Below are positions 1 through 63,710 of a stretch of DNA of 63,710 bases, piece by piece. A program made the translations under genes and the position numbers. Every line of letters begins with the position of its first letter. Positions within the stretch are counted from its first letter, which is position 1. The stretch comes from Calditrichota bacterium (GTDB lineage Bacteria; Zhuqueibacterota; JdFR-76; BMS3Abin05), in NCBI GenBank assembly GCA_013151735.1, contig JAADHR010000199.1, forward strand, positions 146,091 to 209,800, given 5' to 3'. A model generated the notes under the pieces. It worked only from the letters and a program-made list of their open reading frames with translations. It searched no databases and had not been told where the DNA came from.

Positions 1-219
1 GATTCTTACGACACAAAGGTTGGGAAAGGATCGGGTCTGGGTTTGTACAACACGAAGTACATTGTTGAAAAGCACGGGGGCAGCATCTGGGCAGAGTCTG
101 AATTTAAAAAGTGGTTTCGAATAGTTTTTCGGCTGCCATTGTTAAAGAACCATTCCGCGCACGAGGCTCGAAAGAAAAACGTTCTAAATAATCAACACCA
201 GAATCAAACACATGTGTGA
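1..219 (+). CDS. Sensor histidine kinase, C-terminal fragment
   Basis: The reading frame is open from the first base and stops at 217-219, so only the last 72 residues of a longer protein are visible. The fragment has the G2 box of a HATPase_c domain (GKGSGLGLYNTKYIVEKHGG), which binds ATP in two-component sensor kinases, then the usual strand ending in RIVFRLP. A basic, Asn/Gln-rich tail of about 25 residues follows. The response-regulator-like gene starts 19 bases downstream on the same strand, so the two are probably one operon and may be partners. The sensing and dimerisation domains lie outside the window, so no stimulus can be named. Confidence 0.85.
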   Translation, partial: DSYDTKVGKGSGLGLYNTKYIVEKHGGSIWAESEFKKWFRIVFRLPLLKNHSAHEARKKNVLNNQHQNQTHV

Positions 220-238
220 ATAGAAGTTCAAAGAAAAT

Positions 239-1630
239 ATGGCACAGCCGCTAACACAAGGGAAAAGCGTCCCCAAAATTGCCATTATCGATCCTGAAAC
301 CGAAATATTGGAGGTCCTCCGGCAGCTCTTCCAAAACAATGGATTCCAGGTAACGGTGTTTCGTTCGGGGGCGGATGCCCTGACCGAATTTTCTTCCCTT
401 CAGCCGGATGTCGTGTTGCTGGAAATTGCGTTGAACGGAGAGGATGGGCTTAATATTTGCCAGACGATTCATGAAACGTACCCCGAAATACCGATTGTCG
501 TTTTAAGCCGTCTTCGGACACCGGAAATCCGGCTGCAGGCGATCGAGGCCGGCGCGATTGACTACCTTACCAAACCCTATGACCGGGCGTTTCTGCTTCA
601 AAAAATAAAAAACCTGCTTTTTCTTCTGACGCGGAGACCGCTCACAGCCCCTCCGGCTGTCTCTCCCATTGTGACGCTTTTTGAACAGGAACGTCTTTCG
701 ATAATAAAACCCGAACCCAATCCAAACTCGCCCTTCGGGTATGCCTATCCAATCCTGAATCAGGTGGGCATAAACCGCCCCGAAGATCAACAAGAGGCCT
801 TGGAGGCGCTCGTAGCGGAAGGGAAACTGGAGCATATCATTTATGATATGGTTAAACAATGTCCAAAATGCCATTCCATTACCATTCAGTTTCGTGCCGT
901 TTGCCCGGAATGTCAATCGCCAGCCATTAAACCGATTCCCGTACCCGGGCGCTCCGCACAGCAGCCATTTCAGGAAAAAAGATACAACTGTCTGCATTGC
1001 AATGCCGTTTTTTCGACCTCTGTGATTTACGGAAAATGTTTAAACTGCGGAACGACATTTCAGGAGGCAGACGCCAAAACACACTTGATCTATTCGTACA
1101 GGTTACCAGTGAGCAGACCCTGGGGCGACCCACCGGAGAGCGATGCAGAAGCATCCATTCTGGAGCAGGCCCTTCGGGAATCTGAGATTGACTATTTTGC
1201 GCCAGATGCTCTGAAGTTTCTTGTTGCCTACGAAATAAAGCAGGCGCGGGCTTCCGAAAAAAGGACATTTTCTTTGATAAAAATCGATTTTTTGAATCTA
1301 AAACAGCTTCAAGACCATCAGGATCACTTTTCGGTATTGCGGCTGCTCCGAAATCTGTTGTTAATTTTTCGAAAAATCCTTCGTCCGCAGGACCAGGTCA
1401 TTTTGAGTGGAAAAAACAAATTCTATATTCTCATGCCTGAAGCGAGCTATTCAATGGCTACCCTGGTAAAGAAACACGTGCTCTCTTTCATCGACCGCTT
1501 TAAGTTTGACGTGGAGTTTCGAGTGTCGGTGGAGACATTCCCGGACACGTTTCAAACGATTGAAGATATTCTGGATTCCTCAAACCTAAAAACAAAAACG
1601 CCGATCTTACAAAAATCGGCGCTTGTTTAA
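239..1630 (+). CDS. Degenerate response regulator with zinc-finger (TackOD1-like) and degenerate GGDEF domains
   Basis: 463 residues. Residues 12-125 form a CheY-like receiver, but the phosphoacceptor Asp is Glu62 (VVLLE) and the acidic pair is reduced to D18-P-E20. Lys112 in TKPY is kept. Residues 130-290 carry eight cysteines in four CxxC pairs (C208/211, C222/225, C251/254, C267/270) after a GYAYP motif, which resembles the zinc-binding TackOD1 output domain; this assignment is from memory of the family. Residues 320-450 look like a GGDEF fold in which the signature is GKNKF (391-395). RPQD (382-385) sits exactly five residues before it, the position of the c-di-GMP inhibitory site. I infer a phosphorylation-independent protein that may bind c-di-GMP rather than make it. 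It follows the histidine kinase fragment in the same operon. Confidence 0.8.
   Translation: MAQPLTQGKSVPKIAIIDPETEILEVLRQLFQNNGFQVTVFRSGADALTEFSSLQPDVVLLEIALNGEDGLNICQTIHETYPEIPIVVLSRLRTPEIRLQAIEAGAIDYLTKPYDRAFLLQKIKNLLFLLTRRPLTAPPAVSPIVTLFEQERLSIIKPEPNPNSPFGYAYPILNQVGINRPEDQQEALEALVAEGKLEHIIYDMVKQCPKCHSITIQFRAVCPECQSPAIKPIPVPGRSAQQPFQEKRYNCLHCNAVFSTSVIYGKCLNCGTTFQEADAKTHLIYSYRLPVSRPWGDPPESDAEASILEQALRESEIDYFAPDALKFLVAYEIKQARASEKRTFSLIKIDFLNLKQLQDHQDHFSVLRLLRNLLLIFRKILRPQDQVILSGKNKFYILMPEASYSMATLVKKHVLSFIDRFKFDVEFRVSVETFPDTFQTIEDILDSSNLKTKTPILQKSALV
1599..1627 (+). terminator. Possible intrinsic terminator overlapping the end of the response-regulator gene
   Basis: A 7-bp stem CGCCGAT (1599-1605) pairs with ATCGGCG (1615-1621) across a 9-base loop and is followed by CTTGTTT. 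The stem lies inside the last codons, and the next gene is convergent, so a stop here makes sense. The U-tract is weak. Confidence 0.45.
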
Positions 1631-1703
1631 ACTCTTTCAATCGTAAATCCCGCAAAAGACCAGCCGGAGCGAACGTTTTTTCCGACGGTTTGGCTAAAAT
1701 CCC

Positions 1704-2573
1704 CTATTTAATTCTCACGGCCTTTACGGATACCATTGTTGATGACGGGATTTCCATATTTCTCGACGGAATGGTAACATTCCCATCGATATTGCTTTCG
1801 GATGACATCGATAAAAATGTAGAGCTTACGGGATCGAAGTAGATTTTTCCGGAACCGGAACCGCTGCCTGAATAATTGAGCCCCATCCCGGCCTGGCTAC
1901 CCTCTCCGGAAAGGGTGAGATCGGTGGTGTATGTAATGAACAGGCAATCCATGCCCTTGTACGGTTTGATGGATTTCAATAAGTACTTCGTTTTACTTGT
2001 GATAGTCATGTCCATTGGACCGGATTTTTTATGCGTAGTTTTGGTTTCCGTCCAGGAATCGCCTATTTTAATGGGTTTCGCAGGAAGTTTAAAGAATAAC
2101 GATTCAAATAGCCGTTTCCAATCGGCACTTCCCTGAAGGGTGGGGAAAGCGTTCAGTCCCTTTACCGTATCAATTTCACCCGTTTTTGTGACGATAAGCT
2201 CCACCGGCTTGTGCAAGGATTTTTGAAGAAGAGAATTGACCTGATTTATCATGGGATTGCTGGACGAAATGGCCGTTGAATCGACGGTCGATTGAATTAC
2301 AAATGTACCGTTTTTCAAGACATCTTTTACTTCGTAATGCAGAACAGATCTGTTCGTTAAATTGGTTTCTTGTGTTTGGCCGGCCATTTCCTGGCTGGTA
2401 CTGCTGTTCGTGATGAATCGGTATGTGTGTTTCTCCCCTTTTTTAAAATGGTAGGTAAATACCATTCCTTTATTGCCAACGATCTCTTTCCAGTTCGGCT
2501 TTTGAGCTGCGCATCCGACGATACTGAAAATGAGAATCCCGAATAGGGCAGCTTTCAAAAAATATTTCTTCAT
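1704..2573 (-). CDS. Predicted lipoprotein, DUF6263-like
   Basis: 289 residues. The N-terminus MKKYFLKAALFGILIFSIVGC is a lipoprotein signal with Cys21 as the lipidation site, so the protein should sit in the periplasm or outer membrane. A ribosome binding site AGGAGG lies 5 bases before the ATG. The rest is beta-rich: early strands contain HTYRFITNSS, and there are repeated segments about how well the value is preserved, with Ser/Thr/Gly-rich stretches near residues 230-245. The overall pattern resembles DUF6263-type lipoproteins of Bacteroidota, but I could not search for this. No catalytic motif is visible. It is the last gene of a minus-strand group with the GGDEF protein, 88 bases downstream of it. 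Confidence 0.7.
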   Translation of the reverse strand: MKKYFLKAALFGILIFSIVGCAAQKPNWKEIVGNKGMVFTYHFKKGEKHTYRFITNSSTSQEMAGQTQETNLTNRSVLHYEVKDVLKNGTFVIQSTVDSTAISSSNPMINQVNSLLQKSLHKPVELIVTKTGEIDTVKGLNAFPTLQGSADWKRLFESLFFKLPAKPIKIGDSWTETKTTHKKSGPMDMTITSKTKYLLKSIKPYKGMDCLFITYTTDLTLSGEGSQAGMGLNYSGSGSGSGKIYFDPVSSTFLSMSSESNIDGNVTIPSRNMEIPSSTMVSVKAVRIK

Positions 2574-2661
2574 CTTTACCTCCTGCGGTTTGTGTGAGAT
2601 GGTTTGATCCGGCGCTTTTAAGAGGCGCCTGTGGTGAATACGTGAAAATCAGTTGGATGTT

Positions 2662-3744
2662 TCAGGCTTTTTCAAGCAATTCCTCGTGGGCAATCGTCCG
2701 GTTTTTGCCCAGGCTTTTTGCCTGGTACAAATGCCGATCGGCAATAGCGAGCAGTTTTTCGGTAGAATACCCGTCCATGGGGAAATTTGAAATTCCAATG
2801 GAAATGGTAATGGTTTGTCCGCTGATCTGATAATCCGTCAAATTAAAGTGACCCTGAACAGCCTTTCGCAGTTTTTCTCCCACGCGAATAGCGCTGTTCA
2901 AAGGCGTTTCAGGCAGGAGAATCACAAATTCTTCACCGCCATAGCGGAATAGAATATCCGTTCTCCGGATATTATTCTTTAAAATGGCGGCAATGGCCTG
3001 AAGTACATCATCGCCCTTCAGATGCCCGAACGTATCATTGATCACTTTAAAATCGTCAATATCAATCATGAGTACGGAGAGGTTTCGTTTATAGCGTTCG
3101 GCGCGCTTGATTTCTCTCTGAAAGGTCTTGTTAAAATAGCGCCGGTTAAAAATGCCTGTAAGTTCATCCAGGATGGTAGATTCCCGGGTTCGATGAAATA
3201 ATAAGGCCCGATTTATACAGACAGCCACTTCGTCCGAAATCCGTTTGAGAAAATCGAATTCCGATTTTTTCAGGACGCGTTTTGTATCCCGAAAAAAACT
3301 CAGTACGCCGATAATCTGTTCATCCTCTGAAAAGAGAGGAAATCCCGCAAATAAGAAATTTGACGGGGTATTGGTTTTTATATCGGTTATGGTGAGGGGA
3401 CTGCCTGTTACGGCAACGCGTTCAATTAATTGAGGCTCCGGTTGCAGATGGATTTTTGAGGGAAGTTTTGAAAAGCCGAAAGATTCTTTGAGTCCCAATT
3501 CCTCCTGCAAAGGTGCCAGTAAGAACAAGTGTGCACTGTCCACGGGGAGGGAATCCTTAAAAAGGTGAAAAATGGATCTCAGAATTTGCTTGATTTCGAA
3601 AGTGGTGCTCAAAATATGCGAAATATTATACAGGATGTAGAGTTCTCTGAGCTGCCCCGCAAGCTCCTGATTGACTGATCGGATCTCTTCATATTTTTGT
3701 GACAGTTTTTCCAGCTCGTGTTGTAAATCATTACGTGATGGCAT
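2662..3744 (-). CDS. GAF-GGDEF diguanylate cyclase
   Basis: 360 residues, soluble. Residues 5-35 form a short coiled coil, residues 40-180 a GAF-like sensor domain, and residues 188-352 a GGDEF domain that would make c-di-GMP from two GTP. The active-site motif is intact as GGEEF (269-273). The metal-binding MIDIDDFK segment and the NDTFGH motif are present. RRTD (260-263) five residues upstream of GGEEF is a complete inhibitory I-site, so product feedback is expected. There is no transmembrane segment. Its start overlaps the end of the preceding minus-strand gene by 14 bases, suggesting translational coupling. It faces the degenerate GGDEF protein at 239-1630, which could be a receptor for the same second messenger (inference). 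Confidence 0.9.
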   Translation of the reverse strand: MPSRNDLQHELEKLSQKYEEIRSVNQELAGQLRELYILYNISHILSTTFEIKQILRSIFHLFKDSLPVDSAHLFLLAPLQEELGLKESFGFSKLPSKIHLQPEPQLIERVAVTGSPLTITDIKTNTPSNFLFAGFPLFSEDEQIIGVLSFFRDTKRVLKKSEFDFLKRISDEVAVCINRALLFHRTRESTILDELTGIFNRRYFNKTFQREIKRAERYKRNLSVLMIDIDDFKVINDTFGHLKGDDVLQAIAAILKNNIRRTDILFRYGGEEFVILLPETPLNSAIRVGEKLRKAVQGHFNLTDYQISGQTITISIGISNFPMDGYSTEKLLAIADRHLYQAKSLGKNRTIAHEELLEKA

Positions 3745-4312
3745 CGTTAACCAGCGTTTCTTTTTTTATGCGTGTAAGGTCTTGAATGATTCTCAAAAGA
3801 TAGCCAACCTGCTTCTGAAAATCATTGTTCTGATTGGGATGCAGGATAATATTAAAAAAATCCGCCACCCGGGGTTTTTTAAAAGAAATTCTCACCGGAG
3901 CCTGGCTGCTGTAGCATAAATATTCGCTCCAAAGTCTGTTTGTGGTGTTGAAATCAATGGCCATAAAAATATTTTTCGGGATTTGAGCGACCCATTGCTT
4001 TTTTAAGATTCCCACGGATGAAAAATCGTCCGGCGAAAAGGGAAGTATTCGGACAGATGGAACGGCGGCAAAAAAGGTTTCAAAGGAACGATTTACAACC
4101 AGAAAAAATGTACCCGATGCAAAATGATGTATGAAGGAAGGAAGATAATTCTGAATGGTCAACAAATCTTCCTCACGGTCAGGCAAACACACGATGAAGC
4201 GGGGAGCCTGGGGAATTCTTAAGGGGAGCGTCAATGGAGTTTTTTTGCCTCGGGAAAAGGCCTGTTTTATCCGAAGGCGCTGTAAAAAATATTTTTCTTT
4301 AATTGCTGACAT
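3731..4312 (-). CDS. Unknown protein with faint glycosyltransferase-9-like or DUF6913-like features
   Basis: 193 residues, no signal peptide or membrane segment. The first 35 residues are very basic. The middle has alternating strands and helices (FIVCLPD, FFLVVN, NIFMAIDFN), then SSQAPVRISFKKP, a layout that recalls the N-terminal half of GT9 heptosyltransferases or the short DUF6913 proteins of Bacteroidota. It is too short to hold the second Rossmann domain of a glycosyltransferase, so enzymatic activity is doubtful. It overlaps the diguanylate cyclase start by 14 bases and follows the sigma factor gene by about 200 bases. No clear ribosome binding site precedes the ATG. Function unknown. 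Confidence 0.7.
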   Translation of the reverse strand: MSAIKEKYFLQRLRIKQAFSRGKKTPLTLPLRIPQAPRFIVCLPDREEDLLTIQNYLPSFIHHFASGTFFLVVNRSFETFFAAVPSVRILPFSPDDFSSVGILKKQWVAQIPKNIFMAIDFNTTNRLWSEYLCYSSQAPVRISFKKPRVADFFNIILHPNQNNDFQKQVGYLLRIIQDLTRIKKETLVNDAIT

Positions 4313-4459
4313 TTGAAATTCGGGACGTTTAATTTGGCAAATGAGTTATCCCTTTTGTTGCTTTATAATGCAGCAAAAATGGGTATAAGTTCAAATGAAA
4401 TATAATGAAAAGAATAAATGAAGTCAAATGGAATTTTGCACTTTCAAATTGGGAAAAAA

Positions 4460-4486
4460 TAAAAGCCCGGATAATCCAGGCTTTTT
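4460..4486 (-). terminator. Intrinsic terminator of the sigma factor gene
   Basis: AAAAGCC (4461-4467) and GGCTTTT (4479-4485) form a stem that continues through one C/A mismatch into GGA/TCC around a TAA loop. On the minus strand the hairpin lies about 25 bases past the sigma stop codon and runs into TTTTATTTTTT. It would separate the sigma gene from the downstream pair. Confidence 0.75.
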
Positions 4487-4510
4487 CGAAATATAACGGG
4501 ACGCTGCAGG

Positions 4511-5368
4511 CTAACCCAGGTATTTTTGCAAGGGACGCCGTCTGGATTTGTGGCGTAATTTGCGCAACGCTTTTTCTTTTATTTGCCGAACCCGTTCGCG
4601 GGTCAGATTAAATATTTCACCGATTTCCTCGAGGGTGAGAGGCCGGTCCTGATTGATGCCAAAATAAAGCTTAATGATCTTGGCCTCCCGCAAGGTTAAG
4701 GTTGCCAGCACCTTTTCAATTTCCAGACGAAGGGATTCGTCCATCAGGTCTTCATCAGGCGGCGACATGTGTTCATTTTTCAGGACATCCAGAAGGCTGT
4801 TTCCATCTCCCTGTTGAAAGGGTGCGTCCAGCGAAAGGTGCCGGGAGGATGTGCGGAGCGTTTCGGCCAGCTCAAAAGCATTCATGTTCATTCGCTCGGC
4901 CAATTCATCCAGGCGGGGCTCCCGCTCGTATTCCTGACCCAGGTTGTCAAGCATTTTTCCGATTTTGTTGATGGCTCCCACGCGGTTGAGGGGAAGCCGG
5001 ACAATTCGCGACTGTTCGGCCAGAGCCTGCAAAATGGATTGGCGAATCCACCAAACGGCATACGAAATAAATTTAAACCCGCGTGTTTCATCAAATCGTT
5101 CGGCAGCTTTAATCAACCCCAGATTGCCCTCATTGATTAAATCTTCCATCGGCAAGCCCTGGTTTTGATATTCTTTGGCAACACTCACGACAAATCTCAG
5201 ATTGGAACGTACCAGAACGTCCAGTGCTTCCTTATCCCCCTTCTTAATGCGTTTGGCTAAAGCCACTTCTTGTTCGGGAGGCAGCGGAGAGTATTCCCCG
5301 ATTTCTTCCAGGTATTTTTCCAGGGACTTTTCTGCCCGGTTTTTTTCTTGCTTCTTAATCTTACTCAT
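4511..5368 (-). CDS. Primary-type RNA polymerase sigma-70 factor
   Basis: 285 residues from the ATG at 5368; an upstream in-frame GTG at 5386 would add six unlikely residues (MRCCWV). Region 1.2 ([27 protein letters not shown] is the area), region 2 ([16 protein letters not shown], then [18 protein letters not shown] and the [10 protein letters not shown] -10-recognition helix), region 3 and region 4.2 ([20 protein letters not shown]) are all intact. Region 1.1 is absent, giving the short form usual for the housekeeping sigma of Bacteroidota, Chlorobi and relatives. AGGTGAGG lies upstream of the chosen start. I infer the main sigma factor; a group 2 alternative cannot be excluded without the rest of the genome. 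The TTGACT-17-TATAAT-type promoters elsewhere in the window fit a sigma of this type. Confidence 0.92.
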
Positions 5369-5449
5369 CACCCAACAACACCTCACCTGCTTGCAACCAT
5401 TTGATTTTTATTTGCGCCCCAAATTAGATGTAAGAAATTTTTTTACAAA

Positions 5450-5478
5450 TAATTAGAGCGGGGGTTTCTAATTTTCAA
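5450..5478 (-). promoter_or_regulatory. Candidate promoter of the sigma factor gene
   Basis: Read on the minus strand, TTGAAA (5478-5473), a 17-base spacer and TAATTA (5455-5450) lie about 80 bases before the sigma start codon. The match to a sigma-70 promoter is good but the surrounding sequence is AT-rich, where chance matches are common. Confidence 0.45.
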
Positions 5479-6111
5479 TAATAATAAAATATTTTAATAA
5501 AAGCAAAATTTTTTTGGACGATTTCACCAAAATTCAATAATTTTTAAATATCATTTCCATTTCTTTGGAATCTTCTGAAATCGGTAATTGGACTCTCCCA
5601 CAAAAAATCCGGGGTCAATCCGAAAAAAATGGTTTAAAATCATAAACTGATATTGACAATTCGGAAAAAAACTATTAACTTAAAATGCTACAATTGAGCG
5701 AGCTGTAAGAAATATCTCTTTAAAATAAGATATTTTGCAACGAGCCACGTTCTAAACGGGCTGTATGAAAATGCTGTTATTAACCTATCGTCCTTACGGG
5801 ACTTCTTAATTGTTCTTTTATTTGCTACAAACCCGTCGTCCCTACGGGACTGTATTTATTATAGTGTCAATTATGGATTGACCAATCCCTGTATGAGAGC
5901 GCCGTCAGGTGCGAAATGTTTGTAGTAATATAGTTTGCCCCATTAATTTGAGTGCCGTAGGTACGAAAGGTTAACTGCGGTATTTTGACACAGCCTCTAA
6001 AAAGCGTGGCATTCAGGTTATTTAATAAAATTCCCCACGCCAAAAGGAGCAAAAACGCTTTCCCCGTGAAAGCCGAAACGACTTGCATGGAAAAAACAAT
6101 CGCTTGCTTCA
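5479..6111. other. Non-coding intergenic region, AT-rich then repeat-bearing
   Basis: No convincing gene lies here. The left half (to about 5740) is strongly AT-rich. It contains a TTGACA at 5653 without a well-spaced -10 partner. The right half holds the short palindromic repeats listed separately. A stretch of about 140 bases follows before the secreted-protein gene at 6112. A 10-codon ORF at 6087 (MEKTIACFNE) overlaps that gene's start but has no ribosome binding site. Confidence 0.6.
5741..5972. repeat. Cluster of short REP-like palindromic repeats
   Basis: Two related units CGTCCTTACGGGA (5789-5801) and CGTCCCTACGGGAC (5837-5850) each fold on a GTCCC/GGGAC stem and are 48 bases apart. 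A partly matching GCCACGTTCTAAACGGGCTG precedes them at 5744. Two further units in a different style, GAGCGCCGTCAGGTGCGAAATGT (5895; only the first 20 bases matter) and GAGTGCCGTAGGTACGAAAG (5950), are 55 bases apart. Such units are known to be dispersed through some FCB-group genomes, sometimes as remains of small transposon-related elements. No transposase is present here. Confidence 0.6.
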
Positions 6112-8268
6112 ATGAATAAATCGATTCGGAAATTCTGCGTTCTGGGAACGGTGGGACTTTTCCTGATGGGCAGTTTCCCCCATTTTTTGCAGGCCCAAAG
6201 GCGTTCTCCCCAATTAGCCAAAACCACCGTTGACGATATTAACAATTACACAACGGTCGGAAACCTTGGACTGACGGTTACAAACTTTGGGATTATTGGC
6301 GACGGGTACAGCAACCCGGACCAACCCTCCTGTTTGTACAAACTGCATTCAAACAATCCCCGTGAACAGGTGGAGCACCTTTCCTACGGAGGGCTCTGGA
6401 TTGGCGGCAAAGGAGGATTTTCGGGGGGAACCCATGTTTCAACCGCAATCATCGATGGTGTTTTTAATTACGGCGATCAGGGGTTCGAATTCACCACAAC
6501 CTCTGCCGACAGCGATACCATTCTGACGCGCTCAAGCATTATTACGTCCCGGTATTTTGACCCTCACGCCGTTTCTCATCAGGATTTTATTTGCAATTTT
6601 ACGGACACCAACCGAACCGTCCCGGGAACCGAAATTGAAATTCCCAATCACACGCCTCTTGGACTGGCGGTTCACCTGGAATCTTATGCCTGGAACTATT
6701 CGTACGCCGATGCCTTTGTGATTTTGAATTACACCATCAAGAATGTCTCTCCCAACCCTATTTACGATGTTTTTGTCGCACTTTGGGTGGATGCTTCGGT
6801 TGGAAACATGAATTACACCAGCATCTACGAACCCGGAGGGGGCTGGTCCTGGTACGATAATTTGAACGGGTTTGATCAAAAAAATGATCTGGCTTATCAG
6901 TACGATGCAGATGGCGATGACGGGTTTGCCGAAAGTTATCTGGGCATTCGCTTTTTAGGGGCCTCTGTTTTGCGAAAGAATTACCACGTGTATTACAATC
7001 AGTGGAAGTGGAGCACCTCTTCAAGTCTGGATTTTCCCGATTACGTCATGCCGGTTGATGACGAGCAGCGCTATGAAACCATGGGGAAGGGGCATCCCTA
7101 CGGTAACACACCGGATCAGGGAGGGCTGCCCGATAAGCCGGACAGCTGGATGATTTTGCTTTCGGCCGGTCCCTTAGAGCAAACGCTGAATCCGGGAGAC
7201 ACATTGAATTTTTCCTTTGCCGTGGTTTGTGGGCGCTGGGCCACGGGTGATCCTTCCGATACACCCGCACGGCGGAAAAACCTTGTTCTGAATTCGAAGT
7301 GGGCGGAACTGGCGTACAACGGCGAAGATGTCGACGGTGACGGAAAACTGGATCAAAATGAAGACCTAAACGGAAACGGCATTCTGGATCCCGGGGAAGA
7401 TGTGGACGGCGACGGCCATCTTGATATTAATGAGGATCGGAATGGCAATGGGAAAATCGATCGATTCATCTTGCCCTCGCCCCCGCCGTCACCCAATCTT
7501 CTGGTGATTCCCGGGGATCGGGAGGTTACCTTGTACTGGGACAATCTTTCGGAAACGGTTGAAGATCCGATTACGCGGAAGATCGATTTCGAGGGTTACC
7601 GGATTTACGGAGCGCCTAAAACCCAGGGAAGCCGTCAGGCAGAGAGTCTGCTTGCCCAATTTGACAAAAAAGATGCAATCGGGTACAACACCGGTTTTGA
7701 AAGCATTCGTTTTGATACCACCATCAATGGGCATCATTACTATTACCGGTTTGTCAATCCGTATCTTCACAATGGCTGGCCCAACAAATACTTTTATGCG
7801 GTTACTGCCTTTGACGAGGGTAATCCGGAAAACAATCTTCCCAGTCTGGAAAGTTCCATTCTGGAGAATAAAACGAGTGTGGTTCCGGGGACACCTCCGA
7901 AATCGCATCGGAAGGTCGGCGTTTACCCAAACCCGTATCGGGCGCAGGCTATCTGGGACGGCCCCGGCGAGCGAGAACGCATGATCTGGTTTACGAATCT
8001 TCCTCCGAGAGCAACCATTCGCATTTACACGCTTTCCGGTGATCTGGTGGACACCATCGAACACGATGCCGCCACTTACAATGGGTCGGGCACACGTCTT
8101 CTGGAAAAAAATCGTGGAGGATCGAACGTGGTTTTCAGCGGAGGCGAACACGCCTGGGATTTAATTACGCATTATGATCAGGCCATTTCCACCGGGCTTT
8201 ACCTGTTTACGGTTGAGGACAAAGATACGGGCGAGATTTCACAGGGGAAATTTCTGGTGATCAAGTAG
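6112..8268 (+). CDS. Large secreted protein with calcium-type repeats and C-terminal sorting-like domain
   Basis: 718 residues. Residues 1-29 are a signal peptide ending in LQAQ. The bulk has no recognised enzyme motif. Around residues 404-450 an Asp/Asn/Gly-rich run repeats DVDGDG and NGNG units, resembling EF-hand-like or dockerin-type calcium loops. Residues 462-590 look like a fibronectin-type segment (REVTLYWDNL, DFEGYRIYGA). The last 90 residues (VGVYPNPYRAQ to GKFLVIK) match the FlgD-like C-terminal domain used as a secretion signal in Type IX-type systems. It shares this order of parts with the secreted protein at 44902-47445. I infer surface or extracellular location and possible partnership with the TonB receptor at 12756. 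No ribosome binding site is evident. Confidence 0.8.
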   Translation: MNKSIRKFCVLGTVGLFLMGSFPHFLQAQRRSPQLAKTTVDDINNYTTVGNLGLTVTNFGIIGDGYSNPDQPSCLYKLHSNNPREQVEHLSYGGLWIGGKGGFSGGTHVSTAIIDGVFNYGDQGFEFTTTSADSDTILTRSSIITSRYFDPHAVSHQDFICNFTDTNRTVPGTEIEIPNHTPLGLAVHLESYAWNYSYADAFVILNYTIKNVSPNPIYDVFVALWVDASVGNMNYTSIYEPGGGWSWYDNLNGFDQKNDLAYQYDADGDDGFAESYLGIRFLGASVLRKNYHVYYNQWKWSTSSSLDFPDYVMPVDDEQRYETMGKGHPYGNTPDQGGLPDKPDSWMILLSAGPLEQTLNPGDTLNFSFAVVCGRWATGDPSDTPARRKNLVLNSKWAELAYNGEDVDGDGKLDQNEDLNGNGILDPGEDVDGDGHLDINEDRNGNGKIDRFILPSPPPSPNLLVIPGDREVTLYWDNLSETVEDPITRKIDFEGYRIYGAPKTQGSRQAESLLAQFDKKDAIGYNTGFESIRFDTTINGHHYYYRFVNPYLHNGWPNKYFYAVTAFDEGNPENNLPSLESSILENKTSVVPGTPPKSHRKVGVYPNPYRAQAIWDGPGERERMIWFTNLPPRATIRIYTLSGDLVDTIEHDAATYNGSGTRLLEKNRGGSNVVFSGGEHAWDLITHYDQAISTGLYLFTVEDKDTGEISQGKFLVIK

Positions 8269-8299
8269 GGGGGGCGATCGAACGAGTTGCGAGTCCACG

Positions 8300-8320
8300 A
8301 ATGCGGTCTACCGCATTTTT
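8300..8320 (+). terminator. Short intrinsic terminator after the first secreted protein
   Basis: AATGCGG (8300-8306), a TCTA loop and CCGCATT (8311-8317) form a 7-bp hairpin followed by TTT, 32 bases past the stop codon. The stem is short, so readthrough is likely. Confidence 0.5.
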
Positions 8321-8398
8321 CGGCTGAAAAATACCGGGAAATTCGTGGGGAGTCGCAGAGGGTGGTTTATCAGATTTCAACCCAAAAAGGAGGGATCC

Positions 8399-11044
8399 AT
8401 GAAAACATGTTACAAGATAGTTGTTGCGGTGTTTATTTTGATTTTTACATTTGGGCTGGCTAATGCTCAGGTGACAAAAATCAAGCAGATTCAGTACACA
8501 AACGATTCCAGCGGCGATTCGCCCCTGAAGGGTCAGGTCGTGACGATTAGCGGAATTGTCACCGCCGAACCCTACGCGTTTGGAGGAAGCTATTATTTTG
8601 TTCAGGATTCCGCGGGGGCCTGGTCGGGAATCAAAGTGTATGACAAGGGCCGACAGGTAGCATTTGGAGACAGTGTAACCCTGACGGGTACGGTGGCCGA
8701 ATACTACGGGGTAACGGAAATTAAAAACGTAACGGCATTCGAAATTAATGATTCCTCTCGTGTGGTGATGCCTGCGGTGCCCGTCACAACAGGTGAAATC
8801 GGAACCGGCGGAACCATGGCCGAAGCCTACGAGGGTGTGCTTATTCAGGTGAAAAATGTAGCCATTACCAATCCGGATTTGGGTCACGGCGAGTGGGAAA
8901 TTGACGACGGCTCCGGTCCCTGCCGGGTGGACGATGCTGCGGATTACTATTTTTCCCCCGGCGCGTACGACAGCGTGAAATCAATTACAGGTGTGCTGGA
9001 CTATTCCTACTCAAACACAAAAATTGAGCCGCGCCTGGCAGCGGATGTGGTGGAAATGGGTCCCGTGGTCCGGTTCCAGCGTATTCAACAGGTTCGGTAC
9101 AGCGACCTGCTGCGAACGCCTTTCGATACCAAATCGGATATGTCCTACATGAAAGGGGACACGGTTACCGTTTCGGGAATTGTCACCATGCCAACCGGTC
9201 TGAGTTACGCGGGTGCCGGAATCAAATTTATTATTGAAGATCCGAAGGGCGGCCCCTGGAGTGCCATTTTGTCCTACAATCCCGATTCTACCGCCTATCC
9301 TTCTCTATTTGAAGGCGATTCCATTCGCATGACGGGCTACATTGGCGAGTACAGTACAGGCCCGAGTAACATGACGGAGTTCTGGGTAACCAGTCCCATC
9401 GACATCCTGGATTTTGGAAAACCCCTTCCGCCGGTAGATACCGTAAAAACGGGTGATCTGCGATGGCCAACCACCGCCGAACAGTGGGGAACCGTCATTG
9501 TGGCCTGCAAAAATGCGGTCGTCAAAAATCTGACCCCGCAGTACGAATTGTTTTCAATTGACGATGGCTCCGGTGAAATTCTGGTGGATGATGATTCCGA
9601 CAGCCTTACCGATTACGAAGATCCTCCGCAGGGAACCGTGATCGAATCCATTCGCGGCTGGGTTTACCATCATTACGGAAGCTATGCCGATTCCACCACG
9701 TACAAGCTGGAACCCCTGTACAAATCGGATATCGTTCTGGGTCAGGGACCGCCATCCGTCAAAAATACCGAGCGGAATCCGGTGATTCCAACCGCTTCCG
9801 ATTCGGTGCACGTGTCTACAACCGTGGAAACGAATTTGGCCGTTTCGTCAGTGGAATTATTCTACAACGTGGACGGGGGGTCTTACCAGACTGTATCCAT
9901 GAAGCCGGTTTCTGCTGGTAACTTCGTTGGTGCGATCCCTCCGCAGCCGGTGGGAAGCTTTGTTAATTATTTTGTGAAGGCCACAGATGAACATGCACAA
10001 TCCACAATTGATCCGGCGGACACCAGCCTGTACAACTATTGCTACCCCGTAACGGACGGAAATCTGACCATTAAGGATATTCAATACACACCGTGGAAAC
10101 TGGCCGATTCACCATTTGAGGGTGCTTCCGTCAGTGTGTCCGGTATCGTCACATCGGATACAACCATGAACCGCTATTACGGAGCCTACAGCATTCAGGA
10201 TGCCTCCGGCGCCTGGAATGGAATTTTTATCTTCGGTGCGAAAGCCGAATTGTACCGCGGCGATCAGGTAAAGGTTTACGGAACCGTGACCGATTACAAC
10301 GCCGATTGGCATTTCAAATGGGATAACAATACGGTTATTCTGGTTGACTCTGTGAAGATTATGAGCTCCGGAAACACGGAGCCGGCTCCGGTTGAAGTGA
10401 AAACGGTGGATCTTGGAAAAGGTTCTCCTAAAGCCGAGTCGTACGAAGGAACCCTGGTTCGGGTGAAACAGGCCACTATTACCAAGATTAATTCTTATGA
10501 TATCACCATCGACGACGGTTCCGGTCCCTGTTTAATGGATGGCGACGGGCTGGTGAAAAAAGACGGCACGCCCAATTCCACCTTCTACATTAACAAGGCG
10601 GATGGGTACATCGTCGTTTTTGGCGATACCCTTCGTGTGGGCGATGTGGTCAATTTCATTCAGGGTGTGCAAACTTTCAGTTTTGGCTCGTACAAAATTG
10701 AATTGCGCGACAGTCAGGATTTTGGCTACTTTGTGGGCGTAAACGAACATACACCCACGTACCCCTTAACGTACAAGCTGGAACAGAATTTCCCGAACCC
10801 GTTTAATCCGGAAACCCGAATTTACTTCGATATTCCGGCGAAAAACACGGTGAAAATTGTCATTTACAATTCCCTGGGACAAAAGGTACGCACCCTGGTG
10901 AATGCCAGTTTTGATCCGGGTCATCACATCATCAATTGGGACGGCCGGAATGATGCCGGACAGATGGTTCCGACAGGCGTGTATTTTTATCGGATGAAGG
11001 CCGGGAATTACATTGCCTTGAAGAAAATGTTGTTGATGAAATAA
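8399..11044 (+). CDS. Secreted triple OB-fold-repeat protein with Type IX-type sorting domain
   Basis: 881 residues from the ATG at 8399, which has AAGGAGG 5 bases upstream; an in-frame ATG at 8345 would add 18 residues before the signal peptide. Residues 1-21 are the signal peptide (ending NAQ). Three long repeats begin near residues 22, 224 and 555. Each opens with an I(K/R)xIQYT-like strand, a KGxxVTVSGIVT core and an IDDGSGPC or similar strand, as in OB-fold domains found in bacterial extracellular nucleases and related proteins. No nuclease active site is attached. From residue 791 the tail (LEQNFPNPFNPETRIYFDIP to KKMLLMK) is a textbook Type IX C-terminal domain. Expected outside the cell or on the surface. 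Substrate unknown; nucleic acid or glycan binding are both possible. Confidence 0.85.
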   Translation: MKTCYKIVVAVFILIFTFGLANAQVTKIKQIQYTNDSSGDSPLKGQVVTISGIVTAEPYAFGGSYYFVQDSAGAWSGIKVYDKGRQVAFGDSVTLTGTVAEYYGVTEIKNVTAFEINDSSRVVMPAVPVTTGEIGTGGTMAEAYEGVLIQVKNVAITNPDLGHGEWEIDDGSGPCRVDDAADYYFSPGAYDSVKSITGVLDYSYSNTKIEPRLAADVVEMGPVVRFQRIQQVRYSDLLRTPFDTKSDMSYMKGDTVTVSGIVTMPTGLSYAGAGIKFIIEDPKGGPWSAILSYNPDSTAYPSLFEGDSIRMTGYIGEYSTGPSNMTEFWVTSPIDILDFGKPLPPVDTVKTGDLRWPTTAEQWGTVIVACKNAVVKNLTPQYELFSIDDGSGEILVDDDSDSLTDYEDPPQGTVIESIRGWVYHHYGSYADSTTYKLEPLYKSDIVLGQGPPSVKNTERNPVIPTASDSVHVSTTVETNLAVSSVELFYNVDGGSYQTVSMKPVSAGNFVGAIPPQPVGSFVNYFVKATDEHAQSTIDPADTSLYNYCYPVTDGNLTIKDIQYTPWKLADSPFEGASVSVSGIVTSDTTMNRYYGAYSIQDASGAWNGIFIFGAKAELYRGDQVKVYGTVTDYNADWHFKWDNNTVILVDSVKIMSSGNTEPAPVEVKTVDLGKGSPKAESYEGTLVRVKQATITKINSYDITIDDGSGPCLMDGDGLVKKDGTPNSTFYINKADGYIVVFGDTLRVGDVVNFIQGVQTFSFGSYKIELRDSQDFGYFVGVNEHTPTYPLTYKLEQNFPNPFNPETRIYFDIPAKNTVKIVIYNSLGQKVRTLVNASFDPGHHIINWDGRNDAGQMVPTGVYFYRMKAGNYIALKKMLLMK

Positions 11045-11063
11045 TTCCGAACCATTTTGAGAA

Positions 11064-11106
11064 AACTTCCCGAAGGCCTCGCGCTTTCGGGAAGTAAATT
11101 TATTTT
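11064..11106 (+). terminator. Intrinsic terminator between secreted protein and lipoprotein
   Basis: CTTCCCGAA (11066-11074) pairs perfectly with TTCGGGAAG (11086-11094) across an 11-base loop, and TAAATTTATTTT follows. It ends directly at the ATG of the next gene, so it could act as an attenuator as well. Confidence 0.65.
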
Positions 11107-12634
11107 ATGAAAAATAAAAAAGTTACATATTTTTTTGCGATTGGACTGGCGCTTCTTTTTCTGGCGGGCTGCGGTAATTGGCGAAATCCGTTTGTTCCGC
11201 CGAAAAAATCCAGTCCGTTGAAAAATCAACCGCCACAAACCTACATCTTTCTGTTTGCCCGGCAGGATACCAGCGTGGTAACGGAATACGGTGACCACCC
11301 CCGAAGGCACGAAGATCGTACAGGATACTGTGATAACCGGAATCGATACCACCGCCAGCAAGCAGATCATTCACTGGTGGGGCGACGATCCGGACGGTGA
11401 GATCATTGGTTATTATTACCAGTGGGATTACCAGCCGGAACCCGTTTGGACCACGCAGGAAATCGACACGTTTTATTTGCCCATCCGGGCCCGTTACGAT
11501 GCCTTTACCATTCGTGTGTGGGCGGTGGATAACGACAGTCTGAAAGATCCGACACCGGCCGAACTGCGGTTTCCGGTTATGAATACGCCGCCCCATATTG
11601 AATTTCGCGTGGGGAGCAATCCTTCGGCGCCTCCGAACAATCCGAACGTGGTAGCCTACACCTTTCCCACACGTACCTTTGTCTGGGATGCCAGTGATCC
11701 GGATGGGAGAGAGACCATTGTCAAAATTCTCTGGGCACTGGATGACACCAGCACATGGAATACCCTGGACGGTCAGGCCACCTCTATCACCCTGACGGAT
11801 TTGCCGCCGGGAGAACACCGTTTTTTTGTCAAAGCAGTTGATATTGCCGGTGCACAGAGTCCGGTGATTTCTTTCCCGGATCCACAGGATGACAAGGTTC
11901 CCCATACCTGGGTGGTGAAAGCCCCCAAAGGGGATGTGCTCCTGGTGAATGATTTTGCCCAGGATCAAAATCTCCATCAGGTACAGTCTTTTTACCAGAC
12001 CATTCTGGATGAAATTGTTGGAGCCGACCAATATTCCGTCTGGGAAATTGGAAGCAACCGCGTGCCCGTTATTAATCCTCAAAATGCGCTGCCGTATTCA
12101 AAAGCGGATATTGAAGCGACTCTTGGCTATTTTAAAAAGGTCATCTGGTTTGCCCACCTTGGGCGGCCGCACATTACACAGGCGGGGCTGAGCATTACGC
12201 GGTTTATGTCCAACGGCGGCGATATTTTTATCACCAATGCCAATGAGGAAACACCGGACACCACCTGGACATTCACAAAGATCGATTCGGTCTACCGGTT
12301 AAACCCGGGTGGACGGCTGCTGCCAGGTGTTCTGGTACTGGCGCGATTCGGGGACGAAACACTGAATTCACAGCTAACGATGAAAATTGCAAAACTGGTG
12401 GGGAACCGGGTTTCTGCGCTGATTCCCGGAGAGGGTGCCGAAGCGGTTTACGTGATGCAGCCCGACACCGCCGCCAGTGTAAAAGTCCCGTACCACGGCT
12501 CACCGCCGGTAGGAATCCGATATCGGATCGGAAAAGGGGAATCTATTTATTTTTCGCTTCCTCTGCACTATTGCGACGGCCTGAACAATGTAAAAGAGGT
12601 GCTGCGGTACATTCTTTTTGAGGAGTTCAAATAG
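11107..12634 (+). pseudogene. Lipoprotein gene interrupted by a single-base frameshift
   Basis: The frame beginning at 11107 encodes a clear lipoprotein signal (MKNKKVTYFFAIGLALLFLAGC is the segment, Cys22) and about 64 residues, then loses homology-like character near 11300. A frame shifted by +1 continues the same protein to 12634. Deleting one C from the five-C run at 11298-11302 would join them through GDHPEGTKIVQDTV into one protein of about 508 residues. Either the gene is broken, the C-run varies in length, or the base is a sequencing error. The second half alone starts with GTG and has no signal peptide, so it would be mislocalised if translated separately. Confidence 0.75.
11291..12634 (+). 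CDS. Downstream open frame of the frameshifted lipoprotein (Ig/Fn3-like domains)
   Basis: 447 residues from a GTG that is probably not a true start. Two immunoglobulin-like segments are visible: one with WWGDDPDGEIIGYYYQWDY and IRVWAVDNDSL, and one with TFVWDASDPDGRE and HRFFVKAVDIAG. These are typical of surface lipoproteins in this group. The C-terminal 230 residues have an alternating strand-helix pattern (GDVLLVNDFAQ, VIWFAHLG, FMSNGGDIFITN), suggesting a flavodoxin-like or ThuA-like fold without a recognisable catalytic triad. Its neighbours are the secreted proteins upstream and the TonB receptor 120 bases downstream, so a role at the outer membrane is likely. Exact function unknown. 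Confidence 0.7.
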   Translation: MTTPEGTKIVQDTVITGIDTTASKQIIHWWGDDPDGEIIGYYYQWDYQPEPVWTTQEIDTFYLPIRARYDAFTIRVWAVDNDSLKDPTPAELRFPVMNTPPHIEFRVGSNPSAPPNNPNVVAYTFPTRTFVWDASDPDGRETIVKILWALDDTSTWNTLDGQATSITLTDLPPGEHRFFVKAVDIAGAQSPVISFPDPQDDKVPHTWVVKAPKGDVLLVNDFAQDQNLHQVQSFYQTILDEIVGADQYSVWEIGSNRVPVINPQNALPYSKADIEATLGYFKKVIWFAHLGRPHITQAGLSITRFMSNGGDIFITNANEETPDTTWTFTKIDSVYRLNPGGRLLPGVLVLARFGDETLNSQLTMKIAKLVGNRVSALIPGEGAEAVYVMQPDTAASVKVPYHGSPPVGIRYRIGKGESIYFSLPLHYCDGLNNVKEVLRYILFEEFK

Positions 12635-12755
12635 AGCGATTTTGGCAAAATTCAGACAGAAATCTGATCTAAAAAATGTTTGCCCGCGAATTTCGCGAAG
12701 TATTACGAACTGAATTTTTAGCAATTGGGATACTTTTGACAGAAACAGCCTTTTT

Positions 12756-15494
12756 ATGAAAAGAATTTATCCAATCATTTTATTCGTTTTGCTGCTTGCT
12801 CAACTTGCCTTTGCCCAAAAGGGAGTAAAGGGGGTGATTGAGGGAACCGTGACGGATGCCAAATCGGGGACACCTCTGCCGGGTGTGAATGTCATTGTCA
12901 AGGGAACCTACAAGGGCGCGGCTACCGATGCGAAAGGGCATTACAAGATTTTGGGGCTTTCGCCGGGTGACTACGATATTCAGGCTCAGATGATCGGGTA
13001 CACCATTCAGCTGCAGACAGGTATCCGGGTGCTTCCCGGAAAAACGGTTCGGGTGGATTTTAAACTGGAACCGACGGTACTGGCCTTCGGCCAAAAGATC
13101 GAAGTGATCGGTGACCGTCCGCTGATTGAGGTAGATGTAACTGCCTCCCAGCGCAAGCTTCTGGCGTCCGACATCAAGCAGAAAATTGTGCAAAATGTAA
13201 CGGATATTGTGTCGCAGGAAATGGGTGTGGTCAAGGAAAATAACGAAATCCACATCCGCGGGGGGCGTGCCGATGAAGCCATGTACATTGTGGATGGTCA
13301 GTCCGTCAAGGATCCCCTCTCCGGATACACGAACACGCTCTACATTAATGCGGGGGCTATCAAGGAGCTGAAAATCATTACGGGTGGATTTAATGCCGAG
13401 TACGGACAGGCGATGTCCGGAATTGTGGATGTGGAGACCAAAGAAGGCTCTTCCAAATTTGAGGGCGATTTGTCCCTGGAAAGTGATCATATTTTTCCGA
13501 AATCGTTTTTCAAGGGATTTCACACGGACATCTCCGAATTTAATTTTGGCGGACCCGAACCGATTACCAGCCATGTCTTGCCGGTACTCGGGTTAAAAAT
13601 CCCCGGGAACCTGACCTATTTTATCAGTGGGTATGTTCATCTGACGGATACCTATTTGCCCCACGCGACCCGGCTATACCCGTCAAAATCGTATTACGAA
13701 AAAATGGCTCCCCGCGAAGAGAACGACTGGCATCTTCTGGGGAAATTGACCTGGAAAATTGCACCCGGAAAGAAACTATTTCTCTCGTACAATCGTTCAT
13801 TGAACATTAATCAGGGGTATTTTCTTCCCCGTATTGAATCGGGTGCCTATTTCCCCTACCGTTACAGCAAGATGCTGGATCATTACAACACGATTACCAA
13901 GGAAGCCGTTCTCATCAATATTGGGTGGATCCACACGCTCAATTCGAAAACATTTTACGAACTGAATATCGGGCGGTTTTTCACAAGTCTGCACAGTGCC
14001 GTTCAGAATAAGCCCTGGACGGAATATCAGGAAACGCTGGACACGCAGCCGGTCAAGTATCTGGCGGATTCTCATGGCAACATTCAAACCCGCTTTGGCG
14101 ATGGGTTTTACGACACCGGTGACGCCAACCGCTGGTACGATTATTATTCGGACAATTGGTCGCTGAACGGTTCCATCACCAGCGATGTTCATCCCAAACA
14201 TCAGGTGAAAGCCGGATTTGAGATCAAATACACGGAAATGCAGGTGATTGACGTTGTCGATCCCTGGATCGGTGAGAGCGGGCTGGGGCGCAATCACGAT
14301 TTTTATCGTGTCTATCCGAATGACGGGTCCGCCTACATTCAGGATCGCATCACCTACAGCGGCATGATTGTCAATATCGGAATGCGGTACGACTATTGGT
14401 TTCCCGGAAAGTATGTGGAGGATGCCATTAACGACCCGGAAACGGTCACCATTACAGATGAGGCGCGGAAGCTTTTCAAGAAAGAAACCTTCTCGTTTCT
14501 GGGACACCGGGGCAAGGGGCACCTCAGTCCGCGCCTGGGCATTTCCCACCCGGTTACGGACAATGACGTGCTCTATATGCACTACGGGCATTTCTCTCAG
14601 CGCCCCATTGGGCAGTATGTGTACGCTAAACTCAAATCGCATTCGGAGGCAACCTACCAGCTTTTCGGGAATCCCAATTTGAATCCGACCACGACCGTGG
14701 CGTACGAACTGGGGATCAAACACCGGTTTAACCGAAATCAGAGTATTGAAATTAAGGCTTATTACAAGGACATGTTCGACTACCCAACGGCGGTGAGGAT
14801 TCAGAAATTCAGCCCCCGTTTGGGAAGCATCAGCTATTACATGTACGTCAATATGGATTATGCACGCGCCAGAGGGGTTGAAATGCGGTTTCGGCGCCGG
14901 TACTCGAAATATCTGTCCGGAAATGTGGATTTCAGTTACGCGCTGGCTACCGGGAAAAGCTCCACGCCGAATACCAATCTTTTGGTGGCGGCGGGACGGG
15001 TTCCGGAAAAGCCCCTGTACGAGAGCTACTTGCGGTGGGACAAACCCTATCGTTTTTCAACGGATATTTTCTTTCGGGTTCCAAAAGGAGCCAACAAACA
15101 TTTTTGGAGATTCAAACTCCCCGAGCAATGGGGATTCAATCTGCGGTGGGAGTACGAATCGGGGAAGCGCTATCGGCGCCTGATCGATGTGGATCGGGGA
15201 ATCTACGAAAAAGAGGAGTACGGCAGCATCTCCCAGCCCTGGATGCGAACCGATGCGAGAATCTACAAGGACATTTCGCTGCTGGGTTTGGACTGGTCGG
15301 TTTATCTGGAGGGAGAGAATATTTTTAACGCCAAAATTCCCCGAATTATTAATCCGGTTACAGGAAGGCCTTACCGCCCGGGGGATATTATCCCAAGAAC
15401 CTGGCACGACGATCCCCGGGATTTGCCGCCGAATAATCCCGGACGGTACAACTGGCCCCGGCGGCTGATGGCAGGAATAAAATTGACGTATTGA
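12756..15494 (+). CDS. TonB-dependent outer-membrane receptor with carboxypeptidase-regulatory-like domain
   Basis: 912 residues. Signal peptide residues 1-20 (AFAQ). Residues 25-105 are a CarboxypepD_reg-like domain (GTVTDAKSGTPLPGVNVIVKG), residues 115-235 the plug (IHIRGGRADEAMYIVDGQSV, EYGQAMSGIVDVETKEG), and the remainder a beta-barrel rich in aromatic-ended strands. The C-terminus RRLMAGIKLTY ends in an aromatic residue as outer-membrane barrels do. This is SusC/RagA-like in architecture and would import a large ligand using TonB energy. No SusD follows; instead a PorV-like barrel gene and an NHL-repeat lipoprotein come next. The second copy of this kind of receptor is at 41613. Ligand unknown; neighbours favour an oligosaccharide. 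Confidence 0.9.
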   Translation: MKRIYPIILFVLLLAQLAFAQKGVKGVIEGTVTDAKSGTPLPGVNVIVKGTYKGAATDAKGHYKILGLSPGDYDIQAQMIGYTIQLQTGIRVLPGKTVRVDFKLEPTVLAFGQKIEVIGDRPLIEVDVTASQRKLLASDIKQKIVQNVTDIVSQEMGVVKENNEIHIRGGRADEAMYIVDGQSVKDPLSGYTNTLYINAGAIKELKIITGGFNAEYGQAMSGIVDVETKEGSSKFEGDLSLESDHIFPKSFFKGFHTDISEFNFGGPEPITSHVLPVLGLKIPGNLTYFISGYVHLTDTYLPHATRLYPSKSYYEKMAPREENDWHLLGKLTWKIAPGKKLFLSYNRSLNINQGYFLPRIESGAYFPYRYSKMLDHYNTITKEAVLINIGWIHTLNSKTFYELNIGRFFTSLHSAVQNKPWTEYQETLDTQPVKYLADSHGNIQTRFGDGFYDTGDANRWYDYYSDNWSLNGSITSDVHPKHQVKAGFEIKYTEMQVIDVVDPWIGESGLGRNHDFYRVYPNDGSAYIQDRITYSGMIVNIGMRYDYWFPGKYVEDAINDPETVTITDEARKLFKKETFSFLGHRGKGHLSPRLGISHPVTDNDVLYMHYGHFSQRPIGQYVYAKLKSHSEATYQLFGNPNLNPTTTVAYELGIKHRFNRNQSIEIKAYYKDMFDYPTAVRIQKFSPRLGSISYYMYVNMDYARARGVEMRFRRRYSKYLSGNVDFSYALATGKSSTPNTNLLVAAGRVPEKPLYESYLRWDKPYRFSTDIFFRVPKGANKHFWRFKLPEQWGFNLRWEYESGKRYRRLIDVDRGIYEKEEYGSISQPWMRTDARIYKDISLLGLDWSVYLEGENIFNAKIPRIINPVTGRPYRPGDIIPRTWHDDPRDLPPNNPGRYNWPRRLMAGIKLTY

Positions 15495-15537
15495 TCGTGC
15501 CCACAAATTTTCACGAATGGTTCCTGAAACTATGAAT

Positions 15538-16530
15538 ATGCGAAAAATAAAAATTTTCCTTTTTCTGGTCATGCTATCCCCGTCCTGGGTATTCGGACAG
15601 AGCCTGTTTCCCCGTTTGGGAGAACAACGTGTGGGAACAGCGGCCATGACCTTTCTGAAAATTGGCATTGGTGCCCGGGCAACCAGCATGGGAGGAGCCT
15701 TTGTTTCAATGGCGGACGACGCCAGTTCGCTCTATTGGAATCCGGCCGGCCTGGTACAGGTCGGATCCAACGAGGCGCTGGCCTCTCACATTCAGTGGCC
15801 CGTGGGCATTCAGTACGAATTTGTGGGACTCGTTTACCAGCTGACCCCCACCCTGGCATTGGGAACCAGTGCGGGCTTTTTATATTCTGATGACATGGAA
15901 GAAACGGACGAATATCATCCCATGGGAACGGGACGCTATTTCAGCTACAGTGATTTCGTCGGAAGCCTGACCCTGTCGATTCGTATGACCGATCGGTTCT
16001 CGTTTGGTGCCACGGCAAAATTTGCTCAGGAAAATTTGGCTGACCTTGAGATGCACACCTTCATGTTTGACCTGGGTACGTTTTATTGGACGGGCTACAA
16101 ATCGCTGCGGTTTGCAGCCTCCATGCGGAATTTTGGCGCCAATGTTCGGCCAACAGGTACCTTTTTAAAGCGAACGGCCTCCGGGGCGATGGTTCGCCAA
16201 AAGTACACCGGATTTTCTCCGCCAACAGAGTTCAGCCTCGGGGCGGCTATGGAGGTTTTCGAGACGCCCGTTCATCGGGTAACCACATCGTTTCAGATGA
16301 ACCATCCGATGGATAATGCAGAAAACGCCGTGTTTGGCGGTGAGTACAGTTTTCACAAACTGTTTTCATTGCGGGGGGGCTACAAATTTAATTATAGCAA
16401 CGCCCACTGGACATTTGGCGCAGGCGCGGTGATTCCCCTGGGTAAGACCGAATTGGTCATCGATTATGCCTATGCCGATTTCGGACGGTTAAATTTAGCT
16501 CAACAATTTTCGCTGTCTTTTAAATTTTGA
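15538..16530 (+). CDS. PorV/PorQ family outer-membrane protein
   Basis: 330 residues from the ATG at 15538; in-frame ATGs at 15517 and 15532 are also possible. The signal peptide ends at VFGQ. The mature start AAMTFLKIGIGARATSMGGAFVSMADDASSLYWNPAGL is typical of the PorV/PorQ (UPF0164) family of FadL-like 14-strand barrels (the whole stretch is at 15640-15756). The barrel ends in QQFSLSFKF. In Type IX secretion PorV shuttles exported proteins to the surface attachment complex; many FCB genomes hold numerous paralogues whose roles are unknown. It sits between the TonB receptor and an NHL-repeat lipoprotein, in the same order class as the PorV-like gene at 47529 beside the second receptor. Confidence 0.85.
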   Translation: MRKIKIFLFLVMLSPSWVFGQSLFPRLGEQRVGTAAMTFLKIGIGARATSMGGAFVSMADDASSLYWNPAGLVQVGSNEALASHIQWPVGIQYEFVGLVYQLTPTLALGTSAGFLYSDDMEETDEYHPMGTGRYFSYSDFVGSLTLSIRMTDRFSFGATAKFAQENLADLEMHTFMFDLGTFYWTGYKSLRFAASMRNFGANVRPTGTFLKRTASGAMVRQKYTGFSPPTEFSLGAAMEVFETPVHRVTTSFQMNHPMDNAENAVFGGEYSFHKLFSLRGGYKFNYSNAHWTFGAGAVIPLGKTELVIDYAYADFGRLNLAQQFSLSFKF

Positions 16531-16538
16531 GGATTTTT

Positions 16539-17792
16539 GTGAGAAATCTTAAAACTACAGTCCTGCTTCTTTTGGGTTTTGCACTCATTTATTCCGGATG
16601 CGATTTTCGGAAGTTACCCCTTCCGGTGGAAAAATCGGGTATAATGGCCTTCGGTGCAAACGACACCTCTTACATTGAAATCAAACCGGTCTGGAACAGT
16701 TCCTTCCTCGGCCGGACTCTCAACCGGCCAACGGACATCATTGTTGGGCCGGACGGTTACCTGTGGGTGGCTAATTCCGGAAACAATGAAATTTTCTCCT
16801 TGACGAAAGCCGGAGAAATTCTTTCTTCCAATAATTTTGATAACCTCCGACCGCTTTTGCATCCGACGGCCCTTAGCCTGGACAGCAAATTGAATCTTCT
16901 CATGGTTAACGGGTCGGATACGATTTTTGTGTGGAATGAATATGCCAATCTGATCGGAATTGACAGTGTCGCTTCCCGGGTCGTGTTTCGTCGAATTTCT
17001 GGCGATACGGTTCACTATTCAATTGAACAAGCCGCTCAATTCTTGGCTGCCCCGGTGGATTCCCTTCACCTTCATTTTTTAAGATTCTTATTTCGGAAAA
17101 ATGAAAACGATATTCGAAGCCTTTCTTCCATTCACCCCTTTTACATTTCACCGGATCCCAGTCGGCGCTACGTGGGGATCGCGGCCGGGAAGTTTGGCTC
17201 CGAAGAGGTGTACGTGTCGGAAACCTTCAGAAACCGAATTGCCCGGTTTAAATTGATTCCCGAACGCCGCCTCAAACTAAAAAACGGAGTAGAGGTGTTC
17301 AGCTACAAAGGGATGTTTGATCGAAACGTGGTCACGTACGGTTCCGGTGCAGGAACGGTGGATACCCCAAGGGGCATTTTTGTCGATCGTTCCGGGAATC
17401 TGTACCTGACGCAATTGGGCGGTAATTTTCTCGTTCAAAAACTGCTGGCCGGTACCTTTATGTCCCAATACGAACTTCACAAGGATCCTATCATGGATCT
17501 CAATCGATTCGATCAGCCCGTTGACATCACACTGGACGGCGACAATAATATTTTTGTGGTGGATCGCGGATTGAAAAAGGTGTTCAAATTCGGGAACTCC
17601 GGGCCCTCCGCCGGGAAAGAAATTTCTCTGGGCAACAAGGGATTGGGCACCGCCGAATTTGTGGATCCCCGGGGAATTTTGGTGACAGACAAAGTGGTCT
17701 ACATCACAGATGCCGGAACCAATGAAATTCGCCGGTTTAAATTATCGATTTCTGAAAATGATTTACCCATGTCCGACCAAAATCAGCCGTAA
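16539..17792 (+). CDS. NHL-repeat (beta-propeller) lipoprotein
   Basis: 417 residues from the GTG at 16539, which has GAGG six bases upstream; a TTG at 16527 would overlap the previous stop by four bases. The signal RNLKTTVLLLLGFALIYSGC has a lipobox at its Cys. The body carries NHL-type blades: NRPTDIIVGPDGYLWVANSG, DTPRGIFVDRSGNLYLTQ, DQPVDITLDGDNNIFVVDRG and FVDPRGILVTDKVVYITDAG. Such propellers mediate protein or ligand binding and sometimes act as lyase scaffolds, but no active site is visible here. It is the last gene of the receptor operon. I infer an outer-membrane accessory protein for the receptor or the PorV-like barrel. Confidence 0.82.
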   Translation: MRNLKTTVLLLLGFALIYSGCDFRKLPLPVEKSGIMAFGANDTSYIEIKPVWNSSFLGRTLNRPTDIIVGPDGYLWVANSGNNEIFSLTKAGEILSSNNFDNLRPLLHPTALSLDSKLNLLMVNGSDTIFVWNEYANLIGIDSVASRVVFRRISGDTVHYSIEQAAQFLAAPVDSLHLHFLRFLFRKNENDIRSLSSIHPFYISPDPSRRYVGIAAGKFGSEEVYVSETFRNRIARFKLIPERRLKLKNGVEVFSYKGMFDRNVVTYGSGAGTVDTPRGIFVDRSGNLYLTQLGGNFLVQKLLAGTFMSQYELHKDPIMDLNRFDQPVDITLDGDNNIFVVDRGLKKVFKFGNSGPSAGKEISLGNKGLGTAEFVDPRGILVTDKVVYITDAGTNEIRRFKLSISENDLPMSDQNQP

Positions 17793-17798
17793 TTCTTC

Positions 17799-17827
17799 TT
17801 GACTACAGTCCTCCAAAAATTTATATT
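17799..17827 (+). promoter_or_regulatory. Strong sigma-70-type promoter upstream of the ROK kinase
   Basis: TTGACT (17799-17804), a 17-base spacer and TATATT (17822-17827). It starts seven bases past the previous stop codon, so it begins a new transcription unit. Confidence 0.65.
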
Positions 17828-17847
17828 GAATAGAAGACCTAACCTTC

Positions 17848-17878
17848 TTGACTATCAAATCTTCAGGAATTTTGTATT
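17848..17878 (+). promoter_or_regulatory. Second, weaker copy of the ROK promoter
   Basis: TTGACT (17848-17853) and TGTATT (17873-17878) are 19 bases apart. The block TTCTTGACTA...TC.TC...AATTT is shared with the copy 49 bases upstream, so the region looks like an imperfect duplication of one promoter. The long spacer suggests weak activity. Confidence 0.4.
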
Positions 17879-17910
17879 CCGGAAATGCTTCCTTACGAAA
17901 GGACTTTCAC

Positions 17911-18873
17911 ATGTCTGAACGGTATCTTGGAATGGATGTTGGCGGTACGAAATTGGCTGTTCTGATTGGAACGAGCGAGGGGACGGTTTTGGAAAAAGTC
18001 AAGCGTCCCACCCATGCGGAAAGAGGACCCTGGCCCATTATTGACGATCTGGTGGATATGGCCGAAGAGGTGCTGAATCGGTCCGGGACGTCCCTTGAAG
18101 CGATCGACGCAGTGGGCGTTTCCATTGGCGGCCCGTTGGATTCTGCGAAGGGAATTATCTACTCGCCGCCCAATTTGCCCGGCTGGGACGAAATTCCGTT
18201 GAAACAAATTCTCTCTGTAAAATTGGAACGCCCGGTATTTGTGGAAAACGATGCCAATGCCGGGGCCCTGGCGGAATGGCGGTTTGGTGCCGGTCGGGGA
18301 GCCAAGAACATGGTTTTTCTAACGGCAGGAACCGGAATGGGGGCCGGTTTGATTTTAGACAATCGTTTGTTTCGGGGAGCCAATGACCTGGCCGGTGAAG
18401 TCTGGAAAATCCCCCTCATTCGAAAGGGATTGGACGACCCAACCCCCCTGGAGTTTGAGTACCTGACCGCCGGGCCCGGGTTGGCCCGCCTGGCCCAAAA
18501 TGCCCTGCGGAAAAATCCCTTTTCCAAAATGCTGGAACTCACCGGCGGCGACATCGAAAAGGTCACCGGCGAAATCGTCGGAAAAGCCGCCCGGGCGGAC
18601 GACCGGCTTGCCCTCCAGGTTCTGGAAGAAGCCGGAACCTACCTGGGTTGGGGCCTCGCTATTCTGGTGGATGTGATTAACCCGGAGCTTTTTGTGATTG
18701 GCACGCTGGGCATTCACCTGGGGGATTTGCTTCTGGAACCGGCGCGGAAGGCCATGCGCGAAAACGCCGTCCCGCAGTCGGCCGCTGTTGCCCGCGTGGT
18801 ACCGGCCCAGCTGGATGAAACCATCGGTGACGTGGCTGCTCTTTGCGTGGCGATGGAAAAATATGAGGGGTAG
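17911..18873 (+). CDS. ROK-family sugar kinase lacking the zinc motif
   Basis: 320 residues from the ATG at 17911 with AAAGGA seven bases upstream; an earlier in-frame TTG at 17848 lies in the promoter region. The phosphate loop DVGGTK (9-14), the substrate motif VSIGGPLD and the catalytic Asp114 in ENDAN are intact, as is LTAGTGMGAGLI. It should phosphorylate a hexose such as glucose, N-acetylmannosamine or a related sugar in the cytoplasm. Typical ROK members have GEIGH and a CxCGxxGCxE zinc site next; here this is GEVWKIPLIRKGLDDPTPLEFEYL (residues 162 onward), with no His or Cys. The substrate pocket is therefore unusual. The DUF4838 lipoprotein follows 92 bases downstream. Confidence 0.85.
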   Translation: MSERYLGMDVGGTKLAVLIGTSEGTVLEKVKRPTHAERGPWPIIDDLVDMAEEVLNRSGTSLEAIDAVGVSIGGPLDSAKGIIYSPPNLPGWDEIPLKQILSVKLERPVFVENDANAGALAEWRFGAGRGAKNMVFLTAGTGMGAGLILDNRLFRGANDLAGEVWKIPLIRKGLDDPTPLEFEYLTAGPGLARLAQNALRKNPFSKMLELTGGDIEKVTGEIVGKAARADDRLALQVLEEAGTYLGWGLAILVDVINPELFVIGTLGIHLGDLLLEPARKAMRENAVPQSAAVARVVPAQLDETIGDVAALCVAMEKYEG

Positions 18874-18965
18874 ATTCACGGTATTCGTGTTCAAACTGCA
18901 TTGTATTTGAATGATGACCTTTTCAGGCGAAAATCGGAAATACACGAACGTCTCGAGGTTTAACC

Positions 18966-21191
18966 ATGCTGAAAAATACATCCTTTTTATTTCTTTTGGG
19001 AATAGCCCTTTTCGCACAGATGGTGTCCGGTTGCGGGCAGTCCAAAATCGACGCCGATTACCAGATTGTGGTGGATTGGGGCGATTTTGATTCCCCGCAA
19101 AAGGCTGCTTCAGCCGAGGCTGCCATCGACTGGAACGGCCCGGATACCCTCCAAATGGCGGCCTGCACAGAAAGTTTCGCCGCAGTGGAGATGCAATCGT
19201 ATTTACGCCAAATCTTTCATCGGCCGAATCGGTTTCCTGTGGTTTCACTTCGGAAAAAGCTCCCTCTGAAAGCGCTTGTCATTGCCGATCTTAGTCAGAA
19301 GAAAACCAACAAAAAGCTGGATTCAATCATTCGCCGGAACGATTTGGATCAAAAGCTCCAGGCAGCCGAAAGTTTTGTGGTTCTGCCTCAAGGAAAGCGC
19401 CTCTTTATTATTGGGCACGACCGCGTGGGGGCCCTGTACGGGGTGTTCCAGGTGTTGGAAAACCTGGGTGTGCGCTGGTACTCCCCGGAGGAAACCGGTA
19501 CGGTTCTTTCCGATTCCGGAGAATTCTCACTTTCCAGACAGGCAACCCTTCAAAAACCGGATTTTCTCACGCGGGGTTTCTGGGTCTGGGAAGACCGGGG
19601 CTACCCGGAATTTTACCTCTGGATGGCGCACAATCGTCTCAATTTCTGGACGATTGCCGAACCGAACCATGCGCTTCTGCGCAAACTGGGCATCCAGATG
19701 ACGGTGGGCGGTCACTTGCATTTTCAAAAGTTTCTCAACCCGGCTGATGAGTACCCGTACAATCACCCGCTTTTTCGGGGGGATGAGAACAAGCCGAAAG
19801 ATCCGTACCGGGCCAATCCCAAATATTTTAAGGGAGACACCAACCACGACGGCCATTTGAGCTACTACGAAGCGCATCCCGAGTGGTACGGCCTGGTGGA
19901 AGGGAAACGCCGCCTTCTTACGGGGCATCTGGCTTGCAACATTTGCACCTCCAACCGGGATGCCGTGACGGAATTTACCCGAAAATTTGTAGACGAGCTG
20001 GCTGAGGGCGACTGGAAAGATGCCCGTACAGTCAACCTTTGGCCCCTGGATGGCGCCAGATGGTGCACCTGTGAGGATTGCCAAAAATTGGGTACCCCCA
20101 CGGACAGGCTGCTGCTTTTTATTTATGATGTGAACAAGGCCGTCCAGAAAGCCGTTCAAGAGGGGCGAATTCATCACGACGTGAAGCTCATTTTCCCCAT
20201 TTATCACGAAACGCTTGCCCCGCCCACGCGTCCGCTTCCGGCGGATTTCGACTACACCCACTGCATTGGTACATTTTTCCCCATTCACCGGTGCTACGTG
20301 CATTTTATTGACGACAGCACCTGCACGGAATTTAACGTCCCCATCTGGAAGGATTTTCTGGGCTGGGCCGTGGCCAAACCCCGCTTCTACAACGGGCAAT
20401 TTTTCATCGGGGAATATTACAATGTCTCCAAAATCAATTGCTTACCCGTGATTTACACCCGAATCATGAGTCACGACATTCCCACGTATTACCGCTACGG
20501 TGCCCGGCACTTCCACTACATGCACGTGTACACCCGGCTTCTGGGCATGAAGCGGTGGAACAACTACTTATTTGCCAAACTTCTGTGGAACACCCACACT
20601 GACGTCAAGGCCCTGGAATCCGACTATTTTGTCGGTGTGTACGGAGCGGCGGCGGATCAAATGGCTCGCCTGTATGGACGGCTGGAGTACGGAATGTCCA
20701 GTGTAAAGCAGTGGAAACACTCTCAGCCTCTGACGTCTCAGATCTACTGGGACAAAAAGCCCCTCTTTAATCTGGAGCATTTGAAGCTCAGGGAATACCA
20801 TCCTCCGAAAAACGACGGGGTCGATCTGGAGGAGAGTGTACGGGCTTTGGCCGACTGCCGCCGGATTCTCAATCGGGTGGAACAAATGAAACTTCCGCCC
20901 GTTATTCAAAAGCGTCTGGCCGAAGACGATCGCAATCTGCGTTATGCGGAAAACACGGTCAATTTTTATTACACCTTTGCCCAGGCCATTCTGGCCAAAC
21001 GTGCGGGAGATCGTGCAGAAGAACGGAGATTATTCCTGAAAAGCATCCCTTTTGCCAAAGGATTGGAAAAAGAGGTGGATATTTTGAAGACCGGTTCAGT
21101 GGACAATCGCCGGAAAAATGCTCTGGAGGCCACACGGGTTATTGAACCCTATTTAAAGATGGCGAAAGATTTGGGGGTTCAATTTGAATAA
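18966..21191 (+). CDS. DUF4838 lipoprotein, putative glycoside hydrolase
   Basis: 741 residues. The signal LKNTSFLFLLGIALFAQMVSGC has a lipobox, so the protein is membrane anchored. Residues 60-170 resemble the alpha-glucuronidase/hexosaminidase N-terminal domain (SFAAVEMQSYLRQIF, LFIIGHDRVGALYGVFQVLE, NLGVRWYSPEE). The centre is a TIM-barrel-like DUF4838 domain with CNICTSNRDAV, NLWPLDGARWCTCEDCQ and a late FHYMHVYTRLLG. Near residue 289 DTNHDGHLSYYE is an EF-hand-like calcium loop inside the catalytic part. The family is related to GH67/GH20-type enzymes but its substrate is not established. A C-terminal helical segment (residues 620-735) follows. It is consistent with removal of uronic or amino sugars from imported or external glycan. 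Confidence 0.82.
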   Translation: MLKNTSFLFLLGIALFAQMVSGCGQSKIDADYQIVVDWGDFDSPQKAASAEAAIDWNGPDTLQMAACTESFAAVEMQSYLRQIFHRPNRFPVVSLRKKLPLKALVIADLSQKKTNKKLDSIIRRNDLDQKLQAAESFVVLPQGKRLFIIGHDRVGALYGVFQVLENLGVRWYSPEETGTVLSDSGEFSLSRQATLQKPDFLTRGFWVWEDRGYPEFYLWMAHNRLNFWTIAEPNHALLRKLGIQMTVGGHLHFQKFLNPADEYPYNHPLFRGDENKPKDPYRANPKYFKGDTNHDGHLSYYEAHPEWYGLVEGKRRLLTGHLACNICTSNRDAVTEFTRKFVDELAEGDWKDARTVNLWPLDGARWCTCEDCQKLGTPTDRLLLFIYDVNKAVQKAVQEGRIHHDVKLIFPIYHETLAPPTRPLPADFDYTHCIGTFFPIHRCYVHFIDDSTCTEFNVPIWKDFLGWAVAKPRFYNGQFFIGEYYNVSKINCLPVIYTRIMSHDIPTYYRYGARHFHYMHVYTRLLGMKRWNNYLFAKLLWNTHTDVKALESDYFVGVYGAAADQMARLYGRLEYGMSSVKQWKHSQPLTSQIYWDKKPLFNLEHLKLREYHPPKNDGVDLEESVRALADCRRILNRVEQMKLPPVIQKRLAEDDRNLRYAENTVNFYYTFAQAILAKRAGDRAEERRLFLKSIPFAKGLEKEVDILKTGSVDNRRKNALEATRVIEPYLKMAKDLGVQFE

Positions 21192-21214
21192 ATCAAACGA
21201 AAAGGAATGAACAC

Positions 21215-22102
21215 ATGAGAAAACCCTATTTGGAACGATTGAACGAAGGCATTCTGTTGGCCGACGGAGCCATGGGGACCATGCTGCAAACAAAAGGCCT
21301 GCCGGTGGGGGAATGTCCCGACGGGTGGAATCTGACGCATCCTGAAAAGGTGCAGGACGTGCACCGGGGCTACGCAGAGGCCGGGGCAGAAAGCCTGATT
21401 ACAAATACCTTTGGCGGGACGCGCACCAAACTCACGCAGTGCGGTTATCCGGAAAAACAGTGGGAGATTAATTTTCAGGGAGCCACACTCGCCCGGGCCA
21501 TTGCCGGCGATGCGATTTATGTCGTTGGCTCCATGGGCCCGACCGGACAGTTCTTGGAGCCTCTTGGCGACCTGAAAGAGGAGGTGGCTTTCGAAGATTT
21601 CTGCGAACAAGCTAAAGCCCTGGAGGCCGGAGGAGCCGATGTGATCCAAATAGAAACCATGACTGACCTGGGTGAAATTTGTGTGGCCATTCGGGCGGTC
21701 AAGCAGACAACCCGATTACCCATTATTGCCTCTATGACATTCGACAAAGGACAGCAGGGATACCGGACGGTGATGGGAGTGGATATTCCAACGGCGGTGG
21801 AAAAACTGATCGAAACGGGAGCCGATGTGGTAGGAAGCAATTGTGGCAATGGCATCGATGAATTGATTGAAATTATGGCTGAAATGCGCAGGCACACGGA
21901 CTTTCCGCTACTGGCTAAACCCAATGCCGGTATTCCGGTTCTGGAAAGTGGGAAAGTCGTCTACACTCAGGGGCCGGATTATTTTGCTGAACGGGTTCAA
22001 AAACTGATAGACGCGGGGGCAACCATCGTGGGAGGATGCTGCGGAACCACCCCTGAACATATCCGGGCAATGGCCAGGGCGATTGGACGAGCAGGAGCGT
22101 AA
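21215..22102 (+). CDS. Stand-alone homocysteine S-methyltransferase domain protein
   Basis: 295 residues, cytoplasmic. It matches the homocysteine-binding module of methionine synthase and betaine-homocysteine methyltransferase: DGAMGTMLQ at 17-25, GSMGPTG at 105-111, IETMTDL at 146-152. All three zinc-binding cysteines are present, Cys210 (SNCGNG) and Cys275-Cys276 (GGCCGTTP). It should transfer a methyl group to homocysteine or another thiol. It lacks the folate and cobalamin domains of full methionine synthase, but a free corrinoid protein is encoded 1.7 kb downstream and a methyltransferase next to that. AAAGGA lies upstream of the ATG, and the gene starts 23 bases after the DUF4838 gene, so it may be cotranscribed with it. 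Confidence 0.9.
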   Translation: MRKPYLERLNEGILLADGAMGTMLQTKGLPVGECPDGWNLTHPEKVQDVHRGYAEAGAESLITNTFGGTRTKLTQCGYPEKQWEINFQGATLARAIAGDAIYVVGSMGPTGQFLEPLGDLKEEVAFEDFCEQAKALEAGGADVIQIETMTDLGEICVAIRAVKQTTRLPIIASMTFDKGQQGYRTVMGVDIPTAVEKLIETGADVVGSNCGNGIDELIEIMAEMRRHTDFPLLAKPNAGIPVLESGKVVYTQGPDYFAERVQKLIDAGATIVGGCCGTTPEHIRAMARAIGRAGA

Positions 22103-22366
22103 AAAAAAGAGTGGAAACAGAATAACAAAACATTCGTAAAGAATAGGAAGAGCCGGTTGGCTCAGAGAAGTCAGGGGGATTTGGGTCCGGTTAGAATTTT
22201 TGGGTTTGATTGCCGGATGCGTTTGCCTTGATTCTCTTAGAGTGTGTTTTGGGCCTAACGTGTTTCTGCCTAATGCCCTATCTTAACGGCAGGGACATTG
22301 GCGCGAAAAGTGACTGTTGCAAAATTTTCCGGAGAAATCGCTGAACAAATAATTTGTAAGAGGCCT
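22103..22366. other. Intergenic region before the PocR-AraC regulator
   Basis: About 260 bases with no gene, no hairpin with a T-run and no well-spaced promoter that I can defend. An in-frame TTG at 22298 could extend the regulator into this region. Confidence 0.5.
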
Positions 22367-23674
22367 ATGAAAAATCGCATAAAAGATCCGCAATTCAAAA
22401 AAAAGGCTGAAGGTGTTTTAAAAACACTTGCATCGGAATTTCAAACGGCGGCTTTGCTGGTTGACCTGGATGGGAGTATCGTTTTGCAAAAAAGCCCCAA
22501 GCCCCGGCAGAAATTTTTTTGCGGTCAGGTACACAGCAAACCCAAATGCCAGGAAATCGAGGTTTCCGAATACCGTTCGATTATTATGGAGGCCTGGAGA
22601 TGGGGTGAGGCGTACATCAGTCGTTGCGAATTTGATGTCATTCGAATTGCTGTTCCGATATTGGAAGAGAATCGAATGATCGGAGGTATAATTCTGCGTC
22701 CTATTTTGCTTCGAAATCCCGAGACGGTTCCGCTAAAAGTGCTGCAAAAATTTTTTGGTTCCAACAGCCAGGCGCTTCGTCGGTTAAAGATGAACTACTG
22801 TAAAATACCCATCTGGACGGAAACCAAAATGTATCAGGCCACGCACCGCCTGTTTGAACTGGCCGAATCGATCTCCACACCCAATTTGAATCTGCTTCGT
22901 CACATTCAAAGTATTCAAAAGCAACAGGCCAAGATTGCTGAAGAAATTCACAAATACAAATCGGTTGGGGAGGTTGAAAATAAACGCCTTCTGAATTTGA
23001 TTTCGTATGATACCGAAAAAGAACTGATTCGGCGGGTTCGCCTGGGAGACCGAAGGGGGGCCAAAGAAATTCTGAATAAGCTTTTGGGCATCGTTCTGCT
23101 GAAAGACCCCATCCGCGTGGACCTGCTAAAGGCGCATATTCTGGAATTGGTTGTGGTGCTCACGCGGGTAGCCGTTGAGGAAGGCGGAAATCTGGAAGAT
23201 ATATTGGGCATGAAGTACAATTTTGTGGTTGAGCTCTACAACATCCAGCAGCAGGAGGAGATTTGTTACTGGATTGTACGCGTTTTGGATCGCATCATTG
23301 ACAACATTTACACCACCAGGAACGACTACAACTACGAAATTCTGGAAAAGGCCCTGCGATATATTGACGAACACAGTGCGCTGCCCCTAACCCTGGAGGA
23401 TGTGGCCCATCATGTGGCCCTGAGTCCGTATCATTTTGCCCACCTGATTAAAAAAGAATTGGGGTTTACCTTTGTAGATTACTTGACCCGGGTTCGGGTT
23501 GAAAAGGCCAAAAGACTCCTGCGGCAGTCCGATCAAAACATTACGCAAATTGCATTTGAAGTCGGTTACCCCGATCAGAGCTATTTTACCAAAGTTTTTA
23601 AACGCGTTGAAGAAACCACACCGAAATTATACCGGCAATCTTTTATCAAAAATCTCCACGAAAAAGCGAATTAG
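22367..23674 (+). CDS. PocR-domain AraC-family transcriptional regulator
   Basis: 435 residues from the ATG at 22367 (AAGAGG three bases upstream, a tight spacing); a TTG start at 22298 would add 23 residues. Residues 15-165 resemble the PocR sensory domain, a PAS-like ligand pocket with FFCGQVHSKPKCQEIEVSEY and ISRCEFDVIRIAVPI; in known family members it senses small molecules such as 1,3-propanediol and often has cysteine-rich features. The centre is helical. The last 100 residues are two AraC helix-turn-helix motifs (LTLEDVAHHVALSPYHFAHL and ITQIAFEVGYPDQSYFTKVF). PocR-AraC regulators are common beside corrinoid methyltransferase operons, and here the corrinoid protein follows 156 bases downstream with its own candidate promoter. 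I infer a substrate-responsive activator of that operon. Confidence 0.85.
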   Translation: MKNRIKDPQFKKKAEGVLKTLASEFQTAALLVDLDGSIVLQKSPKPRQKFFCGQVHSKPKCQEIEVSEYRSIIMEAWRWGEAYISRCEFDVIRIAVPILEENRMIGGIILRPILLRNPETVPLKVLQKFFGSNSQALRRLKMNYCKIPIWTETKMYQATHRLFELAESISTPNLNLLRHIQSIQKQQAKIAEEIHKYKSVGEVENKRLLNLISYDTEKELIRRVRLGDRRGAKEILNKLLGIVLLKDPIRVDLLKAHILELVVVLTRVAVEEGGNLEDILGMKYNFVVELYNIQQQEEICYWIVRVLDRIIDNIYTTRNDYNYEILEKALRYIDEHSALPLTLEDVAHHVALSPYHFAHLIKKELGFTFVDYLTRVRVEKAKRLLRQSDQNITQIAFEVGYPDQSYFTKVFKRVEETTPKLYRQSFIKNLHEKAN

Positions 23675-23724
23675 GCCCTTACAACAGAGAAAATCATGGG
23701 CTGACCCGTGCAGAATGGGGGGTA

Positions 23725-23753
23725 TTGACGAAGGTAACACCGCAAGATATTAC
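23725..23753 (+). promoter_or_regulatory. Candidate promoter of the corrinoid operon
   Basis: TTGACG (23725-23730), a 17-base spacer and TATTAC (23748-23753) lie in the gap between the AraC-type regulator and the corrinoid protein. It is the natural place for that regulator to act. Confidence 0.45.
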
Positions 23754-23830
23754 CTAAATTAGACAATATTTTGCAAGATTCTTACAGTTGAAGTTACTAT
23801 CTTTCATTAGACCAAAATTGGAGAGCGTTT

Positions 23831-24469
23831 ATGACAGACTTCCAGAAAATAGCGGACAGCATCATTGTCGGGAATGCCAAATTAGCCAAAAGTTTAACAG
23901 AAGAAGCCGTTCAGGAAGGATATCCCCCCAAAGAGATTCTTGATGAAGGGCTGATTGCCGGAATGAATGTCGTGGGGGTCCGGTTTCGCAAAAATGAAAT
24001 TTATGTGCCGGAAGTTCTGATCTCTGCACGGGCCATGAAAGCCGCTCTCGAAATTCTTCGACCTCTGCTAACCCGAACAGGCATTGAGCCGAAAGGAAAG
24101 GTCATTCTGGGAACGGTAAAAGGAGATTTGCACGACATTGGTAAAAATTTGGTGGGTATGATGTTGGAAGGCGCCGGTTTCAAAATCATTGATCTGGGCA
24201 TTGACGTTTCCCCCGAAAAGTTTGCCAGTTCTGTTGAACAGGAACAACCGGACGTCCTCGGAATGTCGGCTTTACTGACCACAACCATGATTGGAATGAA
24301 GGCTGTGATCGACGTGCTTGAAGCCAAAAATCTCCGCGATAAAGTCCGGGTGATTATTGGCGGCGCCCCGGTTACGCAAAACTATTGTGACGAAATTGGT
24401 GCTGACGGCTATTCTCCGGATTCTGCTTCCGCCGTTGATCTGGTAAAAAAGCTAATGAATTTAAATTGA
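23831..24469 (+). CDS. Corrinoid-binding methyl carrier protein (MtaC/MtbC/MttC type)
   Basis: 212 residues, the usual size. Residues 1-85 are the helical cap domain of methionine-synthase type; residues 88-212 are the Rossmann-like B12-binding domain. The signature DLHDIG (99-104) supplies His101, the lower ligand of the cobalt, followed by the conserved GFKIIDLGIDV and GMSALLTTTM segments. It carries a methyl group on cobalt between a substrate-specific methyltransferase and an acceptor methyltransferase. It is the only corrinoid protein in the window, so the MtaB-type enzyme (34253), the UroD-family proteins and the homocysteine methyltransferase probably compete for or share it (inference). 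GGAGAG precedes the ATG. Confidence 0.93.
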   Translation: MTDFQKIADSIIVGNAKLAKSLTEEAVQEGYPPKEILDEGLIAGMNVVGVRFRKNEIYVPEVLISARAMKAALEILRPLLTRTGIEPKGKVILGTVKGDLHDIGKNLVGMMLEGAGFKIIDLGIDVSPEKFASSVEQEQPDVLGMSALLTTTMIGMKAVIDVLEAKNLRDKVRVIIGGAPVTQNYCDEIGADGYSPDSASAVDLVKKLMNLN

Positions 24470-24616
24470 TTGAACCCGTCGACCAGATCAAAGGATTTTT
24501 CTAAAAAATGAAATGTTTCCTTTAATCTAATCTCAGGTGTGCACGCGCATTCAACCATTTTCCGCAATCTGTCAGGCTGCTGATGAAAGAAATTCAGAAA
24601 GAAGGTTGCCGATTAC

Positions 24617-25630
24617 ATGAGCCTATTTGAAACAATTCAAACCCAGCCTAAGCCTTTTGGTGCCCCCCTAATGGGGTATCCCGGGATTCAACTGACCGGC
24701 GACACCATGCGAGATGTAATTCTTTCCCCAAGCAAACAGTTTGACGCCCTGAAAGCACTGGTCGATCGGTTTAATCCTCCGGCAATTTTCCCCCTGATGG
24801 ACTTAACGGTTGAGGCCGGCGGCCTGGGATTAGAGGTTGAATTTCCAGAAGATGATGTGGCGTATGTAAAAAAACATCCGCTCCGCGAAGGCGATGACCT
24901 GTCGGGGCTGAAAGCCCACGACCTTCTTTCGGAAACCCGGGTGAAGAATTACCTGCAGGTTGTGGAAGCGCTTGCCAGGGAGTTAAAGGGGCTCCACGGC
25001 GGGTACGTTATCGGGCCATTGAGTTTGGCGGGCCTCCTTATGGGGGTGGAGAATCTGGCTTTGGCTCTTCTGGATAACGCCCTTTTTGTCCGGGAATTGT
25101 TGTTGATTTTAAGTGAAAAATTGGCCCGGGTGGCTCGGGCAGAAGCGGCAGCCGGTGCCGATCTTATCGCTATTTTGGAACCCACGGCCATGATTATTTC
25201 CCCTCTCCAGTTTGACGTGTTTGTAAAACCCGCTGTTCAGTACATTATTCAGGATCTGGAGGCCATGTCTCTTCTTCACATATGCGGGCATGCGGGGCAT
25301 CTGGTTGAACACATGGCCCAGACGGGCGTGGATGGCTTAAGTCTGGACTATCAGGTGGATTTGGCCAAGGCCGGGGAACTGGTACCCTCTGAGGTTGTTA
25401 TCTGGGGGAATCTGAATCCGGTTGATGTGTTTCTTAAAGGAACGCCGGACAGTGTGAAAAAACAGGTTAATAGCCTGCTGGCCAAAATGGAAACGTTTGA
25501 TAATTTTGCATTAAGCTCCGGGTGCGATCTGCCGGCTCGCACGCCGCTTGAGAATATTCAAGCCTTTTTTGAAGCCGTGTCAGAGTGGAAACAAGTTGAG
25601 ACCCGTCAGTTAGAGAAAGTTCGGTTGTAG
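24617..25630 (+). CDS. UroD-family corrinoid methyltransferase (MtaA/CmuA-like), zinc site intact
   Basis: 337 residues with a uroporphyrinogen decarboxylase-like barrel. The zinc-binding signature of MtaA/MtbA/CmuA-type methyltransferases is complete: His221-x-Cys223 (HICGHAGH) and Cys303 (SSGCDLP). It also has VIGPLSLAGLLMG and the late WGNLNP motif. Such enzymes move the methyl group from a methyl-corrinoid protein to a thiol such as coenzyme M, or in bacteria to other acceptors. They do not make haem; the HemE substrate-binding arginines are absent. It lies 147 bases after the corrinoid protein and one base before the reactivator, so the three genes form the core of the system. The acceptor in this organism is unknown. 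Confidence 0.88.
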   Translation: MSLFETIQTQPKPFGAPLMGYPGIQLTGDTMRDVILSPSKQFDALKALVDRFNPPAIFPLMDLTVEAGGLGLEVEFPEDDVAYVKKHPLREGDDLSGLKAHDLLSETRVKNYLQVVEALARELKGLHGGYVIGPLSLAGLLMGVENLALALLDNALFVRELLLILSEKLARVARAEAAAGADLIAILEPTAMIISPLQFDVFVKPAVQYIIQDLEAMSLLHICGHAGHLVEHMAQTGVDGLSLDYQVDLAKAGELVPSEVVIWGNLNPVDVFLKGTPDSVKKQVNSLLAKMETFDNFALSSGCDLPARTPLENIQAFFEAVSEWKQVETRQLEKVRL

Positions 25631-25631
25631 C

Positions 25632-27539
25632 GTGTCGGAAAATCCTGAGATTGCATGGGCCGAAAAAATAGAGCCTTCACCTGAAAAAGAGGACGTTTTT
25701 ATTACCTTTCAACCGGAGGGGCGCCGGGTTCAGGTTCCTGCCGGAACCACCGTAATGGATGCCGCCCGGAAGGCAGGTATTAACATTGTTGCGCCCTGCG
25801 GCGGAACCGGGGAATGCGGAAAATGCAAGGTTGAAATTTTTAAGGGGGACATTCCGGAAACCCAGGCCGATCGCTCCTGGCTGACGGAGAAGGAGCGGCG
25901 CAAGGGATTTCGTCTGGCGTGTATGGCCCGGGTTCAACACGATGTTGTGATCCGAATTCCATTTGCGACACGGCTGTTTTCACAAAAGATTCTCACGACG
26001 GGTGCGGGTGAACCGGTTGATTTGGATCCTTGGGTGCAGAAGCATTTTCTGCAGATGAAATCACCGGATGTGGAGGATCAGCGGGGTGATTTTGAAAGGA
26101 TTCTGGACGGCCTTGATCTGAGTCGTTCCGATTATTCAATTGATCCCGGCTTTCTGCGTCAGCTTTCCGAGCGGCTGCGCAAATCATATTATTCAGGAAC
26201 GGCGGTCTTTGTTGGAAAGACCCTGATCGATTTTCAGCCGGAAGATACGACCGCAAAGCAGTTTGCCGTGGCACTGGATGTGGGGACCACAACGATTGTG
26301 GGGACGCTGATCGATTTAAAGGCGGGGGAACAGGTCGAAGTGGCGTCGCAAATGAATCCTCAGATGAGCTTTGGGGATGATCTGATTTCTCGAATTGATT
26401 ATGCAAATACCCACGAAATGGGAACCCTGGAGCTGCAGCGGCGTGTGGTTCGGGCGATAAATGATATCATTTCCGAGGGGGCCGAAAAAGCCGGCATTTC
26501 TCGGGAAGATATTTACGAGATTGTCATGGTGGGCAACACGGCCATGCATCATATTTTTCTGAAGGTTCCGCCAAAATTTCTGGGACAGGCCCCCTTTGCC
26601 CCCACAATTCAGAGTGCTCTGCATGTTTCGGCAAAGGAGCTGGGTCTTAAAATTCACCCCGGAGGACGGGTATACACATTTCCGAATATCGCCGGATTTG
26701 TGGGCGGAGATGCCGTGGCAGTGGCCCTGGCCACGGGGCTGACCGAGCGTAAGGGAAATTTCCTTGCCGTGGACATTGGAACAAACGGTGAGATTCTGCT
26801 GGCAGTGGGCGGTCGCTTGCTGGCGGCCTCGGCGGCGGCAGGGCCCGCCTTTGAGGGGGCCCGGATCTCCCAGGGAATGCGCGGCACCACCGGCGCTATC
26901 GAACGGGTTCAAATCACAGATGGCAAACTGATGCTGGAAGTGATTGAAAATGTGGCCCCAACCGGAATTTGCGGCTCCGGTCTGATTGACGGGGTAGCCG
27001 AGCTGCGGCGGGTAGGCTTGATTGATCAAACCGGACGACTGGTTGAACCTGCCGAGGCCATGGAAGACATCCCGGAAGAGATTCGGGATCGTTTGATTGA
27101 CCATGCCCACGGAAAGGCCTTTGTTTTGGCAACTGCGGAAGAGGCAGGAATGGACCAGCCTGTCCTGATCACGCAAAAGGATGTGCGGGAGCTTCAACTG
27201 GCGAAAGGGGCCATTGCCGCCGCCGTAAATATCCTCTTAAAAGAGGCGGGGCTGACGGCTCAGGATTTGGATGAAATCCTTCTGGCCGGCGCATTTGGGA
27301 ATTATCTGGATCGGGTCAGCGCCCGACGGATCGGACTGATTCCGCCCGTTCCCATCGAAAACGTGCGTTTTGTGGGAAATGCAGCCAGTGCCGGGGCTCA
27401 GATGGCGGTTGTTTCACGGGAAGCCCGGCGCAAAGCTGAAAAAATTGCCCGGGAAGCCCGGCATATTGAATTGTCCGTGCGGCCGGATTTCCAGGAGGAA
27501 TTTATGGAGGCCATGTTTTTTCCTGAAATAGAGGATTGA
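25632..27539 (+). CDS. Corrinoid protein reductive activator (ferredoxin-ASKHA, DUF4445)
   Basis: 635 residues from a GTG one base after the previous stop codon. Residues 20-110 are a plant-type [2Fe-2S] ferredoxin with Cys56, Cys62, Cys65 and Cys97. After a linker, residues from about 212 form an ASKHA ATPase (VALDVGTTTIVGTLIDL, MVGNTAMHH, FLAVDIGTNGEI, GSGLIDG, LAGAFGNYLD). This is the RamA/RACE type of protein that uses ATP to reduce inactive Co(II) corrinoid back to Co(I). The gene supports that the neighbouring corrinoid protein is a true methyl carrier that suffers occasional oxidation. It is the only activator in the window. An electron donor for the [2Fe-2S] cluster is not identified here. 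Confidence 0.92.
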   Translation: MSENPEIAWAEKIEPSPEKEDVFITFQPEGRRVQVPAGTTVMDAARKAGINIVAPCGGTGECGKCKVEIFKGDIPETQADRSWLTEKERRKGFRLACMARVQHDVVIRIPFATRLFSQKILTTGAGEPVDLDPWVQKHFLQMKSPDVEDQRGDFERILDGLDLSRSDYSIDPGFLRQLSERLRKSYYSGTAVFVGKTLIDFQPEDTTAKQFAVALDVGTTTIVGTLIDLKAGEQVEVASQMNPQMSFGDDLISRIDYANTHEMGTLELQRRVVRAINDIISEGAEKAGISREDIYEIVMVGNTAMHHIFLKVPPKFLGQAPFAPTIQSALHVSAKELGLKIHPGGRVYTFPNIAGFVGGDAVAVALATGLTERKGNFLAVDIGTNGEILLAVGGRLLAASAAAGPAFEGARISQGMRGTTGAIERVQITDGKLMLEVIENVAPTGICGSGLIDGVAELRRVGLIDQTGRLVEPAEAMEDIPEEIRDRLIDHAHGKAFVLATAEEAGMDQPVLITQKDVRELQLAKGAIAAAVNILLKEAGLTAQDLDEILLAGAFGNYLDRVSARRIGLIPPVPIENVRFVGNAASAGAQMAVVSREARRKAEKIAREARHIELSVRPDFQEEFMEAMFFPEIED

Positions 27540-27638
27540 GATCGCTTTCCTAACGTATGCAACGGTTGAGGTTAAAACTACAAATCATAAACGAGTAAAG
27601 AATATCGTTTGAATGGTTTGTAATGAAGGGATAAGTCA

Positions 27639-28712
27639 TTGCGAATTGAAAAAATCAGCTTGATTCATTTGAGAGTGGTGCTAAAAAGGCCGTTTATTCT
27701 GGCGGGCAAATTGGTTAACGAAAGGGATTTTCTTTTATTAAAAGTGGTTAGCGGAAGCAGGGTCGGTTGGGGTGAGGCGTCCCCTGAAACGGTATCCTTG
27801 CCGGATTTGATGCTGGATTTCAAGCGAAATCTGGTCCCGTTTGCGCTTCAAATGCCGTTTGATGCTCTTGAAGATTTTAGTCATTCTCTGTCCGTAATGA
27901 AAGCCAGCCCCGAAGCCCGGGCCGGATTGGAAATGGCGGCATGGAACCTGCTGGCGCAGGGAAAAGAGGCCGCTTCACCAAAAGAGAGGCTTTCCGCCAC
28001 GATCGGTAAAATTCTGGAAGCAGGTGAGGAATCGGAAATGGCGGATTCCCTGATCTTAGCTGCCCGTGCTGGCCAAACACCCGCTGTATTAAAAGTCAAT
28101 CCGGGAAATATTCAAACGATCGCCCGTGTTCTTCAGAATTGTGAAGAAAATATCCCAATTATTCTGGACGCCGAGGAGTCCTTCTCCCTGGAAAATGCCG
28201 GAGATTTAAAGCATCTTCCGGATCGGTCTGTGCAGTTTGTCGTTGATCCGATATCCTCCGAAAATTGGGAGAATGTTCGTTTCCTCAAAGAAAAGTGGCC
28301 GGTTCCGATTGCCCTGAAAAATTCGCTGATTGATATTCTGGAGGTCGAAAAAATCGTGCAGGCTCCCTATGTAGATGCCGTTTGTATCGACCCCTGGCGG
28401 GTAGGGGGGCTCACAGCTGCACGGCGCTACTTGACGGTGGCTTCTGAAAACAAAAAACCGGCTTATATTTTTTCGCAATTGCATCTGGACATTGGAACGG
28501 CGGAGGTTCTGATGGTTCTTTCATCTTTTTCTCGGAATCGGCCGGTTTTCACCACCATTCCGGAAGACGTATTCGGAACAAAATTTATTCCGGATTCTAT
28601 TCTTCATTTTCAGGGACATCTGGCCCGGTTTCCGGTGGAAGCGCCTATTCATTTGAATGGGGCCGAGAATCAGATTGATCGTTTTCGAATAACTGAGGAA
28701 GAATATTGGTAG
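27639..28712 (+). CDS. Enolase-superfamily (MenC-like) protein with degenerate active site
   Basis: 357 residues from a TTG with AAGGG eight bases upstream. The capping domain (RIEKISLIHLRVVLKRPF, GWGEASPE) and the barrel order of o-succinylbenzoate synthase or muconate cycloisomerase are recognisable. The catalytic set is not normal: the KxK motif reads LKVN (Lys152 only), the first metal ligand is Asp177 (ILDAEES), the second is Asp203 where Glu is usual (VVDPIS), and the third position reads KNS (227-229) instead of DES. It may be a non-catalytic or altered enzyme. It sits between the activator and a UroD-family protein, about 100 bases from the former and 76 from the latter. Similar genes next to corrinoid methyltransferases exist, but I cannot name a role. 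Confidence 0.75.
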   Translation: MRIEKISLIHLRVVLKRPFILAGKLVNERDFLLLKVVSGSRVGWGEASPETVSLPDLMLDFKRNLVPFALQMPFDALEDFSHSLSVMKASPEARAGLEMAAWNLLAQGKEAASPKERLSATIGKILEAGEESEMADSLILAARAGQTPAVLKVNPGNIQTIARVLQNCEENIPIILDAEESFSLENAGDLKHLPDRSVQFVVDPISSENWENVRFLKEKWPVPIALKNSLIDILEVEKIVQAPYVDAVCIDPWRVGGLTAARRYLTVASENKKPAYIFSQLHLDIGTAEVLMVLSSFSRNRPVFTTIPEDVFGTKFIPDSILHFQGHLARFPVEAPIHLNGAENQIDRFRITEEEYW

Positions 28713-28788
28713 ACTCCTGAGTGTTTGACCGGGCTGACGAAAAGCGGTTCAGCGTGGGAACCGGTTATTTTGAAAAACGGAGTAGTGA

Positions 28789-29859
28789 ATGATTTCATAT
28801 AGCGGGAAGAACCGGACCACCCTTAATTATTTGAAGGCCATGTATTTTGATCACCCGGAATGGACGCCGTATTCCATCAGTATTATGCCGCGCACCTGGA
28901 TGAAATACCGGGAAGATCTGGAAGACCTGATCCTTTCCCACCCGCGCAGTTTTCCGGGGTACAAAAAGGGTGATCGGGATTTTGACCGTGTGGATGATCC
29001 CTTTTACGAAGAAGGGCAAAAAACAGACTGCTGGGGAACGGTTTGGAATAATGTGGAACGGGGACTTGACAGTTATCCGATCCGGTATCCTCTGGAAGAT
29101 TGGGAACATCTTAAAACGTACACGCCTCCGGATCCGCTGAAAGACGATATTCTGGGTCCGCGGGATTGGCACCACGTGGCGCGTCAACTGGAAGACGCCC
29201 GGAAAAGGGGCGACATTGCCGGGTGCAGTCCCCTGCCCCATGGATTTATGTACATGCGCCTGTATTATCTTCATGGGTTTGAAAATCTCATGATGGATAT
29301 GGCGATGGATGATCCCCGGTTGTGGGATCTCATTAAAATGGTCGAAACCTACAACCGAAAGGTGGTTGAGAAATGTGTGGAGATGGGAAGCGAAATGCTC
29401 TACTTCGGGGATGATCTGGGCCTGCAAAACGCGCTTCCCATCAGCCCTGAAATGTGGCGAAAATATCTGAAACCATCCTTTGATCGGATTTACCGTCCGG
29501 CAAGGGAACGGGATATTCCCATTTATATGCACACAGACGGGCACATTCTGGAAATTATCCCCGATCTGGTGGATGTGGGCGTCACGGTGCTGAATCCGCA
29601 GTTTCGTGCCAATGGGCTGGAAGGATTGAAAGAAGTGGCCGTTGGCAGGGTGGCGCTTAATCAGGATTTGGACCGCCAGCTTTTTCCTTTTGCAACAGCG
29701 TCTGAAATTGAGGATCACATCCATGAGGCCCATGATGCCCTCAGTTTACCGGAAGGGGGTCTGATGTTTTACGTCGAGTTTGAACAGGATGTCCCCCTGG
29801 AAACAATGGATGTTATTTGTACTACATTGGAGAAGGTTTGTAACCCACCCCAAATGTAA
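28789..29859 (+). CDS. UroD-family protein, non-zinc subtype
   Basis: 356 residues with the uroporphyrinogen-decarboxylase-like barrel (GDDLGLQNALPISPEMW, YLKPSFDRIY, VALNQDLDRQ). The position of the MtaA zinc pair reads HTDGHI (His248, Asp250), and no late Cys is present, so this is not a standard zinc methyltransferase. Similar HxDG members are widespread in Planctomycetota, Lentisphaerota and FCB genomes in sugar-related clusters, with unknown reactions. I infer a methyltransferase-like or decarboxylase-like enzyme acting on a small substrate, perhaps the methyl donor side. GGAG lies before the ATG. The zinc dehydrogenase follows 40 bases later. Confidence 0.8.
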   Translation: MISYSGKNRTTLNYLKAMYFDHPEWTPYSISIMPRTWMKYREDLEDLILSHPRSFPGYKKGDRDFDRVDDPFYEEGQKTDCWGTVWNNVERGLDSYPIRYPLEDWEHLKTYTPPDPLKDDILGPRDWHHVARQLEDARKRGDIAGCSPLPHGFMYMRLYYLHGFENLMMDMAMDDPRLWDLIKMVETYNRKVVEKCVEMGSEMLYFGDDLGLQNALPISPEMWRKYLKPSFDRIYRPARERDIPIYMHTDGHILEIIPDLVDVGVTVLNPQFRANGLEGLKEVAVGRVALNQDLDRQLFPFATASEIEDHIHEAHDALSLPEGGLMFYVEFEQDVPLETMDVICTTLEKVCNPPQM

Positions 29860-29899
29860 TGCTGTACATTGGGAGGCAAGAGTTTAATTTGGGAGGAAA

Positions 29900-31012
29900 A
29901 TGAGCCGATTTGCACGAGCCATGGTGCTCACGGAGTTTAATGCTCCACTGGAATTGAAGGAATTTCCGCTGACGCCGCCATCTCCCGGTGAGATTCTGGT
30001 TAAAATTGAGAGCTCTGGAATTTGCGGTTCCGATCTGCACATGTGGAAGGGAAATGATCCACGAACACCCCGGCCGATTATTCTCGGGCATGAGGGCGTG
30101 GGCCGTATCGAAAGTATGGATCACGGCAAAAAGGATGTGCTGGGCCAGCCTCTTCACACCGGCGATCGGGTGATTTGGGATCGCGGTGTACCCTGCATGA
30201 AATGTTATTACTGCCAGATAGAAAAACAACCGTCACTTTGTCCCAATCGAAAAATCTACGGAATCAACCTTTCAAGTGCCGAGCCGCCCCATCTTCGCGG
30301 CAGCCATGCCGACTATATTTACTTGTTTCCCGAAACGAAGCTCATAAAATTAGACCCCAAACTTCCCCCTGAGATTTTTTCTGCGGCCGCCTGTTCAGGT
30401 GCGACGGCAGCCCATACGATTGAACTGGCCAACATTCAACCGGAAGACACCGTGGTGATTCTGGGTGCCGGATCGCTGGGATTGTTTGCATTAAGAATGG
30501 CTTTGGACAGAGGAGCTTCTCAGGTGGTGGTTGTAGATATTGCCAAAAGTCAACACAAACTGGAAATGGCCAGAATCTTTGGTGCGGAGCATGTACTTGT
30601 TTATGACGAAACCACTCTGGAAGAACGGGTAGATTTTGTGCGACAAGTGACCGGCGGACGGGGTGCAGACGTGGTTATTGAAGCCTCGGGTGCTGCAAAA
30701 TCTGTGGAACAAGGCCTGCATTATCTGAGGCGGGGAGGCAAACTTTTGCTTCCGGGCGCGGCTGTTCCCATTGGGGATATTAAATTCCCAATTTACGAAG
30801 GAGTGGTTTCCAAAAATGTGACCATTCAAGGGGTGTGGGTAAGCGACACGACTCATTTGTACGAATCTGTTTCACAGGTGGCGCGACACCCCGATCTCTA
30901 CAAAAAAATGGTGACGCGTGTTTTTCCTCTCGAAAAAGCCAATGACGCGTTTCAACAACTTCTCGAAAGCAAGGCGATTAAGATCGCCCTTAAACCGGAA
31001 TTGGAGACGTGA
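29900..31012 (+). CDS. Zinc-dependent medium-chain alcohol/polyol dehydrogenase
   Basis: 370 residues, NAD(P)-dependent MDR family. Catalytic zinc ligands are Cys42, His64 and Glu65 (GICGSD, GHEGVG). A structural zinc lobe has Cys99, Cys102, Cys105 and Cys114. The Rossmann motif GAGSLGLFALRMA starts near residue 193, followed by VVVVDIAKSQ. It would oxidise a secondary alcohol on a sugar, polyol or similar molecule. GGGAGG lies directly upstream of the ATG. Its stop overlaps the next gene's ATG (ATGA), so it is translationally coupled to the flavoprotein and, through that, to the PLP enzyme. The three probably act on one pathway. Substrate unknown. Confidence 0.9.
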   Translation: MSRFARAMVLTEFNAPLELKEFPLTPPSPGEILVKIESSGICGSDLHMWKGNDPRTPRPIILGHEGVGRIESMDHGKKDVLGQPLHTGDRVIWDRGVPCMKCYYCQIEKQPSLCPNRKIYGINLSSAEPPHLRGSHADYIYLFPETKLIKLDPKLPPEIFSAAACSGATAAHTIELANIQPEDTVVILGAGSLGLFALRMALDRGASQVVVVDIAKSQHKLEMARIFGAEHVLVYDETTLEERVDFVRQVTGGRGADVVIEASGAAKSVEQGLHYLRRGGKLLLPGAAVPIGDIKFPIYEGVVSKNVTIQGVWVSDTTHLYESVSQVARHPDLYKKMVTRVFPLEKANDAFQQLLESKAIKIALKPELET

Positions 31013-32868
31013 TGAAAAAAATTTCGCATACGTGCGATGTTTTAGTGGTTGGCAGCGGAGGCGCCGCACTACGCGGAGCAATTGCCGCGTGCGAAGCCTT
31101 TCCGGACGGCCATATTTGTCTGGCCACGAAGGGCGGACTGGGACGAAAAAGTGTGACCGGATCGGCCGTTTCCGACCGAATGGCCTTTCATGCCACGCTG
31201 CCTTACACAGAGCCCGGCGGACCCGACAATTGGACATTCCACGCGAAGGATATTTTTGAAATCGGCGGGCGCGTGTCTGACGGAGACCTGGCGAAAATTT
31301 TAGCCAAACACTCCGGTGACGCATTGGAATATTTAGCCCAATTAGGGGTTCCCTTTGTAAAAAAACCGGATGGCACATTTGATCAATTCGTTACGGACGG
31401 ATCCGACTATCCCCGTGCCTGCTACACCGGCCCGGAGACAGCGATTGAAATCTCAAAAGCGCTCCGGAAAAAGATCCGTGAACTCCCCGTCGAAATTATC
31501 GAAAATGTAATGATCTATAAGCTGGTGACAGCGGATGGCAAAATTGCCGGGGCTTTTGGTTTGTCGACAAAAAAACAGGATCAGCCGGTTTTACACGTTT
31601 TTGAAACACCGGCTGTCTTGTTGGGAACGGGGGGTGCCGGACAGGTATTTGAGCAGAGTGTGTTCCCTTCCGGGATGACGGGAGACGGTTATTATCTGGC
31701 GTATGAGGCCGGAGCCAAGCTGGTCAATATGGAATTTCAACAAATTGGATTATGTTCGGTGGAAACGCATCTTGCCTGCTCCGGAAGTATGATGCGTGCC
31801 ATGCCGCGATTTATCACGGAGGATGGTCATGAATTCCTGCCCGACCATCTTCCGGATAAATCGCCGAATGAACTTGCGGAACTTGTTTTTGGAAAGGGGG
31901 CCAACTGGCCGATTTCAGCTGAAAAAGCCAATACCGCTATTGACATTGCCGTTTTCAGGGAAATTCAAAACGGGAAACGTGTTTTTCTGGAATATTCCAA
32001 AAATCCCGCCGGATTTGATTTTGATGCCCTTTCTCCGGAAATCCTCGAGAAATATTCCGGTGAAGTGAGAAACGGATTCCATTCGGCGTCTCCTGCAACG
32101 AGCCCCCTGGCGCGTTTGAAGCAAATCAATCCGGATGCGCTGGCCTGGCTGAAAAAACACGGTGTTGATCTGGAGGCAGGCGACTGGCTGGAAATTGCTC
32201 CCTCTATTCAGCACTTTCAGGGAGGGATCAAAATTCGGCAGCAGGGCAACACCTCCGTGCCGGGATTATTTGCAGCCGGCGAATGTGCGGGCGGCCAGCA
32301 CGGCGCCAATCGTCCTGGCGGCAACGCGCTGATGGATTCGCAGGTGTTCGGCAAAATCGCAGGTGAGGCAGCAGCCAGTCTTGCGCGAACCGGTTCCACC
32401 CCGAAAATAAGTCCACGTGCCGTGGAGGAGGAAATCCAATCCTTAAATGCGATTCGCTCCCGAGAAGGCGTCCCGGCGTCGCGCCTGTGGGCTGCCATTC
32501 GGAAACTGGCCTACCAGTATGCAGGGGTCATTCGAACCGAAGAAGGGCTTCGATCGGCATTGACCCAATTGTACGTGCTGCAGGCACAACCCATTCAGCC
32601 GGATGCCCGGGGCCTGACGCGCTATTTTGAAGTTCGATCTATTGCCCGGGTTGCGGAAATGATCTTTCAAAGCGCCGTTCTACGGAAAGAATCCCGGGGC
32701 CCCCATTTATTTTTTAAAACCCCGTACGATGCCTGGCCCCAGCCAGCCGGTGGAAAGGAGTGGGAGAAATATCTTGTTTTATGGAAAAGCGGCTCGGAGA
32801 TGAAAACGGAATTTCAAAAACCGGTGGCGCTGGACCTGGGGGACACTGATGAGGAGAGCCAAAAATGA
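31012..32868 (+). CDS. FAD-dependent oxidoreductase of the fumarate reductase/L-aspartate oxidase family
   Basis: 618 residues from the ATG at 31012; a GTG at 31009 adds one residue. The N-terminal FAD motif is VLVVGSGGAALRGAIAA (residues 9-25). Later FAD contacts include GTGGAGQVFE and GGQHGANRPGGNALMDSQVFGK (in the 430s). A helical C-terminal domain of the SdhA/NadB type follows. There is no signal peptide and no heme-binding motif. It would introduce or remove a C-C double bond or oxidise a C-N bond. Four-base overlaps link it to the dehydrogenase before and the PLP enzyme after. Electron acceptor is not evident; no iron-sulfur partner subunit is adjacent. Confidence 0.85.
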   Translation: MKKISHTCDVLVVGSGGAALRGAIAACEAFPDGHICLATKGGLGRKSVTGSAVSDRMAFHATLPYTEPGGPDNWTFHAKDIFEIGGRVSDGDLAKILAKHSGDALEYLAQLGVPFVKKPDGTFDQFVTDGSDYPRACYTGPETAIEISKALRKKIRELPVEIIENVMIYKLVTADGKIAGAFGLSTKKQDQPVLHVFETPAVLLGTGGAGQVFEQSVFPSGMTGDGYYLAYEAGAKLVNMEFQQIGLCSVETHLACSGSMMRAMPRFITEDGHEFLPDHLPDKSPNELAELVFGKGANWPISAEKANTAIDIAVFREIQNGKRVFLEYSKNPAGFDFDALSPEILEKYSGEVRNGFHSASPATSPLARLKQINPDALAWLKKHGVDLEAGDWLEIAPSIQHFQGGIKIRQQGNTSVPGLFAAGECAGGQHGANRPGGNALMDSQVFGKIAGEAAASLARTGSTPKISPRAVEEEIQSLNAIRSREGVPASRLWAAIRKLAYQYAGVIRTEEGLRSALTQLYVLQAQPIQPDARGLTRYFEVRSIARVAEMIFQSAVLRKESRGPHLFFKTPYDAWPQPAGGKEWEKYLVLWKSGSEMKTEFQKPVALDLGDTDEESQK

Positions 32869-34187
32869 CCGATGTAAAATCGCGGCGAAGCTTTTTAAAG
32901 GGACTGGCGGTTGCCACGGCTGGTATTCCCTGGGTTCTGACGGGAACCCATTCCCTGCGCGCGATGGTTCACCCGGAACCCTTCGCCTTTGAACCGGCGG
33001 CCGGGAAACCGGTGCCCAACAAGCGGTATTGGGAGCTCGTGCGAAAAGAATTTTCGCTGACGCATGACCGCATCTATTTTAATACCGGAGGATTGGGACC
33101 GTCGCCTCGTTATGTGATGGATGCCGTCATGAACATGATGCGAAAGGTAAATGAGATTTCCGAAACGGAGCACCACATTTTTGGGGATATTCGAAAACAA
33201 GCCGCCGCATTTTTGGGCTGTGATGCCGACGAACTGGCCTTTACCCGAAATGCCACGGAGGGAATGAACATCATCGCCAGAGGAGCGGCTCAGGGCATGG
33301 GGTTGAAGGCCGGCGATGAAATTATTCTGACCACGCACGAGCACCCTGGCGGAGCCATGCCCTGGCTGGCTCTGAAAAATGATCTCGGTGTGAAAATCAG
33401 ACTGATGGATCCCGTTGCCGATCCGGATGAAAATCTAAAACGAATCTTGCGGCTTGTTACGCCAAAAACAAAGGGAATCAGCATCAGCCATGTGACCTGC
33501 ACTCTGGGTTATAAATTTCCGGTTAAGGAGATTTGTGCTGCTGTTCACGAAAGAGGGCTGTTTTGTGCCCTGGACGGAGCCCAGGCCATTGGAATGTTTC
33601 CGGTAAACTTGCACGACATCGGATGCGATTTTTACACCACCAGCGGGCACAAGTGGCTTCTGGGGCCAAAGGGCACAGGAATAGTGTACATTCGGAGGGG
33701 AATCCGCAAGAAATTTGTGCCGGAGTTTGTGGGAGCCTATTCAAATTCGGATTATGATTTGGATAAAGTAATTTTGAAATACCTGAGCTCGGCAGATGCC
33801 ACGGAGTACGGCACGCGCAGTGCCCCGTTGGTGGCCGGCATCGGCGCGGCCATCAATTTTATGGATACCATTGGAATGAATCGGGTTGCAGAGCACGGAA
33901 GGGAATTGGCCGGCCACTTTAAGCAAGAGGTTCAAAAAATCCCAAACGTGTCGGTGTTAACCCCCATGAGTTGGGATACCTCCAATTCCATCGCCACCTT
34001 TAAAATCAAGGGACTGAATTATCGGGATGTGGTTACTGAGCTTGTGAGTCAGCGTAAACTGCGGGTACGACCCGTGGGTGAACACCATATAGATGCGATT
34101 CGGGTATCGTTTCATGTTTTTAATCAAATGAGAGAAGTGGATATCCTCTTAAAAAATATTCGGGAGATAGCCAAAAAGGCATCCTAA
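32865..34187 (+). CDS. Tat-exported class V PLP-dependent enzyme (isopenicillin-N-epimerase/cysteine desulfurase-like)
   Basis: 440 residues. The N-terminus has a twin-arginine signal SRRSFLKGLAVATAG (Arg7-Arg8), so a folded, cofactor-loaded enzyme would be exported. The rest is an aminotransferase class V fold: RNATEGMNIIA near 128-138, THEHPGG at 157-163, the PLP-binding Asp237 (LDGAQA) and Lys263 in SGHKWLLGPKG. Periplasmic relatives such as PvdN are known to modify side chains of extracellular molecules. It overlaps the flavoprotein gene by four bases. A cytosolic flavoprotein coupled to an exported PLP enzyme is odd and may mean the flavoprotein is a separate branch. GAGAG lies within the preceding gene as a possible ribosome binding site. 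Confidence 0.88.
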   Translation: MTDVKSRRSFLKGLAVATAGIPWVLTGTHSLRAMVHPEPFAFEPAAGKPVPNKRYWELVRKEFSLTHDRIYFNTGGLGPSPRYVMDAVMNMMRKVNEISETEHHIFGDIRKQAAAFLGCDADELAFTRNATEGMNIIARGAAQGMGLKAGDEIILTTHEHPGGAMPWLALKNDLGVKIRLMDPVADPDENLKRILRLVTPKTKGISISHVTCTLGYKFPVKEICAAVHERGLFCALDGAQAIGMFPVNLHDIGCDFYTTSGHKWLLGPKGTGIVYIRRGIRKKFVPEFVGAYSNSDYDLDKVILKYLSSADATEYGTRSAPLVAGIGAAINFMDTIGMNRVAEHGRELAGHFKQEVQKIPNVSVLTPMSWDTSNSIATFKIKGLNYRDVVTELVSQRKLRVRPVGEHHIDAIRVSFHVFNQMREVDILLKNIREIAKKAS

Positions 34188-34252
34188 AACGAATGTATTC
34201 AATGAACACTTGCCGCGCAGAAACTGATCGGTGAACAATCTGGAGTGAAATA

Positions 34253-35629
34253 ATGAAATATCAAAAATTGGCTATTGAGACGAATGAAAAGATGATTTTT
34301 GGCTCGACCCCTTTTCCCGTAAAAACAAGGCGGGGATTGTCCATTGGGGGAGGGAATGTCTATTCGGAACTGAATTTTACGCTTCCTCCCATGGAAATCA
34401 CAGACAAGACACTCGGTTCGATTCAAAGGCAGTACGCCGATATTATCACGGGCGCTATTAAGCGGGCACGGGAGCTGGACTCCAATGGCGTTATTTTTGA
34501 ATTTGAAGCGCTGCTGGAAATGACGCTTCAGCCCAAAATCGGCATTGAATTGGTTAAAATTATGAATGACATTTGCGAAGAGAATTACCAAAAATATGGA
34601 TTTAAGAGCGAAATCCGATTAACCCCCAATGACCTGCGCGAATTTGACCGCCCTCCCAAAATGCGGACCGGCGCCTATCTCGAAAAAATGCTGGAATTGT
34701 TTGAAAAGGGGGCAGAAGCAGGGGGGGACCTCCTGTCGATTGAAAGTACCGGGGGAAAGGAAATATTTGACGACGCGGTACTGATGTGCGACATAAAATC
34801 CGCCATTTTCTCGCTTGCGGTTTTGGGAGTCCGGGATATGAAATTCCTGTGGAGAAAGATTGTGGATATTGCTGCGCAAACAAACCGGATTCCCGGCGGG
34901 GATACCGCCTGCGGCTTTGGCAATACAGCCATGATCCTTGCGGATCAGGGAATGATTCCCAAGGTCTTTGCGGCGATTGTTCGAATTGTATCGGTGGTGC
35001 GGTCGTTGGTGGCTTTGGAAGAGGGCGCAACCGGTCCCGATAAAGATTGTGGGTACGAAGGGGTATTTCTAAAAGCGATTGCGGGCATCCCCATTTCCAT
35101 GGAGGGAAAAACGGCCGCGTGTGCACATTTGAGCGGGGTGGGGAATGTTGCCGCTGCCTGTGCGGATCTCTGGAGTAATGAGTCGGTACAGAACAGCAAA
35201 ATGCTGGCCGGGATGGCGCCCACCGTGTATCTGGAACAGCTGGAATATGATGTCCGTCTTATGAATGCGGCTATCAAAAAAGGAAATGCGTCGGCGCATC
35301 AATTACAGGATCTGTTTGTTGAATCGGACATTCACCTGGATCCCCAGGCACTTATTTTATCGCCTGAAAATGCCATTGAAATATCGAAAGAGATTATCAA
35401 AGGGGATTCGTATTTAGATGCCGCGATCCGGGGCAGTTTGAAGGGAATTGAGATTATTAAGCAGGCCATCGCAACAAACTCATTACGGATTGATGAGAGA
35501 GAAATGAAATGGCTCGAAAGGATTCATGAGGATATTTTAAGCATTCCACGCGAGGAAGACAAATTTATTGAGGAGATATTGCCCTCAATCGACGAGGGGA
35601 AATTCATTCCCTCTGAATACGGTTTATAG
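34253..35629 (+). CDS. mtaB: MtaB-type methanol:corrinoid methyltransferase
   Basis: 458 residues, the usual length. It aligns closely from memory with MtaB of methanogens: MIFGSTPFPVKTRRGLSIGGG, LLSIESTGGKEIFDDAVL, GGDTACGFGNTAM, GATGPDKDCGYEG, EGKTAACAHL, LWSNESV and the C-terminal YGL. The zinc ligands are kept: Glu164, Cys220 and Cys266 (the DCGYE motif). MtaB cleaves the C-O bond of methanol and transfers methyl to a corrinoid protein. The likely carrier is the protein at 23831. A relative with a different methoxy substrate is possible because the neighbours are sugar enzymes. GGAG precedes the ATG by eight bases. The gene lies about 8.6 kb from the activator, separated by oxidoreductases. 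Confidence 0.88.
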   Translation: MKYQKLAIETNEKMIFGSTPFPVKTRRGLSIGGGNVYSELNFTLPPMEITDKTLGSIQRQYADIITGAIKRARELDSNGVIFEFEALLEMTLQPKIGIELVKIMNDICEENYQKYGFKSEIRLTPNDLREFDRPPKMRTGAYLEKMLELFEKGAEAGGDLLSIESTGGKEIFDDAVLMCDIKSAIFSLAVLGVRDMKFLWRKIVDIAAQTNRIPGGDTACGFGNTAMILADQGMIPKVFAAIVRIVSVVRSLVALEEGATGPDKDCGYEGVFLKAIAGIPISMEGKTAACAHLSGVGNVAAACADLWSNESVQNSKMLAGMAPTVYLEQLEYDVRLMNAAIKKGNASAHQLQDLFVESDIHLDPQALILSPENAIEISKEIIKGDSYLDAAIRGSLKGIEIIKQAIATNSLRIDEREMKWLERIHEDILSIPREEDKFIEEILPSIDEGKFIPSEYGL

Positions 35630-35661
35630 TTTGGTTGTTTTAAAATTTAGGAGAAAAAGTA

Positions 35662-37737
35662 ATGAATAGATTGCGTGTGATCATCTGTGGTTTGATGATA
35701 CTGGTTTTAATGCCCGTTTTAGGGCTGGCGAAGGGAAATACCTCATTTAATGGGAAGTGGGAACTTATTCCCAAAAAAAGCAGCGAAATAAGTTTGTATC
35801 GAACCCTTTCTCTGGATATTCAAATCCACGGAACATCCGTCCGAATCATTCAGCAGTGGGGAAATCGACGGTCTTTTCGGGATACATTGAATCTGAAAAC
35901 CGGTGGAGTGGTGAATCGCCTAAAAATTAAAAACCGCGTGTTCCCCACCAATGTGTTTATGGGACTCTCGAAAATGGTCGGAAAAACTGAAAAGGTAACG
36001 GCCAACTGGACTGAGAACGGAAAGGTCTTGAATGTGAAAGAAACCTATCCCGTTTGGAGTTCTCAGGGAAAATCGATGGTGACGGCCACATACACGTACC
36101 GGCTTCAAAAGGATCCCCACATTTTAATCCTGACCGTGCATCGGTCTACCCGGGCTGCACAGCCGGAGATTAAATATGTTCTCAAGCGGAAGGGATATCG
36201 CGACGCGTATGTCATGCATTTGGGAAGTAATTGGGAAATTGCCGGAGATTTGCCGAAACAAGCCTTTTTAATCAGCCTTCAGGGATTGGCGAACACCACC
36301 GCTCCCCGGCTTTATTTTATTTATCCCAAAGATTGGCCGGTGACGTTTACCCCGTTGATTTACAATTTTCTGGAAGATCATTTGAATTTCACGTTTAAGG
36401 AGTTGAAAACCCCGGAACAGGCCTTGCAGACGCTGAAAACCTACGCAAAGGGCTATGTGGTATGGGATAAATCCGTTCGAACCTCTCTTATTGTGGCGTT
36501 TACGGTTGCCGGATTGGATCGGGCCGTCGTGGTGGACGAAACAATGATTCCCATGGTGGAGAAAGCGGGGCTCAAAAAGGTGGCCGATTTCCGCGGACAA
36601 TTTGAGGGTCAAACGGACTACCAGATTTACACGTGGGCCTACAACCAGTACTGGAATCGGTGCAATAAAGACCTTGTCCTCTGGATGGGCGGCGATGCGG
36701 GTAAAATTATGAAACCGGGAATGGCCGACTGGGGCATTTCTCAGCACACCTTTTTTACGGATCTTTCCACACGGAAAACGGATACGCTGGAGTATTCCCT
36801 GGCCGACAAGATTTTGAGCGGGATGCATCCGCTGTCGATGGTGATGGGATGGCACTCGTATGCCAAAGACCTGGAGCGGGAATTTGTGACATTGGCCTCC
36901 AGCCACGGCTTTGCAATCGAAGGGTTGAACACGACGCCGAATTTGAGTTTTCTCCATCAGATCCCACCCACACCGGGATTTGTTTACAAGAATAATACAA
37001 ACGTCATTCCGGGGAAAAAATACATTCCCGAAAACAAGGTGTACATTACCTGCGTGCAATCCGACGGAATTGGTCTGGGAGCGTGGACGAAACCCGGCCG
37101 GGGCGAAATCCCCTACACCTGGGAAATCAGTCTCCAAAAATATCTGCCCCCTGCTTTACTGGAATATTTTTACACGGATGCCACACGCAATGATTATTTC
37201 ATCGGGGCACTTTCCGGGCCCGGGTACATCTACCCGAAAGCGGTTCCGCCCAAACTTTTACCGGGACTTCTGCGCGAGGCCGACGAACGCATGAAACAAC
37301 TGGATCTACAGTACTTTGACGTGATGGATTATTCGCAGGGCGCCACGGTTGAAGGGAACACGGAATTGACCAAAAGCGTGGTGAAAGCCTATTACAAATA
37401 CATGCCTCATGCGCTGGGTTTTCTGAACGGTTACGCCCCTGCCTTTACGTTTGCCATTCAGGACAAACGGCCCTTGATTTCATTTGATTATTATCTTTCT
37501 CCCACACGGGATGAAGATGCCGCTGTGGCTGACATCGAAGAATTAAGCCGAATCAATTCGAAACGCCCTTACTTCTTGCTGTTGCACGTGCGGGAATCCA
37601 GCGACATCAAGCGGGTGCAACGCATTTTAACGAAACTCAAAAAGGGATTGGACTACGAATTGGTGCCCCTGGATGTCTTTATGAAATTAGCCGGGGAGAA
37701 GCCCACGTTTAAAGAACATTTTTTAAAAGAGAAATAG
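35662..37737 (+). CDS. GxGYxYP-family putative glycoside hydrolase
   Basis: 691 residues. Signal peptide ending near residue 25 (LGLAKG). Residues 28-180 form a beta-rich domain (SFNGKWELIPKKSS). Residues from about 190 to the end match the GxGYxYP domains: the name motif is GPGYIYP at 519-525, and NWEIAGDLPKQAFLISLQGLANT-like text marks the N-terminal part (residues 193 onward). The family is placed among putative glycoside hydrolases; the reaction is not established. AGGAGA lies before the ATG. The next two genes are tightly coupled to it, so the three probably act on the same carbohydrate. Expected periplasmic or extracellular. Confidence 0.85.
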   Translation: MNRLRVIICGLMILVLMPVLGLAKGNTSFNGKWELIPKKSSEISLYRTLSLDIQIHGTSVRIIQQWGNRRSFRDTLNLKTGGVVNRLKIKNRVFPTNVFMGLSKMVGKTEKVTANWTENGKVLNVKETYPVWSSQGKSMVTATYTYRLQKDPHILILTVHRSTRAAQPEIKYVLKRKGYRDAYVMHLGSNWEIAGDLPKQAFLISLQGLANTTAPRLYFIYPKDWPVTFTPLIYNFLEDHLNFTFKELKTPEQALQTLKTYAKGYVVWDKSVRTSLIVAFTVAGLDRAVVVDETMIPMVEKAGLKKVADFRGQFEGQTDYQIYTWAYNQYWNRCNKDLVLWMGGDAGKIMKPGMADWGISQHTFFTDLSTRKTDTLEYSLADKILSGMHPLSMVMGWHSYAKDLEREFVTLASSHGFAIEGLNTTPNLSFLHQIPPTPGFVYKNNTNVIPGKKYIPENKVYITCVQSDGIGLGAWTKPGRGEIPYTWEISLQKYLPPALLEYFYTDATRNDYFIGALSGPGYIYPKAVPPKLLPGLLREADERMKQLDLQYFDVMDYSQGATVEGNTELTKSVVKAYYKYMPHALGFLNGYAPAFTFAIQDKRPLISFDYYLSPTRDEDAAVADIEELSRINSKRPYFLLLHVRESSDIKRVQRILTKLKKGLDYELVPLDVFMKLAGEKPTFKEHFLKEK

Positions 37738-37754
37738 TGCGGGAGAATAAAACT

Positions 37755-38555
37755 ATGCGGTTAGGAATTGTGTCAGATGAAATTTCCAAGAATTTTGAAG
37801 AAGCCTTGACCCACGCACAGAATTGGGGAATTTCACATTTTGAACTGCGTGTGCTTCAATCGGGCCGTGTTCCCTATGTGGATGCAGACGAAGTGGAGTG
37901 GGTTTTAAAGCTGCTGAAAGAAAAATCGGCCCGGATTACAGCCCTCTCTCCGGGAATTCTGAAAGCCCCGTTGCGGGAAAAAGAAATCCTTAAGAAAGAA
38001 ATTAAGGAAACAATTTTCGAAACCTTTCGCTTGGCAGAAAAATTTGGAACCCATCGAATTATTGTTTTTGGAATTGAGCGGGAGAAAAATGAACCGGATA
38101 GCCACTACGACGATGCGCTAAATCTTTTGGGTGACGTAGCGGTTCTGGGAGAAAAAAACGGGTTTACCATTTTTGTGGAAAATGAGCCCGGTTTTTGGTG
38201 CGATACGGGAAAAAACACAGCGAAAATTCTGAACACGATTGATTCTGACTTTTTACGAGCCAACTGGGATCCGGGGAACGCCCTCTGGGCGGACGAAATT
38301 CCATACCCCGACGGCTACGAAGCCATTAAGCCGTTTATTGGGAATGTCCATGCGAAGGATTACGCCAAACAACCGGACGGCTCATTTGCGTGCCGTGTGA
38401 TTGGTGAAGGGGATATCGACTATGAAAATCACGTAAAAGCCCTTTTAAGAGACCAGGTGGTGGACCAAATTACAATTGAAACACACTGCGAGCCGCTTCT
38501 GGAAAAATCACAAAAAAATGCTGCAATTCTGAAGAAATGGCTGGGACAATCATGA
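37755..38555 (+). CDS. Sugar phosphate isomerase/epimerase-like TIM-barrel protein
   Basis: 266 residues from the ATG at 37755, with GGGAG nine bases upstream; a GTG at 37737 would overlap the previous stop. The xylose-isomerase-like barrel is clear: LGIVSDEISKNFEEALTHAQ, ELRVLQSGR, VENEPGFWCDTG, ANWDPGNALW, NVHAKDY, IGEGDIDY and TIETHC. Metal ligands are probably the Glu of VENEP, the Asp of WDPGN, the His of VHAKD and the Glu of IETH. Family members isomerise or epimerise keto-sugars, inosose or similar. Its last four bases overlap the ATG of the heparinase-like gene. Cytoplasmic; substrate inferred to be a monosaccharide derived from the glycan degraded by its neighbours. Confidence 0.87.
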   Translation: MRLGIVSDEISKNFEEALTHAQNWGISHFELRVLQSGRVPYVDADEVEWVLKLLKEKSARITALSPGILKAPLREKEILKKEIKETIFETFRLAEKFGTHRIIVFGIEREKNEPDSHYDDALNLLGDVAVLGEKNGFTIFVENEPGFWCDTGKNTAKILNTIDSDFLRANWDPGNALWADEIPYPDGYEAIKPFIGNVHAKDYAKQPDGSFACRVIGEGDIDYENHVKALLRDQVVDQITIETHCEPLLEKSQKNAAILKKWLGQS

Positions 38556-40906
38556 AAAAGTTACGTAAGAATCTAAAAAACCTCCTTCAAAAAGGGCTTG
38601 TTTGGGTACCTGTCATTCTGTGTGTAATTTTTATCACCAATGTGCTTTCGGCTCAAACACCCTCTCCGGTACCCCTTAAAAGCTATCTGGAATTTGCCAG
38701 GGCTTCAGCGGACTGGACATGGGATCACTACGATTCACTGGTAACGGTGTGGCGACAGAAATTCGATCCCTACAATGTGTTCGGATACCGTCCGCCGCCT
38801 CGCCTGCTGGAAATGGCCACCATTGATGCCTTTCTATTCGAAAAGGAAGGAAACAAAACCTACGCCAAACGGGCAAAAAAGGTTCTTTTAACCTACGGAG
38901 ATTTTCGAAGCATCTACCCGGAGGCGGCCCGTAAAAAGCGGCCGGATTATGCGAAGGGGGTTCCGGCTCTGCCCGACTTTTTTACGACCATGCGCTACAT
39001 TCGGGCCTACGATTCGCTGAAGCGCATGCATTATCTCTCGCGGTCAGACCGGAAAAAGATTGAAGAAATTATTTCCGAAAGTGTCGATTACATTCTTCGA
39101 ACGCAGGAATGGGGAGCCATGAATCGGGGAATGCTTCGGGCCGAAGGGTTGGCCTGGGCGATTCGGGCCGTTCCCAATAGTCCCCGCATTAAGTATTGGA
39201 AGATGATCAAACGGGCCATCGGATTTGATAATTGGGGAAATTGGGAAATTGAGGATGCAACCCACTACAATGCCATTTGGCTGTACAGCTTGCTGGGTTA
39301 TGCCGATGCCCAGCACAAATTGGGTGACCTGTTTCAACTGCCGGAAATGACGTACTACGCCCATTATTATCTTAATTTGATATGCCCCGACGGGATGATT
39401 CCCGATTTTGGTGATGCGTACTGGCACTCCAACTGGAGCCGCTATCTGGTGTTTTTTGAAGCCGCGGCAAAGGCTTACAAAAGTCCCCAATTAAAATGGG
39501 CGGCGGAAACCATTGCCAATCGGTTTGTGGATTTCAAGAAGATTTCAAATATTGGCCTGGCCTACATGCTTCTGGACTGTTACCGGTTTGGTACAGACCA
39601 TGTAAAAGCAGCTCCTCCAAAGGTGCTGAGTGAAGAAGTGATGGAGGATGTGGTCGGGAAAAAGATTGTTTTCCGAAACGGTTGGAAACCGGAATCCACG
39701 TACATGCTTTTGGATTATCGGGATGTGTGGGGCGGTGGTCTCATTTTTCGGGATTACCTCAGAGACACCATTCCCATTGAAGAAGAAAAGGCCACGCACG
39801 GACATTCCGATGAAAACAGCATTCCCCTGCTGATGAAAAACAGATGTGTGCTTTTACACGATGGCGGGTACCGCGATTACATGCCCAGCGGGCCTTACGG
39901 CGCTTACCGCGCGGACTATTTTCACAACCGTCTTTGTGTACGGCAGGAAAAAATGTTCATGGGGCAGAAAAAAGGCGAATACCGGTTCAGCAATAAGAAT
40001 CACGCTGCGATTCCGGAGCAATCGGTTCTGGGATTTTTACACAATTCCGGTGCCCACCGGCAGGTTCGCACGGAAAAATACGACTTTCTGACCTTTCCGG
40101 ATTTTGATTACAGCCGGACGCGGGTGATCGATACCAAGTTGGGCTACCAATGGGATCGGGTCATCACCTATGTCAAACATCCCGACGTGTTTGTCGTGTT
40201 TGATATTTTTAAGGCCACGACGTCCGAATATTTTACGGCGGCCAATCTTTGGCACACACGAAAAATTCTCGCCAAAGGCGATCATTGGTACGACACGGTG
40301 TACGACTCCCTGCGAAACGTGGTATTACCCACGAATGAGCATTTGCTGATCTATTTTCCGAAACCTCACTTTAAGCTGGAACAGGTGGAACCGGAGAGAC
40401 GGTACTGGCAAAAGGAATTTGTGATCAGCGAGGTGGGAACCCAGCATTTTGAATTGGGGCAAAATATCGGCTTTGTAACGGTACTGGTTCCTCATTCGAA
40501 AAACGAAGCTCCGGAAAAGTGGGTGAAAAAAATTCACTATGTTAAAACCCAGCCGGCAGGCGACGGGCTTTGTGTCAGGATTCAAGAAGGCTCACGTACA
40601 ATTTGGGTGGGTGTTAAACGGGATTTGCGCAAGGAGATGTTCCGGGAGTGGCGTCGTCCCAAATACACGTATGCGTCCGGGAAAATACGCTACGGAAAAT
40701 TTGAAACAAACGGTGATTTTTTCTTCGCTGCCAAGCAGGGGAAAACCCTGTCATTTACGGCAGTAAATCTGACGAAAGCCCTTTGGGGAAACCAGACTCT
40801 TTTTGCTCAAACACCCAATCAGTTTGGGCTGGCGTTTGATGGAAGTCCCGATACGGCCGGGGTGGGAAAAGTGCGGTATTGGCGGGACAGCGTTCAGATT
40901 AAATAG
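38552..40906 (+). CDS. Heparinase II/III-like polysaccharide lyase (copy 1)
   Basis: 784 residues from the ATG at 38552 (ATGA overlap); an upstream ATG at 38537 adds five residues. A signal peptide ends at SAQTPS. Residues 40-345 are an alpha-alpha toroid (YYAHYYLNLICPDGMIPDFGDAYWHSNWSR region), residues 360-780 the beta-sandwich Heparinase_II/III C-terminal domain. His416 and His418 in THGHSDENS are the usual metal or catalytic signature; a Tyr-rich segment near GGYRDYMPSGPYG follows. The family cleaves uronic-acid polysaccharides such as heparin, heparosan, alginate or related glycans. It is paralogous to the gene at 50848. Localisation is periplasmic or outside. Confidence 0.88.
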   Translation: MKKLRKNLKNLLQKGLVWVPVILCVIFITNVLSAQTPSPVPLKSYLEFARASADWTWDHYDSLVTVWRQKFDPYNVFGYRPPPRLLEMATIDAFLFEKEGNKTYAKRAKKVLLTYGDFRSIYPEAARKKRPDYAKGVPALPDFFTTMRYIRAYDSLKRMHYLSRSDRKKIEEIISESVDYILRTQEWGAMNRGMLRAEGLAWAIRAVPNSPRIKYWKMIKRAIGFDNWGNWEIEDATHYNAIWLYSLLGYADAQHKLGDLFQLPEMTYYAHYYLNLICPDGMIPDFGDAYWHSNWSRYLVFFEAAAKAYKSPQLKWAAETIANRFVDFKKISNIGLAYMLLDCYRFGTDHVKAAPPKVLSEEVMEDVVGKKIVFRNGWKPESTYMLLDYRDVWGGGLIFRDYLRDTIPIEEEKATHGHSDENSIPLLMKNRCVLLHDGGYRDYMPSGPYGAYRADYFHNRLCVRQEKMFMGQKKGEYRFSNKNHAAIPEQSVLGFLHNSGAHRQVRTEKYDFLTFPDFDYSRTRVIDTKLGYQWDRVITYVKHPDVFVVFDIFKATTSEYFTAANLWHTRKILAKGDHWYDTVYDSLRNVVLPTNEHLLIYFPKPHFKLEQVEPERRYWQKEFVISEVGTQHFELGQNIGFVTVLVPHSKNEAPEKWVKKIHYVKTQPAGDGLCVRIQEGSRTIWVGVKRDLRKEMFREWRRPKYTYASGKIRYGKFETNGDFFFAAKQGKTLSFTAVNLTKALWGNQTLFAQTPNQFGLAFDGSPDTAGVGKVRYWRDSVQIK

Positions 40907-40993
40907 GGGGAATTATCGTGTCTAAGAGAGAAAAAAAACAATTCTTAAAGGCAAAGTTACCGTCCGAAAAAGTTAATATTCTGTAATTTTTTC

Positions 40994-41022
40994 TTGACTT
41001 TAAGAATGGATTTCCGTATAAT
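40994..41022 (+). promoter_or_regulatory. Consensus sigma-70 promoter of the second receptor operon
   Basis: TTGACT (40994-40999), a 17-base spacer and a perfect TATAAT (41017-41022). Start of transcription is expected near 41029. The -35 context TTCTTGACT is the same as in the ROK promoters at 17796 and 17845. Confidence 0.75.
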
Positions 41023-41465
41023 GAAGCAATCTTACAAATTCTCTCTTAGGTCTGTTTTTTTGGGAAACATTTCTGTTTAGATTTCTCATTTCCGGTAAAA
41101 GCATCAGAAAATATCATTACAACACGGTTACTTCTTGGGTATTGGAGTCTGGACAAGTCGCTTTCTTGATTCCGCCTCAAGCGATTTTGGCAACAAACTG
41201 ATCGGATAAACCTGGTATTTTAAAGGGGCACCTTGTCTGTGTAGCAATTCATGGGATTAATGTGACCATTTTCTGTACCCTTGCGAAGATTCTTGATGCT
41301 GCAAGATGTGATATGCAGATCATTGAAAAATCAATAGTCAATGTTACATTGAGCAAAATCTTTGTAAGGATAGGTAAGCAATACCCTCATTAATCCGCAC
41401 TTATCCAACAGGGGAATTGGATAAATCGTTTTTATCTGAGCTTAAGGCTTTTTTGAAAGGAGGTG

Positions 41466-41558
41466 GTGTCATTTGACATAGCGTGGTCACGTCATTTTCG
41501 TAAAAAAATCTTACTTAAAAAGGAGGTGATGACCGTCTGTTGCTGTAGATGGATCTGA
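41466..41558 (+). CDS. Possible 30-residue leader peptide ORF
   Basis: A GTG at 41466 opens a frame of 30 codons ending at TGA 41556-41558, and an in-frame ATG at 41529 would give a nine-residue version with three consecutive cysteines (MTVCCCRWI). Both starts follow near-perfect Shine-Dalgarno sequences (41457-41463 and 41519-41526), though at only two bases distance, which is short. The ORF lies 54 bases before the receptor gene in its leader. It may be a regulatory leader, or a chance ORF near RNA structure. The peptide is basic and matches nothing I know. Confidence 0.25.
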   Translation: MSFDIAWSRHFRKKILLKKEVMTVCCCRWI

Positions 41559-41612
41559 CAAAATAGTTAAAAAAATGAGTTGGAGACTTCTCAATCTTAA
41601 GGAGGATTGAAC

Positions 41613-44600
41613 ATGTCAAAATCTTTAAGCAGAAGTCTTGTGGGGTTCGTTTCAGTTCTTATCCTGATATTTTTTGTGGTCGGTTCATTATTAGCCGGAC
41701 AAACCGGCAAAATAGCCGGCGTCGTTAAGGATAAGGCAACTGGAGACCCGCTTCCGGGTGCAAATATAATGATTGAAGGTACCCAGATGGGAGCAAGCGC
41801 TGATAGTCAGGGTCGATATTTTATTATCAACGTACCCCCAGGAAAATACACCGTGGTTGCCAGATTTATCGGTTACCAAAGTGTTCGCAAGACGAATGTA
41901 ATTGTGACAATTGATGCCACAACCGAATTGGACTTTGCACTTTCTGCACGAGCCATCGCAGGCAAAGCCGTAACGATTGTGGCCGAACGGCCTCTAATTG
42001 AAAAAACACTCACCCAATCGAAATCCACAATTAGTGCGGCAGAATTAGATAATACCATGCCTGTTGGTTCGGTTCATGGTATTGTTGAAACGGCCGCATC
42101 CACTTTCCATGGTTATGTTCGTGGTGGACGAAAATATGAAACCAAGATCATTGTGGACGGTGTGGATGTCACGGATAATTACTACACCGGTGGCACGGGT
42201 GCTTTTGGAAGTGGTGATGTCGGGCATCCCTATCAGGGATACCGTGAATCGAATGATAATCAGACATCCACCATTAATGTTCCTTCCAGTGCCATTCAGG
42301 AAATGGTGGTTTATGCCGGTACATTTACGGCAGAATACCCCACGGCATCAGCCGGGATCATCAACATTGTAACCAAAATGGGCGGCGATCGTTATCATGG
42401 AAAAATTTTCATGAGAGCTACGCCCTTTGATAAAATGCGCCATTTTGGAAGCAATGTGTACTGGATGCGTGGTGGCCCGGGACAACCGGATGGCTATTGG
42501 AATGAAAAACAACGCTATCTGAATGATGGAACGGATTATGGCAAACGAGTCGCCTCACTGTATACCTGGACGGAAGCTCTGGCCAAGGACAAGTATTATT
42601 ATGATCCGACTGATTCTATGGGCTTAGGACGCTCGATAGGATTGGAAGGAAACTTGAGTGGCCCGGTTCCCTTTTTAGGCAAAAAGGCGGGCTTTTTCCT
42701 GAGTGCCCGATTCTCCCACATGCGACCGACCCCTCTGCCTTTCGAAGTAAGCCAGCATTTGAATGTGGGCTTGAAGATGGATTATAAATTTTCAGCCGAC
42801 AAGAAGCTCCTGGTGTACGGACAATTGGAAGATGGAGGCAAACTGTTCAATTGGGTCAACTGGAAATTCAATCCGAAATGGAGCTATTATATGCAGGGTG
42901 CTCCCCGGTACAAAGACCTGAGCGGTTTAACATATGCCAAGTGGACCCATTCACTGAGCAAGAAGAGCTTTTACACGGTACAATTGAGCTACACAAGCCG
43001 TCAGGATTGGACAGGGTATCCCGACGATAATGGTGACGGCTATTGCAGTATCGATGAAAAGGGTGACTTTATTGAGTTTGCCAACATTGAGCAATATCAG
43101 AAATATGTGGGTGGCGAGATTAAAGTCGATACTCTGAAGGATGCCAGCGGAAAGGTGATTGGTTACAATCGTTGGCTGGACCCTGCCACAATGAATGGGT
43201 ACAAGCCGGGACACTTTGGTGATCCTAATTATCGTGTCTTTTTCAAAGAAACCGTTGACCCCGCTTCCGGTGTAGACGAATCAAAAGCCAACTTCTACAA
43301 GGTTGATGGATGGTATCGAACCGCCTACCCTGTACCGTTGTATATTCACAATCGACGGGATGCAACCACGCTGAAGGCGGACTTTACGAGCCAGGTCTCG
43401 TATAACCACCAGCTTAAAACGGGATTTCAGTTCCGCTATCATACCATTAAACAGCGTTCACTGCAGTCTCCTTTGGGAGGACGCGGACATAAATATCCAA
43501 CGTCATTGTTTACGGTTGATGATTGGACATTTCATCCCAAAGAATTTGCAACCTATCTGCAGGATCGTATCGAATACAAGGGTATGATCATTAATGTCGG
43601 TGGACGTGTGGATGCCTACAATGTTGACACGCGTTACTTTGTAAACGATTTTCATCCGTTTGATGTGATTCGTGCCTCAACCGGCGACCTGATGGAACTT
43701 CGGCCCAAGAGAGACGGAAAAGTTGGCTGGAAGTGGTATTTTAGCCCAAGAATTGGTGTATCGCATCCGGTAAAAGAAAATATGGCGATTCACTATTCCT
43801 TTGGCAAGTTTATCCAGTATCCGAATTTTGCGTCGTTATATGAAGGATACAATTTTACGGACTATGCCGCATCACCGAGCATTAAGACCAAATGGGTGGA
43901 TCAGCAGCCTATTCGGTCCACATCCTATGAAATGGGTATTCAGTATGCCCCACTTCAGACTTTGGGATTTGATGTGTCTGCTTATTATCGCGATGTGGAT
44001 AATTATTCATCCATCTACTATCAGTTGTCCCCGTATGCCGGACAGACCCTGTTATTCTACACCACGTGGGGTCACGCAGATGCACGCGGAATTGAAGTGA
44101 CGGTTGAAAAGCGTCCCTCAAAGTGGTGGTCGGGTCGGATTACCTATTCGTATTCCTACATTAAAGCAGCAACACCCAAAAGCAGTAAAGACCCGATGCA
44201 GCGCCAGGTTTTTTCAGCCAAAAAAGATAGCGCTGATTTCGGCGGAAAACTCCCCTGGGATTGGATTGATCATCACAATTATCGTGAGGAAAATATCACG
44301 GTACGCAGCACAGCGAATGCGCTTGCGGGTGGTTATGACCGCTCTCATCGTTTTGCTGCATCGTTGATTTTTTACTTGCCCTATGGTTTTCAGGTGAGTT
44401 CCATCGGCGAGTTGACCAGCGGCTTTAAGTATCGTCCTTTGGAGAATACCGGAAACGATCCTTACTTCGACATCAGCCCGGGTCTTCGGACAGGCCCCTG
44501 GAACTATTATCTGAATGCACGGCTCACCAAAGAATTTCATTTTGGTATGATGAACATGAAAATTTTTGGTGAAGTCAGAAATATCACGAATCACAAGAAT

Positions 44601-44795
44601 ATTCTGGCATTTAATAATACGCCGTTCAATGAGGCAAAGGACCAGATTATTTTTGAACTGGGTCGTGACTTGAAACCCAATACAGGTGATGAACAGGATC
44701 CAGAAGGCGTTCGGCGTCTTCCGATGGATACACTCGGACGTCTGCTCTATGGGCCTGCTCGACAAATATGGGCCGGTTTAGAGTTTTCCTTCTAA
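41613..44795 (+). CDS. TonB-dependent outer-membrane receptor with carboxypeptidase-regulatory-like domain (copy 2)
   Basis: 1060 residues from the ATG at 41613 with AAGGAGG seven bases upstream. Signal peptide residues 1-28 (SLLAGQ). Residues 32-110 are the CarboxypepD_reg-like domain (GVVKDKATGDPLPGANIMIEG); the plug has GYVRGGRKYETKIIVDGVDV and YPTASAGIINIVTKMGG; the rest is a barrel ending in IWAGLEFSF, with terminal Phe. It would import a large substrate using TonB. It is longer than the copy at 12756 and diverged from it, so the ligand probably differs. A secreted protein and a PorV-like barrel follow in the same direction. No SusD homologue accompanies it. Confidence 0.9.
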   Translation: MSKSLSRSLVGFVSVLILIFFVVGSLLAGQTGKIAGVVKDKATGDPLPGANIMIEGTQMGASADSQGRYFIINVPPGKYTVVARFIGYQSVRKTNVIVTIDATTELDFALSARAIAGKAVTIVAERPLIEKTLTQSKSTISAAELDNTMPVGSVHGIVETAASTFHGYVRGGRKYETKIIVDGVDVTDNYYTGGTGAFGSGDVGHPYQGYRESNDNQTSTINVPSSAIQEMVVYAGTFTAEYPTASAGIINIVTKMGGDRYHGKIFMRATPFDKMRHFGSNVYWMRGGPGQPDGYWNEKQRYLNDGTDYGKRVASLYTWTEALAKDKYYYDPTDSMGLGRSIGLEGNLSGPVPFLGKKAGFFLSARFSHMRPTPLPFEVSQHLNVGLKMDYKFSADKKLLVYGQLEDGGKLFNWVNWKFNPKWSYYMQGAPRYKDLSGLTYAKWTHSLSKKSFYTVQLSYTSRQDWTGYPDDNGDGYCSIDEKGDFIEFANIEQYQKYVGGEIKVDTLKDASGKVIGYNRWLDPATMNGYKPGHFGDPNYRVFFKETVDPASGVDESKANFYKVDGWYRTAYPVPLYIHNRRDATTLKADFTSQVSYNHQLKTGFQFRYHTIKQRSLQSPLGGRGHKYPTSLFTVDDWTFHPKEFATYLQDRIEYKGMIINVGGRVDAYNVDTRYFVNDFHPFDVIRASTGDLMELRPKRDGKVGWKWYFSPRIGVSHPVKENMAIHYSFGKFIQYPNFASLYEGYNFTDYAASPSIKTKWVDQQPIRSTSYEMGIQYAPLQTLGFDVSAYYRDVDNYSSIYYQLSPYAGQTLLFYTTWGHADARGIEVTVEKRPSKWWSGRITYSYSYIKAATPKSSKDPMQRQVFSAKKDSADFGGKLPWDWIDHHNYREENITVRSTANALAGGYDRSHRFAASLIFYLPYGFQVSSIGELTSGFKYRPLENTGNDPYFDISPGLRTGPWNYYLNARLTKEFHFGMMNMKIFGEVRNITNHKNILAFNNTPFNEAKDQIIFELGRDLKPNTGDEQDPEGVRRLPMDTLGRLLYGPARQIWAGLEFSF

Positions 44796-44830
44796 GTAAA
44801 CCTTTGGTAGCGGTTTACAAAATCAGAGAT

Positions 44831-44864
44831 CTGCTGATGGGTTTATTCCCAGAGCAGCAGGCTT
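44831..44864 (+). terminator. Weak hairpin between receptor and secreted protein genes
   Basis: CTGCTG (44831-44836) pairs with CAGCAG (44855-44860), with an inner GGG/CCC pair, followed by GCTTTT. It may reduce downstream transcription rather than stop it. Confidence 0.35.
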
Positions 44865-44901
44865 TTAAGGAATAGAAACTAAACCAAAGGAGAAGGTTCT
44901 T

Positions 44902-47445
44902 ATGAAAATGTTTAATAAAATTATAATACTAACAGTGGCATTATTTCTGTTTGCCGCTTTGCCGTCGGTATCGATGGCAGAGGAGCCTAACGGAAATCTT
45001 GTTCTTGCCGCTGGTGAAACATGGGGTACCTATGTACCCGCAAATTACGAGCACGTATGGCAGGCCAGACTTCCCTATCGAGATGATCTGACATCACGGA
45101 GTAATCATCTCTTTAGCGGAACCAGCGATAACTGGATGTTCTACATGACGCGTTTGGTCTCCAGCGGATATTTTGGGAATCCCGGATGGAGCTGGATGTC
45201 CGGCACATACGTGATCGATTTTGCAAATGGAATGTGGGCGATTGAGTACAATCCCACAGAAGAATTTGCAAAATACAACAAAGCGGTTAACAAGGATTCA
45301 CAGGATTACCACTACGCAACGCTGGAATACAACAGTAAAATTCCCGGTGCGGGTGATCCCAAACGCGATTACCACATTCCTGCTGATGGCGGCGCCGTGC
45401 TTTCTCCGGATCGCACATTGGCCTATTCGGTATCGGCCTGGCCGACCCAGTTGGGTGTGGATGTTAAGATGACGGTCTATTCCTGGACGACCCCCTGGGG
45501 TCACCTGGATGATTTCCATCTGATTGAACTGGAACTCAAAAACACCGGTGAAGCCGATATTAACGGCGATGGAGTCGTGGATATCCACAATAACAAAATT
45601 CACGACCTGGTTTTCACCTACGGCGGCGTTTGTTTTGGATTTAAAATAAACAGCCGCGGCGGGCGGAGTTACTGGCAGCCCAATTCCCGTTTTCGCGGAA
45701 TGGGCCAGGATTTAACTCCCGACGAAAACGGTGCACCATGGGATTTTGGTTTTCAGGCGTATGGCTCAGATCCCGGTCGGGAAGACTATCCGGGATTGGG
45801 TTATGGCGGCTTCTATTACGATGCGTATAATGGGTATACGTTTCTGGGAGCCACGAAATACGATTCAACTACCGGAACCTGGGTAGAGAAGAAACTGGCC
45901 TTCAAAGATGCCAGCGGAAAAGAAGTGGTTCCTGCCATTGGTGAAGGAACTCGCAGAGGGTGGTTTCATGTATGGCAGCCGGGTTACAACAGTGTGAATG
46001 ATTACTCCCCGAGAGGCGCTCATATCTGTGCCATGGGCTGCTTCTACAAAGACGGTGGAAAGAGTAATGACAGAAGCATGTTTGATCTGTCTCCAAACCC
46101 AAATCTCTTTGCTTCGGGTACCCCCGGCGATCCTTCCAGCTTTGTTGTGAAAGATCCTTCCCAGTGGGGATATCCGGACGGTGCATATGAATCCGTACAA
46201 CCCACGATGGCAAAAGATCCGATGACCGGTGAAGACCTGGGCCTGAGTCCAATGGATCCGCAGCGCGGACGTCCCCTGGAACCGGGCATCATCAAAAATG
46301 GTCTGATCACCGAATATCGCTTCGATGGGGAACCCTGGGAAAGCATGGGACCCATCTCGATTGATGTGGGTGAAACGGTACGCATTTATTTTGTGCGTGG
46401 TTCGGGTTTCCGGGTGAATGGCCTTCGTAAGACCATTAAGGCGGCGAGAACCGTCTTTAAATCCCTCCAACCGGATGGGTCGTTTAATGTTCCGGCCGGG
46501 CCGCCCGTTCCGGAAATTAAAATTGCCATTTCCCCGGATGTTCGTCCATTGATTGAATGGCAGGATCCGGCTTCTCTCGGCGATTATGACGGAATTAAAA
46601 TCTACAAATCCCGTTTTTGGCCCCGGTTTAATCCTTTGAAAGAAGGATTCCCGGAACACGATGTGTGGTGGAAAACCATGGATCCAAAGGTTGTACCGGA
46701 TCCGGTACCCTACAATCCACTCTTTAAGGCCATGAATCTGATCCATGATCAGTCGGGTGCCCATTGGGGACCGTACCATCTGGTTAAGGTTGTTCCCAAA
46801 TCCGAAATGGCCAATTACGCCAATACGGGTGCAGACGCGAAGAGTTATCCGTATGCCTGGAAGGATGACACCCCGGGAACACTGCCGGGCTTCAGTTTCT
46901 GGTATTATGTGTCCACCTACAAAGACAATTCCTCCATGCCTGCCGATTTTAAGGCGTTAGAACCGTCATCGGTCAACTGGCAGGAAAGCGGAAAGGTCAA
47001 CTTTAATGGTCGTACGGGGCTTTGGGAAGGAACCTGGCCACAGGCTGAAACACACTCCTGGTTCCCCAAACCCTCTGAGCAAGACAAGCGGAAGGCGCTG
47101 GGTGCTCGTTTTGTTTTAGTTCCGCCACCCGCAAATACCACCGATCTTGCCCTCGATCGGACAAAAATTTCTGTTCGACCCAATCCTTTGAAACGTCAGC
47201 CCTTCCATTCGGCCAGCGGCCAGTTGATGTTCTTTAACTTGCCGTCCGAATGTGATATCTACATCTTTGATGTAGCCGGGCAGTTGATTGACAAGATTCA
47301 TTTCCTGGCAGAAGATCCAACCAATGGGACCTACTTCTGGGATGGCTATTCAAAGGACGGTAACGAGGTAGCAAGCGGCCTCTATATTTGGGTTGCCAAG
47401 TTTAAAGGCGGACAACAAACAGGCGTATTTTCTATCTTGAAGTAA
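44902..47445 (+). CDS. Large secreted protein with C-terminal sorting-like domain (copy 2)
   Basis: 847 residues. Signal peptide ends at SMAEEP. The body is rich in Trp, Tyr and Gly and has no recognised catalytic motif. A fibronectin-like segment appears near residues 530-600 (SPDVRPLIEWQDPASLGDYDGIKIYKS). The C-terminal 90 residues (ISVRPNPLKRQP, FDVAGQLIDKIHF, ASGLYIWVAKF) are of the FlgD-like or Type IX type. It shares its domain order with the protein at 6112. Because it lies directly between a TonB receptor and a PorV-like barrel, it may be the surface ligand-binding partner that SusD provides in classical systems (inference). AAAGGAGAAGG lies upstream of the ATG. Confidence 0.8.
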   Translation: MKMFNKIIILTVALFLFAALPSVSMAEEPNGNLVLAAGETWGTYVPANYEHVWQARLPYRDDLTSRSNHLFSGTSDNWMFYMTRLVSSGYFGNPGWSWMSGTYVIDFANGMWAIEYNPTEEFAKYNKAVNKDSQDYHYATLEYNSKIPGAGDPKRDYHIPADGGAVLSPDRTLAYSVSAWPTQLGVDVKMTVYSWTTPWGHLDDFHLIELELKNTGEADINGDGVVDIHNNKIHDLVFTYGGVCFGFKINSRGGRSYWQPNSRFRGMGQDLTPDENGAPWDFGFQAYGSDPGREDYPGLGYGGFYYDAYNGYTFLGATKYDSTTGTWVEKKLAFKDASGKEVVPAIGEGTRRGWFHVWQPGYNSVNDYSPRGAHICAMGCFYKDGGKSNDRSMFDLSPNPNLFASGTPGDPSSFVVKDPSQWGYPDGAYESVQPTMAKDPMTGEDLGLSPMDPQRGRPLEPGIIKNGLITEYRFDGEPWESMGPISIDVGETVRIYFVRGSGFRVNGLRKTIKAARTVFKSLQPDGSFNVPAGPPVPEIKIAISPDVRPLIEWQDPASLGDYDGIKIYKSRFWPRFNPLKEGFPEHDVWWKTMDPKVVPDPVPYNPLFKAMNLIHDQSGAHWGPYHLVKVVPKSEMANYANTGADAKSYPYAWKDDTPGTLPGFSFWYYVSTYKDNSSMPADFKALEPSSVNWQESGKVNFNGRTGLWEGTWPQAETHSWFPKPSEQDKRKALGARFVLVPPPANTTDLALDRTKISVRPNPLKRQPFHSASGQLMFFNLPSECDIYIFDVAGQLIDKIHFLAEDPTNGTYFWDGYSKDGNEVASGLYIWVAKFKGGQQTGVFSILK

Positions 47446-47528
47446 ATGAACCACAAATGGCTGGAATATGTGTGAAAATGTGGTTCTATTCAAAATGTAC
47501 GCGAACTATAATATAGAGGAGAGCCGTT

Positions 47529-48524
47529 ATGAAGGCTATGAAAATTATTATATTAACATTGGTCATGACACTCTTGGCCGTTTCGTTTAGCGAAGCGGGT
47601 TTGAGAAAGCCAGGAATCAATGGCGCGGCATTCCTTAAAATTGGTGTCGGGGCACGAATGGTTGCCCTTGGGTCTGCCGTTACAACCATTTATGGCGATC
47701 CAAATGCCATTTTCTGGAACCCTGCGGGTATTGTTGCTGCCCCGGGAAAAACCCAGGTTGGGATAAATTACAACAACTGGCTGATCGGAATGAAACACAC
47801 CGCCGGCGTTGCTACGCATAGCTTCGGCGATCTGGGAAGCATTGGAATTGGTTTCGTCCATATCGGATTATCAGATATTGTGGCGGACCGCGATATTGCA
47901 CCCCCCGGATTCAAAAAGGATCAAATTGACAAGGCAACCTCTGCCACGTACAATTACAGCGACATTGCCTTTATGCTGACGTATGCCAAGCAATTCACGG
48001 ATCGTTTGCGAATGGGTGCAACGGTTAAGTACATCCGCGAACATATTGACGATGTGGCAGCCAGTTCGGTGGCGTTTGATTTTGGCGTGATTTACGAGAC
48101 GGGCTTCCGTGATCTGACCATTGGTGCCCGAATGAATAACCTGGGCAAGGATTTAACCTTCTTTGCCATTCACGCCCCGATTCCACTGAACTTTGCCATC
48201 GGGTCCTCTGTGAGTCTGGCAAAAGAAGAAAATTCACAGGTAAAGGCATTTTTGGATTTCGTGAAACCCCAGGATAATCCTCAGCTTTTCTTCCTGGGAG
48301 GAGAGTGGAATCTTTACAACCGCCTCGTGGCACGCGGCGGGTACAAGTTCAATTATTCCGGCGTAAAGGACAAAGATGGCACGCGGGAAACCGCCGAAGG
48401 ATTCTCCTTTGGCGCAGGGTTGAACGTACCGGTTGCCGGGTATGAGCTCTGGTTAGACTATGCCTATACCAGCTTTGATCTGTTCGATAACACCCATCGA
48501 TTCACACTTAAATTTGAATTCTAA
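47529..48524 (+). CDS. PorV/PorQ family outer-membrane protein (copy 2)
   Basis: 331 residues with a signal peptide ending near SFSEAG. The family start GAAFLKIGVGARMVALGSAV and DPNAIFWNPAGI is clear, followed by a barrel ending in HRFTLKFEF. It has the FadL/PorV fold used in Type IX secretion and in related, undefined outer-membrane roles. GAGGAGAG precedes the ATG. It is the last gene of the second receptor operon, before a strong terminator. The copy at 15538 plays the same positional role beside the first receptor. Whether it handles export of the secreted protein at 44902 is inference. Confidence 0.87.
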   Translation: MKAMKIIILTLVMTLLAVSFSEAGLRKPGINGAAFLKIGVGARMVALGSAVTTIYGDPNAIFWNPAGIVAAPGKTQVGINYNNWLIGMKHTAGVATHSFGDLGSIGIGFVHIGLSDIVADRDIAPPGFKKDQIDKATSATYNYSDIAFMLTYAKQFTDRLRMGATVKYIREHIDDVAASSVAFDFGVIYETGFRDLTIGARMNNLGKDLTFFAIHAPIPLNFAIGSSVSLAKEENSQVKAFLDFVKPQDNPQLFFLGGEWNLYNRLVARGGYKFNYSGVKDKDGTRETAEGFSFGAGLNVPVAGYELWLDYAYTSFDLFDNTHRFTLKFEF

Positions 48525-48551
48525 GTGATTGGCTTCAGATGGGAAAACCAT

Positions 48552-48586
48552 AAAAAGCTCCCGGAAAATACTTCGGGAGCTTTTTT
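48552..48586 (+). terminator. Strong intrinsic terminator of the second receptor operon
   Basis: AAAAAGCTCCCG (48552-48563) pairs with CGGGAGCTTTTT (48574-48585) across a 10-base loop; the T-run is built into the stem and extends past it. Confidence 0.9.
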
Positions 48587-48590
48587 CTTA

Positions 48591-48619
48591 TTGAATTACC
48601 GAATCAAAACGTGTAATTT
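48591..48619 (+). promoter_or_regulatory. Candidate promoter of the SDR gene
   Basis: TTGAAT (48591-48596), a 17-base spacer and TAATTT (48614-48619) start directly after the terminator, as expected for a new transcription unit. Confidence 0.4.
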
Positions 48620-48673
48620 TATAGGCGGAACAGCCCGATCTCTTGGAGGAAAATCAGAAGACCTTTGAATGAC

Positions 48674-49426
48674 ATGAAACTAAAAGATAAAACCGCACTT
48701 ATTACCGGAGCCGCGTCCGGAATTGGTCAGGCGGCCGCTCATATTTTTGCGGAAGAAGGGGCGTCCGTACTGATTGTGGATGTCCGAAAAGAAGCCGGAA
48801 AACGGGTTGCGGAACGTATTCGGGCAAACGGGTTTCGGGCGGAATTCTTTTTGGCTGATGTAACGGACTTCTCTCAGGTGGAAAAGATGATTCTGGAAGC
48901 CGTCCGGCGTTTTGGCCGACTGGATATTCTCTACAATAATGCCGGTGTCGATTGGGTGGGGAATGTATTGGAAATTTCCGAAGACGATTGGGAAAGAGCA
49001 TTCGCCGTCAATTTGAAGAGTACCTTTTTTAGCTGTAAATTAGGCGTGCAGCAGATGATTCTTCAGAAAACAGGGGGCGTCATTATCAATACAGGTTCCG
49101 TTGCCAGCCTGGTGGCTACACCGAACCGAGCGGCTTATGACGCCGCAAAAGCCGGAGTGCTGCAACTGACCAAAAGCATTGCTCTGGATTTCGCCGATCA
49201 GGGGATTCGGGCAAATTGCCTGATTCCCGGAATTATCGCAACTCCCATGACCCAGGTAAGAGGGATTGTGAAGGATCCGCCCAGAGTTGAACCCTCCATT
49301 CAACCCATGGGCCGAATGGGCACCCCGGAGGAGGTGGCAAAAGCCGCCCTCTTTTTGGCCTCCGACGATGCTTCCTTTATAACCGGTACGGCTCTGGTGG
49401 TGGATGGCGGATATTTGATGAAATAA
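48674..49426 (+). CDS. Short-chain dehydrogenase/reductase
   Basis: 250 residues from the ATG at 48674; a TTG at 48665 would add three. Classical SDR: the nucleotide motif TGAASGIG at 11-18, NNAG at 88-91, catalytic Ser142, Tyr155 and Lys159 (YDAAK). An acidic Asp36 in IVDVR favours NAD over NADP. The C-terminus (GTALVVDGGYLMK) is typical. It would oxidise or reduce a hydroxyl on a sugar, sugar acid or polyol. It starts a new transcription unit after the receptor operon and precedes a UroD-family gene by 123 bases. Substrate unknown. Confidence 0.9.
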   Translation: MKLKDKTALITGAASGIGQAAAHIFAEEGASVLIVDVRKEAGKRVAERIRANGFRAEFFLADVTDFSQVEKMILEAVRRFGRLDILYNNAGVDWVGNVLEISEDDWERAFAVNLKSTFFSCKLGVQQMILQKTGGVIINTGSVASLVATPNRAAYDAAKAGVLQLTKSIALDFADQGIRANCLIPGIIATPMTQVRGIVKDPPRVEPSIQPMGRMGTPEEVAKAALFLASDDASFITGTALVVDGGYLMK

Positions 49427-49549
49427 GGAAGGTGATCGCTCCAATAAATGAGGATGAAGGTATCTGTTTTTTACCGGGTTTGATTGTTTTAATGCGTTTT
49501 TGAATAATCACCGCAGTTTATTAGGGTGATTCTGAAAGGGATTGTCAAA

Positions 49550-50812
49550 ATGAATAATCCGCTGAGCAGTCGCCAGCGCATGATAACCGCCATGCGAAAT
49601 GGAATTCCGGACCGGGTGCCGGTGAGCCCGGACATTTCGAATATGATTCCGGCCCGTCTTACCGGAAAACCCTTCTGGGAAATTTACGTGTATGAGAATC
49701 CCAGCCTGGGTGCCGCCTATATGGATGCGGTTCGCTATTACAAAATGGACGGGTGGTTTTTATATGGGGCCGTGATGGGGGGAAATCGGGACTTTCCTCT
49801 GGTTCAATCGGATGTGGACTTTTTGTTTTACGACAATGTTTCGGTTCCTAAAGAATTGGTGACGCGAAAAATTGTTAGCCGGGATGAGGACAAACTCCTT
49901 GAGCAGTGGATTGTGCATACACCCCTTGGCGATATTGAGCAGACAACGGCCTACTACCGATTTGCACCGCCCTGGGACATCACCAATTTTGTAAAAAATA
50001 TAGCTGAAGATTGGCCCAAAGTCCGCTGGTTGATGGGTGAAAGCTGGCACTGGGACAGAAAAAAGATTGACTTTGATTTGATTGGAAATGACGAAGCCAT
50101 TTATGGGCTTCAGGTGCACTCGTTCGTCGATTTTTGGGATGGCATACGAAATGGCAGTTCCGAACAGATGATTTTCGACTTTTACGACGAGCCCGAACGC
50201 ATGCACGAAATTTGGCTCTATTTTTTGGAATTTACAAAAAGCCGCACGGAGGGGCTCTGCAAAGCCGGCGTGGACGAAATTCTCATGCAGGGCTCTAACA
50301 GCTCAATGAGCCTGATTAATCCGGATATTTATCGAAAGTACATCCTGCCCGTCAATCGGGAAATCTCGAGGATTTGCCGGGAAAACGATGTAATTTGTCA
50401 TTTGCACACCTGTGGAAAATCCCGGGAAGTCATTGAGATGAACTGCGAAGGTGAGCCGCTGTTCGATGTCATAGAACCTCTGGAAAAGCCTCCCAGTGGG
50501 AATGTGGACATTGCGGAGGTCAAACGGAAGTACGGGAAAAAATGTGCATTGAAGGGGAATGTGCTCACATCGGGGAATCTGGTCAGGGGAACGCCGGAAG
50601 ACGTGGCCCAGGAGGTCATTGAAACGCTCCGGGCCGCCGGAGAAGGCGGAGGATTCATTCTTTCCACCGGGGATCAGGTAGGCGGAAATACCCCGGATGA
50701 AAATTTGTTTGCTATGGTGGAAACAGGCAAAAAATACGGCGTTTATTTGCCCGATGGGCGACTAAAAGCATTTTCGAGTGAAACGATGAACGCATTGCCG
50801 AATCGTTTTTAA
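49550..50812 (+). CDS. UroD-family protein with partial zinc site
   Basis: 420 residues from the ATG at 49550 with AAAGGG nine bases upstream. The UroD-like barrel is clear (SSRQRMITAMRNGIPDRVPV, then LINPDIYRKYILPV). The zinc pair His286-x-Cys288 (HLHTCG) is present, but the third ligand expected in an SSGCD context reads STGDQVGGNTP (372 onward) with no Cys. It may use another ligand or a different chemistry. It is longer than the copy at 24617 and belongs to another subgroup. It lies between an SDR and a heparinase-like gene, so a link to sugar processing is likely. Function inferred: methyltransferase-like. Confidence 0.8.
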   Translation: MNNPLSSRQRMITAMRNGIPDRVPVSPDISNMIPARLTGKPFWEIYVYENPSLGAAYMDAVRYYKMDGWFLYGAVMGGNRDFPLVQSDVDFLFYDNVSVPKELVTRKIVSRDEDKLLEQWIVHTPLGDIEQTTAYYRFAPPWDITNFVKNIAEDWPKVRWLMGESWHWDRKKIDFDLIGNDEAIYGLQVHSFVDFWDGIRNGSSEQMIFDFYDEPERMHEIWLYFLEFTKSRTEGLCKAGVDEILMQGSNSSMSLINPDIYRKYILPVNREISRICRENDVICHLHTCGKSREVIEMNCEGEPLFDVIEPLEKPPSGNVDIAEVKRKYGKKCALKGNVLTSGNLVRGTPEDVAQEVIETLRAAGEGGGFILSTGDQVGGNTPDENLFAMVETGKKYGVYLPDGRLKAFSSETMNALPNRF

Positions 50813-50847
50813 CGCTGTCTAAAACTGGAGCAGAAATCGAGGCCGAT

Positions 50848-53115
50848 ATGAAACGGATTGTTTTTTTAATAGCCTTGGTTGCTTTTGCAGTGATATCGCT
50901 GTTTGCAGCCACAAAATCGGATTATTTAAAAGTCATTCAAAAATCACGGGATTATCTGGCCAGTCAATACAATCAACGATTGTCGGATTGGGAAAAATCG
51001 TACATTCCGGATGTCCTTTCCGGGTACCAGCCCCCGGCGTTTCCGGTGCGGTTGGCTGAGGGGGATGGATTTTTGTATTCTGTGACGAAAAACGAACGCT
51101 ACGCCAAGGAGGCCGGTAAAATTCTGGTGGAGTTCAGCGGATTACGAAAATTTTATCCGAAGGCATACTGGAGCAAGCGGAAGGAATACAAATTCGGCCT
51201 GCCGCCCATAACCAATTTTTTCCAATTGATTCCCTACATTCGCACGTACACATGGATTAAAAACAGTCCCAGCCTTACGCCGGCGCAGCTTAAGGAAATC
51301 AGGAAAACCATTGCCGAAACGGCCGATTATGTCTTTCGATTTCACGAGTGGGGCCCCATGAATCGATGTATGATTCGAACGGCGGCTCTGATGGCAGCGG
51401 CAAAGGCCCTGCCCCAACACCCGCGGGCTTACCTCTGGAAGCGCCTGGCAGAAGAAATGGCAAAACAAAACGTGGGCCATTGGACTATTGAGGATGCGCA
51501 GATTTACAACGCCGTTTGGCTGGATGCCCTTTTTATGTACATCGATTTCGCCGGAGAAAAGAACGTCTGGCGAAAGCCGGTTTTGCACTATTATTTCGAC
51601 TACTTGCTCCAGCTCCAGAATCCATTGGGATATCAGGCGGAGTACGGGGATAATCACGGGTTTTGGGATCAAACCTCACGGTACATCGCCATTTACGAAC
51701 GGGGCGCGCGAGAGTACCGGGACGGTCGTTACAAATGGGCCGCCAACAAAATGTGGCACGCCGTCCAAAACGATCCGAAAACGGACAATTTGAAATCAGG
51801 CCTTTCGTACATTAATGCCTATTTGTGGTGTGAGGATTCCGTACAGCCGGAAAAGCCGACCACTAAAAGCACCGAGGTTCTGGAAGATCTTTTCGGAAAG
51901 AAAATCGTCTTTCGTTCCGGGTGGAACCCCGACGCCACATTTTTGCTGGTTAATTATCGCGATCAGGTTGGATTTGGAAAGGTACCGCGGGATTATCTGG
52001 CCAACACCATTCCCATCGAAACCGAAAAGGTGACCCACGGCCATTCGGATGAAAACAACATTGGCCCGTTCATGACGCACGGAACGGTTTTGCTGGATGT
52101 GCCCAGTTACTTCGAACGGGCTGATTTTTATCAGAACCGAATTGTTGTCCGAAAGAACGACATGCCGGATACGACCTATCGCCTGCTCTATTTCCTGCGC
52201 CGGCAGGAATCCCACAAGGTGGTTTCCACGCAAAAACTTCATTTTTACACGTTCAAACATGCCGATGTCAGCCGCACCCGGGTAACCGACCCCGATTTGG
52301 GCTATGTCTGGGACCGGGTGGTCACGTATTTGAAGGATCTGAACAGCTTTGTCGTGTTTGACGGAATCAAAATAACCAAACCCGGATTGTTTACCATTGC
52401 CAATCTCTGGCATACACAAAAGGTTTTGAATTACGGAAAACACTGGTACGAATCCCGCCAGCTGAACATCGGCGATATTCCCGGTCGCTGGCCCAATCCG
52501 GGCAAATGGACTCTTCTTACCTATTTCCCGGAACCGGACAAAAAACGGGAAGGCGTGGAATTTGTGTACAACTGGAGCTTTGTTAAAAATCTGGATTTTG
52601 CCATGTACCGGGCCGTCACAGACAGCCTGCGCGCAGGGGACCGACTCTGCTTTACCACGGTGCTTATTCCCTACAAACACGGCCTTCATCCGGAAATGAA
52701 AATCAAGCCCTATTCGTATTTGAAATCAGACAATTATCCCAATGCCGTGGGCGTAAAAATTATATTACCGAACAAAACCATTCTGGTCACCGCCCGTCTG
52801 AATCTTGAGATGGAATATCTGAAGGAACGAACCTCTCCCCGTTATGCGTACGAGAAGGGGCGGATTGGGTATTTTTGGAAGGATGCCAACGGTCAGTCCC
52901 ACCGGCTGGACACCGACGCCCGCTGGACCTGTACAGAAATTTCGGGGAAAACCGTTACGTATGCCTTTGTAGAGGCCACCAAACTGCTTCTGGATCAAAA
53001 GAAGCTCTTTGCTTCTTTTGAGGATAGTTTTTACACGTATCTTTCAAACGGGAAACTGATTCATCCCGGCGCCGAAAAGTGGGAGAGCTGGGAAAACACG
53101 GTAAAAATAAAATAA
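50848..53115 (+). CDS. Heparinase II/III-like polysaccharide lyase (copy 2)
   Basis: 755 residues. The signal peptide ends at SLFAATK. Residues 25-330 are the helical toroid, the remainder the beta-sandwich domain. The signature THGHSDENN has His397 and His399 in the same context as His416 and His418 of the copy at 38552. Many flanking segments agree as well (NTIPIE, YVWDRVVTYLK, IANLWHTQK), so the two are paralogues. They differ along most of the length and may cut different bonds. The gene is 35 bases after the UroD-family gene and 68 bases before the first DegT-type aminotransferase. Periplasmic or extracellular. Confidence 0.88.
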   Translation: MKRIVFLIALVAFAVISLFAATKSDYLKVIQKSRDYLASQYNQRLSDWEKSYIPDVLSGYQPPAFPVRLAEGDGFLYSVTKNERYAKEAGKILVEFSGLRKFYPKAYWSKRKEYKFGLPPITNFFQLIPYIRTYTWIKNSPSLTPAQLKEIRKTIAETADYVFRFHEWGPMNRCMIRTAALMAAAKALPQHPRAYLWKRLAEEMAKQNVGHWTIEDAQIYNAVWLDALFMYIDFAGEKNVWRKPVLHYYFDYLLQLQNPLGYQAEYGDNHGFWDQTSRYIAIYERGAREYRDGRYKWAANKMWHAVQNDPKTDNLKSGLSYINAYLWCEDSVQPEKPTTKSTEVLEDLFGKKIVFRSGWNPDATFLLVNYRDQVGFGKVPRDYLANTIPIETEKVTHGHSDENNIGPFMTHGTVLLDVPSYFERADFYQNRIVVRKNDMPDTTYRLLYFLRRQESHKVVSTQKLHFYTFKHADVSRTRVTDPDLGYVWDRVVTYLKDLNSFVVFDGIKITKPGLFTIANLWHTQKVLNYGKHWYESRQLNIGDIPGRWPNPGKWTLLTYFPEPDKKREGVEFVYNWSFVKNLDFAMYRAVTDSLRAGDRLCFTTVLIPYKHGLHPEMKIKPYSYLKSDNYPNAVGVKIILPNKTILVTARLNLEMEYLKERTSPRYAYEKGRIGYFWKDANGQSHRLDTDARWTCTEISGKTVTYAFVEATKLLLDQKKLFASFEDSFYTYLSNGKLIHPGAEKWESWENTVKIK

Positions 53116-53183
53116 TAATTCAGCATTTACAAGTGCGTGTTTTTTGATTATTTGAAAACACTCGAAAAACACAGGAGGTTCCA

Positions 53184-54398
53184 GTGACAAAATTGGCAAT
53201 GAATGGAGGTACGCCCGTCCGCACCAAACCCTTTCCGAAATGGCCGGTGTGGGATGATGCCGAAATTCGGGCGCTCCAGGACGTGGTAAAAAGCGGGGTC
53301 TGGGGTATTGACGGCCAGCTTGTCCCGGCCTTTGAAAAAACCTACGCAGCCTACCACGAAGCGAAACACGGAATTCTGGTGAACAGTGGAACCACCGCGC
53401 TGGAAATTGCTTTAAAAGCGGCTGGCATTGGCCCGGGCGATGAGGTACTGGTTCCGGCTTACACGTTTGTGGCAACCGCTTCGGCTGTTTTAAGCGTGGG
53501 GGCCGTGGTTCGTTTTGTGGATAGTGATCCCGAAACCTACAACATCGACCCGACAAAAATCGAAGGGGCCATTACGCCCCGAACCAAGGCGATTATGCCT
53601 GTGGATTTTTCGGGCCGGCCGGCGGATTACGATGCCATTCTTGAGATAGCCCGTGTGCACGAATTGATCGTCATTGAGGATTCGGCCCAGGCCTGGGGGG
53701 CAGAGTGGCGCGGGAAAAAGGTGGGTGCACTGGGTTTGGGGGGCATTTTCAGCTTTCAATCATCCAAAAACATAACCTCCGGCGAGGGGGGTATTTTGGT
53801 TACCAACGATGATGAATTTGCCGCTCTGGCCCGGTCGTACATGAACTGCGGCCGCGTGGAAGGCGGGTTGTGGTACGAACACCACCACATTGGCGGAAAT
53901 TACCGCCTGACGGAATTTCAGGCCGCGGTGCTTCAAGTGCAGTTCAATCGTTACGAACCCATGTTGAAAAAGCGTCAGGAAAATGCCCGATATTTGGATG
54001 AACAGCTCGGCAAGATCGAGGGCATTCAAACCATGCGAAAGGATCCGCGCATTACCCGTCACGCCTACCATTTGTACATTTTCCGCTACAAATCGGAAGA
54101 ATTCGGCGGCCTTTCCAAACCCGAATTTGTGAAGGCGCTCCAGGCCGAAGGCATTCCGGCCAGCGGTGGGTACGGCTATCCGCTCCACAAACAGCCCCTC
54201 TTTCAGAAGCGGGCCTTTGGGCCCAAGGGAGCCCCGGTGGATGTGGGGATTGACTATACGCAGGTTCACCTGCCCGTAGCCGAAAAGGCCTGCGCCGAGG
54301 AAGCCATCTGGCTGGACCAGGAAACGCTCCTGGCAGAAAAGGAGGACATGGCGGACATTGTTGAGGCCATCGTGAAAATCCAAAAATCGGTAAAGTAA
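53184..54398 (+). CDS. DegT/DnrJ/EryC1/StrS-family aminotransferase (copy 1)
   Basis: 404 residues from a GTG with AGGAGG five bases upstream, which decides the start. It is a fold-type I PLP enzyme with Lys195 in FSFQSSKNITSGEGG, and the PLP-binding IEDSAQAWGA at 164-173. Members convert keto-sugars or inosose to amino sugars, and some act as dehydratases or have unknown roles in sugar clusters. No membrane or signal segment is present. The proline-rich start GGTPVRTKPFPKWPVW is shared by a subgroup often found with sugar oxidoreductases in Planctomycetota and FCB bacteria. The second member lies at 57640. Confidence 0.9.
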   Translation: MTKLAMNGGTPVRTKPFPKWPVWDDAEIRALQDVVKSGVWGIDGQLVPAFEKTYAAYHEAKHGILVNSGTTALEIALKAAGIGPGDEVLVPAYTFVATASAVLSVGAVVRFVDSDPETYNIDPTKIEGAITPRTKAIMPVDFSGRPADYDAILEIARVHELIVIEDSAQAWGAEWRGKKVGALGLGGIFSFQSSKNITSGEGGILVTNDDEFAALARSYMNCGRVEGGLWYEHHHIGGNYRLTEFQAAVLQVQFNRYEPMLKKRQENARYLDEQLGKIEGIQTMRKDPRITRHAYHLYIFRYKSEEFGGLSKPEFVKALQAEGIPASGGYGYPLHKQPLFQKRAFGPKGAPVDVGIDYTQVHLPVAEKACAEEAIWLDQETLLAEKEDMADIVEAIVKIQKSVK

Positions 54399-54717
54399 AA
54401 ATTAGGAACATTGCATACTCATTCTTAGAAAGCTTTGAAAAAATCGGATTTTATTGGTTGCTTTTTTTCAACCCACCCCCAAGGGGGGAGGGTCGATAAT
54501 AGAGAAATGTTACGTAAAAACCTATTTTTCAATTGATTGTAAAGTGACCCCATGTTAATGGCAAGTTAATTTTTATCACAAATTATGATCCTATTTTGTT
54601 ATGAGCCATTGCTTGTGTCAGAAATCTTGATTTTTTAAAAGTTTTCTCTTGGTAATAGGAGATTTTTTGAGATGTTCCTTATTCTGATAAAAAACTCAAA
54701 AATGCAGGAATCGTGAA
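54399..54717. other. Intergenic region with a GC-rich inverted repeat
   Basis: About 320 bases, AT-rich, with no gene I can support. At 54471-54493 ACCCACCCCC is followed by AAGGGGGGAGGGT, an inverted repeat with one A/A mismatch and an AA centre. It stands out from the surrounding composition. A TTGATT at 54532 has no good -10 partner. A new transcription unit probably begins in this gap because the next gene starts at 54718. Confidence 0.5.
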
Positions 54718-55746
54718 ATGACGTCCAAAGAACGAGTCGAAAAATTACTGGCCGGCGAGCCCATCGATCGGGTGCCTTTTGAACCGGCCATTTATGAGCA
54801 CAAGGCCTTTCTGATCGGAAAGACCCCATCGGAAGTGGCGCAGTCGGAGGAGTTGCTGCTTCAGTCCCTTCGAAAAGAGCACGAAATCTACGGTGCGGAT
54901 TTTTTGGTGGTGGGCCTGGATGTGTACAACGTGGAAGCGGAAGCCCTGGGCTGTAGTGTACGCTTTTTTGAAAATGCCGATGTCCCGGCCATTTCCGAAC
55001 CGATTCTGGAATCGCCGGAAGAGGTGGAACGTTTGAAGCTGCCCAACCCCGAAACGGACGGGCGCATGCCCCTTTTTCTTTCTGCGGCTGAAAAACTGGC
55101 CGGTGAACGGGGTGAGGATGTGGTCATTCGCGGAGCCCTTTCCGGGCCATTTTCGCTGGCGTCGGAATTGCTGGGAATGGAAAAACTCCTCATTGAAACG
55201 TTCAGTAACCCCGAATCGGTTACGAAGCTCCTCAATTTTGCGACGGATGTTCTCATCGCTTACGCCGATGCCTTTCTGGATCGGGGGGTCGGTATCGTTT
55301 CATTTGATTCCCGCTGTGCCCCGCCCCTCATTTCTCCGGACATGTACCGGGAAACGGTTTTTCCCTTTCATCGGAAGCTCATGATGCACCTGAAGGAGCG
55401 GGGAGAAACGGTTCGTGCACTGATTATCGGCGGCGACACCCTGCCGCTTAATCCGTTCTTAAAAGACACGGGTGCCAATATTCTGCTGGCGGATTTTACG
55501 GTCGATCTGGAAGAAGCCTTTCAGACCGTGGCCGGTTCACAGGTAGTGCTTCGGGCGAATCTGGATCCGTTTGTTTTGAGTCAGGGGCGTCCCGAAGAAA
55601 TTGAGACGGCTGCCCGAAACGTGGTAGCGGCCGGGCTTCAACATCGGCGTTTTATGATGGGAACCGGCATTGTTCCCTACGATACCCCCCCGGAAAAAGT
55701 GCAGATTGTGAAAAAGATTGTGGAAACAGAAGGAAAATGGACATGA
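54718..55746 (+). CDS. UroD-family protein, subtype without recognisable metal ligands
   Basis: 342 residues. The barrel is of the uroporphyrinogen-decarboxylase superfamily (TSKERVEKLLAGEPIDRVPF, then LISPDMYRETVFPFHRKL). The site where MtaA has HxC reads IIGGDTLPL, and no late SSGCD motif exists. TGAATG-like features around MMGTGIVPYDTPPEKV mark the end. It may be a non-zinc enzyme or a scaffold. It is coupled to the next UroD-family gene by a four-base overlap, so the pair could form a heterodimer. No signal peptide. Substrate unknown. Confidence 0.8.
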   Translation: MTSKERVEKLLAGEPIDRVPFEPAIYEHKAFLIGKTPSEVAQSEELLLQSLRKEHEIYGADFLVVGLDVYNVEAEALGCSVRFFENADVPAISEPILESPEEVERLKLPNPETDGRMPLFLSAAEKLAGERGEDVVIRGALSGPFSLASELLGMEKLLIETFSNPESVTKLLNFATDVLIAYADAFLDRGVGIVSFDSRCAPPLISPDMYRETVFPFHRKLMMHLKERGETVRALIIGGDTLPLNPFLKDTGANILLADFTVDLEEAFQTVAGSQVVLRANLDPFVLSQGRPEEIETAARNVVAAGLQHRRFMMGTGIVPYDTPPEKVQIVKKIVETEGKWT

Positions 55747-56738
55747 AAGAAACAATGACTCCTCTGGAGCGAGTAAAAACAGTTCTGGCACACGGCATTC
55801 CCGACCGGATTCCCCTCAATTTTTTTGCCGGCTGGAACCCGGAAGTCCGTGAAAAAGTGGAAGCTGAATACGGTTCGGTGGAGGCATTTTCCGAAATGCT
55901 TCACATCGACATCTACACGGGTGTGGTGCCGAATTTTCCCTGGATGGAATCCGCCAAAAATACCATCGACATCGACGATTTGTTGGAGATTCCCTTAATC
56001 GACCCCATGGGCGATGAAATTGTCGAAACATCCGCTGACCCGGAACTGTTCCTGACGGTTCGGGAGGCGGTAGAGCGCTACAAAGGCAAAAAAGCCGTGT
56101 TTGCGCATGTGTGGGGTGTGTTTGAACTGGTCCAATTCCACATGGGAATGGAAGAGGTGCTGGTGAATCTGGCCCTCGAAAAGGAGAAAATGAGCCGCCT
56201 TTTCCTGCGAATGGCCGAGTGGTCGGCCAAAACGGTGGAAAAAGCCGTTGAGGCCGGGGCAGATGTGATTGAGCTCTCCGATGATTGGGGGCAGAACAAC
56301 GTGCTGTTGTTCAACCCGAAAGATTGGTGGAACATGATTTACCCGGCCGAAAGGCTAATCGTCCAGGCAGCCAAAAAGAGCGGCCTTCCCCTTCTGCTCC
56401 ACAGCGACGGGGACATCACCCAGGTGCTGGACGGCGTGGTGGAAATGGGCGTGGATGCGCTTCACCCGGTGCAAGAATCAGCCGGAATGGACTTAAAACT
56501 GATGAAAGAAAAATACGGCAATCAATTAAGCATCATGGGTGGATTGGACACGGCTATGGCGCTTCCTTTTAAAAATGAGCAGGACATTCAGGAAGAAGTG
56601 GAACGGATTTTCAAAATCTTGAAACCGAACGGCGGGTACATTTTTTCCGGTTCTCACATGATTCAGGACGACACGCCGCTCTCTGTGGTGGAGGCCGCCT
56701 ACAAAAAGGCCTACGAAATCGGATTTTATGAAAAATAA
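55743..56738 (+). CDS. UroD-family protein, non-zinc HSDG subtype
   Basis: 331 residues from the ATG at 55743 (ATGA overlap, AAGGA eight bases upstream); an ATG at 55737 adds two residues. The barrel is clear (TPLERVKTVLAHGIPDRIPL, SDDWGQNNVLLFNPKDWW, YPAERLIVQAAKKSG). The zinc position reads HSDGDI (His220, Asp222), close to HTDGHI of the protein at 28789, so these two form one subgroup. The late segment reads SGSHMIQDDTP with no Cys. It is coupled to the previous gene. I infer a non-zinc lyase or methyltransferase-like enzyme; the substrate is unknown. Confidence 0.82.
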   Translation: MKETMTPLERVKTVLAHGIPDRIPLNFFAGWNPEVREKVEAEYGSVEAFSEMLHIDIYTGVVPNFPWMESAKNTIDIDDLLEIPLIDPMGDEIVETSADPELFLTVREAVERYKGKKAVFAHVWGVFELVQFHMGMEEVLVNLALEKEKMSRLFLRMAEWSAKTVEKAVEAGADVIELSDDWGQNNVLLFNPKDWWNMIYPAERLIVQAAKKSGLPLLLHSDGDITQVLDGVVEMGVDALHPVQESAGMDLKLMKEKYGNQLSIMGGLDTAMALPFKNEQDIQEEVERIFKILKPNGGYIFSGSHMIQDDTPLSVVEAAYKKAYEIGFYEK

Positions 56739-56805
56739 TCACAAGATGAGACTTCTGAATGATGTGGTTTTTGCAGATTTTTAATGATTGAATTGGGAGA
56801 GAATA

Positions 56806-57558
56806 ATGAAAATCTACCGAGTGGTTTTGGGAGTTTTGTTGTTTACTTTTCTGGTGTGGGCATTCGCCCAATCCTGGAATTTTGTCAAAAGGGGGCGGTC
56901 GGATGTGATCTCTGTAAAGATTCAGTCCTCCGATAATTGGGAGCTTAAGGGTGACTTTTACCGGCCCATTCCACGGGTCAAACAGGCCCCGGGCTTACTG
57001 CTGCTTCCGGCATTCGGTGGAAACCGGACGGCGTACAAAGAAACGGCACCCTTTTTTCAGAAAAAGGGATACGCCGTACTGACCGTCGACTTGCGCGGAA
57101 TGGGAGAAAGCCGGCAAAAAAATAGTAAAGGCCGGATTCCCAACCTGAAGGGGATTAACGATGACGTTCAGGCGGCGATCAATTTTCTGGCATCCCGGAA
57201 AGAAACCAATGCCGCCAGATTGGGCGTTCTTGCGGCCAGCACCATTTGCAACGCGGCCGTGCACGCCGTTGATCACGATAGCCGGATAAAAGCAGTCGTG
57301 CTGCTTTCGGGCGAATACGACTCAACGGCCACACAGCTTCTTACCTCGGCTGATTTTCCGCCGTCGCTCATTGTGGCCAGTTACGATGACAAAATTGCCA
57401 TCCAGAATGCGGCATCCCTGCGGGACAAATTGGGAAATCCGAAAAGCAAGGTGCACTTATTCTTAAATGCGGGGCACGGCCTGAATATGTTTTGGTCTCC
57501 AAGCGGAAAAGAGCTTGGCGATTTAATGGTTAAGTGGTTTGAAACCTATCTGAAATAA
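56806..57558 (+). CDS. Membrane-anchored alpha/beta hydrolase
   Basis: 250 residues from the ATG at 56806 with GGGAGA five bases upstream. Residues 7-24 are a hydrophobic anchor or signal segment, so the enzyme faces the periplasm. The alpha/beta hydrolase core has LLLLPAFGGNR, LTVDLRGMGES and the acid and base residues near ASYDDK (Asp194 or Asp195) and NAGHG (His224). The nucleophile elbow reads LAASTICNA (Ser145 probable) instead of GxSxG, so activity needs testing. It could remove esters, for example methyl or acetyl groups from glycans, consistent with the methyl-related neighbours, but this is inference. Confidence 0.78.
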   Translation: MKIYRVVLGVLLFTFLVWAFAQSWNFVKRGRSDVISVKIQSSDNWELKGDFYRPIPRVKQAPGLLLLPAFGGNRTAYKETAPFFQKKGYAVLTVDLRGMGESRQKNSKGRIPNLKGINDDVQAAINFLASRKETNAARLGVLAASTICNAAVHAVDHDSRIKAVVLLSGEYDSTATQLLTSADFPPSLIVASYDDKIAIQNAASLRDKLGNPKSKVHLFLNAGHGLNMFWSPSGKELGDLMVKWFETYLK

Positions 57559-57586
57559 ATCATCTTTGCCAGATGATTATTTTTGT
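57558..57586 (+). terminator. Intrinsic terminator after the hydrolase gene
   Basis: AATCATCT (57558-57565, beginning in the stop codon) and AGATGATT (57571-57578) form an 8-bp stem around TTGCC, followed by ATTTTTGTG. Confidence 0.6.
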
Positions 57587-57639
57587 GATTTTCTGACTTC
57601 GGGCCTGCAGTTTTGAAAGAGTTCTGTTTGGGAGGTTCT

Positions 57640-58881
57640 ATGGAACAATTGGCGCTTTATGGCGGACCGAAAACAAAAACGACCCCTTTCGGTGTGGGTA
57701 ATCGCTACGGCAAGGAGGAATTGAATCAGCTTAAGGAAGCCCTGGAGCAAAACACCCTCTTTTACGCGCACGGGAAAAAGACGGGTCAATTTCTGGATAA
57801 ATTCAAAAAAATGTATGGCAGCCGGTTTGCGGTGGCCACCTCCTCCGGGACGGCCTCTATTCACACGGCCCTTGCTGCACTGGATGTGGGCCCGGGCGAC
57901 GAGGTGATTACGTCTCCCATCACGGATATGGGATCGCTAATCGGAATTCTGTTTCAAAATGCGGTACCGATTTTTGCGGATGTGCACCCTCGCACCTACA
58001 ACATGACGGCCGAATCCATTGAAGCACGAATCACCCCCCGCACAAAAGCCATTGAAGTGGTACATTTGGCCGGCAATCCTGCGGACATGGAGCCCATTTT
58101 GGCAGTCTCACGGAAACACGGCATCCCGATTGCAGAAGATTGTGCCCAGAGTTACCTCAGCGTGTACCGGGGGAAACTGGCGGGTACATTTGGAGAATTT
58201 GGGTGCTTTAGCCTGAATGATTTCAAACACATCTCCGCCGGAGACGCCGGAATGATTCTCACCAATAATGAAAATCTGGCATGGAAAGCCCAACTTTTCA
58301 CGGATAAAGGGTACGACCGGAGTACCACCGAACACGATCCGCCTTTTTTGGCAGCCAATTACCGGATGAACGAACTGGAGGCTGCGGTTGCCATTGCCCA
58401 ATTGGACAAGCTGGAGTGGATCGTTTCCCGGCGCCGCAAATACGGCACACGCCTGACGGAAGGCATCGCTGACCTGCCCGGGATTTTGCCGCCGAAAATA
58501 ACTCCGAAAAGTGAGAGTTCCTATTGGTTTTACATGTTCCGTGTGGATGAAGAACGGCTGAATATCTCCCGAAACACATTTGCCGATGCCCTGGAAGCCG
58601 AAGGCATTCCCTGTGGAAAAGGGTACATTCCGCGGCCGGTGTACCGTTCACGCCTGTTACGCGAGAAGGCGATTTACCCCCATTTCAACTGGCCGGAAGA
58701 TTTCCCGCAGTATGGCGAACCCGTCGAGTACCCGGAGGGATTATGCCCCGTGGCGGAAGAAGTACTCCGGACGGCGGTCCTGTTGCGACTCAATGAATTT
58801 TTTACCGAACAGGACATCGAAGACACCATTCGGGCCATCCGAAAAGTTACGGCCTATTTTGCGGGAGAGAAAGCGCTTTGA
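57640..58881 (+). CDS. DegT/DnrJ/EryC1/StrS-family aminotransferase (copy 2)
   Basis: 413 residues from the ATG at 57640 with GGGAGG five bases upstream; a TTG at 57613 adds nine residues. PLP residues: Lys196 in FSLNDFKHISAGDAG, and IAEDCAQSY at 164-172. It shares the family's start (LYGGPKTKTTPFG) with the copy at 53184 but has a different active-site text, so the two probably act on different keto-sugars or one may be non-transaminating. No signal peptide. It closes the carbohydrate/methyl region; the next gene is housekeeping. Likely cytoplasmic. Confidence 0.9.
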   Translation: MEQLALYGGPKTKTTPFGVGNRYGKEELNQLKEALEQNTLFYAHGKKTGQFLDKFKKMYGSRFAVATSSGTASIHTALAALDVGPGDEVITSPITDMGSLIGILFQNAVPIFADVHPRTYNMTAESIEARITPRTKAIEVVHLAGNPADMEPILAVSRKHGIPIAEDCAQSYLSVYRGKLAGTFGEFGCFSLNDFKHISAGDAGMILTNNENLAWKAQLFTDKGYDRSTTEHDPPFLAANYRMNELEAAVAIAQLDKLEWIVSRRRKYGTRLTEGIADLPGILPPKITPKSESSYWFYMFRVDEERLNISRNTFADALEAEGIPCGKGYIPRPVYRSRLLREKAIYPHFNWPEDFPQYGEPVEYPEGLCPVAEEVLRTAVLLRLNEFFTEQDIEDTIRAIRKVTAYFAGEKAL

Positions 58882-59160
58882 ACGGCCACTCTGCTTGATG
58901 TGTAAATAATTCCCGCAAATCCCCTGGGTGTTCGTCGGGTGATCTTTTTTAGCCTGCCTTTTCAAAGAAAATCTAAATAAAACTGGCAAATCGGGAATTT
59001 TTGTCATAAAATCATTGAGTCCAAAAAAATAAAAATTATGAGGATGCTGCAAAAACGATGCGACTGTAATGTCACTAAAATCAATTCGTGAAAGTCGCGG
59101 GAGAAGGTTTTTTGTGAGCAGACTCAACGATCAATCATTTGTAAGGGAGTTTCTGTTTTA

Positions 59161-60987
59161 ATGAGAAAAGAACACTTTCGAAATATAGCCATTATTGCAC
59201 ATGTCGATCACGGAAAGACCACACTGGTTGACGGCATGCTCCGGCAGAGCGGGATTTTTCGCGACAATCAGGAAGTCAAGGATCGCGTTATGGATTCAAT
59301 GGATCTGGAGCGGGAACGGGGCATTACGATTATGGCAAAAAATACGGCCGTGTGGTACAGGGACATCAAGATCAATATTGTGGATACGCCCGGACACGCC
59401 GATTTTGGCGGGGAAGTTGAGCGAAGCCTCAATTTGGTGGATGGCGCCCTGTTACTGGTGGATGCAAGCGAGGGTCCGCTTCCTCAGACGCGCTTTGTCT
59501 TAAAAAAGGCCCTGGCAAAAAAACTGCCCATTATTCTTGTGATCAACAAAATTGACCGAAAAGATGCCCGGATCAAGGAAATCGTGAATGCGGTGTACGA
59601 TTTATTTATCGATTTGGATGCGGATGAGGAACAAATCGAATTCCCGATCCTTTACACCAATGCCAAAGCAGGAGTGGCCCATCGGGAACTGGGAGACGAT
59701 TCAAAAGATCTTCAGCCGCTTTTTGAAACAATCGTCTCTGAAATTCCGGGTCCCGAGGCGGATGACCATGAAACACCCCAGTTTTTGGTGACCAACCTGG
59801 ATTATGACCCTTACGTCGGCCAAATTGCCGTAGGGCGGTTATCCAACGGGGTTCTTGAAATGAACAAGACGTACGCCTTGTGTGCAGAAAATGGCATCCG
59901 GCCCGGTGTGCGATTTTCCGCGCTTTACACCTTTCAGGATCTCTCAAAAAGACTGGTTACGCACGTGGAAGCGGGGGATATTATTGCCGTTTCCGGTGTG
60001 GAAGGGGTCAAAATCGGGGACACGATTTCATCTGAAGAAAATCCCAAACCCCTGCCGCGAATTCACGTGGACGAGCCGACGGTTTCAATGGTTTTTTATG
60101 TAAACAACGGGCCGTTTGCCGGACGTGAAGGAAAGTACTTAACCAGTCGCCATCTGAAGGAACGGCTGGAAAAGGAAATGCTTCGAAACGTGGCGCTGCG
60201 TGTGGAGCCCACGGCCCGGGCAGATGCCTTTAAAGTCAGTGGACGAGGGGAATTGCAGATGGCCGTTCTGATTGAAACCATGCGCCGGGAGGGCTACGAA
60301 TTCATGGTGTCCAAACCCCACGTGATTACAAAAAAAGAGGACGGCGTAACCCTTGAACCGGTGGAACATGTGTTTATTGATGTTCCTGAAGAATTTGTGG
60401 GCGTGGTGACGGAAAAAATCTCCAGACGCAAGGGCCGAATGGTAAATATGAACAATACCGGTCATGGCCGCGTCAATCTGGAATTTCTTGTTCCTGCCCG
60501 GGGTCTAATTGGGTTTAGAAGCCAGTTTTTAACCGACACAAAAGGCACCGGTGTGATGAACACCCTTTTTGAAGGGTACGAGCCCTGGTTTGGCCCCATT
60601 CCTCAGCGGAATTCGGGCGCGTTGGTGGCCGATCGGCCCGGGCGGGTTACCACCTACGCCAGCCTGGCTATGGTGGATCGCGGGGAGCTTTTTGTGGAAG
60701 TGGGCACCGAGGTTTACAAAGGGATGATTATTGGCGAACGAAACCGTACACGGGATCTGGATGTTAATATTACCAAAGAGAAAAAGCTGACCAATATGAG
60801 AAGCTCAACCTCGGATGCCACCGTCACGCTTCGCCCGCCCCGGCTCCTTTCGCTGGATCAATCCATTGAATTTATTGCGGAAGATGAACTGGTGGAAGTA
60901 ACACCCCAAACCATTCGGCTCCGAAAAATAGAACTTGACCCCGGCAAGCGGGCCGTTAACCGAAAAAAAGAGAATGCCATCGCCTGA
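59161..60987 (+). CDS. typA: Translational GTPase TypA/BipA
   Basis: 608 residues, the full family length. The G1 motif AHVDHGKTT, the switch [16 protein letters not shown] and the [10 protein letters not shown]4 motif are intact. The C-terminal domain contains the family's [21 protein letters not shown] and GLIGFRSQF. BipA binds the ribosome and helps assembly and stress adaptation. It is a conserved housekeeping gene and marks the end of the accessory region. An AAGGGAG lies 12 bases upstream of the ATG. The 279 bases before it hold no other gene I can support. Confidence 0.97.
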
Positions 60988-61059
60988 AAAGCGCTGTGTT
61001 TGGGGTCGTAAAACACCGATGAAACGGGTATCAATCACTTTAAATGTTCAGAGTTTTTG

Positions 61060-61938
61060 ATGATCAGAAAAGTTTCGCCGGATATTTTTGAAATTCGAAC
61101 CCCTCTGGGTGACGCGTTTGTTAATGTGTATCTGGTGCGATCGGGAAATCAGGCTGTTTTGATTGATTCGGGTCTCAAGCAGACGGCCTCCCGGATTTTT
61201 CACCTGCTGGACGACCTTGGTTTTTCAAAAAACAGTCTGAAATATCTGATCAACACGCACAGTCACCACGATCACATTGGGGCCAATGGTGACATTCAGA
61301 CGGAATGCGGCTGCAGGGTGCTGGCTCACGAGAAGGCTGTTCCCTGGATTGAGAATCACCGCCTGCAATTTCACGAATTCCTGGGCCAGTTTCCAGCCCT
61401 TCTGCCTCCTTCGCAGGAATTGGAACAGTTCTTCTTTGAAAATCTGGGGGAACCGGGAAAAGTGAACGAGACCATTTCCGGTGAAAGCCGTTTGAAACTG
61501 GCCGCTTTCCCGGAAATGTGGCTGCTGCCGCTATCCGGCCATTCCGAAGACAGCATCGGTGTTTACCTGAAAGAACCGAATATTCTGATTGCGGGCGATG
61601 CCATTCTGTGCCGGGGTGTCGGAAGGGGCTTGCCCCAATATGAGGATCGAACGGCCTATCTCCAGAGTATTCAGAAAATCCGCGATTTAAATCCTGACAT
61701 TCTGCTGACGGCCCATTTTGATCCATTGGCGGGCAACGAGCTGCGTGAGTTTTTAAATCAGAGCGAAGCGGCCGTTTGGGAAATAGACTCCCGGATTGCT
61801 GCCGTTAAGCAGCAGCTGGGTGAAAATGCGCCCCTCTGGGATGTTGCAAAAGCGGTTCACCGCGGAGCAGAAAAAGAGTTAACCATTCAGGGCCTCCTGA
61901 CCATTCGGGCTCATCTTAACGAATCGGGAAACAGCTGA
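61060..61938 (+). CDS. MBL-fold metallo-hydrolase
   Basis: 292 residues from the ATG at 61060; a TTG just before it is less likely. The metal motif HSHHDHIG lies at 67-74 (His67, His69, Asp71 and His72 as HxHxDH), the next ligand is in LSGHSEDSIG, and GDAIL gives the bridging Asp. This resembles thiolesterase/glyoxalase II-type or lactonase-type members. The late TAHFDPL may supply the last His. It is directly followed by a membrane-protein gene starting one base after its stop, so they are one operon. No signal peptide is seen. Substrate unknown. Confidence 0.88.
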   Translation: MIRKVSPDIFEIRTPLGDAFVNVYLVRSGNQAVLIDSGLKQTASRIFHLLDDLGFSKNSLKYLINTHSHHDHIGANGDIQTECGCRVLAHEKAVPWIENHRLQFHEFLGQFPALLPPSQELEQFFFENLGEPGKVNETISGESRLKLAAFPEMWLLPLSGHSEDSIGVYLKEPNILIAGDAILCRGVGRGLPQYEDRTAYLQSIQKIRDLNPDILLTAHFDPLAGNELREFLNQSEAAVWEIDSRIAAVKQQLGENAPLWDVAKAVHRGAEKELTIQGLLTIRAHLNESGNS

Positions 61939-62508
61939 ATGATGGGATCACTGGCCACAGGGTTTGAAAAAAAAATGGCTAATCTCTGGCTGGTTGTAAT
62001 CTCCGGGAGTGGTGTTTTTGTATTTATGACGCTCCTTTCAAAAATAGACCAGCGGGCAACCGGAGGGGGAGCCAATGGTATTCTGGGACTGCAGTTTGCC
62101 TTTTCGGCCGATGTGGCCCGAACCATTATTCGCCTCTGGGGTTCGGAAGGCCTTTCGCTGATTGCCCGTACGATGTGGATCGATTACATCTACCCGCTTT
62201 TTTACGCCACATTCTTGGCCAGCACCATCTCCTATTTTTGTGAAACGTGGGCCATGTTTCGCCAGTGGGTCCGCATCCTGTTTGCGATCGTTCCTTTTTT
62301 TGCCGCCTTGCTGGACTATGTCGAGAACACCCTTCACTTAATCATCTTTTCTCAATTTCCGGAGATCTCCGGAACAGCCGTGTTTTGGGCATCAGTTGCC
62401 GCTTCAATTAAATGGCTTCTGGTGGGCTGGTCTATTTTGGTCATTCTCTATCTCGTGATTTATCAAGCAGTCAAGACGGTTTTGTCGCGGTGGATTTCTG
62501 TGAAATAA
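61939..62508 (+). CDS. Four-helix integral membrane protein of unknown function
   Basis: 189 residues. Hydrophobic segments lie near 15-34, 82-101, 111-135 and 147-176. A conserved-looking charged loop follows the first helix (KIDQRATGGGANGILGLQFAF), and the third helix has an LLDYVENTLH motif. It starts immediately after the MBL-fold gene's stop codon. I do not recognise the family, although short four-helix proteins of this kind occur in Bacteroidota. No catalytic residues can be named with confidence. Confidence 0.75.
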   Translation: MMGSLATGFEKKMANLWLVVISGSGVFVFMTLLSKIDQRATGGGANGILGLQFAFSADVARTIIRLWGSEGLSLIARTMWIDYIYPLFYATFLASTISYFCETWAMFRQWVRILFAIVPFFAALLDYVENTLHLIIFSQFPEISGTAVFWASVAASIKWLLVGWSILVILYLVIYQAVKTVLSRWISVK

Positions 62509-62673
62509 GGTTCTGGAAATTCGGAAGTTTTGTGGTTTGTTTTTTTCTCAATTATTCCTTCGTTTCATTATTGCCTTGCAACTGAAATAGAGTTTTTTTA
62601 TTTTAATGGAGAACAAAATCGGACCATACGGAAAAATACAAATTCATTTCACCAAACGTTAAGGGAAAAATCA

Positions 62674-63693
62674 TTGAAAAATCAACTAAAAATTATGGGC
62701 GGCTTTTTTCTGTTTATTATGATGTTCTTTCCTTTGCGCACGACCCTTCTGGCGCAATCTCCTACCGTTTATGCCTGCGTTTTATCAACTAAAAATTACG
62801 TGGTTGGTGCGAAGAATGCGCCGTCAGGTTTGTTTGTAAGCCACGATGTGGGAAAAACCTGGCAGCACATCGGCTGGAAAAATATCCGCTGTTTTGGGTT
62901 TGCCATGGATCCGAAGGCTGTTGGAAAAATATTCTACCTGGCCAGTGGAAATGGGGTTTTACGAACACTGAATGCCGGAAAACACTGGCGTATTTTGACG
63001 GACTGGCACGAAACGGAGATTCAAGAGGTGCTGGTCAATCCGAAAACGCCACGGAAAATGGTGATCGGAACTCCGTACGGTGTTTTTCGTTCTGAAGATG
63101 GCGGACGAAACTGGAAACCGTCCAATTCCGGGCTGACAACCATCGATAATCAATTTGTTTCGGCACTTGTCATGGATCGAAGCAATCCCGATCACCTGCT
63201 GCTGGGATCGGAATCCGGATTGTTTGAATCTCTGGATGGCGGGAAAACCTGGACGAGCAGGGGATTTACCGGCATTCCCGTTCTGGACCTCCGGCAGGAT
63301 GCCTTTGATGTTTCCACCTTTTATGCCGGAACAGAGGACCATGGCGTTTACAGGAGTACAGACAAGGGTCGCAGCTGGATCCGCTCGCGGGGAAAAATAG
63401 CGGGCGAAACCGTTTACGTCGTGGCAGTCGATCCGAATCGAAAAGGCGTCCTTTACGCGGGAACATTTGCCAGCAGCGTCTACAAAAGTCCGGATGGCGG
63501 AAAGCATTGGAAAAAGGTCGACAAGGGCCTCCAAAAAAAGACGATTCACGGGTTGGCCGTCTATCCGAAAGATTCTGAAATTGTTTTTGCAGGCACAGCC
63601 GGGAGCGGAATTTATGTGAGCAAGGATGGCGGAAAACACTGGAACTTTTCGGGTCTTCCGGGTGCCGAGGTGTGGGATATTCAAATCTGGTAA
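62674..63693 (+). CDS. Secreted Asp-box (BNR) beta-propeller protein
   Basis: 339 residues from a TTG at 62674 with AAGGG eight bases upstream; an ATG at 62695 removes seven residues, and a distant start at 62530 adds 48. The signal peptide ends at LLAQS. At least six SxDxGxxW Asp-box repeats are visible (SHDVGKTW, SEDGGRNW, SLDGGKTW, STDKGRSW, SPDGGKHW, SKDGGKHW). These are typical of sialidase-like and photosystem-assembly-like propellers; no sialidase active site can be identified. It would be secreted or periplasmic. It lies last in the window with no visible partner, about 165 bases after the membrane protein. Confidence 0.85.
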   Translation: MKNQLKIMGGFFLFIMMFFPLRTTLLAQSPTVYACVLSTKNYVVGAKNAPSGLFVSHDVGKTWQHIGWKNIRCFGFAMDPKAVGKIFYLASGNGVLRTLNAGKHWRILTDWHETEIQEVLVNPKTPRKMVIGTPYGVFRSEDGGRNWKPSNSGLTTIDNQFVSALVMDRSNPDHLLLGSESGLFESLDGGKTWTSRGFTGIPVLDLRQDAFDVSTFYAGTEDHGVYRSTDKGRSWIRSRGKIAGETVYVVAVDPNRKGVLYAGTFASSVYKSPDGGKHWKKVDKGLQKKTIHGLAVYPKDSEIVFAGTAGSGIYVSKDGGKHWNFSGLPGAEVWDIQIW

Positions 63694-63710
63694 AGCCTTT
63701 TGTAAAGAAT

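Follow-up and report, generated by a model that had tools for sequence, protein, structure and literature searches.

What would a protein assembled like a response regulator with a diguanylate cyclase domain do once both its phosphorylation site and its catalytic loop are gone? The question is raised by the gene at 239..1630 (+) in a 63,710-nucleotide stretch of a Calditrichota bacterium contig (hereafter the window). We lean towards the view that its product regulates type IV pili in a FimX-like, phosphorylation-independent way and derives from a family of inhibitory-site c-di-GMP receptors. The basis of this reading in sequence is the domain make-up, the lost phosphoacceptor, the lost catalytic loop, the family-wide retention of an RxxD motif and the operon context. 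Gene order is the one line of evidence that points to the pilus machine as the target, and we infer the partner surfaces, the direction of control and any ligand of the protein.

The 463-residue protein, delimited by its open reading frame, Pfam matches and an AlphaFold2 model, comprises a pseudo-receiver domain at residues 14-124 (278..610, +; Pfam Response_reg, 2.6e-24; pLDDT about 95), a shortened TackOD1 domain at residues 140-292 (656..1114, +; PF18551, 77.1 bits against a cut-off of 32, and alignment) and a degenerate GGDEF domain at residues 322-447 (1202..1579, +; aligned to PleD, with PF00990 matching residues 330-425 at 26.8 bits against a cut-off of 23.8). All three matches therefore exceed the curated Pfam cut-offs, and the order of receiver (REC), TackOD1 zinc domain and degenerate GGDEF proposed in a preliminary description of the locus holds. 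The AlphaFold2 model (24 family members) has a mean pLDDT of 85.9, with confident domains whose mutual arrangement is unsure (pTM 0.40). PleD and WspR are the closest solved relatives by both sequence and fold searches, Foldseek with the full-length model returning these again and nothing further, and a whole-protein search of genome contigs for related loci found receiver-domain matches only. The combination of REC, shortened TackOD1 and pseudoGGDEF looks undescribed.

In the receiver, Glu62 (codon 422..424, +) aligns with the phosphoacceptor Asp, as had been noted, and Pro19 takes the place of the acid pair's second member, while Ser90 and Lys112 are retained. The acceptor Asp and intact acid pair of a phosphorylated response regulator are thus missing. 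These two losses occur together in 8/8 Glu-bearing relatives, which supports the earlier idea of a phosphorylation-blind receiver; among the Asp-bearing full-length members compared, four are distinct (the near-identical L020 and L065 counted as one), and three of these retain Asp-Asp. We regard the domain as a pseudo-receiver because the metal site was lost along with the acceptor, and since a metal-binding acid is gone, a neutral scaffold would be as likely here as a phosphomimic in the constantly active-like state that had been suggested as possible.

The middle of the protein had been likened to TackOD1 for its GYAYP motif and its eight cysteines in four pairs, and each of these features was found in place. 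GYAYP begins at residue 167, the cysteines (208, 211, 222, 225, 251, 254, 267 and 270) form four CxxC pairs, and PF18551 passes its curated cut-off. The profile matches in two stretches, profile positions 100-146, corresponding to the middle zinc module, being absent; that module occurs in relatives linked to GT2 glycosyltransferases, which hold a fuller set of cysteines. TackOD1 (PF18551, arCOG06883) is presented, in the portions of the published accounts available, as a zinc-type domain of response regulators with archaeal members also in pilus loci, including those of Thaumarchaeota (PMC5847659, PMC4858521), and one such account calls its function obscure. The archaeal domains are described there with 11 conserved cysteines and with no report of a GGDEF domain, whereas the present protein has eight instead of the eleven (five CxxC plus HxxC) and is fused to a pseudoGGDEF; a TackOD1-GGDEF fusion was not found described in the open-access literature, as far as its accessible text extends. 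We have therefore filed the domain as a shortened variant and no typical member, with zinc binding predicted from the CxxC pairs. The domain modelled by itself is confident (pLDDT 91.4), and Foldseek returned nothing significant for it (best E 0.25, to parkin zinc modules), so no fold-based function was assigned. Elsewhere in the family, a 209-residue TackOD1 protein without a GGDEF-like domain (L088:2304-2933) is nevertheless flanked by HlyD and GT2 genes, and one TackOD1-pseudoGGDEF gene (L066:5938-7398, genome G070) is interrupted in the zinc domain by a TGA that reflects either sequencing error or decay.

At the GGDEF signature position the third domain reads GKNKF (residues 391-395; 1409..1423, +), and five residues ahead of this degenerate motif lies RPQD (residues 382-385; 1382..1393, +), which aligns with R359-x-x-D362 of PleD and supplies the first two inhibitory-site residues, R382 and D385. 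Alignment thus bears out both readings given in the preliminary description. Neither GG[DE]EF nor the catalytic residues of an active cyclase are present, and cyclase activity is not expected from the sequence. Nor does any of the compared TackOD1-pseudoGGDEF family members have an intact GGDEF signature. We scored retention in 34 family domains at columns conserved at 85% or more in 32 canonical cyclases from the phylum's genomes. Catalytic columns were retained at 0-0.35, while the R and the D of RxxD, at 0.88 and 0.94, were the two best kept of about 45 columns conserved in the phylum's active cyclases, a pattern which is not due to chance. RxxD is also found in 31/32 of the canonical cyclases, which makes it ancestral, and for this reason we rejected the argument that RxxD by itself proves binding; its retention is informative only because all catalytic residues have decayed around it. 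At the level of the family, these data argue strongly for a domain that would preserve the inhibitory site and nothing else of the cyclase.

The individual protein is another matter. The third basic residue of the site, Arg390 in PleD, is here His413 (1475..1477, +). That position is Lys in most canonical cyclases, Arg in 17/17 GT2-linked family members, and Arg or Lys in most relatives. A complete R-D-(R/K) triad occurs in all 17 GT2-linked domains, in 8/15 that are pilus- or kinase-linked (a group that includes L029, which has neither neighbour) and in 2/2 others (Fisher p = 0.002, a value that ignores shared ancestry). The four members from the protein's own order, which form one clade on a long branch with 100/99 support, read R-D-H (the present protein), R-D-Q (the same-genus relative G001), Q-D-R and G-D-K; all four retain D385 and two of them R382, the counterparts of RPQD being QPQD in G002 and GVED in G005. 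With His or Gln at the third position in two members and RxxD lost in the other two, none of the four has a complete site (0/4). Conservation of RxxD among orthologues is thus mixed: high in the family as a whole (R 88%, D 94%), it breaks down in the near relatives G002 and G005, which lack the R. Likewise, the claim that the protein binds c-di-GMP through its inhibitory site gains from the family-wide selection for RxxD without a GGDEF motif and is weakened by His413 and by the absence of complete triads in the order. Changing any one of the three corresponding residues to Ala left no measurable binding in the PelD protein of Bacillus cereus (PMC7112168). Given His at the third position and a site in decay within the order, we put c-di-GMP binding by this particular protein at even odds or less.

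The same domains were also sought in other genomes, as had been suggested; the 34 TackOD1-pseudoGGDEF domains compared come from at least two phyla. TackOD1 turns up in 24 of 82 genomes from the phylum, 23 of them scoring above the cut-off. Outside the phylum it exceeds the cut-off in ten genomes, no two of which share a family code; in 9/10 the C-terminus is GGDEF-like and contains RxxD, and 8/10 have an adjoining GT2 glycosyltransferase gene; OEP and HlyD genes often adjoin the TackOD1 gene in these genomes as well. The 17 GT2-linked members adjoin an exopolysaccharide-type operon. Given that other branches carry the same domains beside a glycosyltransferase operon, TackOD1 is not pilus-specific. 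In GT2-linked members L012-L019 and L063 (families f10 and f12) the N-terminal region seems too degenerate for a receiver, with L012 giving no Pfam Response_reg match, and most f10 cases have a divergent MshEN-PilB gene next to the operon.

The preliminary description is silent on the type IV pilus and chemosensory context, on a conserved partner kinase and on the multi-phylum family. The gene at 239..1630 is the last of a co-directional run that lies upstream, outside the window. Its first part encodes, on the same strand, CheW, two MCPs, a CheA-REC hybrid, CheB, CheR, REC, HDOD and a kinase; its second part MshEN-PilB, PilC, two pilins, a PilM-PilN fusion, a small PilP-like protein and a secretin; and its end a PAS-kinase, an intact stand-alone REC (G000:C199:144670-145128), the partner histidine kinase and the gene itself. 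The 3' end of the partner kinase gene (1..219, +; full gene G000:C199:145161-146309) lies 19 bases upstream, and in 14/14 receiver-type loci examined such a kinase, always with an intact H-box, is directly upstream on the same strand with a gap of 2-69 bases. At 13/26 loci, against 0.38 expected, TackOD1 has an MshEN ATPase no more than 13 kb away, the loci sharing ancestry and so being of limited independence. The PilB N-terminus contains RLGEILVEKGLISPEDLEKAFRMQ and, five residues on, RLGKILVDQGFLSEEDLLKALSLK, two near-canonical c-di-GMP (MshEN) motifs that fit the relaxed published pattern (PMC5013675), the second with Lys in place of the last Gln. On the other side of the gene, an intact GGEEF cyclase had been reported nearby, and it is indeed there: a GAF-type diguanylate cyclase (RRTD...GGEEF; 2662..3744, -), one of three intact GGDEF proteins of the genome, whose adjacency recurs in G001 and G005.

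Several further features of the genome were observed. A lipoprotein-like gene (1704-2573, -) lies between the TackOD1 gene and the cyclase, and is beside the TackOD1 gene also in G001 and G002. Upstream, a Pil-Chp-like chemosensory set (G000:C199:120512-134151, locus L069) comprising SpoIIE phosphatase, CheW, two MCPs, CheA-REC, CheB, CheR, REC, HDOD and a GAF-PAS kinase continues directly into the type IV pilus operon. The PAS-kinase (G000:C199:143471-144673, also L043:9472-10674) keeps its His box, but on inspection by eye the G boxes for ATP binding seem degenerate, and it adjoins the intact REC and the intact second kinase. Two more MshEN ATPases are encoded at G000:C112:16125-18742; about 2 kb separate them, and a receiver-domain match falls in between.

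Comparison with characterized proteins gives only partial parallels. FimX of Pseudomonas and Xanthomonas has a receiver without a phosphorylation site and an inactive GGDEF domain, and acts on the PilB motor (PMC8389850, PMC5595344). FimX also carries PAS and EAL domains, the latter binding its c-di-GMP, whereas Pfam detects neither domain in the present protein, which has TackOD1 instead. Receptors of the inhibitory-site type are already known in PopA, SgmT and PelD (PMC3509222). PopA (Caulobacter) and SgmT (Myxococcus) share a degenerate GGDEF whose RxxD inhibitory site serves as c-di-GMP receptor (PMC3509222), but they lack TackOD1 and their site is described as intact, unlike the incomplete site here. 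PelD, with a degenerate GGDEF and RxxD beside a polysaccharide synthase, parallels the GT2-linked branch (PMC7112168), although it is a GAF-GGDEF protein without TackOD1 or a receiver. PleD and WspR, the closest solved relatives of the receiver and GGDEF parts, differ in being active cyclases under phosphorylation control.

One possible reading, to which we give rather less than an even chance, is that the protein does bind c-di-GMP, as the preliminary description proposed, using R382 and D385 while His413 or some other residue stands in for the third Arg; it would then relay the neighbouring cyclase's c-di-GMP to the pilus. R and D are kept here and in the same-genus relative, RxxD is under selection family-wide, and the intact cyclase is adjacent here as in G001 and G005; weighing against binding are His here and Gln in G001 at the third position, the lost R in G002 and G005, and the PelD result, where substituting Ala at the corresponding position eliminated measurable binding (PMC7112168). 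Tentatively, and again short of an even chance, the order may instead have lost c-di-GMP binding, so that the pseudoGGDEF would be a dimerization or docking scaffold and c-di-GMP would reach the pilus via the MshEN domain of PilB. The lack of complete triads on a long, well-supported branch is consistent with such a loss, as is the fit of PilB, even with the Lys that replaces the final Gln of its second motif, to the relaxed MshEN pattern. Set against it are the persistence of D385 in 4/4 and R382 in 2/4 members and a Pfam GGDEF match that remains above threshold.

Zinc ribbons frequently bind nucleic acid, which lends something to a reading of the protein as an ordinary two-component transcription factor whose TackOD1 zinc ribbons and preceding helices contact DNA. 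Archaeal REC-wHTH-TackOD1 proteins do exist, according to the available part of one account (PMC5847659). We nonetheless consider this reading improbable: no DNA-binding family exceeded its Pfam cut-off, no solved fold matched, and the GGDEF-type fusion and an operon place among machine components do not suggest a separate regulator. Even less can be said for an active diguanylate cyclase with an unusual active site. The domain passes the Pfam GGDEF cut-off and some cyclases tolerate variant signatures, as the accessible portion of one report has it (PMC3974145), but the metal-, base- and phosphate-binding residues are lost family-wide. With catalytic columns retained at 0-0.35 only, we rejected this candidate, which has next to no chance of being correct.

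Rather, we hypothesize that the cytoplasmic protein regulates the pilus machine without phosphorylation, in the manner of FimX. Its receiver would serve as a docking and dimerization platform for the intact upstream kinase, its zinc-bearing TackOD1 domain would be the output surface touching the pilus motor or its partners, and its dead GGDEF domain would be an inheritance from a c-di-GMP receptor family that binds via the inhibitory site only. In favour of this pilus reading we count the same-strand chemosensory and pilus genes upstream, the MshEN linkage, the conserved partner kinase, the PilB motifs, the archaeal TackOD1 proteins of pilus loci, the family's retention of RxxD without catalysis, and the FimX precedent. 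Against it, FimX relies for c-di-GMP on an EAL domain that the protein lacks, TackOD1 matches no solved fold and accompanies glycosyltransferase operons in other branches, and the kinase is intact even though the receiver it seems to be paired with has no phosphorylation site; its true target may be the stand-alone REC (G000:C199:144670-145128).

For the family, it is nearly an even call, if slightly under, whether TackOD1-pseudoGGDEF proteins form an undescribed multi-phylum receptor class that would bind c-di-GMP by the inhibitory site only and, through a zinc output domain, gate GT2-OEP-HlyD exopolysaccharide synthase-exporters and type IV pili, the present protein being a pilus-side member whose ligand site is being lost after its receiver lost phosphorylation. 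If so, TackOD1 would gain a testable role through its GGDEF fusion and its recurrent position in exopolysaccharide-type and pilus operons, and a new receptor family would be predicted in phyla whose c-di-GMP effectors are poorly known, and the family itself would present a natural gradation of ligand sites, from full to eroded.
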